From Natrialba taiwanensis DSM 12281 (GTDB lineage Archaea > Halobacteriota > Halobacteria > Halobacteriales > Natrialbaceae), in NCBI RefSeq assembly GCF_000337595.1, contig NZ_AOIL01000064.1:636-36100 (forward strand): a DNA stretch of 35,465 bases. Direction: 5' to 3'. Under the pieces are notes generated by a model, which did not search any database, was not told where the DNA came from, and was given only the letters and a program-made list of their open reading frames with translations. The position numbers were made by a program, and so were the translations under genes. Shown in pieces: positions 1 to 35,465 of the stretch (its first letter is position 1; every line of letters starts with the position of its first letter).

Positions 1-2
1 GG

Positions 3-68
3 ATCGTCATTGCAATCACCAACTACGAGCGAGGACACGATCCGGGACGTGAGATGCTCAAGCTATGA
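3..68 (+). pseudogene. C-terminal tail of an IS5-like transposase (5' part outside window)
   Basis: The frame is open from the window edge and reads IVIAITNYERGHDPGREMLKL before a TGA. From family knowledge, haloarchaeal IS5-type transposases resembling the one at 10137 end in a similar way (…NYERG/NHDRG…PG…). A few bases after the stop, at 75-85, lies TTCTATGACAC, the same terminus seen at 11058-11070 and, inverted, at 7192, 11264 and 35268. This is therefore probably the right end of an element whose body is left of the window. It overlaps the 3' end of the IS630 gene on the other strand. Only the tail is visible, so the assignment rests on motif similarity. Confidence 0.5.
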
Positions 69-1182
69 GTTGGATTCTATGACACGCTCCATGGGAAGCA
101 AGGAAATTCTCGATCCATGAGCTGGCAAAACTCAGTCGCTTTGAGAGACGTTCGAAAAGAGTAGTGACGAGAGCGCGGAATTCGTCCGCGCTCTCGACGA
201 TCATCGGCGATGCTTCCCACCTCAAGCTCTTCCAGACCGGCTCGATCGGATTCAGATCCGGTGAGCCGACTGGAAGGAACACGAGATCGATGCCGAGTTG
301 ATGTGCGCGCTTGCGCGTGTACGGGCAAATGTGCGATGAGAAGTTGTCTAAGACGAGCAGAATCCGCTTGCCCGGATTCTGCTCGCGGATTCCTTCAAGG
401 CACGTACAGATCTGTTCTTTCTCTTGATTTTCGGGGAAACTCACCACACTCTCGCCATTGAGAGCGTAGAAGCCGACCGTTGGTTCGTCGTGACGAACCA
501 GCGGTCGGGTGATATGGGGATCATCGACGTAGTACAGCCGCTGAGAGTTGTCCCAGGGTTGTGGGTGTGAGGCATCGAAAAAACCGAGGACGGTCCCGCC
601 ATCCGTACAGATATCGTCGTCAACGACCCAGCCTTCCTCAGCATCATCATCATCTTGTTTGTTGTGTGGCTCATCGGGTCCATCCTCGTCGAACGCGTCG
701 TCGACGCGTTCTTCGAGGATCTCGTCAGCGTTTTCGGGTTTGGACGGACGCTTTGTCCGTGGAATCGCACGTGAGAGGCCAAGATTATCGAGGAACTCAC
801 TGAGGTAGACTGGATGGAACTCGATGTCGAATTCCTCATTGATGAGATGCTGTATCTCCTGTTTTTTCCATGGCTGGCCGTCGCGGAGAAGTTCGAGTAA
901 GCGATCTTGCTCGTCTTCATCGAGCTTCGGGGGCGCACCGCCCCCGAAGTTCGGGGTGAGTAGTCCGAGACCACCTTCGTTCCAGCGCCGCGCCCACCGG
1001 CTCCCAGTAGTCGCTGACTTTCCGACTCGATCAGCTGCTTCCTCAAGCGTATCGCCCTTGTAGAGATTCTTAATAAACGTGAGACGCTTGCTGATTTTCT
1101 CGTCGTCAGTTTCAGCTAATAATCGGTCGAGATCGTCCTCACTGAGGTGAGTAACGATTTCTTTGCGTCGATCTCCACTCAT
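58..1182 (-). CDS. IS630-family DDE transposase
   Basis: This 374-residue protein catalyses cut-and-paste transposition of an IS630/Tc1-mariner-type element. Residues about 30-75 form a helix-turn-helix (EEAADRVGKSATTGSRWARRW), followed by a second winged-helix part to about residue 140. An unusually acidic spacer (about 150-190) follows. The DDE catalytic core shows D203 (FFDASH), D279 (LVLDNFSSH) and E314 (PDLNPIEPVWKS). Length is normal for haloarchaeal IS630 members. The C-terminal residues (about HGACHRIQLIA) are read through the terminus of a neighbouring element at 75-85, so the natural C-terminus may have been replaced. Upstream of the start, TATGACCATAAC near 1202 may mark the element's right end, but no convincing inverted partner was found on the left. 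It abuts a decayed ISH8-type copy. Confidence 0.88.
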   Translation of the reverse strand: MSGDRRKEIVTHLSEDDLDRLLAETDDEKISKRLTFIKNLYKGDTLEEAADRVGKSATTGSRWARRWNEGGLGLLTPNFGGGAPPKLDEDEQDRLLELLRDGQPWKKQEIQHLINEEFDIEFHPVYLSEFLDNLGLSRAIPRTKRPSKPENADEILEERVDDAFDEDGPDEPHNKQDDDDAEEGWVVDDDICTDGGTVLGFFDASHPQPWDNSQRLYYVDDPHITRPLVRHDEPTVGFYALNGESVVSFPENQEKEQICTCLEGIREQNPGKRILLVLDNFSSHICPYTRKRAHQLGIDLVFLPVGSPDLNPIEPVWKSLRWEASPMIVESADEFRALVTTLFERLSKRLSFASSWIENFLASHGACHRIQLIA

Positions 1183-1220
1183 CCTCCACAGTCATTAGCC
1201 TATGACCATAACTTCCCTTG

Positions 1221-2244
1221 ATGACTATTGCGCTCGACGAGGTCGCTGTCCCGGATACAGTCGATACAGATTTCGACCGATTCCGTGATGTGATGGTTGC
1301 TGACGGGACAATCCCTGCGGTTACATCGGTTTCTCGCTGATGCGTACGAACCACGGAAAGGGGAGCAGGGTGGAGCGCGGCTCCACCTGCTCCATAACGT
1401 CACCGATCGGACGATCGACCGGTTCAGCGTCACTGACGAAAAAGCACACGACAGCACGGAGTTTGATACGGGTCCGTGGCTCAAAGACCGGTTGGTACTG
1501 TTCGATCAAGCGTACTTCAAGTATCGCCGTTTTGCATTGATCGACGAGAATGACGGCTACTTCGTGAGTCGGCTCAAATCAAACGTGAATCCGGAGATAA
1601 TCGGAGGATTACGGGAATGGCGTCGCCACGCCATTCCCTTGCAGGGTGAGAAAATCTACGACGTGGTTGATGACCTCTACCGGCAGTATATCGATGTTGA
1701 GGTCGAAGCAGAATTCCAGCGCAGAGAGTATGCAGGGACGCAGTCGTGGGACACGAAGACGTTCCGTGTCGTTGGCGTCCGCAACGAGGACACCGACGAC
1801 TATCATCTATATATCACAGATCTCCCACGAGAAGAGTTCTTACCAGCAGATCTAGCGACGATCTACCGCTGCAGATGGGTGGTTGAGTTGTTGTTCCGCG
1901 AACTCAAGACGCAATACTCGTTGGACGAGTTTACCACGAGCAAGAAGCACGTCGTTGAGATACTGCTGTACGCGGCGTTGCTGTCACTGCTGGTCAGCCA
2001 TGATCTGTTGAATCTGGTCACTGAGCAGGCAGATGATGAGCTCGTGTTTCCACCAGAACACTGGGCGGCGACCTTCCGGTCGCACGCCCAGCTCATCCTT
2101 CACGAACTCGGTGAATACCTCGGTTACTCTCCGCCACCGTTGCTGGAACGGTTGATCGACGACGCTCAGAAGATACACCAACAAGACCGATACTCCAAGA
2201 GAGGCTTGCTACCGCTACACAACCGAGGACTGGAGCCTAACTAA
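1221..2244 (+). pseudogene. ISH8-type (IS4-family) transposase, 5'-truncated and frameshifted
   Basis: Two frames together give a partial ISH8-like transposase. The first (from about 1228) reads LDEVAVPDTVDTDFDRFRDVMVADGT, containing the first catalytic Asp of the DGT motif. The reading then moves to the other frame with LRLHRFLADAYEPRKGEQ and stays open to 2244 (later motifs include RLVLFDQAYFKYRRFALID and IYRCRWVVELLFRELKTQY, the YREK-like region with the catalytic Glu). One surplus C in ATCCCTGCGG (about 1312-1316) explains the shift; removing it restores DGTILRLHRFL. About 100 N-terminal residues are missing where the IS630 copy abuts. The open C-terminal frame can be called from TTG at 1297, but that is not a natural start. 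The copy is presumably inactive. Confidence 0.8.
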
Positions 2245-2270
2245 AGATCAATGCGTGCCATAGTTACCTC

Positions 2271-2700
2271 CCGGATAGTTCGCTCTGGGTCTGCGATGGT
2301 TTTGGTGGGATCAACGGAACATTTGACCGCTGGCACATCACGTCTACTGATATCAGCCCTTCGTCGTATCCCGGTTTGGCGAGGATCTCGAACGTCGGGT
2401 ATCGGGCCGCGGTGTCGTGGCACGGCTATTCGGGAGATTCTGTCATCGTCGGAGGACGTGCTCCTGATTCGGTCAAAGACCGGATCGTAACTGAACTCGA
2501 TGAGATAGATAGCACGACGGTCGAGAGAGCGGATTATGCTGGGCAACCTTAATGCGTCATCGACCGACAATTTCGTGAATCAAATCACCAACTCGGGAGA
2601 CGACGGTATTCAACTCGAACAGCCGTTATCGTTCCGATCTAATCACGCTGAGGAGGCCTCAAGACGGGTTGCAAAAGCAATCCTACAGCACTACGAGTAG
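2271..2700 (+). pseudogene. Poly-gamma-glutamate hydrolase family protein, broken remnant
   Basis: The frame beginning just after the ISH8 remnant reads LPDSSLWVCDGFGGINGTFDRW, then HITSTDISPSSYPGL and AAVSWHGYSGDSVIVGGRAP, ending ADYAGQP at a TAA (2549). The adjacent frame continues NASSTDNFVNQITNSGDDGI and QLEQPLSFR to a TAG at 2698. Together these match the layout of the zinc-dependent poly-gamma-glutamate hydrolase family (phage PghP / YmaC-like; PF05908), which cuts gamma-linked polyglutamate: the FHG-like motif, the VIVGG strand and a late NFVNQI…GGIQLEQ stretch. One surplus T in CCTTAATG explains the frame change. The 5' third is missing because of the IS insertion. It converges on a CapA-like gene, which supports a former polyglutamate-related pair. 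The family call is from memory of motifs. Confidence 0.65.
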
Positions 2701-2703
2701 TAA

Positions 2704-4818
2704 TTACAGCCAGTCGACTGATGTTGGTTGCCAGTCGAAATCATCCCCATTGATGACATCGACCGTGACTGATCCGTCTAAGTCAAGGTGGTTTGCCTTT
2801 CTCAACTGATCTCCATCAAGCCATTCAACCAGCCGCACACGGTCAATATCGATTTTTGTCTCTTTCGACGTTGGAGGCTCAAGAAACACGAACACGTCAA
2901 TATATCTTCCATTTTCAGGCACGCTGAGGTTGAACATCACAGAGTCCCACTCGCCGTCTGTGTTTGGAATAGAATGTGTCGAACTCGTGAACGAGTTCCC
3001 ATGCCGCTCATCATACCAACTAACCTGTATTGACGCGTTTTCGTCAATTGTGCCACGATAGGTCAACGACAGCGAATATTCGTCCTCGTACGCACGGATT
3101 CGATATCGAGGTGTCAAGAATGCACGCTCCGTATTATCTGGGTCACGAGTTAGCCGCAGACCACCACCTTCAGACCCATACTCTGGTTGATTTTTCGATT
3201 CCCCATTGCGCCCGTAGCGCCAAAGCGGCCCGTTAAACCGCTGGTCATCAACAACTGAATCGCTGAACTCACCCGTGATGAGTCGGTCATGTCCGAATCG
3301 AACGGTTCCGGACTGGGACTCAATATTTGAGATCGCCCCAGTTGTCCGTTCGAGCAGCTCCCCATCTTCTTGAATCTCGACACGACCCTCTGCTGGCTCA
3401 GTCACTGGCCCAGATGTCAGGTCAGTCACTCTGTCGTCTTGGACGACGAAGTCCGATGATGATAAGCCAGTAATCTCATGAAGCAATCGCTGTCGAGCGC
3501 TACCGGTCACTCCTTTTGGGACAAAACCGTTAATGAGGATCGGTTCAACCCCACCCCGGACAATAGCATCGTTAGTCACCTCGACAGTGAGCACATATGA
3601 TCGGAGCGGCTCCCAGAACTCTTGATCAAAGACGAAATTCCCGAGTGTCCAAGCGATGAGTGTGTCGTCATAGTATTCGATACCGCCTGCAACGTGTGGG
3701 TGGTGGTTGACAACTAGGTCGGCCCCGACATCAGCAGCGTGGTAGGATAGCGACTCAACAGTATCCGTCTGTTTGCGATTGTACTCGCTGCCGCCGTGAA
3801 TCTGGACAATGACAACGTCGGCCTGCTGGTTGGCGTCGGTGATAGCGGCTTCAAGACGATCGGGATTTGGTTCTGCCACCCCTAGATCGGCGGGGATGGT
3901 TTTTGTCTCACCATCTTGCTCGATTTCGTATTCACCACCAGCATCCCGATCGGCTGACCAGTTGACATCGAACTGTTGACCGTTAACCGTCGTGCACGAG
4001 ATGAACGCGAGTGTGAGGTCACCTCGTTCAACGACTGCTGGCTCCCAAGCCTCATCACTTCCGTAGCCAGCCCCGGAATAATCAATATCTGCCGTTTCGA
4101 GATTCTGAGTGGTATCCTGAAATCCTTCCTCAAGGGCATCCATTGCATGGTTGTTGCCGAGTGCTGCATAATCAACGCCAGCGCTCTCGAGCGCAGCAAC
4201 TGCTTCTGGGCGACTCGCGAACTGGTATGATTTTGAAGGATGGGCGGGCTCGGCTGTGGTCAATGGCGTTTCGAGATTGATCGACGTGATATCGGGAGTC
4301 TCGAGCAGCGCCGTGGTGGGCTGCATAACCGACTGATGGGACTCCGTGAGCGAGTCCTCGTCAAACTCGATGCGTGGGGATGACGAATCATCATTTGGCT
4401 CGTAGAAGCGCCGTCCAAACATCACATCGCCAGTGAACGCAAGCGAGACCGTATCTTGGAATAACCGGAACTGTGTTTGATCGCCCGGTCCAACCGCTCG
4501 AATTTGGGATGTGAACTCTGGATGACTAGCGCGGACCCAAAGTGGACGAGTATGTGTGGACTCAAATACCCCCTCTGAGTCTGTGTCAACACTTTCGAGA
4601 ACAGATCCGTTTTCTCGCAGAAACTCGACCGAAGCTCCGTGGATCGGGTCGCCTGCTTTGTCGATGACTGTTCCAGATATTGGCTCTCCACTAGAATCCG
4701 TTGACTGGTCGCCATCTAAGAAGAAGCAACCTGCAGTCGTGGCCGCAGCTGTCACTCCAAGACCCTGAACAAACCGGCGGCGGCCAATCCCGGCTTCCAG
4801 ATTAGAATTTCTTCCCAT
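2704..4818 (-). CDS. CapA-family (PGA_cap) Tat lipoprotein
   Basis: This 704-residue exported lipoprotein has a twin-arginine signal RRRFVQ (residues 13-18) and lipobox TTAGC (Cys31). Residues about 44-115 look like a carboxypeptidase-regulatory-like beta-sandwich. From about 124 follows a CapA/PGA_cap metallophosphatase-fold domain: FTGDVMFGRR (D131), INLETPLT, GNNHAMD, QIHGGSEY, NHHPHVAGG and WTLGNFVFD. The last 200 residues resemble a beta-sandwich carbohydrate-binding-like module (ISNIESQS… to VRLVEWLDG). CapA proteins take part in poly-gamma-glutamate capsule synthesis or export in bacteria, and haloarchaeal homologues are common. The adjacent broken polyglutamate hydrolase suggests the same polymer. 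No capB/capC is present, so a complete synthesis locus is not here. The region just before the start is AT-rich (TTTATATATAATA at about 4825-4838) but lies too close for a standard leaderless TATA. Confidence 0.85.
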   Translation of the reverse strand: MGRNSNLEAGIGRRRFVQGLGVTAAATTAGCFFLDGDQSTDSSGEPISGTVIDKAGDPIHGASVEFLRENGSVLESVDTDSEGVFESTHTRPLWVRASHPEFTSQIRAVGPGDQTQFRLFQDTVSLAFTGDVMFGRRFYEPNDDSSSPRIEFDEDSLTESHQSVMQPTTALLETPDITSINLETPLTTAEPAHPSKSYQFASRPEAVAALESAGVDYAALGNNHAMDALEEGFQDTTQNLETADIDYSGAGYGSDEAWEPAVVERGDLTLAFISCTTVNGQQFDVNWSADRDAGGEYEIEQDGETKTIPADLGVAEPNPDRLEAAITDANQQADVVIVQIHGGSEYNRKQTDTVESLSYHAADVGADLVVNHHPHVAGGIEYYDDTLIAWTLGNFVFDQEFWEPLRSYVLTVEVTNDAIVRGGVEPILINGFVPKGVTGSARQRLLHEITGLSSSDFVVQDDRVTDLTSGPVTEPAEGRVEIQEDGELLERTTGAISNIESQSGTVRFGHDRLITGEFSDSVVDDQRFNGPLWRYGRNGESKNQPEYGSEGGGLRLTRDPDNTERAFLTPRYRIRAYEDEYSLSLTYRGTIDENASIQVSWYDERHGNSFTSSTHSIPNTDGEWDSVMFNLSVPENGRYIDVFVFLEPPTSKETKIDIDRVRLVEWLDGDQLRKANHLDLDGSVTVDVINGDDFDWQPTSVDWL

Positions 4819-4918
4819 GAGGTGTTATTATATATAAAGTATTAACTATTACACATAGGTGTAGCGGTTTTGAGATGGATTGATCTGTGACGATGCGGGA
4901 GGGGTGAGCTAGCAGAGG

Positions 4919-6308
4919 GTGGAAAACGGTGTCGATGAGGCGTCAAACCATCCCCCTGCCCACATTGAATGGGTTTCTCCTGATAGATTAATATTCATAT
5001 ATGAAGACACTAATATCGTCACAATCGAAAACGATACGGGCGGAATCCCGTGTGGAGCTTCAATTACAGTGAGTCTACTGAAACTCATCCTCGAGCTACT
5101 GCTCGGGAGACGAGACAAGAGTACCGACGACGAACAACCAGACACTCAGCCAGAGCCGGAGCCTACCCCCGAGCCCGAACCCACACCTGAACCAGAACCC
5201 GATCCGAATCCTGATCCCGAACTTGAGTTGCTCGATCTCCTCGAAGACGAGAGCGAACAAAAGGGGCAGACACGACACTCAGGCGTCCGAATCCGAACGA
5301 AGCAGGCTCTCGAAGGTCTGGAATGCCGCCTTTCCGATCGGACTAGCGGCGTGACGATGGCTATCTCAAGACGGTACCCGGAGAAATCATTGAGTCCCAG
5401 CCAATCACTGATCGGACAGTCCGCTTCACGAGTTCACTCGAAGCCGATGCGGGCTATCAGGTTGTCTGTGCTGCGGGTGGCAACGTCTACGAGAGCGGTC
5501 GCCGTATCGTCGACTATCCCGTCAAGAGCGAAGCCCTGGTGGCAACGTACGGGATTTACTCGTCTGGCGGCTCTCAGAGTCGCAAGTACCGCTATAACTT
5601 TGCCGAGATTCAGCCTCTCACAGAGGGTTCGAGAGAGGCTCCTGTGGATGGTATGAGCGCGGACGAACCCAAGTCGGACTATCACGCCCTGATCTCCGGG
5701 AAACGACGCTGGCCGAACGCTGCCACATCGTACGGACGGGGGATGGCAGCGGGGACGCGCTCCAGGTCAAATATCCTGAGGGAGAGTTTGACGGTATCAA
5801 CGAGAGGATTTATCTCGAAAATGCAGTTGGCTACGAGCCAGAAGTCGCTCATGCTCGGTATGAGTTGTACGTTCCCGGGGATTTCAAGAAGTGGAACGAC
5901 GGGATCAATGGAGGGACGAAACTCCCTGGATGGGCCGGCCATCGCGAGGGCGGTGGTGCGGGTGGACATCATAACCAGGGGGCTGCGTGGAGTGTTCGAA
6001 TGAACACGCCATGTCAGGGGGGCACCTACGACGGTTCAGATGGTGCAGAAGTACCGTTCACGTCGCAAGTATATGACGGCAGTGTTGATCCAGACGAGCA
6101 CGAATACGGCTATGTTCACCGCTGGAGTAGAGGTGGCAGTAAGGGCGAGTGGACGACGATCGACTATCGAATCACGATGAACACTCCCGGAAAGGCCGAC
6201 GGTAGCCTCGAAGGGTGGGTGAACAGCGAAAAGGCGTTCGAGCACGACGGCTATCTGTTTCGAGACAGAGATCACGCACAGCATGCCTGTCGACCTTCGA
6301 ACGCATGA
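4919..6308 (+). pseudogene. Secreted polysaccharide-lyase-like protein, multiply frameshifted
   Basis: Coding signal runs through three frames. The first (from GTG 4919) has a Pro-Glu linker (PEPEPTPEPEPTPEPEPDP) typical of exported haloarchaeal proteins. The second (about 5350-5700) reads DDGYLKTVPGEII… to KSDYHALISG. The third (about 5700-6275) reads ETTLAERCHIV, DALQVKYPEGEFDGIN, YVPGDFKKWNDGINGGTKLP and FEHDGYLFRD. The GGTKLPG-W-G-H stretch and the HDGYLFRD end recall PL14/alginate-lyase-like proteins, a tentative family call. One missing G in the run at 5698-5700 explains the second frame change; the first, near 5346, is not resolved to one base. The 3' end stops short of the family's usual C-terminus and runs into the next gene, so the gene is also truncated. 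No clear signal peptide was found. It is unlikely to give a working enzyme. Confidence 0.55.
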
Positions 6309-6684
6309 CCCATCCGACGATGTCCATATCGACTCATCCGAGATCCACGACCGACTCAATGACATCCCGAAGGGAAGTGTGACGGGCACGCTCACCCGTC
6401 TTCTCAACGAAGGCGACATCGGCAAGACCGCTGACAGCTACTACCACGCCCTCGAGAGCCGTGACGACCTTCGGCGATTCGCCCGCGGTCTCGTTCAAAT
6501 CCAAGACCTCACCGAGCGCTACGACGATGACTTCACCTCTGCCGATATCGAGCAAACGGGTGAAAACCCCACGAGCGGCGCATACTCCGGTACCGGACAT
6601 AACAGTAGTGCTACCGAAAAACCGGCCCCCGAGGACTGGATCGAGAGTACTGACGACGCGAGCAGGACTAACGACTCGGTATGA
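6283..6684 (+). CDS. Small HTH protein, probable antitoxin/regulator of the following toxin-like gene
   Basis: This 133-residue acidic protein has a winged-helix-like N-terminal part (SSEIHDRLNDIPKGSVTGTL then TRLLNEGDIGKTADSYYHAL) followed by RDDLRRFARGLVQIQDLTERYDDDF, a pattern I associate with small haloarchaeal regulators found beside PemK-like genes. The tail is low-complexity. Its stop overlaps the next ORF start (ATGA at 6681-6684), which is typical of a coupled antitoxin-toxin pair. The N-terminus may be truncated because the ORF begins inside the debris of the lyase-like pseudogene. The regulator role is inferred from the HTH pattern and the coupling. The downstream toxin frame is dead, so this would be an orphan. 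Confidence 0.55.
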   Translation: MPVDLRTHDPSDDVHIDSSEIHDRLNDIPKGSVTGTLTRLLNEGDIGKTADSYYHALESRDDLRRFARGLVQIQDLTERYDDDFTSADIEQTGENPTSGAYSGTGHNSSATEKPAPEDWIESTDDASRTNDSV

Positions 6685-7028
6685 CCTAGTATTTTCAGGG
6701 CAGTCTTGTCTTCGCAGACGACCCGACGGGAGCCCATACGAACCCCCGGCCGGTCATCGTCATCTCGGATGCTGACCGACCTACCTCGAAGAGGAAGCGA
6801 CTGCCGTGTCCCGGTACGAAGGCCGACAAGCGGTACAGTCACTCGACGCCTGTTCTCCCGAACGACGTCATCGATAATGCTCACCTCAAGAAGACCACGT
6901 ACGTCCTCCCGTGGGCGATCTACACGATTCCCCACTCCAGTATTGACGATACGCTTCCGCAGGGACGACTCAACGACGAAGGCATGGAACTCATCGCAGA
7001 CGCTGTCGACAATATGGTTCGGCCGTAG
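6681..7028 (+). pseudogene. PemK/MazF-like toxin, stop at codon 3
   Basis: ATG at 6681 overlaps the stop of the preceding HTH gene, but codon 3 is TAG (6687-6689). The frame then stays open to 7028 and reads YFQGSLVFADDPTGAHTNPR, PVIVISDADRP, and later KKTTYVLPWAIYTIPHSSID and RLNDEGMELIADAVDNMVRP. The opening (basic/aromatic start, PRPVIVISD) and the late LPWAIYTI strand follow the PemK/MazF endoribonuclease fold as seen in haloarchaeal members. In the middle (about 6775-6860) the neighbouring frame, YLEEEATAVSRYEGRQAVQS, looks more natural, so two compensating indels are likely in addition to the nonsense codon. No in-frame ATG/GTG/TTG start lies shortly after the stop. Confidence 0.55.
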
Positions 7029-7190
7029 AACACGAAGAACAGCTCTTGGCTTTGAGACTCGTCGAGAGAGAGAGTTCCTCGGCGTGCTTCATACCATGCC
7101 TATATGGCACTTGGTCAGCGTGGTGGGGGTACATGGAAGTCACTTCGAGCGGGTCCACAAAATTTCCAGCTATGATTGACATACCGTTCC

Positions 7191-7213
7191 AGGGTGTCAT
7201 AGAACGTTTCGCA
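7191..7213 (+). repeat. Left copy of GGTGTCATAGAAC-type terminal inverted repeat
   Basis: The 23-bp stretch begins AGGGTGTCATAGAACG and ends TTCGCA. Its reverse complement recurs at 11048-11070 with two mismatches. The 13-bp core GGTGTCATAGAAC also occurs at 11264-11276 and 35268-35280, with a partial copy (TTCTATGACAC) at 75-85. Five occurrences in 35 kb, several in IS debris, mark it as a transposon terminus. Confidence 0.7.
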
Positions 7214-7263
7214 CAGTGTCGATAATAGCCGACTAAGCGCGATTAGCGGGCAATCGTTCCAAG

Positions 7264-7273
7264 TTGTATATCC
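7264..7273 (+). promoter_or_regulatory. TATA-like box of the HTH-10 gene
   Basis: TTGTATATCC lies 23-32 bp before ATG 7296, inside the putative mobile unit and about 50 bp after its left repeat. This spacing fits a leaderless archaeal promoter. Confidence 0.4.
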
Positions 7274-7295
7274 GTGATGGTGAGTATTGAGAGAT

Positions 7296-7982
7296 ATGGG
7301 TCTCATCGCTGAATACGAGATCACCTGTGAGCATCTCCCGCTCGTGGCGGTCGCAGGGGATGTTCCAGAAGCAACGCTGGATGTGGGAATCCAGCCCAAT
7401 CACGGGAACCATCCACCGTTTATCGTTCACGCGACGCATGAAACGCCCGCGTCGATAGAGCAAGCCTTCGAATCATCATCGTTCGTTGCGGAGCATACTC
7501 TGGTCGGACAGGCAGGGGAAACGTGTCGATATCAGGTTTTGCCGGCTCTGGGAATGGAAGCCCAACTCGGCGATCAGATCAAGGACCTCTCAGAACTCCG
7601 TGCACTCGCCACTACCGACTCTATTATTGAACGAATACGCGTCACGTCGACCGGCTGGATACAAAGTGGGTGGTTCAGCGATAGAGCGGTGTTGGACGAG
7701 TTTCGCACGTTCTGGCAGCGTAACGGTAAATTCACCTTACGACGACTCACTCACGATGGAGAGGCCGCGGAAGCGGGCGACGGACTCACTGACCACCAGC
7801 GCGAGGCACTCCGAATCGCCTACGAGATGGGCTACTTCGACATTCCACGAACGGCAACGCTCGATGAAATCGCTGCCGAAATCGGGATCACCGCCTCGTC
7901 GCTCTCCGAGCGTCTCCGTCGAGCACAAACTCACCTCATCGAAACAACTGTGGCCTCGACGTGGCCGCCGCTACCTGAGTGA
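7296..7982 (+). CDS. HTH-10 (bacterio-opsin-activator type) transcriptional regulator
   Basis: This protein of about 228 residues has an N-terminal beta-rich sensing region of the haloarchaeal Bat/HTH-10 type (MGLIAEYEITCEHLPLVAVA…) and a C-terminal HTH-10 domain (about residues 165-220: LTDHQREALRIAYEMGYFDI, then ATLDEIAAEIGITASSLSER, LRRAQTHLI). I chose ATG 7296 over TTG 7287 because a TATA-like GTATATCC at 7266-7273 lies about 27 bp upstream, as expected for a leaderless transcript. It precedes a drrA/drrB-like exporter by 76 bp in the same direction, which makes it the likely local regulator. Ligand unknown. Confidence 0.85.
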   Translation: MGLIAEYEITCEHLPLVAVAGDVPEATLDVGIQPNHGNHPPFIVHATHETPASIEQAFESSSFVAEHTLVGQAGETCRYQVLPALGMEAQLGDQIKDLSELRALATTDSIIERIRVTSTGWIQSGWFSDRAVLDEFRTFWQRNGKFTLRRLTHDGEAAEAGDGLTDHQREALRIAYEMGYFDIPRTATLDEIAAEIGITASSLSERLRRAQTHLIETTVASTWPPLPE

Positions 7983-8058
7983 GATTGCGGTTTCTTCGTC
8001 AAGCCGTATAAACTGCCGCACAAATGAGAGACAGGCTTAGCGGACACCCCTCCTAAGT

Positions 8059-9141
8059 ATGGCATTCCCTATGGAGTTGCAACCACACCGAATGCAGGCC
8101 GATAGCTCATGCCAGCCAAACGAAGAGCAACTTGCCATTAATGCGGCAGATATACATGTCACATATGAAGATGGTACGGAAGCCGTTCGCGGTGTCAATC
8201 TCACTGTTGAGAAAGGCGAGTTCTTCGGCTTTCTGGGTCCGAATGGTGCCGGAAAGACGACCACTATCAAAACCCTCGTGACACTGCTCCATCCGAATCA
8301 AGGTTCAGTGATCATCAACGGACATGACGTCGAAAAGGAACCACAGGCAGTGTCTGAATCCATCGGCTACATGGCTCAAGAGACCAGCGTCGACGAGGAA
8401 CTCACCGCGCGTGAGAACATTCAATTTTCTTGCAAGGTGTATGGTGTCCCAGCCTCCGAGCAAGATGAACGTATCGAGAAACTACTCGATTTGGTCGGTC
8501 TCACGGACGTTGCCGACAAGCGGGCAGAGAACTACTCCGGCGGGATGAAAAAACGACTGGACGCTGCCACCGTCCTCGTGCATCGACCGCCGCTGGTGTT
8601 CCTTGATGAACCGACGACCGGTCTCGACCCTGAAGCCAGAATGCGCCTTTGGAACTACTTCGAGCGACTCAACGAACACGGAACGACGGTGTTTCTCACG
8701 ACACAGTATCTCGAAGAAGTGGACCGACTCTGCGACCGCCTGTCCGTGATTCAGGACGGTAAAATCATCGCAACTGACACCCCGGACGCTCTCAAGTCGG
8801 CTGTCGGTGGCGATATTCTCGACCTGACACTAGAAAACTCGTCCAGACAAGAGACAGAACGCGCAATAGAAGTAGCGCGTGAATCGGATGCCCTCGAAAC
8901 GGCGACTATTGAAACAACGGACGATGGATTCACCATCACAGCCGAAAACGCTCGGGAAGCTGTAGGTGACCTCTTCGTCGCGCTGCACAAGGCTGACGTC
9001 GTAGTCACTGGATTCGATGTCCGGTCGCCCACGCTTGATGACGTGTTCCTTACGCTCACTGGTGAGAGTCTGGAGGCTTCCAACCAAGACGGGGCGAACG
9101 AACAGAGAGCTACTGTCCCTGAACAGGAGGTGGCCGAATGA
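8059..9141 (+). CDS. ABC exporter ATP-binding subunit, DrrA-type
   Basis: This 360-residue ATPase powers an ABC-2-type exporter with the next gene. Motifs: Walker A GPNGAGKTT (residues 60-68), Q-loop YMAQET (104-109), signature YSGGMKKR (159-166), Walker B VFLDEPTTGLD (180-190). The H-loop reads TTQYLEE, with Gln in place of His, a variant I associate with the DrrA (daunorubicin-resistance) branch. Residues about 240-330 form the C-terminal DrrA-type extension. The stop overlaps the permease start (ATGA, 9138-9141), indicating translational coupling. CCGTATAAAC near 8004 is a possible TATA box. Start choice between ATG 8059 and ATG 8074 is open. The exported compound cannot be told from sequence. 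Confidence 0.9.
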   Translation: MAFPMELQPHRMQADSSCQPNEEQLAINAADIHVTYEDGTEAVRGVNLTVEKGEFFGFLGPNGAGKTTTIKTLVTLLHPNQGSVIINGHDVEKEPQAVSESIGYMAQETSVDEELTARENIQFSCKVYGVPASEQDERIEKLLDLVGLTDVADKRAENYSGGMKKRLDAATVLVHRPPLVFLDEPTTGLDPEARMRLWNYFERLNEHGTTVFLTTQYLEEVDRLCDRLSVIQDGKIIATDTPDALKSAVGGDILDLTLENSSRQETERAIEVARESDALETATIETTDDGFTITAENAREAVGDLFVALHKADVVVTGFDVRSPTLDDVFLTLTGESLEASNQDGANEQRATVPEQEVAE

Positions 9142-10055
9142 GCAATATCACCGATGAGGGTGATGTCTCTGGAAGCGATACCGCCCAGAAAGCTCCGGGG
9201 AACAGCTCCGTGGCGGACATGCAGATCAGTGTCAAACGGTGGCTCGTCAAGACATCCCGGAACCCCTTCGTGACGTTCTCATCGCTGATCCAGCCGGTCA
9301 TCTTCTTCGTGTTGATGGCTGAAGTCCTCGGCGCTATTGTCAGCGGCGCGCTCGCTCAGACGGTCGGTAGTGACATCAACTACATCACGTACCTCACCCC
9401 AGCTATCGTGATTCAGTCCGCGCTCGCTGCGGCTGCGGTCTCCGGTATCGGATTAGTCGACGACATGGACACGGGAATGTTCGAGAAACTCCTCGCCTCA
9501 CCGATGGACCGGGGTGCCATGTTCCTCGGCAAAGTCCTGTCAGAGGTGGTCCGAATTGTCGTCCAGACCACGATTATCCTCTTGCTTGGCTACGTGATGC
9601 TGTATCTCCAGTCAGGCGCGTCGGTCGGGAGCTATCTCCAGACAGGGCTACTGGGTTTCATTGGCGTCATAGCGATTGCAGTGATATTCGGTGGCGCGTT
9701 CATGGCGTTCTCGAATATCGTCGCGCTCGTAACGCATGATCAAGAGGCGACGACCATGATCGCCAATCTTCTGACGTTCCCACTGTTGTTCATCTCCAGT
9801 GCGTTTGTCCCGCTTGAGGTTCTTCCAGGATGGATTCAGTCAGTTGCAGTGGTCAATCCTATCACCTACGGTGTTGACGGTGTCCGAGCGTTCATGCTCG
9901 GCCAGAATGTGATGACGGTGTTTGACGTAACGGCCTTCTCGGGTCTCTGGAATACAGTAATTCCTGTTGTCGCCGTTCTCATCGGTTTCAATGTCGTTCT
10001 CGGTGGGATTGCCGTCCACCTGCTCAACCGAGCTTCCAAAGCCAAAGTCCAATAA
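9138..10055 (+). CDS. ABC-2 type exporter permease, DrrB-type
   Basis: This 305-residue integral membrane protein has an N-terminal cytoplasmic stretch (about 1-45) with the amphipathic DMQISVKRWLVKTSRNPFVT typical of ABC-2 permeases. About six transmembrane segments follow. The hallmark EKLLASPMDRGAMFLGKVLS loop is at about residues 115-134, and the LLTFPLLFISSAFVPLEVLPGW region at about 210-231 is the ABC-2 signature. It pairs with the ATPase gene that overlaps it by 4 nt. A short intergenic stretch then leads to a transposase, so the operon ends here. Confidence 0.9.
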   Translation: MSNITDEGDVSGSDTAQKAPGNSSVADMQISVKRWLVKTSRNPFVTFSSLIQPVIFFVLMAEVLGAIVSGALAQTVGSDINYITYLTPAIVIQSALAAAAVSGIGLVDDMDTGMFEKLLASPMDRGAMFLGKVLSEVVRIVVQTTIILLLGYVMLYLQSGASVGSYLQTGLLGFIGVIAIAVIFGGAFMAFSNIVALVTHDQEATTMIANLLTFPLLFISSAFVPLEVLPGWIQSVAVVNPITYGVDGVRAFMLGQNVMTVFDVTAFSGLWNTVIPVVAVLIGFNVVLGGIAVHLLNRASKAKVQ

Positions 10056-10136
10056 ATCATGTCATTCATTCTTCTATCAACCGGACATATATCAGATAAA
10101 TATCTAAATCGGCGGCCGAAGTGAGTGCTGAGGTGA

Positions 10137-10967
10137 ATGAGTTCGACTATTCTACGAGAGGACTCCTCCATTGAGGCGTTTTTCAACGTTGTAGAGACGG
10201 AGACGCTCGCACTGTTCGAGCATCTTCATTTCGAGTTCCTGACCGAGTTCGATGTGTTTGCCCCTACTCCCGAGGGGCGAACACGAGAACACCACCCGCC
10301 GGAGCTGTTTCGAGGATTTCTGCACTGCTACTACAGGGACATCTACGGCATTCGCCCGGTTGCACGCGAACTCAACAACGACCCCGTCTGGCTCGGATGT
10401 GGCTTCAATCGGCCACCCTCACGAGACGCGGTCGACCGCTTTCTCACCGACCTCGAACACATCATCAAGGAAGTTTTCGAGCGCCTCGTCAAGCAGGCCG
10501 TTCGACGGGGCTTGCTCGACTCTACGTTTTGCATCGATTCGACCGATATCCGGGCTATGCCTACCGATTCCGACGCCTCGAAGAATTACGACCCGACTGC
10601 CGAGGAGTACTACTACGGCTACGGCTGCACGGTAGTCTCGACCGGCGCAAAGATCCCAATTGCGGCAGAGTTCACCCAGAGCAAGCAGGCGTCCCAAGAG
10701 ACGGCGATGCGTGTCACCCGTGACGCGCTCGCCGTCAAGCAGCCGATATGGATGCTTGGCGACAGCACCTACGACATCCTCGACTGGCACGATCATTTGC
10801 TGAGTACAGGGGTGGTGCCGGTCGCCCCGTACAACCCGCGCAATACTAATGACCCTCTCGACATCGAGTACAGGGTCGAAGACTGCATCGAGACTCACAG
10901 CGAGGGTGTTCAGGTCAAGCAATCGATGGTGCCAGAGAACTCTCCACACACCTTCAGTAGTAGCTGA
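10137..10967 (+). pseudogene. IS5-type ISH transposase, C-terminally truncated
   Basis: This 276-residue frame matches a haloarchaeal IS5-type transposase: N-terminal FFNVVETETLALFEHL, ELFRGFLHCYYRDIYGIRPV, DDE core with FCIDSTDIRAMP (first Asp), WMLGDSTYDILDWHD (second Asp) and NPRNTNDPLDIEYRVEDCIE. After VQVKQS the expected LDETYNRR…ERT (catalytic Glu) and the NYERG tail are absent, replaced by MVPENSPHTFSSS and a stop. About 60-70 residues are lost, including the last catalytic acid. A terminal repeat follows at 11048. The missing tail type is seen at the window's left edge (3-68). CATATATCAG/ATAAATAT at about 10086-10103 is AT-rich and may hold its promoter. Confidence 0.78.
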
Positions 10968-11047
10968 GTGAACGGTCGCTGATAGCACAGTTTTTGCCGG
11001 GGCCTGTGAACCAATGGTAGCCGTCTTCTCCGCTACTATCCACACCA

Positions 11048-11070
11048 TGCTAACCGTTCTATGACACCCT
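11048..11070 (-). repeat. Right copy of GGTGTCATAGAAC-type terminal inverted repeat
   Basis: The plus strand reads TGCTAACCGTTCTATGACAC and continues to CCCT at 11070, the reverse complement of 7191-7213 with two mismatches. It lies about 80 bp after the truncated transposase. Confidence 0.7.
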
Positions 11071-11071
11071 C

Positions 11072-11476
11072 TGAATGTGAGAGTAGAGTCATGTACCACA
11101 GATATTATGCGAATAACCACGAAAGAACGAGCGTTAGAACGGAACCGCTATAGTAATCGCCAGAAGTGTCTACTCACACCTCTCGTCAGGTCTTTGAGAG
11201 ACAACGAGACACGCCAATCTTCGGCGGGGGGCACTACAAAGACTTCCAGATTCTACTATACAGGGTGTCATAGAACAGTTCCCATACCCTCTCTCTCTGT
11301 GACTCCCCGACAAACGGTAAGTACAGGTCAAGTAGGCAACGGCGCAGCAATCGGTTCCTCTGACAGCTGCCAAGAGGAGCATGTTGAATAAAGAGGGTGA
11401 GTTCAGCATTGGGTGGTGAATGATCTCGGAGTCCATCTGTTTGTTCTCTCACAATTACATTAGATCCTTCGTGAGT
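11072..11476. other. Gene-free stretch with IS debris
   Basis: No convincing gene was found. GGTGTCATAGAAC at 11264-11276, followed by AGTTCCCATACCC, matches the start of the element at 35268 (GGTTCTCATACCC) for about 26 bp and then diverges. This looks like the left terminus of an element that has lost its transposase. The short open frames here lack family motifs. Confidence 0.5.
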
Positions 11477-12130
11477 TCATTCCGGCTCGAATACGTACAT
11501 ATGACCGATATTGATATCGTAGAATAGTGTTTTGGGCGGCATCCGATAGAATCGCCAGATTGCATAGACATCGCCCACGCTTCCCGCAGTGTTTAGTGCA
11601 AGAACAAAAAACGCGGTCGTGGCGATTACCGGATAGGGGACCGCGAGTAACAGGAGGCAGATCACGGTGAGAATAACTAGTGGTGCGATCCCTACTCGGA
11701 GAGTCTCTTCGCGGGAATGAAACTGGTGAAACACCGCTGCGTACATGGCACCCATCCTCCAGTAGACACCATAGCTTACCTCATACCCGTACCACTGGTA
11801 GACCACACCGTGAAGCAACTCGTGAACGACGACGGTGGTTAGAAAGGCAAACAGAAAGGGGATTGCTACTTCACCGAGATTAAAAGCGATCGTGAGTTCC
11901 TCCTCAGCACCGCTTTCAAACACTATGGGTAGAACCTCCGGTCCTTGCAATTGGATCAGAAGCCAGCCATAAATAACGGTAGAGACGATCGTAAGCACTG
12001 ACGCACTTACAAAGAGCGGCAGTTTGGGATATTCAAACCGATACGGTTTGGTGTATCCGTCTGGAGTTTCGGGTGGAGAGACGCCATCGGCCCCAACTCT
12101 ACTGGTGTCTGTTGAGTCCTTGTCAGCCAT
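11477..12130 (-). CDS. DUF3267 family membrane metallopeptidase-like protein
   Basis: This 217-residue protein has four to five transmembrane segments. The zinc-binding motif HELLHG (residues 103-108) lies at the end of the second segment, as in the DUF3267 putative zincin family. A hydrophilic N-terminus (about 1-35) precedes the first segment (LFVSASVLTIVSTVIYGWLL). A possible third metal ligand lies in the last helix region (ALNTAGSVGDVYAIW). DUF3267 members are predicted intramembrane or membrane-bound metalloproteases of unknown substrate. The TATA-like CTTATATC (12156-12163) lies 26-33 bp upstream of the ATG, supporting this start and a leaderless transcript. No obvious operon partners. 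Confidence 0.8.
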   Translation of the reverse strand: MADKDSTDTSRVGADGVSPPETPDGYTKPYRFEYPKLPLFVSASVLTIVSTVIYGWLLIQLQGPEVLPIVFESGAEEELTIAFNLGEVAIPFLFAFLTTVVVHELLHGVVYQWYGYEVSYGVYWRMGAMYAAVFHQFHSREETLRVGIAPLVILTVICLLLLAVPYPVIATTAFFVLALNTAGSVGDVYAIWRFYRMPPKTLFYDINIGHMYVFEPE

Positions 12131-12155
12131 CAGTACAGTGTCTGAATCCAGATCA

Positions 12156-12163
12156 CTTATATC
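12156..12163 (-). promoter_or_regulatory. TATA-like box of the DUF3267 gene
   Basis: The plus strand reads CTTATATC (minus strand GATATAAG), 26-33 bp before the start codon at 12130. Confidence 0.45.
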
Positions 12164-12213
12164 TGCGAGAATAGCTGGTGGTTCACCCAGTCCCCATCGC
12201 TTACAGCCAGCTA

Positions 12214-12464
12214 CTATAGCCAGAGCGGATGGTCATCATCGATCTCACGAGCATTGTACGTATCTCGAAGCTTCGGGACGTACGACTTGAGCGCGTCTTT
12301 GGCCTGGTATGGCAGGTCGTAGGGTGTCACGATATCGTTGACGGCGAACATTGTGTTCGCCCCGGCATCGAATGCGTTGTGGAGCGCGTTTCGGAGGTGT
12401 CCAAGAGCCGCTGTAAGCGTTGCTCCTTGCCTGTAGTGGGTGTGGTGAGCGTGACCTGAAGCAT
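12214..12464 (-). pseudogene. TnpB (IS1341/IS605 OrfB) N-terminal remnant
   Basis: The frame ending at 12214 reads FAVNDIVTPYDLPYQAKDAL, KSYVPKLRDTYNAREIDDDHP and stops soon after. This is the early part of the RNA-guided nuclease TnpB as found in haloarchaea, where DHP(V/L)…NRGW… and the RuvC domain would follow. The likely native start is ATG at 12464 (MLQVTLTTPTTGKEQRLQRL), in another frame. A missing base near 12394 (GGAGG) would join the two as LLDTFRNALHNAFDAG. So the copy has a frameshift and lacks its RuvC domain. It lies divergently from a small RHH-like gene (12540), an arrangement I recall for some haloarchaeal IS1341 elements. Confidence 0.6.
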
Positions 12465-12539
12465 TTTCGTCACCGTATCGAATACACACTTAGATATATG
12501 TTAGACAAATTTAAGCGTAGCACAATGAAAGAATGACCT

Positions 12540-12674
12540 GTGCCAAACATCAACTTCGAGGTAGATGACGACCAGTACGAACAGTTAAAAGAGACAAAGA
12601 AGCGCCATGGATTGACTTGGAAGGGAATGATGCTCTACGCGCAAGAGCAGTTGGATTCCGAGAGGGGCGAATGA
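12540..12674 (+). CDS. 44-residue ribbon-helix-helix-like protein divergent from TnpB remnant
   Basis: GTG at 12540 opens a 44-codon frame reading MPNINFEVDDDQYEQLKETK, KRHGLTWKGMMLYAQEQLD. The strand-helix-helix pattern (NINFEVDDD, then YEQLKETKKRHGLTWKGMMLYAQEQL) fits a ribbon-helix-helix DNA-binding fold, and the size suits one. It starts 76 bp from the TnpB remnant's start on the opposite strand, so the two would share the AT-rich region AGATATATGTTAGACAAATT (about 12492-12511). Function is inferred: possibly transcriptional control of the tnpB element. No ATG alternative keeps the leading strand. Confidence 0.55.
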   Translation: MPNINFEVDDDQYEQLKETKKRHGLTWKGMMLYAQEQLDSERGE

Positions 12675-12770
12675 TCGGTGGACAGCGTAGTCAAGTGATG
12701 CGATTCCCCACCCAGCCTAAAGGCCGCGGTTCTCTCGCTGTTTAAAGATGTTTTCTCATGAGAACCTTTA

Positions 12771-13811
12771 ATGTCAATTAACAAGCTTCTCGATTGGCGA
12801 TCCATCCTCATCGGATTCGCCGGTGCCGGACTCGTCCTCTCGTTGATGCTCTGGGTCGTCGGTATCGACGGGATCATTGCACAACTGCACAGAGCCCAGC
12901 CCGCCGTCATCGCCGTCTTGCTTGGTTTCATCCCTCTCTGGCTTGTTGCTTGGGGGCTCTGTCTGCACACCGTCTTGCGCGCGTTAGGAACACCAATCTC
13001 TCGAGTACAGTCAATCGTTGTGTTTACTGCTGCAACCTTTGCGAATCAAGTCACCCCGTTCGGACAGGCCGGCGGTGAACCCATCAGTGCGTTCTTGATC
13101 TCTGAAGCCGCCGACACAGAGTACGAGAACGGACTGGCTGCAATCGCGAGCGTCGATACTCTGCACTTCTTCCCCTCGATCGGTATGGGGATCGTCGGTA
13201 TTGGACTATTCGTCCTGCGTGGACTCAACTTCGACCGAAACCTACTCCTTGCTAGTTTCACTGTGGTGGCGCTTCTTACTGGGTTCGTTCTCGCACTAAC
13301 GCTCGGGTGGCGCTTCCGCCATCGGATCGAGGCAATGACCCTCTCCGTGGTCCTACCGATGGCCCGCTGTATTGGTCGGACTGTCCCACGCGTTAGCGCG
13401 CCGACGCGAGAGGACATCAAACACCGCGTAGATGGTTTTTTCGCCTCTATCGAACGTATCGCCAGCAATCGGCGGCTTCTGATCTTGGCCGGTTTGTTCT
13501 CGTGTGCCGGGTGGCTCACGCTAGCGATCTGTCTTTGGATCTCGCTGGTGTCGATCGGAGTTACTGTTCCCTTCGTGGCGATGCTCATCGTGCTCCCAGT
13601 CGCCAGTATCGCTGGAATATTCCCACTTCCGGGCGGTATCGGTGGCGTCGAGACGGCGTTTATCGTTTTGGTCGTCTCTACAACCGGAGTTGCGACGACG
13701 GCTGCGACGGCCGCCGTCGTCATTTATCGGGGAGCGACCTACTGGCTCCCGATGCTGGTTGGTGGCAGTATCGCCGCTGTGATCGTAGACAATCTGTATC
13801 GTCGCCATTAA
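12771..13811 (+). CDS. Flippase-like / lysylphosphatidylglycerol synthase TM-region family membrane protein
   Basis: This 346-residue integral membrane protein has about eight transmembrane helices. The family pattern (UPF0104 / LPG_synthase_TM, also called flippase-like domain) is visible in LLDWRSILIGFAGAGLVLSL at the N-terminus, FANQVTPFGQAGGEPISAFL (about residues 88-107, the conserved N-x-x-x-P-x-x-x-G-G-E loop) and FPLPGGIGGVETAFI (about 284-298, the PGGIG motif). Haloarchaeal members sit in glycolipid or N-glycosylation loci. The next gene is a membrane glycosyltransferase in the same direction, 177 bp away, which supports a role in envelope glycan or lipid handling. Substrate unknown. 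Confidence 0.85.
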   Translation: MSINKLLDWRSILIGFAGAGLVLSLMLWVVGIDGIIAQLHRAQPAVIAVLLGFIPLWLVAWGLCLHTVLRALGTPISRVQSIVVFTAATFANQVTPFGQAGGEPISAFLISEAADTEYENGLAAIASVDTLHFFPSIGMGIVGIGLFVLRGLNFDRNLLLASFTVVALLTGFVLALTLGWRFRHRIEAMTLSVVLPMARCIGRTVPRVSAPTREDIKHRVDGFFASIERIASNRRLLILAGLFSCAGWLTLAICLWISLVSIGVTVPFVAMLIVLPVASIAGIFPLPGGIGGVETAFIVLVVSTTGVATTAATAAVVIYRGATYWLPMLVGGSIAAVIVDNLYRRH

Positions 13812-13956
13812 TGCTGGTAAGGGCCACGAAACATCTATCGACCGTCTGACGGTAGTCTGCTGTCTATATTACAGAAATTCGATGATTGATAAAGACCCTA
13901 CTGATAGCCAGAGACACTCATTATAACTATTTTTTGAACGTAAACTGAAATCTATA

Positions 13957-13966
13957 ATTTTATATT
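13957..13966 (+). promoter_or_regulatory. TATA-like box of the glycosyltransferase gene
   Basis: TTTTATATTA lies 23-32 bp upstream of ATG 13989 in a strongly AT-rich stretch (about 13913-13975). This indicates that the glycosyltransferase has its own leaderless promoter despite the upstream codirectional membrane gene. Confidence 0.55.
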
Positions 13967-13988
13967 ACTGCTATCACAAGTCCGCAGT

Positions 13989-15281
13989 ATGACTTCCCTC
14001 CACCGATACCTCCTAGCCCCTGGTATCGTCGTCGCTCTCATGGCGATAGCGTTGATGGGCGATTTTCGTGTAATAGCACATCTGGTTTCGTTCCTTGGGG
14101 TTGTGATAGCACATCCGTTTTGGTTCCTCAACACTATCTTCGACATGCGTGTGTGGTTCGTGGTTGCAGTCGCGATCCTCGCGGCCTCGTTGCTGCTGTA
14201 TCTGCTGTCGCTATTTCGGGAAGATTCCGATGCGCTGGTCCATTCAGGCCGATCTGTCGAGGCACTGATCCCTGTCCACAATGAACCCGAAGTAATGCAT
14301 CGCTCGGTAGAACACCTGGCAGCCTCAACCTACGAGGACCTCACTATCACGATCGTCTGCGAACCGGATGATCAGCCCTCTATCGATCGGGCTACCGATT
14401 TGGCTGCCGACCACGAGCGAGTCAAATATATTCTCAGTCGTCGGCCGGGATCGAAGGCAGGCGCACTCAATAATGCCATTGAACGCAGCGATGCTGATGT
14501 GATTGCGATGTTTGATGCTGATCAGGAACCCCACCCGAGGCTGATCGCCCATGGGATGGCCGCGTTACGAGAACATGACATCGCACGGGTCCGGAGCCTC
14601 CCACGGCCAACAGGCCTCATCGAATCGATGGCATACTATGAGTATCTACTGCTCTTTTTCTTGCCACAGAAGCTCGCTCGCTCCCTGCTGGGACTCGGAA
14701 TCGTTGGCACCCGCAGTGTCCTGATCGAGCGATCGGTCTTCGATGAGGTGGGGCAATTCGATGAAAGAGCACTGACTGAGGATATGGACTTCACTCATAG
14801 GTGTAACCAAGCCAATCTTTCTATCCGAGAACTGTTGTACTATCCCTGTTACGAGGAGGCAGCACACACGCTGCGAGACTGGTGGGGCCAACGGGTTCGC
14901 TGGATATCCGGTCACGTCTCCATTTGCCATCGCCACATCCGCGACTGGCGCAATCTGCATGATCCGGCATTCCTGAGTTCGTTACTGTCACTCGTGGGGA
15001 CGTTCGCTGTCGGGACACTCCTCTCAGTGACGGTTCCGGCACTCGTGCTAGCTGCTCTCGCTCATCCCAGCCTCGTCGCTATGGGCTTGGCTGGCATCTA
15101 CGGCATCACACTCACAACCCGTGGAATCGATAACTATACTGCCGGCACTGAGGGGTTTGATCTCGCGTGGCTGCTCATCCCGGTCGCACTGACGCTCTTC
15201 GGACTCGTCGTCGTGCAGGTCGTCGTCAGCTATGTCATCGGGCAGGAAGTTAACTGGTACCAAGTGGAAAAACACGGGTGA
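13989..15281 (+). CDS. Processive family-2 membrane glycosyltransferase
   Basis: This 430-residue enzyme should transfer sugars from nucleotide-sugar donors at the cytoplasmic membrane face. Two N-terminal transmembrane helices (about 8-75) precede the GT-A domain: IPVHNEP (94-100), the metal-binding DAD (176-178), TED (263-265, catalytic base) and QRVRW (301-305, the Q-x-x-R-W motif of processive cellulose/hyaluronan-synthase-like enzymes). Three to four C-terminal helices follow (about 325-425). Length is normal. With the flippase-like gene upstream it suggests synthesis and movement of an envelope polysaccharide or glycolipid. No other glycan genes are nearby. Confidence 0.88.
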   Translation: MTSLHRYLLAPGIVVALMAIALMGDFRVIAHLVSFLGVVIAHPFWFLNTIFDMRVWFVVAVAILAASLLLYLLSLFREDSDALVHSGRSVEALIPVHNEPEVMHRSVEHLAASTYEDLTITIVCEPDDQPSIDRATDLAADHERVKYILSRRPGSKAGALNNAIERSDADVIAMFDADQEPHPRLIAHGMAALREHDIARVRSLPRPTGLIESMAYYEYLLLFFLPQKLARSLLGLGIVGTRSVLIERSVFDEVGQFDERALTEDMDFTHRCNQANLSIRELLYYPCYEEAAHTLRDWWGQRVRWISGHVSICHRHIRDWRNLHDPAFLSSLLSLVGTFAVGTLLSVTVPALVLAALAHPSLVAMGLAGIYGITLTTRGIDNYTAGTEGFDLAWLLIPVALTLFGLVVVQVVVSYVIGQEVNWYQVEKHG

Positions 15282-15841
15282 ACGGACCGTTGACTTGGTT
15301 GCGGGACTACTCGATTTCTCGCTTTGTGTCTCATGGGAGTACCATGTATCGCTGTGATTCCGAAATGTGTTCGGAATGGGGAACCACGAAACTTCCGGGC
15401 GTAGCTGTTCGGTCCAATGAACCACGAATAGTGGGCGAAGAATGACCGTCAGCTAGGCGTTCGTGAGTGGATTCTGGTTGATACCGGCTGTGTGGATACG
15501 ACTGCTGTGGAACGGAACTGCAACTGAATGACCGCGTCAAGATTCTGATGGTGATCGATGATTCAACTGTTTCACCGCCGATTCCATGGGTTACGCCGAT
15601 CTCCCTCAAACTTTATCACCTTCTCTTGAGGAAATCGTGCTGGTCCAGTTTGCCAGTTCCCGGTGACACCTGACGTCTTCAGTGAACTCTCTTGAGTTGT
15701 CGTTCGTTATAGACCGACGACCGATCGAGCGACAGACAAGCAAGTAGCCAGACAAGCAAACAACCGCTTTCGTGCTGGGTTTCTGTTAGCCGTAGAGTGT
15801 GAAAGCCTTCTCAGAGTAGTGTGAGCAAGCCGGCGACAGCT
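15282..15841. other. Gene-free stretch between two convergent genes
   Basis: No gene was recognised in about 560 bp. It holds a perfect hairpin at 15357-15377 (ATTCCGAA, 5-nt loop, TTCGGAAT), which could end the glycosyltransferase transcript, and a direct repeat AGACAAGCAA near 15732 and 15749. The open frame at 15331-15609 (minus) has no family features. Confidence 0.5.
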
Positions 15842-16738
15842 TCATCTATCGACATCAGCTGTCTCCGGATCGTTCTGTTCGGCTGCTCTCGTTCCTTCAC
15901 CAGGGATTTCTGCATCGTCCATTAGGAGAACGCGCCGTTCGGTGTATTCGAGGCCGTTTTTGCGCTGACGCTTCCGTTTGATTGCGAGCCGATTCTTCGA
16001 AAGATCGAGTAGAGCGTCGATCGTCCTCGAGACGAGCTTCTTCGCATAGCCATCACTGATCCCTTTCTCTTGCCGACGGATCCAGTGTTTCATATCGCTA
16101 GCCGAGACGTATTCACTGACGCCTGTACTCCCTTTCTCCCACGGGTTATCTCCTACTCCTGGGTCGGTGCGTGCCTTCCAGAGCTTTGCTGCAAGGCGTG
16201 AGGGCAGCGAGGACGTGGTTGCATGGAGCATGTCGTCGTCCATCTTCGCAAGTTGCTGAATCGGCAGCAGATCGCTGTGTGCGAGCGCGACATCGCTGCC
16301 ACGATCAAGTGGATCATCACTCTCAGGCAGACGGAAGTATTGTCTGCCGTCGTCTTTCTTAACCCGCTCAAGGCGACCATCAGCAACGCTGATCTCGCTT
16401 TCGTCGACGTTCTCCTCGAGCAAATGGGCGCCCTTCTCGAGTTCACGTGCTTGGAGCTCGCCGACGCGGTCTTTGTTCGCGTTGAGTTTCTTTTCGTGAG
16501 CGTCTAGGCGAGCCTCGATCGGCGTCCGTGTTGCTTCGAGTTCAACGACGCGTTCCTCAAGGCGATCGTTCTCCGTCTTGGTCTGTTCGAGTTTGGTTTC
16601 GAGTCGGTCGAGGCGTGTCTCCTTCTGCTCGAGGGCGGATTCGAGGGTCATGATCCGTTCTCGAAGTGGCTCGAGTTCATCTTCCAATGCCTGGGTCGTC
16701 GCTGTGTTCGGTCCGGATTGCTCGGAATTTGTGCTCAT
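15842..16738 (-). CDS. Coiled-coil protein of the PadR / TnpB-like RuvC cluster
   Basis: This 298-residue acidic protein has a long N-terminal coiled coil (about residues 15-105: ALEDELEPLRERIMTLESAL with regular Leu/Glu heptads, ending VGELQARELEKG). A globular C-terminal part follows (about 120-290) with RQYFRLPESDDPLDRGSDVA, LLPIQQLAKMDDDMLHA, LAAKLWKARTD and a basic winged-helix-like stretch (SDMKHWIRRQEKGISDGYAK, LVSRTIDALLDLSKNRLAI KRKRQRKNG). I recognise it only as a haloarchaeal plasmid/island protein with no assigned function. The basic C-terminus could bind DNA or RNA. It is the third gene of a minus-strand set, 161 bp after the TnpB-like gene. Confidence 0.75.
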   Translation of the reverse strand: MSTNSEQSGPNTATTQALEDELEPLRERIMTLESALEQKETRLDRLETKLEQTKTENDRLEERVVELEATRTPIEARLDAHEKKLNANKDRVGELQARELEKGAHLLEENVDESEISVADGRLERVKKDDGRQYFRLPESDDPLDRGSDVALAHSDLLPIQQLAKMDDDMLHATTSSLPSRLAAKLWKARTDPGVGDNPWEKGSTGVSEYVSASDMKHWIRRQEKGISDGYAKKLVSRTIDALLDLSKNRLAIKRKRQRKNGLEYTERRVLLMDDAEIPGEGTRAAEQNDPETADVDR

Positions 16739-16899
16739 GGATGATGTCGGTGATTGCAGTGTGGTCGAAAAACCGGTGCAACTGGGTGCGCTGTTGCTGT
16801 CAGTGGGTGTGGCGAGAGTGGCCGGTCGCAGTCGAGATGTGGGTGATCGATGCCACTTGTGGAACCACCGTAGTCCCGTTCGTTGCGGGCTGTCGGTGG

Positions 16900-17592
16900 C
16901 TAGGTATCGTTCTCGGCGATTCCACCATCAGCGAGCATTGCAGGCCGATCGTCTGGGGAAGCTGGCCGAGAAGGCCGATAGGCACACTGCTGGCCGGGAT
17001 AGTATCGCTGTGCAAGAACCTTCGCGGCGTTGTGATCGGCGTAGACGCCGTCGACGTGACAGTCCGGGTTAGTACACCGGAAGGTCTTGTTCAGCGGCCG
17101 TTCACCCAGAACACCGCAGGCGTGGCACTCTTGGGAGGAGAACTCTTCTGGAACTGTTGTGACTTCAATACTATACTCGGCGGCGATCGTGCGAAGCCGG
17201 CGATGGGCTATTGGCAGCAGCCACGAAGTGCCTCGATGAGCGTCAGGGTCGGTGACCCACGCCCAGAGGTCAGATTTGAAGTGACTATCCTCGGTAACCA
17301 GAACGGGATGTTCGTATGCGCTCGCGTACTCACAGAGTTCTCGAGCGGCAGTGTCGATCGCCTCGATGAGGACAACTCGACGGTCCTTGACGTACGCCAC
17401 GATTGTATCCCGGTCGAACTCGCTGCCAAGTAGGGCGGCAGTCTGTTCGCGAAGCGCGTCTAACTGAACACAGAGGTCGTCGCCGCTGATCGTGTAGGCT
17501 CCTTTCCAGTCTGGCATTTGCACCGGACAGGCGGTGTAGAGATTGTACTCGCCGAGGTCGACCCCAACCGCGGTGGGATCGGACTTATGCAT
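16900..17592 (-). CDS. Stand-alone TnpB-type RuvC/zinc-ribbon protein
   Basis: Starting at ATG 17592, this 230-residue protein contains only the C-terminal half of a TnpB/OrfB protein. RuvC-I is AVGVDLGEYNLYT (D12), RuvC-II is VLVTEDSHFKSDLW (E101), the zinc ribbon has C156-x2-C159 and C173-x4-C178, and RuvC-III is GVYADHNAAKVLA (D186). All three catalytic acids are kept. The N-terminal REC/WED part of canonical TnpB (about 400 residues) is absent. The longer upstream open frame (to 17826) is low-complexity and overlaps the PadR-like gene, so it was not used. The start overlaps the preceding gene's stop by 8 nt, indicating translational coupling. A nuclease role or an RNA guide is possible but not shown. 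There is no transposase tnpA, and no element ends were seen. Confidence 0.8.
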   Translation of the reverse strand: MHKSDPTAVGVDLGEYNLYTACPVQMPDWKGAYTISGDDLCVQLDALREQTAALLGSEFDRDTIVAYVKDRRVVLIEAIDTAARELCEYASAYEHPVLVTEDSHFKSDLWAWVTDPDAHRGTSWLLPIAHRRLRTIAAEYSIEVTTVPEEFSSQECHACGVLGERPLNKTFRCTNPDCHVDGVYADHNAAKVLAQRYYPGQQCAYRPSRPASPDDRPAMLADGGIAENDT

Positions 17593-18568
17593 CGCGACCA
17601 CCTGATGAGGGCTCCGCTTCGAGTGCGTCTGGAGCAGGCCCCTGGTTAGCGGTCGTTTCGCCATCGGAGTCGATAACCGCTGATGTGTCAATGGCCTCCT
17701 CGAGGTCGGTCTCGAGGCAGTCCTGTGTCTCTCGCAATCGAGCGGCCCAAGACGCTGCTTTGTTTGTCGAGATGCCGGGGACTTGTTCCCAGTCGAGCTG
17801 TTCGTGGCCAGTCGCGAGTTTCTCAAGGCGGTTCAGTGTTCGGTGACCGTCGATCTGGCTCTCAAGGTCGGCCGGGGAATGTTCGTCATCGCGGTCTTCC
17901 ATGGGCTGGCTTCCGCCCGCCTTGACCGAGTGATCGCCCATCGAGTTGTCCTGGTCACCAGTCGGGTTGCGCAACTGGACACAAACGTTCGAAATCGGTT
18001 CGCGACCGGTTTCCCGCCACTCGCCGTCGTGGTGTTCGTGGGTGATCCGCCACGTTTCCCCGCCCGTGTCGGGGATGATCGTCATGCGACGGCGACGATT
18101 GTCGATCGTCCGGTACTCAAAGATGAACTCGAGTGGATAGTCCGCAGTATTTCCCATCACTACACACCCCCCATCGGCAACCGGCTGGTGCGGTGCGATA
18201 TTACAGGCGTCTGCAAGCTGGTGGGTACGTTTCTTGAGAAGTGCGTGTGCGGTGTCGGTGAGCGTATACTCGTTCGTGCGACGGTCGAGTTCAGATTTCT
18301 TGAGGAGGTTCTGGTCGACGAGGTCGTCGAGGTTCGGGTAGAGTCGGCCGTGGTTGACCTCGCCGTAGCGCGTCTCGAGGTCGGCTTTGATTGCGAGCCC
18401 GTAGGATGGGTCGGCACTGTTCTTGAGGCGGGCGATCGCTGCAAGGATATCGCGTTGGAACGCAGTGAGATCGGCCCAAGTCGTGTCGTCGGCGGGTTGG
18501 TTGGTGTTCTCGAGCGATTCCTCTAGTCGTTCGGGACCTTCAAGGCCCCGTGAAGTGTTGTCGGACAT
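17585..18568 (-). CDS. PadR-like winged-helix regulator coupled to the TnpB-like gene
   Basis: Starting at ATG 18568 (MSDNTSRGLEGPERLEESLE), this is a 327-residue protein. The frame can be extended to a TTG at 18649, but that part lies over the operator repeats and reads as basic low complexity. Residues about 35-115 form a PadR/phiH1-like winged helix (LTAFQRDILAAIARLKNSAD, SYGLAIKADLETRYGEVNHG, RLYPNLDDLVDQNLLKKSEL). A beta-rich middle region (YPLEFIFEYRTIDNRRRRMT IIPD) follows. The C-terminal part contains a helix-hairpin-helix-like LDWEQVPGISTNKAASWAAR. It is first in the minus-strand set with the RuvC and coiled-coil genes. It is probably autoregulatory through TCCAACCAAT repeats upstream. 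Confidence 0.78.
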   Translation of the reverse strand: MSDNTSRGLEGPERLEESLENTNQPADDTTWADLTAFQRDILAAIARLKNSADPSYGLAIKADLETRYGEVNHGRLYPNLDDLVDQNLLKKSELDRRTNEYTLTDTAHALLKKRTHQLADACNIAPHQPVADGGCVVMGNTADYPLEFIFEYRTIDNRRRRMTIIPDTGGETWRITHEHHDGEWRETGREPISNVCVQLRNPTGDQDNSMGDHSVKAGGSQPMEDRDDEHSPADLESQIDGHRTLNRLEKLATGHEQLDWEQVPGISTNKAASWAARLRETQDCLETDLEEAIDTSAVIDSDGETTANQGPAPDALEAEPSSGGRDA

Positions 18569-18635
18569 GGCTTCCGTACCGCGTCTACGGGAGCCGTTGC
18601 GAGCTGGTGTCGCAGCACCGACTCGCATTTTCCGC

Positions 18636-18686
18636 ATTGGTCCAACCAATAGTTGGGGTTGCGGAATCTCCCGTTATCCAACCAAT
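18636..18686. promoter_or_regulatory. TCCAACCAAT direct repeats and dyad upstream of the PadR-like gene
   Basis: TCCAACCAAT occurs at 18641-18650 and 18677-18686 (36 bp start to start). The first copy lies in the dyads ATTGGT-CCA-ACCAAT (18636-18650) and CCAAC-CAATA-GTTGG (18643-18657). On the minus strand these lie downstream of a TATA-like TTTATTATGA (about 18698-18707), between promoter and start codon, a place suited to repression. They are likely operators for the PadR-like protein or the divergent regulator. Confidence 0.5.
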
Positions 18687-18712
18687 CTATACCCCATCAT
18701 AATAAACTTGGC

Positions 18713-18796
18713 TACGATATCGTAATGCAAAAACTTCGATATAGTAGCCTATTTCTGACACTTCGAAGGATGTAAGGATCTGATCTGTGACTTCGA
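18713..18796. promoter_or_regulatory. Palindrome and three ACTTCGA repeats upstream of the winged-helix gene
   Basis: TACGATATCGTA at 18713-18724 is a perfect 12-bp palindrome. ACTTCGA occurs three times in direct orientation at 18733-18739, 18760-18766 and 18790-18796 (spacings 27 and 30 bp, near three helical turns); the last ends 4 bp before ATG 18801. This is a candidate autoregulatory operator array for the phiH1-like protein. Confidence 0.5.
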
Positions 18797-18800
18797 AACA

Positions 18801-19070
18801 ATGAGAAAACCCGGTAGTTGGATGCAAAACCCGACTGATGAGCGGATTCTAGAGGTTCTTGACACCGGGTTAATGCTTGGACCAACTGCGATTGCAAAGA
18901 ATATCGACAAACATCGCGTCACAGTAAGTGGTCGCCTTAGAGAACTCCGTAAATATGGTCTCGTCGAGTGTCCCGAAGAAGGCTATTACGAGATCACCGA
19001 TCTCGGTAAGCAATATCTTGAGGGCGAGCTTAACGCGGGCGAACTTGAACCGGTCGGAGACACTGAATAA
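18801..19070 (+). CDS. PhiH1-repressor-like winged-helix protein
   Basis: This 89-residue protein is a single winged helix: WMQNPTDERILEVLDTGLML, GPTAIAKNIDKHRVTVSGRL (recognition helix), RELRKYGLVECPEEGYYEIT (wing), DLGKQYLEGEL. This is the layout of the haloarchaeal phiH1 repressor family, small DNA-binding repressors of viruses and plasmids. It is divergent from the PadR-like gene, with 232 bp of repeat-rich DNA between the two starts. That pairing resembles a lysogeny or plasmid-type switch. The three ACTTCGA repeats directly before its start suggest self-repression. Confidence 0.8.
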   Translation: MRKPGSWMQNPTDERILEVLDTGLMLGPTAIAKNIDKHRVTVSGRLRELRKYGLVECPEEGYYEITDLGKQYLEGELNAGELEPVGDTE

Positions 19071-19323
19071 GGATCTCTGCTTAGGTTACCTACTCAAGAC
19101 GCGGTTAGTCTGTTGGTGAACACAGACTCTAGATTTCGCACCGTCTCATGATGATCTGAGATTCAGTATGTGTGAATGATAAATTGGAGAAACACTATGG
19201 AAGTCTCTACGGTGCATTCCGGTTATACACACGATTGGTCCGCGCTTGTGTGCACATTTGAGAAGCGGAGTTTGGCATCTCGCAACCCCTGGGGACCCCA
19301 CAGGGAAGAAGAAGACCCCGAGG

Positions 19324-19884
19324 TCACCAATCGGTTATAGTATTTAATTCAAGCAGACCGGTCCGCCATATGACGAAGGCAGTGAACAGAACGATAACCC
19401 CGTTAATTACCATTCCCACACTAATCGTTGATTCTGAAGCCCCAGTGTCATATAGTAGAGATAGTGTCGTATCGGCATAGGTAGCAAAGAGGATGCCAAG
19501 TGTTAGAAACCCAATAGCAGTATTCACTTTGTTTTGACTTTGTATACGTTGATCTTCTTCATTCATCTGAACTTGTTGCATTTTCCGTTGATGGGCGATC
19601 TTAAACCCTTGATTGCTCAGTCCAACGCGATCATCAAGATCTCCCCCGACCTCATGCCTCTGAATTAGCCCAATATCATGAAGGTATCTGAGAGAGTCTA
19701 TAATCTCGCTAACACTCAGTCCCGTTCTTTCTTTGATCATTCTCACCCTATTAAATTGGTTTTTAGTATCATAGTCCTCTGGTCGTGTTTTTTCTTCTTC
19801 TAAGTATTCCACGTCCAACATCAACTCATCTCCACATTCATACATTTCCTCAAGTACAAGAGCCCAATTTGGCTTATCAGTCAT
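19324..19884 (-). CDS. HTH-containing two-TM membrane protein
   Basis: Starting at ATG 19884 (GTG 19893 is possible), this is a 186-residue protein. Residues about 10-110 look like a winged helix: WALVLEEMYECGDELMLDVE, FNRVRMIKERTGLSVSEIID, SLRYLHDIGLIQRHEVGG, LSNQGFKIAHQRK. Two transmembrane segments follow (VNTAIGFLTLGILFATYADT and GMVINGVIVLFTAFVIWRTG). The architecture suggests a membrane-anchored DNA- or partner-binding protein; I do not recognise a named family. Its base composition is clearly more AT-rich than its neighbours, like the divergent 20007 gene. The two starts are 122 bp apart, suggesting they arrived together. Confidence 0.65.
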   Translation of the reverse strand: MTDKPNWALVLEEMYECGDELMLDVEYLEEEKTRPEDYDTKNQFNRVRMIKERTGLSVSEIIDSLRYLHDIGLIQRHEVGGDLDDRVGLSNQGFKIAHQRKMQQVQMNEEDQRIQSQNKVNTAIGFLTLGILFATYADTTLSLLYDTGASESTISVGMVINGVIVLFTAFVIWRTGLLELNTITDW

Positions 19885-20006
19885 AGAATCCACACATCAG
19901 TCAACATAGTTGCCTTTTTCTAAATGCTCGCGGAACAAGTCATGACTCGTATTTATATTCGGGAATTGGAATCTATCGACGTAGCTACTCAGAAGGTGGG
20001 TGAAAC

Positions 20007-20714
20007 ATGATCAGCGGTTCCCAAACCTATAGGATCAGTCTATCTAACGTATTGTCTATGAAACGCTCAGTTTGGAACCATCGATTAAGATTACATCTAC
20101 CAAAGATAGTGAGTGCTATTACACTGCTAATCTTCATAGATCACTCTCTACAATTAGGGAATCTTATGATCGATTGGATCGGGGTTGGGTTATTGATATT
20201 GATAATATTTGCACCCTATGCACCCCACTTTCGTAGACTTAGCTTAGGTGATATTGAGATGGAAATCGCTCCTGAAATTGACAGAGTGAAAGAAAGGCAG
20301 GAAGACCAACTTAACCAAGAATCACAAGACCGTGAACAAACATATCGTGACAATCAGATCGAAGATGAACTATACTCTAGCTTAGAAGAAGGGCCGCTAG
20401 TTGCAGTGTCCAATTTGAGGCACATTATTACAACATATTTGAAAAATATCGCAAAGCGAGAGGAGTTAGAGTATCAAGGAATTAATTCACAACGGTTAGT
20501 GAAGGAGTTAAACCAATGAGATGTGATTGATGACAATCTCGCACAGACTATCACTGATGTGATCTCTCTTTGTAATAATGCGATCCACACAACCGGCATC
20601 AACCATGACAAAGCTTTAGAAATTATTGAGATTGGAAAGTCTGTCTTATCAGATATAAAATGGAGATATCATGAAATAGCTGTCACACCTTCAGAAGATG
20701 TTGAAGAGGGTTGA
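20007..20714 (+). pseudogene. Membrane protein with an in-frame TGA (170 + 63 residues)
   Basis: The first part (20007-20519, 170 aa) has two hydrophobic segments (IVSAITLLIFIDHSLQLG and WIGVGLLILIIFAPYAPHF), a charged coiled coil (EIDRVKERQEDQLNQESQDR) and a soluble part ending QRLVKELNQ. After TGA at 20517-20519 the same frame continues DVIDDNLAQTITDVISLCNN and on to 20714. The joined product of about 235 residues reads as one continuous fold (…LRHIITTYLKN…LVKELNQ-DVIDDNLAQTITDVI…), so the TGA is most simply a nonsense mutation; a 3-nt later GTG (20523) could restart the tail. The start is supported by AAGGTGGG about 7 nt before ATG. AT-rich composition. No named family recognised. Confidence 0.6.
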
Positions 20715-20788
20715 GTCACCCGTTGAGCTTCGCTAGTGACTGGGTCGAGACGTTCCTCCCAGATGTTCAGAAGTTGCGCTGATCACTC

Positions 20789-22606
20789 TCAGTCGTCAGC
20801 CTCACTGTCACGAACTACTCCGACCGGAGCGCTCGTCTGTTCGATCGGTCGCTTACGCCAGACGACCGTCCCGTAGACGACAAGCAGGGCCTCAAGAATC
20901 AGCGCCCCGAAGATCACCCACGTCCAGATCGGCAGGCCGAACAGCGCCTGTGCGTTCCAACTCGACGGGGCGTACCATGGAACGATGAGTGTGAGCACGA
21001 TTCCGAGTCCGACCCAGAAGGACTTTTTCTGGCCGGGAAGGACGTATCTGACCTCACTTCCGTCACTTCCGTCCTGGTACTCGACTGCGTTGTACCGCAG
21101 GATCTCTCGCGTCTGTCTCGTTTCATCGGTCTCGCCGGTCAGGTAGCTTCCGCCGACAACTACGACCGAGTTCACTGCAAACCCGATAATTCCGGGGTTA
21201 ATACCGTAGACCTCACCGTTGCCCACAAAGTAGATCCCCAGTGCGGTGAGACAGCCGACGACGATCCCCGTGACTACGAAGTCGCTTTTTATTCGGTGCA
21301 GATACAGCCCGAAAAGGAACGCCGGAGTGGCTTGGAGCAGGAACTCGAACTTCAGCTGCACCCAACCCCAAATCGTGAGGCCGGGAGTGAACGCGACGAC
21401 GACAGCAAAGGCCGTGAACACGGCGATTGACAGCCGGCTCGCGTTGATTACCCGCCCGTCGGACGCCGCGGGGTTGAGAAAACGCTCATACATATCTTTC
21501 GCGATAGCCATTGAAAGAACCATTACTGTGGCTCCGGCCGTCGAGAGCGTCGACATGATGATGCCGAGCGAGATGAGCGATGGAAACAGCGTTCCCCCGC
21601 CGGTGTTAGCGTACGTCCCCATCAGGTACGGGACGACGCGCTCGGATTGTGACTCCACAAGCCCCGGAAACACCCCGGCCCCGACGAGACCGACTACCCA
21701 CAGGATGAGCGCCACGAACAGGAAAATCGGCGCCTGGATCCGGAAGGTTCGTTGTAGATCGCCCGTGTCCTTCACACTGAGGTAGAACTGCTGGATGTGG
21801 ATGTACGTCGGAACGCCAAAGAGGATGAGGAGCACAAGGCCGTACCAGCCCCGCATCGTCGATGCATTGGGGAGCGTCAGTTTCTCGGGCGCAGTCTGCC
21901 AGACCGACTGGACCTGGGTCGTGAACCCACCGTTACTAAGCTGTCCGATGATGCCGAGTAAGAGACACACCGATAGGAGCATTAACAGTCCCTGTACACC
22001 CGCGACGATCGCAGTCCCCCTGAATCCACCCAAGGCGACGTAGACGAAGATCACGGCCGCAAAGACGACAGTAACGACTTGATACGAGAGGATCCCACCA
22101 GAGGCGACCTGGCCGAGATACCCCATCGCGATGAACTGTTCGATGAACTGGATAAACGTTCCCCAGATCATCAGCAGCAACACAAGGAAGGCGACTCTCG
22201 AGTCGAACCGGTGTTCGATATAGTCGATCGGAGATGTGTAGTCCCATTTGCGTCCAAGGTTTATCAGCGGCGGCGCGATGATTAGCGCACCGATCAGCCC
22301 AGCGATCATAAACTGCGGGAAGACCAGAAACGCCGCTCCGGACCGGTAGGTCTCCGCGGGGTGGCCGATGAACGAGCTTCCGCTGAAGACGCTCGCGAAC
22401 ACTGAAAGGGCGATCACGACGAATCCCAGCGACTTGCTCGCGGAAAAGAAATCAGCCGTGTTGTTTCCGATGTTCTTCTTCGCAGAGTACCATCCGATGG
22501 CGATCAACGCCGTGAGCGAAACAGCGGTTAGAACAACGATCACCCATCCCAGCGAGGCTGTTTCCGGTTCGAGACCCGCTTGGAGGACGAACGATCCGGT
22601 GCTCAT
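20789..22606 (-). CDS. Sodium:solute symporter family transporter
   Basis: This 605-residue permease has about 13-14 transmembrane segments and the SSS (SLC5-like) pattern: an N-terminal external segment, then VVIALSVFASVFSGSSFIGH PAETYRSG (TM1-2 region), RKWDYTSPIDYIEHRF, VALGGFRGTAIVAGVQGLLM (sodium-symport motif region), and SLGIIMSTLSTAGATVMVLSM AIAKDMYERF. The C-terminus is cytoplasmic and charged. It should import a small organic solute, often a carboxylate, with Na+, in keeping with a halophile. It lies 480 bp downstream of the LeuA-like and CoA-transferase genes on the same strand, which suggests uptake of their substrate. A Shine-Dalgarno-like GGGAGGG is placed before the ATG. Confidence 0.88.
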   Translation of the reverse strand: MSTGSFVLQAGLEPETASLGWVIVVLTAVSLTALIAIGWYSAKKNIGNNTADFFSASKSLGFVVIALSVFASVFSGSSFIGHPAETYRSGAAFLVFPQFMIAGLIGALIIAPPLINLGRKWDYTSPIDYIEHRFDSRVAFLVLLLMIWGTFIQFIEQFIAMGYLGQVASGGILSYQVVTVVFAAVIFVYVALGGFRGTAIVAGVQGLLMLLSVCLLLGIIGQLSNGGFTTQVQSVWQTAPEKLTLPNASTMRGWYGLVLLILFGVPTYIHIQQFYLSVKDTGDLQRTFRIQAPIFLFVALILWVVGLVGAGVFPGLVESQSERVVPYLMGTYANTGGGTLFPSLISLGIIMSTLSTAGATVMVLSMAIAKDMYERFLNPAASDGRVINASRLSIAVFTAFAVVVAFTPGLTIWGWVQLKFEFLLQATPAFLFGLYLHRIKSDFVVTGIVVGCLTALGIYFVGNGEVYGINPGIIGFAVNSVVVVGGSYLTGETDETRQTREILRYNAVEYQDGSDGSEVRYVLPGQKKSFWVGLGIVLTLIVPWYAPSSWNAQALFGLPIWTWVIFGALILEALLVVYGTVVWRKRPIEQTSAPVGVVRDSEADD

Positions 22607-22610
22607 TATT

Positions 22611-22617
22611 CCCTCCC
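22611..22617 (-). promoter_or_regulatory. Shine-Dalgarno site of the symporter gene
   Basis: The minus strand reads GGGAGGG four nucleotides before ATG 22606. Most other genes here lack such a site and appear leaderless, so the symporter seems to have a leader, consistent with a TATA-like CTTATACC near 22686-22693. Confidence 0.5.
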
Positions 22618-23084
22618 AGTCGCCTGACGTGGTTTCCTACCCAATTCAATTCCATTGTTCAACATAGATGTGGTTTGATTATGAAGGTATAAGATGATTG
22701 TACCGACACTTGTTGGCTTTTTATATGTTCTCCCACACAACAATGAATGCTCTGTTGAATTTCCAGATCGTCTCGGGGCTAAATCCGGATATCTAGGGAT
22801 TTTGGTGCCGCCTTTCGATTACCACCCCTGTGAATGGATTATTTTTATAAATTATTATACACATATGGAACATCATATCTGCGTGCGCCAAGTGCACGCA
22901 CGTCCGTTATTTGCATCGCTTTTTCAGAATGAAGTCTGTCTCTGAATCATCCGTGATTAGGAATCAGAAGAGTTAGCCACTTTATCGATGAAGAATCGAT
23001 CATTAGTAAGAGAACATTTTCTCCGTCTGGCGTTCAACAAGACAAGAACGAACGATCGACGTTGTCTGCGGGAACTCGTCGGCG
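22618..23084. other. AT-rich intergenic region upstream of the symporter
   Basis: No gene was recognised. GCTCTGTTGAATTTCC at 22749-22764 resembles the terminal repeat of the 28316 element (GCTCTGTTGAAACCCTC) and may be a relic. An AT-rich run (ATTATTTTTATAAATTATTA, about 22838-22857) and a GTGCG/CGCAC hairpin (about 22882-22902) could be a terminator or promoter region. Confidence 0.4.
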
Positions 23085-24173
23085 CTACTGGAGGTCGCCA
23101 GCGAGCGCGACCGCTCCGCCGAGTTCAACGGGACCCTCGCGGTCGAGGAGCGAAAGCAACTCTTCGATGTGTTCATCCGTAGGCTCGACACCGGCGCGCC
23201 GGAGGAGGATACGCGCGCTCGCCTGTCCAGTTCCCTGGCCGAACACTAAGTGGCGCTCGCCGCCGAAGCGTGCTGGGTCATAGGGCTCGAAGACGCTCGG
23301 ATCGTTGAGCATGGCGGCCGTGTGAAGCCCCGACTCGTGGGTGACGACGGCCTCGCCCAGGACGGGCTTCCGGGGATCGACCGACTCCTTGAGGTCATCA
23401 AGGACGCGCCGGCAGACAGGGACGAGCCGATCGACCTCAACTCCAAACTTTTCGTCGTGCTCGATTGTCCCGGAGACCACGAGCTCCTCAAGCGCGGTGT
23501 TACCCGCGCGCTCGCCAATCGAGGCGACGCTTACGTCGGCCTTTGCGACGCCGGCCTCATAGGCTATGAGCGTGTTCGCTGTCCCAAGTCCTAGATCATC
23601 GTGGAAGTGGACACCGACGCGGTCGAAATCGACCGAGCCGTCGAGCGACGCGAGCAGCTCCTGGACGAACTTCGGAACCCGCGCACCCACGGTGTCAGCC
23701 AGGTTGATGAACTTTGGTTCGGGGAACCGCTCGAAAAAATCGACGATGCCGGCGGGGTTGGTCCGGAAGGCGTCGATGAGCGTGACGTGGACTGTCGCCC
23801 CCCGGTCGATTGCATGGGAGATCGCCTCGTTGGCCATTCCGAACGCCTCCTCGCGGGTTGCGCTGAGTGTGTGTTCGAGGTGTCGATCCGAAAGCGGCAG
23901 GATCACCTCGACAATGTCTGCTTCGGCCTCGATTGCGGCATCGACATCGCCAGTCAGAGCGCGCGCGAGGCCGATAGTCTCGGCCGAAACCGCCCCTGAG
24001 AGACGGCGTGTCGCTTCGTAATCCTTCTCGCCGGTGATCGGAAAGCCCGTTTGTATGTACGGAAGCCCGAGATCGTCGAGCGCGCATCCGGCATCAACTT
24101 TCTGCTTGACTGAATAGTCGCGATCGGGCATCTGGTCGCCCTCGCGCAGCGTTACATCGCTGAGCAGCATCAT
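23085..24173 (-). CDS. LeuA/homocitrate-synthase-like DRE-TIM enzyme
   Basis: This 362-residue metal-dependent TIM barrel belongs to the isopropylmalate/homocitrate/citramalate synthase group. It opens with SDVTLREGDQMPD (catalytic R-E-x-D-Q), has VGVHFHDDLGLGTAN (H189-x-H191 metal ligands) and continues into synthase-type subdomain I (VTHESGLHTAAMLNDPSVFE, RHLVFGQGTG). It lacks the C-terminal allosteric domain of LeuA (about 500 residues), so it is nearer in size to homocitrate or NifV-type synthases. Its start overlaps the CoA-transferase stop by 4 nt (24170-24173). Coupling to a CoA-transferase suggests it forms, or splits in reverse, a hydroxy-acid with an acyl-CoA. The true substrate cannot be read from sequence. 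Confidence 0.8.
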   Translation of the reverse strand: MMLLSDVTLREGDQMPDRDYSVKQKVDAGCALDDLGLPYIQTGFPITGEKDYEATRRLSGAVSAETIGLARALTGDVDAAIEAEADIVEVILPLSDRHLEHTLSATREEAFGMANEAISHAIDRGATVHVTLIDAFRTNPAGIVDFFERFPEPKFINLADTVGARVPKFVQELLASLDGSVDFDRVGVHFHDDLGLGTANTLIAYEAGVAKADVSVASIGERAGNTALEELVVSGTIEHDEKFGVEVDRLVPVCRRVLDDLKESVDPRKPVLGEAVVTHESGLHTAAMLNDPSVFEPYDPARFGGERHLVFGQGTGQASARILLRRAGVEPTDEHIEELLSLLDREGPVELGGAVALAGDLQ

Positions 24174-25378
24174 ACGACCTCCATCCCACGAAGCTCCTCG
24201 TAGCGCTCGCGCCGAACGTCGAGTTCCTCGAGGTAGACCTCCTCGTTGTGCTGGCCATGACGCGGGCCGGCGTGGACAACTCTCCCTGGGGTGCGCGAGA
24301 ACTTCGGAACTGTGTTCGCGGTCCGAAGCGTGCCCAGATCGTCGTCCTCAATCTCGACGATGTTGTTTCGGGCCGCGTACTGCTCGTCCTCGAAGATGTC
24401 GCCCATACTATAGACCGGGCCGACAATGGCGTCTGCGGCTTCCATCTCAGCGATCGCCCGGTCAGTCGTGCGTTCGCTGGTCCACTCCTCGATGACCGCG
24501 TCGAGTTCGTCGGCGTTCTCGACACGGTCCTTGTTCGTCTCGAACCGCGGGTCGTCAACGAGTTCCGGGCGGCCAATGGCGTCCATGACGTTCTCGAAGA
24601 TACGCTGTGAGGACGCAGACAGCGTAATGTGGCTGTCGGATGTCGCGTAGACGTTGCGTGGGGCGGCGCTCGAATGGTGGTTGCCGGTCCGCTCACACTC
24701 CTTGCCGAGCCGGTCATACGCCTCGATGTCGCCGAGGAACAGCCGGAACAGCGGTTCGTAGAGACTCACGTCAATCACCTGCCCGGTTCCGCTTGCGCCG
24801 ATGTCGCGCTCGAATATCGCGAACATCGACGCCTGCACCGCAAACTGTGCTGCGGTTAGATCGGCGAGACTAATCGGTGGCAACAGCGGCTCGCGGTCGG
24901 GAAATCCGTTGATATCGGCCCACCCGGATATACCCTCGGCGATCGTTCCGAATCCGGGCTTCGCCGATCGAGGACCCGTCTGCCCGTAGCCCGATAGACG
25001 AACGACGATCAGCTCTCCGTTTTGACCGCGGAGCGTTTCGGGGCCCAGATCCCAGCGTTCGAGCGTGCCCGGCCGGAAGTTCTCGAAGAGTAGGTCCGCG
25101 TCGTCAATCAGCTCGAATAGCAGCTCGCGGCCCTGCTCGGTGCTCAGATCAAGCGTAATACACCGCTTGTTCCGCCCGGCCGACTTCCACCACAGGGAGG
25201 TCTTACCGTCGAACGGCGGCCATTCTCGGATTGGATCACCGTGCTTCGGGTGCTCGATCTTGATAACGTTTGCACCGAAGTCGGCCAGCTGTGCGGTTGC
25301 AAAGCCGCCACTGATCATTTCGGTGCAGTCAATCACGTCGAGACCGGCAAGCGGCCCCTGTGTCGTATTCTCACTCAT
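24170..25378 (-). CDS. Class III CoA-transferase (CaiB/BaiF family)
   Basis: This 402-residue enzyme moves CoA between carboxylic acids. Family features: GPLAGLDVIDCTEMISGGFA at the N-terminus, NKRCITLDLSTEQGRELLFE, FRPGTLERWDLGPE, IVVRLSGYGQTGPRS, and the catalytic Asp in SLADLTAAQ (D173, equivalent to Asp169 of formyl-CoA transferase). Length is normal for the family. It is first in an operon with the LeuA-like gene (4-nt overlap) and is transcribed away from an HTH-10 regulator, sharing an 84-96-bp intergenic region with an AACCCA/TGGGTT dyad. It most likely activates the acid imported by the nearby symporter. Confidence 0.9.
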   Translation of the reverse strand: MSENTTQGPLAGLDVIDCTEMISGGFATAQLADFGANVIKIEHPKHGDPIREWPPFDGKTSLWWKSAGRNKRCITLDLSTEQGRELLFELIDDADLLFENFRPGTLERWDLGPETLRGQNGELIVVRLSGYGQTGPRSAKPGFGTIAEGISGWADINGFPDREPLLPPISLADLTAAQFAVQASMFAIFERDIGASGTGQVIDVSLYEPLFRLFLGDIEAYDRLGKECERTGNHHSSAAPRNVYATSDSHITLSASSQRIFENVMDAIGRPELVDDPRFETNKDRVENADELDAVIEEWTSERTTDRAIAEMEAADAIVGPVYSMGDIFEDEQYAARNNIVEIEDDDLGTLRTANTVPKFSRTPGRVVHAGPRHGQHNEEVYLEELDVRRERYEELRGMEVV

Positions 25379-25390
25379 CGGTGCGTATAC

Positions 25391-25450
25391 TAACTATATG
25401 GATTGATAGTGGATGAATAAAAACCCAACAAGTGTGGGTTATTTATATTC
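25391..25450. promoter_or_regulatory. Divergent promoter region with AACCCA-N7-TGGGTT operator
   Basis: A dyad, AACCCA (25422-25427) and TGGGTT (25435-25440), sits directly upstream of the TATA-like ATTTATATTC (25441-25450) of the HTH-10 gene, whose ATG is at 25475. On the other side CTATATG (25394-25400) may be the TATA element of the CoA-transferase, though it is nearer to that start than usual. A regulator bound at the dyad could control both directions. Confidence 0.5.
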
Positions 25451-25474
25451 CATGGGGATGAAGTGGAATTCCAC

Positions 25475-26137
25475 ATGCTCACTGCAACAATCTACATTGA
25501 CCTCAACGATGATTATGCCCTCAGCGAGCTGCAACCGATCCATGACGAAACCTTCGTGATGTACAAGTTCGAAGTCATTGACGGGGAGACGATCAAATTC
25601 CTCATCGACGCGGGCGAACACCGTGAAAGCATCGCGGCAGTGCTCGACGGGAACGATGCGGTGTACTCTGTCGAGCCGATCGCAGAGTCCCAGCTGCTCA
25701 TCACGAAGCGGTCATCGGGCGTAATCCCGATCATCCGTGAAAACCATGGGATGTTCCAGCGGATGAACGAGTTCAACGGCACTGGCCGAATGTTCGAGAT
25801 CGTCGTCTTCAATCGCGAGGATCTGAAGAACATCATCGACGGGCTACGAGAACTGGGCTCTGTTCGGCTGGAGCGGCTCAAACCATTCGCAGGCTATTCG
25901 TCCTCGTTCTCAACGCGCCAGGGCGAAGTACTCGAACTCGCCTACGAACACGGCTACTTCGACTGGCCGCGGGAGACGGACGTAAAGACTCTCGCCGATC
26001 AGCTCGACATCAGCCACACCACGTTCCTCGAACACCTCAGGAAGGCTGAAAAGAAAGTCATCGGGGAAACGCTCAACGGTGGGACCACGGCACCGACTAT
26101 ACTGGAGGATATAGGGAACGCTCAATCCGACCGGTAG
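25475..26137 (+). CDS. HTH-10 (bacterio-opsin-activator type) transcriptional regulator
   Basis: Starting at ATG 25475 (MLTATIYIDLNDDYALSELQ), this is a 220-residue protein. GTG 25463 is possible but lies too near the TATA box. The N-terminal sensing region (about 1-150) includes LLITKRSSGVIPIIRENHGM. The C-terminal HTH-10 domain (about 155-210) reads STRQGEVLELAYEHGYFDWP, ETDVKTLADQLDISHTTFLE, HLRKAEKKVI. Diverging from the CoA-transferase/LeuA-like operon, it is the probable pathway-specific regulator responding to the substrate or its CoA ester. Confidence 0.85.
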   Translation: MLTATIYIDLNDDYALSELQPIHDETFVMYKFEVIDGETIKFLIDAGEHRESIAAVLDGNDAVYSVEPIAESQLLITKRSSGVIPIIRENHGMFQRMNEFNGTGRMFEIVVFNREDLKNIIDGLRELGSVRLERLKPFAGYSSSFSTRQGEVLELAYEHGYFDWPRETDVKTLADQLDISHTTFLEHLRKAEKKVIGETLNGGTTAPTILEDIGNAQSDR

Positions 26138-26360
26138 ACGGCACTTCGACGTGCAGTCTGGGCCAGAATCAGGACATCCAGCAGGACCGAAATAGGAACG
26201 GGACAATCATTTCCGAGGCTCTGATAAACGAAGGTGACATCCTCCCCGCCGTTTACAGTAGTTGCCGATTCGACTCGACGGCCGAGCGAAGTTAGTTGAT
26301 GAAGCGATTTGGATTGTGAAGCTGCGATGATCTAGGCGCTACGGAGATGGAAGGAGCAAA

Positions 26361-26385
26361 GAAACGCCGCCAGCAGCGGCGTTTC
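26361..26385. terminator. Perfect 10-bp hairpin GAAACGCCGC / GCGGCGTTTC
   Basis: GAAACGCCGC (26361-26370), a 5-nt loop CAGCA, then GCGGCGTTTC (26376-26385). There is no T-run, so it may be a terminator-like structure after the HTH-10 gene (about 220 bp away) or the end of the adjacent IS remnant. Confidence 0.35.
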
Positions 26386-26445
26386 TGAGCGTTTCCACTC
26401 AGTTATGGCGTGCTGACCGATAAGCTCGGTCGGATCAATCAACCG

Positions 26446-26661
26446 CTATCCATAATCAGTCATAACGACGAATTCCTGGAAGAGATGCGTCGAGAGCGGC
26501 GGTTTCTCTGGTACAGCACCAGCTGAGACGAGCACATTTGCGAGGATCCACAGATTGTACATCACAACCGCGAACAGGAAGTAGAACAGCCGCACCGAGA
26601 ATGTCGGCGACGACGTTCTCGGGAGAAAATCATCGATCTGCCGATAGGAGGTTTCAATGAC
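26446..26661 (-). pseudogene. C-terminal fragment of an ISH3/ISH4-like transposase
   Basis: The minus-strand frame reads ETSYRQIDDFLPRTSSPTF, SVRLFYFLFAVVMYNLWILA, NVLVSAGAVPEKPPLS, HLFQEFVVMTDYG and stops at 26446. The E-x-x-Y-R-x-I-x-x-F-x-x-R-T-S-S pattern and the following hydrophobic RLFYFLFAVVMYNLW helix are the end of the DDE domain in haloarchaeal ISH3-type transposases; the catalytic Glu is the E of ETSYR. The rest of the gene is missing; an in-frame stop lies just upstream. Confidence 0.6.
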
Positions 26662-26828
26662 TCACTCACTTGGCAAACAAAACTCATGCGCTATCCAGTA
26701 ATTACAGCGGTAGCGAGTCGAAAGCCATCCGTTTACGGGTGAGATGAAGCCGACAACTGGGAATCTATCCACGCTCGTAGCTACGGCTGGGGTAATATTT
26801 TTACGTAATATTTTTATCTGAATGAAAT

Positions 26829-27599
26829 CTATTCGGGGAGGAATTCTTCTATGCCATTTCGCATGAATGTCAAATCAGCCCCTAGTAGAAAGAATTGGAA
26901 ACCCTGTTCCATCCGTTCAGCTTGAATATCTGACCTCCGGCCCGCAATACCGGGGAAAACGTCTTTTTCAATCGCCGCATCAAGTACGCGTTCAACAGCT
27001 GTGTTTACTTCTGGATGATCAGTCTTTCCAGGATATCCAAGTGCCGACGAAAGATCGTTTTCGCCAATAAAAGCAACGTCAATCCCATCAACTGTAAGGA
27101 TTTCCTCAATCGACTCAACAGCGGAAGGTGATTCAATCTGAATCACGACGAGCGTTTCCGCATTTGAGTTGTTCACATAGTGATCAAAGCTCTCACCGTA
27201 GGCGTTCGCCCGCGTGGTGCCAGCGACACCACGTTTTCCGATCGGTGGGAAATGGGTCGATTCGACAATATCCTCCGCATCTGTGACGGTTTCGACACTT
27301 GGTACAATTACCCCCTGTGCACCAGAATCGAGAGCATGCTTCGCTGCTCCCGAAACTGCTTCTTCAACAGAAGGGAGCCGTACTATTGGTGTAGCGTTTG
27401 GCTCGATTGCTCGAATAAGTGTCTCGACGTGTTCCGGTGAATACGGAGCATGTTCTGTATCAATACCAATCCAGTCCGTACTCGTCTGTGAGAGTACTTC
27501 TGCCGCACGGGGACTGTGAGACAAAAGCCATGCACCGACAACGGAATGTCCTCGCCTGAGTTCAGATAGAGTGTGGTTTGTATCGAGCACATTCACCAC
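26829..27599 (-). CDS. HpcH/HpaI family aldolase
   Basis: This 256-residue metal-dependent class II aldolase cleaves 2-keto-3-deoxy or 4-hydroxy-2-oxo acids to pyruvate plus an aldehyde. Features: VVGAWLLSHSPRAAEVLS, WIGIDTEHAPYSPEHVETLI (catalytic His50), TPIVRLPSVEEA, metal ligands Glu in VVIQIESPSAVESIEEI and Asp in FIGENDLSSALGYPG. Length is typical. The start is GTG at 27599 (GTG GTG AAT GTG); no ATG is available in frame. It is transcribed alone. Its position beside the CoA-transferase, LeuA-like and symporter genes suggests a shared catabolic theme, but IS debris separates it from them. Confidence 0.88.
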   Translation of the reverse strand: MVNVLDTNHTLSELRRGHSVVGAWLLSHSPRAAEVLSQTSTDWIGIDTEHAPYSPEHVETLIRAIEPNATPIVRLPSVEEAVSGAAKHALDSGAQGVIVPSVETVTDAEDIVESTHFPPIGKRGVAGTTRANAYGESFDHYVNNSNAETLVVIQIESPSAVESIEEILTVDGIDVAFIGENDLSSALGYPGKTDHPEVNTAVERVLDAAIEKDVFPGIAGRRSDIQAERMEQGFQFFLLGADLTFMRNGIEEFLPE

Positions 27600-27908
27600 T
27601 TCGAGAGGCTTCTAAATAGGGTATAATGTACCGGTAATATCACATCTCCCGAACTGCAATATTTCATTGGATATCATGCATGACAAATCCATCTAGCCGA
27701 CCTCTGGTGCGTGAAAGTTCGGCATGGACGATAATCCACCGAATCAAATTCATCGCGTTGTCCGACGGCTGGTTCGGCGTGCGAACGAACTCGTCCGAAT
27801 CAGCCGGATCACATCTGTAATCGAGGGGATTTCTGTCGTTCAGGCTTCTAGCGGAGCTGAACACACCCTCAATTCGTATTAATAACCAGGCGGTACAACC
27901 TTTTACCT

Positions 27909-28088
27909 GTGTCAACATTCGTTGTCGTCGGTGGTGACGCCGCCGGAATGGCAGCAGCCAGTAAAGCGAAACGCGATGATCCCGAGATTGATGTCGTCGT
28001 CTTCGAACAGGGCAAGTGGGTCTCCTACGGCGCGTGTGGACTCCCGTACTACATCAAAGGCGAGATTCAGTCGCTTACAGATCTCGTG
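27909..28088 (+). pseudogene. CoA-disulfide-reductase/NADH-oxidase-like flavoprotein, N-terminal part (split by transposon)
   Basis: Sixty codons from GTG 27909 give the FAD-binding start of a pyridine nucleotide-disulfide oxidoreductase: FVVVGGDAAGMAAASKAKR (Rossmann G-x-G-x-x-A/G), DVVVFEQGKWVSYGACGLPY YIKG. SYGACGLPY carries the single redox Cys typical of CoA-disulfide reductases and NADH oxidases. The coding frame ends in the 9-bp duplication GATCTCGTG that flanks a transposon. It resumes in frame at 30749, and the joined product would be 469 residues, the family length. Confidence 0.85.
28080..28088 (+). repeat. 9-bp target duplication, left copy (GATCTCGTG)
   Basis: GATCTCGTG directly precedes the left terminal repeat GGCCTTGTTTAGACGC; the second copy is at 30740-30748. 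Removing the element and one copy restores the flavoprotein frame (TDLV-SITPEEF). Confidence 0.9.
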
Positions 28089-28315
28089 GGCCTTGTTTAG
28101 ACGCCAGAGAGACGACTCACTTCGGCAAACTAACCTATTTCAAAGCCAGAACTGAGCAGTGTGCCCTCTCGTCTCTCTCAATTTACGGATCGCCTCGTAA
28201 CGTTGGCAAAACGCGCTGTCTCTGGCGATGCTTCACCACCGGTCAAGAAGGGCAACGGTGGCTACGCTGACTGGGTGATCATTGTGATCCACGGTCTCCG
28301 CGAATACCTTGATCT

Positions 28316-28678
28316 GGCTCTGTTGAAACCCTCAACAGGTGATGGTTTCTGCCTCGTGGTGGTCAGTACAGAGCGTGAATTGCGCAGTGTTTTTCACCTT
28401 CAGCAAATGACTCCCCTCATGGTCTCCCGCGACACGAGAGAAACCGCGCTCCTGGTCGCCGTCGCCGTGATTGGCTTCCTCGCTGCCAATGCCCTTGACG
28501 CGCCGGACGTTGTGACCTGGGGCCTCCTCATCAGCATCGGCGGGGTTGGCCCTATTATCCGCAACGAGTGGCGCCGTCGACAGGACACGTGACGAGTTAG
28601 TTTTCTCTCGATACGCACGTCTACTGAACGGCTGTTTCACTCTCAATTGTGTCTGGAGAAGAGGATTTCAACAGAGCC
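28316..28678. mobile_element. 363-bp non-autonomous (MITE-like) element with membrane-protein ORF
   Basis: Terminal repeats GGCTCTGTTGAAACCCTC and, inverted, GGCTCTGTTGAAATCCTC (one mismatch in 18) are flanked by an 8-bp direct repeat CTTGATCT (28308-28315 and 28679-28686). Taking the first G/C of each end as part of the target gives a 10-bp repeat instead, so the duplication length is ambiguous. It has no transposase. The ends resemble those I recall for haloarchaeal IS6-type elements, which also make 8-bp duplications; that link is from memory. It is inserted in the transposase of the larger transposon. Confidence 0.8.
28419..28592 (+). CDS. 57-residue membrane protein encoded in the MITE-like element
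   Basis: ATG at 28419 (or 28407) opens a frame reading MVSRDTRETALLVAVAVIGF, LAANALDAPDVVTWGLLISI, GGVGPIIRNEW and a basic tail RRRQDT. Two hydrophobic segments are separated by a short turn; the C-terminus is positively charged. It takes up about half of the element and does not overlap the terminal repeats. I recognise no function. Similar small proteins beside haloarchaeal IS sequences are known to me only as hypothetical. Possible roles include membrane stress, a small toxin, or none. The frame continues upstream into the interrupted transposase, but those codons are not native to it. Confidence 0.6.
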   Translation: MVSRDTRETALLVAVAVIGFLAANALDAPDVVTWGLLISIGGVGPIIRNEWRRRQDT

Positions 28679-29380
28679 CTTGATCTGCCATATCGACGGC
28701 TTCTCGATGTCCTTCACGAGATGCATGGCATCGTCGAGAAACTGAATCTCGAAATGAGCGAGCTGCCAGACTTTACGACCGTCTGCGCACGGAAGCAGCA
28801 GCTCAAGATGGCAGTCTGGCGAACTCTCCTTCGACTCTCCGCTGATCTCCACGATACCGGTGACGTACAGGCTATCGACGCGACTGGCTTCGACCGATAC
28901 TCTGCTAGTCGCCACTACGCAAATCGGACAGACTACACCTTCAGATCGGTAAAGGCGACAGCGTTGGTCGACTGCGAAACCAGCACCGTGTTAGACATTC
29001 ATTGTTCGATGAAGCAGCCACATGACACCCGCGTTGGGCGGCAGGTACTCACACGGAACCTCGACCGGCTACAGACCGTGACCGCTGACAAAGGGTATGA
29101 CTGGAACGATCTCCGCGAAGAACTTCGGGAGGCCGACGTTCGGCCAGTGATCAAACACCGAGAGTTCTCCCCGCTAGATATGGCGCATAACGCTCGCCAT
29201 GACGACGATACCTATCATCGAGGGTCAATCGTCGAGGCTGTGTTTTTCGCGCTCAAGCAGCGGTACGGCGACATGCTTCGGGCGCGGACGTGGTTCGGGC
29301 AGTTCCGTGAACCCGTTCTGAAAGCGGCTGTGAGAAATGTCGAACTTGCTCCGTAACTTCGGTCAGTACAGCATGTGTAT

Positions 29381-30610
29381 TTATCGAATTGCAGGAGAGC
29401 CATCCGTATCATTTGCATCGGCTATCCACTGCGGTTGCATCGGGAGGATGTCCGACGGCAAATCGTTCATGTCGAAGAATCCGACCTCGAGGGCTTCCTC
29501 TTCGTCGGCCTCGGGTGTCCCCCCCTCGATGGTACACCGAAAGCAATTCGTGACGAAGTGAACTGTCTTGCCTGAGGGATACGAAAACACCTGCTGTTCC
29601 GGGTGTGAATAGACGCCCATCAACCGCTCAACCGCTATTTGCAGTCCCGTTTCCTCCTCAACCTCCCGTGTGATAGCGTCCCCGACTGGTTCGCACCGTT
29701 CGACCGTGCCCGTCGGGAGCGCCCACTGCTCTTTGTCGGCGCGTTTCAGCAACAGCACCTCATCTGTGTCATTCACTACGACAGCAGCGACACCCGGACG
29801 TATCTCGTCCGGCCACGAATAGGGAGGTTCCTCCCACGTGTCGGTTGTGTCCGTGAAGAGGTTTGCAAGCGTCGAGATCGTCAAATCTGGTTGCTGAAGA
29901 TCACGAGCAGATGCGGCAATCGGTTCGTCCTCGGCCACCAGAATCCCGGTGAGCCCCGCACGGTGGGCGCCGAGAACGTCCGTGGCAGGATTATCGCCAA
30001 TCACGACCGCTTGCACGTCGTCGGCCAGCCCGTCAAGAGCCATCTCGAACATAAGCGGCTCGGGTTTGCCAACGACCGTCGGCTCTGTCCCCGCCGCAGC
30101 TTCGACTGCTCGGACAATGGCCCCGGCCCCGGGTACGGGCCCGTCTGGGGTCGGGAACGACCCATCCGGGTTCGTCCCCACGAACGTCGCTCCCCGATGG
30201 ATGTGTCTCGCCGCCCGCTGGATGTCTTGATACGACGTCTTCTCGTCCGCGCCGACGACCATCGCATTGGGATCGTCGTCCGTGACCTCGATGCCCTCCT
30301 CTTGGAGTTCGATTTCCAGCCCTTCGCTACCGACGACAGCAGCGGTGGTCACATCCTGTTGGGAGAGGTAGTGGGCGGTCGCCCAGCCCGACGTGATGAT
30401 CTCGTCTTCTTCCGCGTCGATCCCCAGTTTGCGAAGATTGTTCGCGATCGTCTGACGCTGAGGGCGTGGGTCGTTCGTCAGGAATCGTAGTTCCTTGTCC
30501 CGCTCATCGAGGCGATTCACCGACTCGACCGCCTCCGGTAGGGCCTCGTCCCCGAGATACACTACCCCGTCAAGGTCAAGCAAGAACGCGTCGAATTGCT
30601 CAGAAACCAT
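29381..30610 (-). CDS. HAD-IIA phosphatase – NUDIX hydrolase fusion
   Basis: Starting at ATG 30610 (MVSEQFDAFLLDLDGVVYLG; ATG 30628 also possible), this is a 409-residue two-domain protein. The N-terminal HAD-IIA (NagD-like) domain has FLLDLDGVVY (D12, D14), RFLTNDPRP, GKPEP (about 181-185) and VIGDNPATDVLGA (205-211). From about 255 a NUDIX domain follows, with the full box GTVERCEPVGDAITREV… EEETGL (301-323). The HAD part would remove phosphate from a small sugar or nucleotide, and the NUDIX part would cut a nucleoside diphosphate linkage, so the fusion may process one nucleotide-derived metabolite stepwise. It is carried inside a transposon, converging on the transposase. Confidence 0.85.
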   Translation of the reverse strand: MVSEQFDAFLLDLDGVVYLGDEALPEAVESVNRLDERDKELRFLTNDPRPQRQTIANNLRKLGIDAEEDEIITSGWATAHYLSQQDVTTAAVVGSEGLEIELQEEGIEVTDDDPNAMVVGADEKTSYQDIQRAARHIHRGATFVGTNPDGSFPTPDGPVPGAGAIVRAVEAAAGTEPTVVGKPEPLMFEMALDGLADDVQAVVIGDNPATDVLGAHRAGLTGILVAEDEPIAASARDLQQPDLTISTLANLFTDTTDTWEEPPYSWPDEIRPGVAAVVVNDTDEVLLLKRADKEQWALPTGTVERCEPVGDAITREVEEETGLQIAVERLMGVYSHPEQQVFSYPSGKTVHFVTNCFRCTIEGGTPEADEEEALEVGFFDMNDLPSDILPMQPQWIADANDTDGSPAIR

Positions 30611-30614
30611 GCCA

Positions 30615-30697
30615 ATTTGTAGCACCATCAGCCACTTGTATCCTTTTGGAGGAGGTTACAGCCGCAGTTTAACTGAGCGGCTGATTTGTAGCGTCAT
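30615..30697. repeat. Imperfect direct repeat and hairpin upstream of the HAD-NUDIX gene
   Basis: ATTTGTAGCACCAT (30615-30628) and ATTTGTAGCGTCAT (30684-30697) are 14-bp copies differing at two positions. Between them AGCCGC (30660-30665) and GCGGCT (30677-30682) form a stem. This may be a regulatory site or a scar from cargo acquisition. Confidence 0.35.
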
Positions 30698-30739
30698 TAA
30701 CGAAAGGAACGGGCTGTTGCTCCGCGTCTAAACAAGGCC

Positions 30740-30748
30740 GATCTCGTG
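30740..30748 (+). repeat. 9-bp target duplication, right copy (GATCTCGTG)
   Basis: Identical to 28080-28088 and directly after the right terminal repeat of the transposon. Confidence 0.9.
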
Positions 30749-31978
30749 TCGATAACACCGGAAGAGTTCCGGCAAGAACGGGATATCGACCTGCGAACCG
30801 AACACGAGGTCGTAAATATCGATCCAGCCAATCGGACTGTTACGGCGCGTAGTGGTGATGAGGAGATCGTTCAGGAGTATGATCACCTACTCGTGGCAAC
30901 CGGTGCGGAAGCAGTCCTGCCGCCGATCGATGGGTTCGACCGCACTGGTGTTTTCACGCTCGGCTCGATGTCTGATGGGAAGGACCCCTGGGAGTACGTC
31001 GGGCGGGCACGGTCTGAGGAGGATCTTCAGCAACCTGACCGTGGACCGGCTTGCCAGTTCCTCGAATCGTGTACCGGGCCTGTGGGAATCGTCGGCGGGG
31101 GGTATATCGGGATCGAGATGGCGGAAGCACTCGCGGCCAACGGGTTCGAAATTCATCTCTTCCAGCGTGGCGATCGCATCCTGAAGCAGTTCAGTACGGC
31201 CACCAGCAAGGCCATTCTTGATCCTCTCGACGAGCAAAACGTTGTCGTCCATCTCAACGCTGACGTGCAAGCACTTGAGGGTGATGACGAGGTCACCGCT
31301 ATTTCAGCGACTAACGACTACGTCCCGGTCGAAATGGTTCTCGTCGGAACAGGCGTCCGCCCTCGGACAGCCCTTGCTGAGGACGCTGGCATCCAACTCG
31401 GCGACACGGGAGCAATCGCGACCGACGCCTATCGGGAGACGAATCTCCAGAACGTGTATGCAGCGGGTGATTGTGCGAAGGCCGCACACGTCGTCACCGG
31501 CGACCCGGCGTACATACCCTTAGCATTGACTGCCAACCGACATGGGCGAGCTGTCGGTCAGACGATCGCTGGTGAGCCGACCGAAGGAGGTGGGGTCGCG
31601 GGAACGGCAGCGATTAAAACGTTCGAACTCGAAGCAGCCCGAACAGGAATCCTTGACCACGAGATAGCTCGCGACGCTGGGTTCGATCCGATAACGGAGA
31701 CGATTGAGGCCAAGTCCCGTGCTGGCTACTACCCAGAAGGTGGGACCGTCCAGGTAACGCTCACCATCGACCGGTCATCTGGACGGGTTCTCGGTGGCAG
31801 CCTCGTGTCCGAATATGGAGAGGGTGCCGTCCATCGAAGCCACGCCCTCGTGGGGGCAGTAACTGAAGGCATCACCGTCGGCGAACTTTCCAACTACGAT
31901 TTGGCGTATGCGCCTCCCTTCAATACGACGTGGGATCCTATTCTCACCGCTGCGAAGGTAATTGATGGCCAGCGCTAA
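30749..31978 (+). pseudogene. CoA-disulfide-reductase/NADH-oxidase-like flavoprotein, C-terminal part
   Basis: These 409 codons continue the frame broken at 28088: SITPEEFRQERDIDLRTEHE, YDHLLVATGAEAVLPPIDGF, the NAD(P)H-binding Rossmann motif PVGIVGGGYIGIEMAEALAA, FAD-contact NVYAAGDCAKAAHVVTGDPA, and the dimerisation domain to AYAPPFNTTWDPILTAAKVI. The joined protein would be an FAD/NAD(P)H enzyme reducing CoA disulfide, polysulfide or oxygen. ATG-less reading from GTG 30746 would lack the N-terminal FAD site and the redox Cys, so it should be inactive alone. Confidence 0.85.
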
Positions 31979-32191
31979 ACGGATCTACTCTCCGCACAGC
32001 AGTTCAAGAATAGCCCAATCTCTCTGTTGGAGGTTTCAGCCAACTTCGGAACTCCCACTCATAGTCATAACTGTGGTGGGAGACTCTGCAATGGAAGCTC
32101 ACTTCTCGATTCTCGTCAGAGTAGAGCTAGTAACTGCCAGCTCCACGATAGAGTCCCCAGAGGTTAATCAGACTGCGGACGTACTCCCGGT

Positions 32192-33130
32192 ATGGTAGTT
32201 CTCATCGGCACTCGAGACGGTGTCTACCGCTCAGCAACTGTCCCAGTCGGGAACACCGACCAGGTCCTCGACAGCGGTAACACGCCTCGTATCCGCACGT
32301 TCCCCGCTGTTGACGGCGTGTTCGCCGCAACGAAATCGGGACTGTACCGTTCAGTGGACGAAGGGAAGACGTGGGAGAATCTGGATGTTCCACGGGAGGA
32401 AGTCTACTCGGTCGTTGCGAGTCCGGATGGTGAGCGCCTCTATGCGGGCACTCACCCGGCGCATCTCTACGTGTCGACCGACGGCGGCGACACATGGGAC
32501 GAACTCGAAGGATTCCAAGACCTCCCGTCGCGCGACCAGTGGCATACCCCACGCCACCGTAACGAGGCGCACGTCCGAAGCCTCGGCGTGCATCCGGAGA
32601 CGCCCGACCGCATAATTGTTGGCGTCGAGGTCGGCGGCGTCCACATTAGCGACGATCAGGGCGAGACGTGGACCGAGCGCCGCGACGGTGTTCACGACGA
32701 CGTCCATCACGTCCTCATCTTCGGCCCGGACGAGTACGTCGCATCGACAGGTGATGGCCTCTACCGAACACAAGATGCGGGGCAGTCCTGGACGCGACTC
32801 GATACGAGGCTCGACAATCGGTACTTCCGCGAGGCTTTCGCGTTCGATGGCCGGCTCTACGCGGCAGCTGCACGAAGTTCACCAGGGGCGTGGCGCGGCG
32901 AGAATGGTGCCGATGCAACACTGGTGGAATCGTCGGATTCCGGTAAGACGCTGGAGGCTGTGTCCTACCCAGGGAAGCCAGAAGAGGTCATCCTCGCATG
33001 GACTGTCATCAATGGGCACGTGCTAGCAGGCACGAATGATGGTCGACTCATCAACCGAGACGCGGATGGGTCATGGGTCGATGCAGGACTGGTGTCGGGG
33101 AGTATCCGTTCGCTCGCAACCCGAGAGTAA
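32192..33130 (+). CDS. Asp-box (BNR-repeat) beta-propeller protein
   Basis: This 312-residue cytoplasmic-looking protein has at least five Asp-box motifs (S/T-x-D-x-G-x-T/S-W): SVDEGKTWENLD, STDGGDTWDELEG, SDDQGETWTERRDG, TQDAGQSWTRLD and SSDSGKTLEAVS. They recur with intervening strands of a six- or seven-blade propeller. This is the family of sialidase-like/Ycf48-like and other propellers; no catalytic sialidase residues or signal peptide were identified. It starts at ATG 32192, 213 bp after the flavoprotein. It could be a binding scaffold or an enzyme of unknown activity. Confidence 0.82.
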   Translation: MVVLIGTRDGVYRSATVPVGNTDQVLDSGNTPRIRTFPAVDGVFAATKSGLYRSVDEGKTWENLDVPREEVYSVVASPDGERLYAGTHPAHLYVSTDGGDTWDELEGFQDLPSRDQWHTPRHRNEAHVRSLGVHPETPDRIIVGVEVGGVHISDDQGETWTERRDGVHDDVHHVLIFGPDEYVASTGDGLYRTQDAGQSWTRLDTRLDNRYFREAFAFDGRLYAAAARSSPGAWRGENGADATLVESSDSGKTLEAVSYPGKPEEVILAWTVINGHVLAGTNDGRLINRDADGSWVDAGLVSGSIRSLATRE

Positions 33131-33187
33131 TGCATGGACGACCACGAAACTCGACGGACCGCGAAATTCGGGCGATGACCACTCGAA

Positions 33188-33400
33188 TCATAATCCAATA
33201 ACCTGGACGGTGATGAGGCGTCCACGCATGTAGAAGGAGAGAATCGAGTAGAATAGTCGGTACTTGAGGAGAAGGCTGGGGAAGTTGAAGAGGCTGAACA
33301 CAGGGTTCGCGAGGAGTCCGAACACGACATGGCCCAGGAAGGTAGGAACCACGATCATGGCGACCATGGGGGCATGCACGTTGGCCACGAGCAGATGTTC
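33188..33400 (-). pseudogene. Possible C-terminal remnant of a membrane protein
   Basis: The minus-strand frame reads ANVHAPMVAMIVVPTFLGHV, VFGLLANPVFSLFNFPSLLL, KYRLFYSILSFYMRGRLITV, a hydrophobic, membrane-protein-like stretch. The sequence before it (to 33511) is poor in such features and there is no good start, so this looks like a gene end without its beginning. Family not recognised. It could be a chance open frame. Confidence 0.3.
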
Positions 33401-33645
33401 CGGTGACGCTTTTTCATCTCGACGCTCCTTTTGATACCTGTTCTTCTTTACATCGAGACACCTTTTTGTGGATGAAACCACATGGATATCTGGAAGACAT
33501 CTACTTATCACCCCATTCTTCTGTCCACTCCTCGAGTTCGTCGAATACCGGACAGAGCGATTCGCCTTTTGCTGTGTGTTGAAGTACTCTTCTTTAGTTA
33601 TCTACCCGCGTGAATATACTGCTCACTACACGTACATACCGGTCA

Positions 33646-34938
33646 TCAGCTTGAAACCCGGGAAAGTAACAAATCAGCAGTCTGCTGTGCTTGATCTACA
33701 ATTGACTTTTCACCAAGGGTGAGTACCTCGCGATCACGCATGAGTATTTGTCCATCACAGATTGTATGCTTGACGTCACTTCCAACTGCTGCGTAAGCTA
33801 GATGACTAACTAAATCATGCTGAGGCGTCAAATGTGGTTTTTCAAGGTCAATAACGGCTAAATCAGCAGGTTCACCTTCTTTAATCACACCTGAATGGAA
33901 GCCTAGTGCTGAAGCACTCCCCTGAGTCATCATTTCAACCACCAATTCTGCGGGAACAGCACCTGCATCATCAGCGGCAAGTTTACCGAGCATAGCAGCA
34001 TCACGCCCCTCATCCAATAACGACAGGTCGTTGTTTGCGGCTGCACCGTCTGTTCCAAGACCGATCTCTACTCCTGCATCCCTCATACGCTGGATTGGGG
34101 CCATCCCGCTGGCTAACTTCATATTTGAGGCTGGACAATGGATTACACTCGTTCCTGCCTCAGCTAAGAGATTGATTTCATGTTCATCAACATGAACTCC
34201 ATGAGCAACAAAATCTTGAGATTCTAACATTCCGTGATCTGCCGCATAATCAAGAGGACGAACACCATAATCCTCAACTATCGGTGTAACCTCATTCAGC
34301 GTTTCATTAGCATGATAGTGGATTGGGATGCCCGCAGCACGGGCTTTAGGGACAAAATCATCGAGGTATTCACTTCCAACCGTGACCAAAGAATGTGGCA
34401 TAAACGCAGTTGATATTCGCCCATTTGCGGCACCATCATATTCTAGTGCGAAATCAAGACTTTCCTTAACATCTGCGAACGCATTTTCATCGCCCTTTCC
34501 TGTAGTGACGATTCCGTGGCCAAGCCGGGCTCGTACACCGGCTTGATCGACTGCATCAACGATTTTTGGAACATGAAAGAACATGTCTGCGAAACCAGTT
34601 ACTCCAGACTTGATCATCTCGAGCAGGCCGAGTTTTGCACCAATGTGAACGTCGTCTGGAGTCATTTTGCTTTCAGCTGGCCAAATATCCTCTTCAAGCC
34701 AACGATCCAGCGGCTTATCATCTGCATACCCCCGAAGAAGAACCATGGGGACATGGGAATGACCGTTAACAAACCCGGGTGTCACCAGTGAGTTTGAAGC
34801 CTGAAGCGTTTTCTCTGCTGTGAGATCAGATCCGATTTCGACAATTGAACCGCTATCTTGATCTACCAACACATCTGCTTGTGTTACCGACATATCGGGT
34901 AACAGAACTCGTCCGCCAGTGATTAGAAGTGAAGCCAT
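33646..34938 (-). CDS. Amidohydrolase, 5'-deoxyadenosine/SAH deaminase type
   Basis: This 430-residue metal-dependent deaminase of the ATZ/TRZ–MtaD group removes the amino group from adenine nucleosides such as 5'-deoxyadenosine, 5'-methylthioadenosine or S-adenosylhomocysteine. Zinc ligands: VNGHSHVPM (H60, H62), HYHANE (His), and the late GLGTDGAAANNDLSL (Asp). The catalytic Glu is in HANET and VAHGVHVDEHE is also present. Flanking beta-sandwich parts (MASLLITGGRVLLP… and …EPADLAVIDLEKPHLTPQHD) are complete. Base composition is more AT-rich than the chromosomal-type genes here. It stands alone, and a salvage role is inferred from family. Confidence 0.87.
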   Translation of the reverse strand: MASLLITGGRVLLPDMSVTQADVLVDQDSGSIVEIGSDLTAEKTLQASNSLVTPGFVNGHSHVPMVLLRGYADDKPLDRWLEEDIWPAESKMTPDDVHIGAKLGLLEMIKSGVTGFADMFFHVPKIVDAVDQAGVRARLGHGIVTTGKGDENAFADVKESLDFALEYDGAANGRISTAFMPHSLVTVGSEYLDDFVPKARAAGIPIHYHANETLNEVTPIVEDYGVRPLDYAADHGMLESQDFVAHGVHVDEHEINLLAEAGTSVIHCPASNMKLASGMAPIQRMRDAGVEIGLGTDGAAANNDLSLLDEGRDAAMLGKLAADDAGAVPAELVVEMMTQGSASALGFHSGVIKEGEPADLAVIDLEKPHLTPQHDLVSHLAYAAVGSDVKHTICDGQILMRDREVLTLGEKSIVDQAQQTADLLLSRVSS

Positions 34939-35267
34939 TAGGTAGACTATATATCTGAGAGATATTACAATTTTCTTTTCGTACGCTCGAAGGAATCCTT
35001 GTACTGATTATTAGAGCACTCAATCAAATGTGGACGGTACAGCAAGGGCGAGCTCACGAACTACTTCCACCAGTGGCGTGACCGAACGAATGCATCGCCT
35101 TTTCACTTGAGTCGAGAGTTCGGCATCTGACCGTGCGACAGAGTAGGACCTCTCCACTTCCTTACCACTGTTAGTGTAATAAAACGGGTTCCGTTTCACT
35201 GATAGCTAGTTCAGTCGTCGCCAAGTGTAATGAGGGCAAAATTGTTACGCTTGTAATTCCCCTAGAA
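34939..35267. other. Gene-free stretch before an IS terminus
   Basis: No gene was recognised. AGATATATAG (34948-34957 on minus) and TTGTAATATC further upstream are possible promoter elements of the amidohydrolase. Confidence 0.4.
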
Positions 35268-35280
35268 GGTGTCATAGAAC
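35268..35280 (+). repeat. GGTGTCATAGAAC terminus of the element entering from the right
   Basis: This is the same 13-bp core as 7192 and 11264. With 11264 it also shares the next 13 bases, (A/G)GTTC(C/T)CATACCC. An open frame starts about 140 bp further on. Confidence 0.6.
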
Positions 35281-35421
35281 GGTTCTCATACCCTTACTGC
35301 ACTACTCGGCGGTGGGGCAGAAGTCTTCACAGACTCTGTAAGTGCCGATTTTGGTTTTATGAATGATCAAATTTTCCACTGTTGTCCTACTGAAAAGGTC
35401 AGCTGACTCGGGCTCGTTTAT

Positions 35422-35465
35422 ATGGGTGACTCAGTCCAAGATCCGCTGAAGCAGGCCTTGAGACG
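35422..35465 (+). CDS. Start of an ORF cut by the window edge, possibly the element's transposase
   Basis: ATG at 35422 opens a frame MGDSVQDPLKQALR that runs off the window. Its position about 140 bp inside a terminal repeat suggests a transposase or an element-borne gene. Too short to assign. An AT-rich CGTTTATATG lies immediately before the ATG. Confidence 0.3.
   Translation, partial: MGDSVQDPLKQALR

Follow-up and report, generated by a model that had tools for sequence, protein, structure and literature searches.

A lone TnpB-derived RuvC protein behind an SNJ2-type control region in a probable mobile cassette of Natrialba taiwanensis

The window analysed here (35,465 nt of Natrialba taiwanensis DSM 12281) contains a block that is probably a mobile cassette. 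In it, a control region of the type found in SNJ2-like pleolipovirus integration operons would drive a lone TnpB-derived RuvC protein, where those operons encode a tyrosine integrase. According to the proposed mechanism, a divergent phiH1-like repressor would keep the promoter between both genes off, and once repression is relieved the transcript would open with a structured leader. The middle strand of this leader would have two alternative partners, one upstream (P1) and one immediately 5' of the start codon (P4), and the choice between them would set translation of the leader/PadR open reading frame (ORF). Through the 8-nt overlap of the PadR stop with the RuvC start, it would set RuvC translation as well, yielding an active metal-dependent nuclease that has no target-recognition lobe of its own. 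Where encoded, a coiled-coil protein would be the likeliest partner to give RuvC its address, and the nuclease would cut DNA for upkeep or spread of the cassette, or against related elements. The features are as follows.

15346–19273, no strand: whole cassette, the block common to the window and N. asiatica (88% identity, both flanks different)
15660–15803, minus: conserved noncoding tail, 3' of the coiled-coil gene
15842–16738, minus: coiled-coil protein, 298 aa, probable C-terminal winged helix (AlphaFold secondary structure)
16900–17592, minus: RuvC/zinc-ribbon protein, 230 aa, its start overlapping the preceding PadR stop by exactly 8 nt
17585–18568, minus: PadR-like ORF, 327 aa (Pfam PadR, 2.1e-12), with an N-terminal part of SNJ2 orf3 type and a second domain
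18521–18682, minus: structured leader RNA (P1–P5), overlapping the first PadR codons; 156 bits with R1, a covariance model built here with the window sequence in its seed
18532–18552, minus: P5 hairpin, within the opening codons of the leader/PadR ORF
18569–18577, minus: P4 3' strand, ACGGAAGCC, immediately 5' of the ATG
18587–18593, minus: common middle strand, CTCCCGT, able to pair with the P1 5' strand or the P4 3' strand
18599–18626, minus: P3 hairpin
18668–18674, minus: P1 5' strand, ACGGGAG (alignment A6, columns 9–16)
18700–18706, minus: TATA-like box TTTATTA of the putative RuvC operon promoter, position read from the sequence
18801–19070, plus: phiH1-like winged-helix repressor (REP), 89 aa (PHROG 2440, transcriptional regulator, 7e-32)

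In the comparison of two genomes, the unit is a 3.9-kb block with flanks wholly unlike those around the N. asiatica copy. No direct or inverted repeats of at least 9 nt were found at the block ends, in agreement with the original prediction, which had seen no IS ends, and no att site, recombinase or empty site was found for the cassette. In the close relative G042, compared as a possible empty site, the match starts only at window position 20709, and there is no clean empty site. As terminal repeats, att site, recombinase and empty site are all lacking, we infer mobility from the two genomes. The original prediction listed the genes correctly, leaving out the folded leader that separates repressor and PadR, the noncoding tail and the sharp block borders. 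Its three-gene unit of PadR, RuvC and coiled-coil protein is constant only in part, the coiled-coil gene lying downstream of RuvC in 23 of 35 loci; PadR is kept beside RuvC in about 4 of 35. Gene order across haloarchaeal genomes is thus conserved in part, and the constant portion is repressor, leader and RuvC (34 of 35 loci), with the repressor divergent and upstream.

The RuvC protein itself proved to be real and more widespread than first described, with 35 homologous copies in 25 genomes and 9 genera, all in Natrialbaceae, including plasmid and megaplasmid locations. A scan of viral contigs gave no match. The homologues span 56–100% identity and are followed by a sharp gap: full-length lone copies end at 379 bits, after which come two partial copies (289 and 283), a fragment (124) and full-length TnpBs (117 and below). 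This range and this gap make the family more than chance, and its members are not remnants of full-length TnpBs, the simple truncation that would have explained them away. The protein matches Pfam Cas12f1-like_TNB (1.9e-10), and its predicted structure has the Cas12f/TnpB RuvC fold, with a poorly modelled zinc ribbon. As had been claimed, it keeps the catalytic residues D12, E101 and D186 and the Cys4 zinc ribbon (C156, C159, C173 and C178), all invariant across 16 aligned homologues, and lacks the N-terminal WED/REC half of TnpB: the 230-aa protein begins at RuvC-I, and the matching NCBI model aligns only at 324–389 of 389. The median dN/dS is about 0.32, and the family is under purifying selection. 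Intact active-site residues and family membership suggest a metal-dependent nuclease. Upstream of RuvC lies PadR or a short leader ORF, the latter meeting RuvC by the 8-nt overlap or by in-frame fusion.

TnpB of IS200/IS605 (also IS607) shares the RuvC core with D/E/D residues and the Cys4 (TNB) zinc ribbon, but the lone RuvC goes without the WED/REC half and element ends, and no tnpA was recognised among the called neighbouring genes. TldR proteins are TnpB-derived RNA-guided repressors that no longer have the catalytic acids but retain the guide-binding half. The lone RuvC resembles them as a TnpB descendant in a regulatory setting and is otherwise their reverse, with catalytic residues kept and guide-binding half lost, which upholds the distinction from TldR drawn initially. 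Lone TnpB-type RuvC proteins, 34–39% identical, also occur at HRAMP-type haloarchaeal loci (L085–L089; PMC8730458), where they adjoin Csm3- and Cmr3-like genes; the window unit, however, has no Cas5/Cas7-like genes, and the leader gives no significant score at L085–L089.

The leader RNA lies between repressor and RuvC, with its 5' end near the predicted transcription start, and a TATA-like box stands 28–33 nt upstream of P1 in 52 of 62 leader copies. Among these 62 copies, P4 and P5 have 96.8% and 96% of cells paired, respectively, and 3 pairs of P5 are changed on both sides. The three strands covary: columns 12/116/132 read CGC in 29 copies, GCG in 28 and ATA in 2. Covariation exceeds all 500 shuffles and is present in the plain alignment as well as in the large 62-copy alignment, which was fitted to the covariance model. 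As for folding energy, z against shuffles is −4.8 in the window and −3.3 on average across 34 loci; for 18 of the 34 RuvC leaders, too diverged for the covariance model, the assignment is based on folding and strand arrangement only. Conservation as peptide code was rejected: the hairpin persists although the starts above it vary (MRNERSRGNEYCP, MRKDSPRAHNCRAHE and MSDNTSRGLEGPE), and RNA structure is therefore the better constraint on the leader. Rfam searches with the window and SNJ2 leaders gave nothing significant. These patterns are consistent with alternative P1/P4 pairing acting as a switch.

The covariance model detects the leader in 182 of 392 haloarchaeal genomes and, although built without viral sequences, in the isolated pleolipoviruses SNJ2, Halfgib1 and HRPV9. 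In these viruses, as in haloarchaeal genomes, it is flanked by a phiH1-like repressor on one side and the integrase operon on the other; the repressor is divergent and upstream at 62 of 63 leader copies other than those of the RuvC loci. A scan of viral contigs for one exact leader motif gave no match. Because the same repressor and leader precede the integrase operon of isolated pleolipoviruses, the initial reading of the divergent repressor as a virus-type switch is supported. The repressor may act on the intergenic promoter.

The control region of the window unit is identical in kind with that of SNJ2, whose orf1–3 are described as one operon with two transcription starts (PMC8371274). Both have the divergent phiH1-like repressor, the same leader (150 bits for the SNJ2 copy) and an orf3-type PadR gene after it. 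Residues 1–124 of the PadR-like protein are 57% identical to SNJ2 gp03, and the gene is an SNJ2 orf3-type gene, a common 3' neighbour of the leader and not a constant partner of RuvC. In contrast, the SNJ2 integration module (repressor, orf3, orf2 and IntSNJ2) continues with orf2 and a tyrosine integrase where the window unit has the lone RuvC and coiled-coil genes, and neither an SNJ2-type integrase in the RuvC loci nor viral structural genes beside RuvC copies were found. The immunity region of phiH (RepR, T1 and antisense RNA) also has a phiH1-like repressor, and in its T1 transcript a leader some 151 nt long precedes a PadR gene and is met by the antisense RNA (record MK002701); the covariance model, however, gives no match there, and its phiCh1 score, for the interval from repR to ORF49, is only 11 bits.

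As for the coiled-coil protein, its gene has a dN/dS of 0.23, and a structure search gave no significant match. The protein probably binds DNA and has a link to the conserved tail, and it cannot be an obligatory partner of RuvC, since Natrinema RuvC copies lack its gene. The tail (about 147 nt, 80% mean identity in 21 loci) is nearly free of indels and ends abruptly at its 3' side, where variable sequence follows. A coding role was rejected, with stops in all forward frames and no codon periodicity, and Rfam gave nothing significant.

An RNA-guided RuvC, binding the leader or the tail as an omegaRNA-like guide with the coiled-coil protein or that RNA in place of the recognition lobe, is very improbable, despite its TnpB ancestry, the structured RNA on the same transcript and a tail end that recalls omegaRNA scaffold plus guide. 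RuvC has no TnpB recognition half, and most leader copies stand ahead of integrase operons with no RuvC nearby, so the leader is not preferred as omegaRNA of RuvC. The tail, made attractive in that role by its abrupt 3' end, goes with the coiled-coil gene and not with RuvC: it is present also where RuvC is missing and absent at RuvC loci without the coiled-coil gene. It has no stable common fold. It also appears rather improbable that the inverted repeats of the leader act as DNA, either as half-sites bound by the repressor or by a different DNA-binding protein, or as element-end remnants. The P1 5' and P4 3' strands are near direct repeats, three half-sites of one protein could covary too, and true palindromes do occur upstream of the leader, near the promoter; the element itself, however, lies downstream of the promoter in constant orientation to the gene, includes the separate hairpins P3 and P5, the latter inside codons, and folds with energies well below those of shuffles.

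The original prediction also suggested that the set may be a domesticated regulatory, replication/partition or defence module. Domestication fits best several Natrinema genomes in which the repressor and RuvC genes share a single chromosomal position next to the gas-vesicle cluster. This position, along with purifying selection, would agree with a host enzyme of DNA repair or gene regulation that merely borrowed a virus-type promoter. We give this explanation a low probability, however, given the patchy occurrence in a single family (25 of 125 genomes), multiple copies per genome, plasmid and megaplasmid locations and different flanks in close species; the window copy instead resembles a discrete mobile cassette. 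An exclusion or defence nuclease against competing viruses or plasmids that share the cassette's target deserves somewhat more attention, though we consider it unlikely: repressors and operators differ between copies, as in immunity systems, the active-site residues are kept and the relatives at L085–L089 have Csm3- and Cmr3-like neighbours, but no known defence genes adjoin the window unit and PADLOC gives no system match beyond the Cas12/TnpB domain. The preferred reading, in which we have moderate confidence, is that of a mobile cassette under SNJ2-type control.

More tentatively, the leader may represent a new class of regulatory RNA in archaea, structured and acting as a bistable integration/lysogeny switch in SNJ2-type viruses and elements across haloarchaea. 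Cargo cassettes would have reused it as their control unit, and one of them would carry lone TnpB-derived nucleases, a new family relying on a protein partner and not on a guide RNA. If true, this would add an RNA layer to lysogeny control in archaeal viruses. The leader is a directly testable element: almost half of the searched haloarchaeal genomes carry it, as does the isolated virus SNJ2, which has the laboratory host Natrinema sp. J7-1. As for RuvC, a TnpB descendant that reverses the TldR pattern is maintained by selection in 25 genomes, and with catalytic residues kept and the guide-binding half lost, how such a nuclease would find its target becomes a concrete question.

The original prediction described four genes, and its positions for all of them were confirmed. 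Its observation on the unit holds as well, with a changed composition: REP, the phiH1-like winged-helix repressor gene, and RuvC stand, the PadR-like and coiled-coil genes proved optional, and a leader RNA and a tail are added. The revised unit thus consists of the repressor, the leader RNA, PadR (optional), RuvC, and the coiled-coil gene with its tail (optional), at the following window coordinates.

15660-15803, tail, a second noncoding element of ~147 nt directly after the coiled-coil gene
15842-16738, minus strand, coiled-coil gene
16900-17592, minus strand, RuvC/zinc-ribbon gene, overlapping the preceding PadR gene by 8 nt (start-stop)
17585-18568, minus strand, PadR-like gene
18521-18682, minus strand, leader RNA, a conserved multi-hairpin element between REP and RuvC
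18801-19070, plus strand, REP, divergent

In Pfam, the RuvC protein matches Cas12f1-like_TNB (1.9e-10); its match to the NCBI TnpB model, which has 389 positions, is confined to 324-389. Its AlphaFold model (pLDDT 76.6, core >90, zinc ribbon poorly modelled) has the RuvC fold, with Cas12f as the top PDB match, followed by Fanzor and TnpB. Searching 125 Natrialbaceae genomes gives 35 lone copies, which are 56-100% identical and spread over 25 genomes and 9 genera. When the search covers the order (392 genomes), scores of full-length lone copies go down to 379 bits and those of full-length TnpBs reach at most 117, with two partial copies (289 and 283 bits) and one fragment (124 bits) in between; no high-scoring lone RuvC was found outside Natrialbaceae. 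In a small tree, a long branch leads to the family, which forms a single well-supported clade. No variation is seen at the catalytic acids or zinc cysteines in 16 aligned members, and pairwise dN/dS has a median of 0.32 and a maximum of at most 0.57 (508 pairs). That the gene is a mere truncation, one of two outcomes named beforehand as refuting the original prediction, is not borne out: because of the invariant residues, the low dN/dS, and the distinct score gap, the lone RuvC is, judged by its sequences, a family under selection, whose members are probably active nucleases.

Regarding gene neighbourhoods, for which adjacent genes were predicted with a home-made codon-usage gene finder, REP lies divergently upstream of RuvC in 34 of the 35 loci, 295-1241 nt from its start. 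The sole copy lacking an adjacent repressor and leader is a 735-aa protein (L080:7700-9907, minus strand) whose N-terminal part is the lone RuvC, followed by a long extension carrying putative zinc-binding motifs. The coiled-coil gene follows RuvC in 23 of the 35 loci, and a whole or partial PadR gene is limited to the window and L051, L052, and L084. About ten Natrinema loci, among them L070, L071, L072, L075, L077, L079, L082, and L083, have REP and RuvC without the coiled-coil gene and adjoin what we take, from the sequences, to be a gas-vesicle cluster. A second RuvC copy in the window's own genome (L081, C17:118176-118802; 63% identical), also without the coiled-coil gene, is interrupted by an in-frame TGA. 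As for the immediate surroundings, the window shares a 3.9-kb block (15346-19273, 88% identity) with N. asiatica, with wholly different flanks. We read this block as a cassette, presumably a mobile one; a search for repeats at its ends, for a tRNA gene, and for an empty site found none of them. About 115 bp near its left end (15457-15569) recur nearby in N. asiatica (L180:18177-18294, 75% identity).

The most surprising part of the unit is the leader RNA. Helix P1 (ACGGGAG...CTCCCGT) encloses a region with P2 and P3; P4 is an alternative pairing of P1's middle strand (GGCTCCCGT...ACGGAAGCC) immediately 5' of the ATG, and P5 lies within the first codons of the leader ORF. With 16 loci aligned by plain MAFFT, 96% of cells are paired and covariation scores above 500/500 shuffles. 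For 62 model-aligned copies it is 0.161 versus 0.094 in shuffles (0/500 reach the score), although this alignment was fitted to the structure and carries less weight. The middle strand covaries with both its P1 and P4 partners (columns 12/116/132 read CGC in 29, GCG in 28, and ATA in 2 of the 62 copies). Folding energy is below dinucleotide shuffles in 34/34 RuvC leaders (mean z −3.3). Eighteen RuvC leaders, too diverged for covariance-model scoring, keep the same three-strand arrangement, with longest pairings averaging 6.4 and 8.8 nt versus 4.4 and 5.4 nt in shuffles. The same test does not separate P4 of the better-aligned leaders from shuffles (4.2 versus 4.3), because that helix contains a mismatch; there, covariation is the evidence. 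Since 52 of 62 copies have a TATA-like box 28-33 nt 5' of P1, the transcript should start near P1. Rfam returned no match for the leader.

According to covariance model R1, built without viral sequences, the leader occurs in 102 of 125 Natrialbaceae genomes, with up to 12 copies per genome and mostly without RuvC; across the order, model R2 finds it in 182 of 392 genomes, which represent 57 of 95 genera (leader loci: L101-L140, L147-L166, L141, L143, and L144). Three isolated pleolipoviruses, SNJ2 (150 bits, E 1.8e-35), Haloferax virus Halfgib1 (68 bits), and HRPV9 (60 bits), carry it, in each case with a phiH1-like repressor on one side and the integrase operon on the other. Of 63 further copies, 62 have a divergent repressor (43/43, one 1.7 kb distant, plus 19/20 outside Natrialbaceae), and an SNJ2-type integrase lies downstream in ~27/43 and 16/20, respectively. 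The following ORF has the same ATG and a related first peptide in nearly all of the 43 copies and then diverges, continuing most commonly as PadR/orf3, otherwise as other small proteins or RuvC; residues 1-124 of the window's PadR are 57% identical to SNJ2 gp03. These matches make the leader a part of viral integration modules.

According to a review (PMC8371274, citing Wang et al. 2018), SNJ2 has orf3 and orf2, accessory factors of IntSNJ2, in a single operon that is transcribed from two starts; the passages of that article describing the operon make no mention of a leader RNA. The phiH early transcript T1 carries a ~151-nt leader 5' of a PadR gene, and there is an antisense RNA to it (record MK002701; see also PMC6210493), but the covariance model has no match in phiH, so the parallel is functional only. 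A weak match (11 bits, E 0.42) occupies the expected place in PhiCh1, between repR and ORF49 (L145:4047-4180).

The tail averages 80% identity, with indels nearly absent and an abrupt end, and shows neither coding potential nor an Rfam match. It holds the same place in L051-L084 and at three loci without RuvC (L134, L139, and L004), 3' of the coiled-coil gene; it is missing from the RuvC loci that do not have this gene, except L066, where the gene was not called as such. In our reading, the tail is more likely a site bound by the coiled-coil protein, or an RNA belonging to that protein, than a RuvC guide. The protein's predicted C-terminal helix/strand pattern looks to us like a winged helix; a structure search with it gave no significant match. 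Its gene also stands after the leader and a small ORF without RuvC in L137 (own genome, C42), L134, L139, and L160, and is thus cargo in its own right.

The control region and RNA parts are well supported; what RuvC does as a nuclease is our inference. REP would keep the promoter off; upon its relief the leader would be transcribed, and P1 versus P4 pairing would determine translation of the leader ORF, which RuvC translation would follow via coupling or in-frame fusion, both arrangements occurring among the loci. RuvC lacks TnpB's DNA-recognition half and would therefore need a partner to supply its target, the best candidate being the coiled-coil protein where encoded. Other lone RuvC relatives (34-39% identical; L085:8995-11500, L086, L087, L088, and L089) occur with other recognition modules, sharing a conserved operon, probably HRAMP (PMC8730458), with genes resembling Csm3 and Cmr3; a leader match lying immediately upstream in L087 is very weak (14 bits). 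As for the leader itself, it marks SNJ2-type integrase operons and could be used to search for integrated elements.
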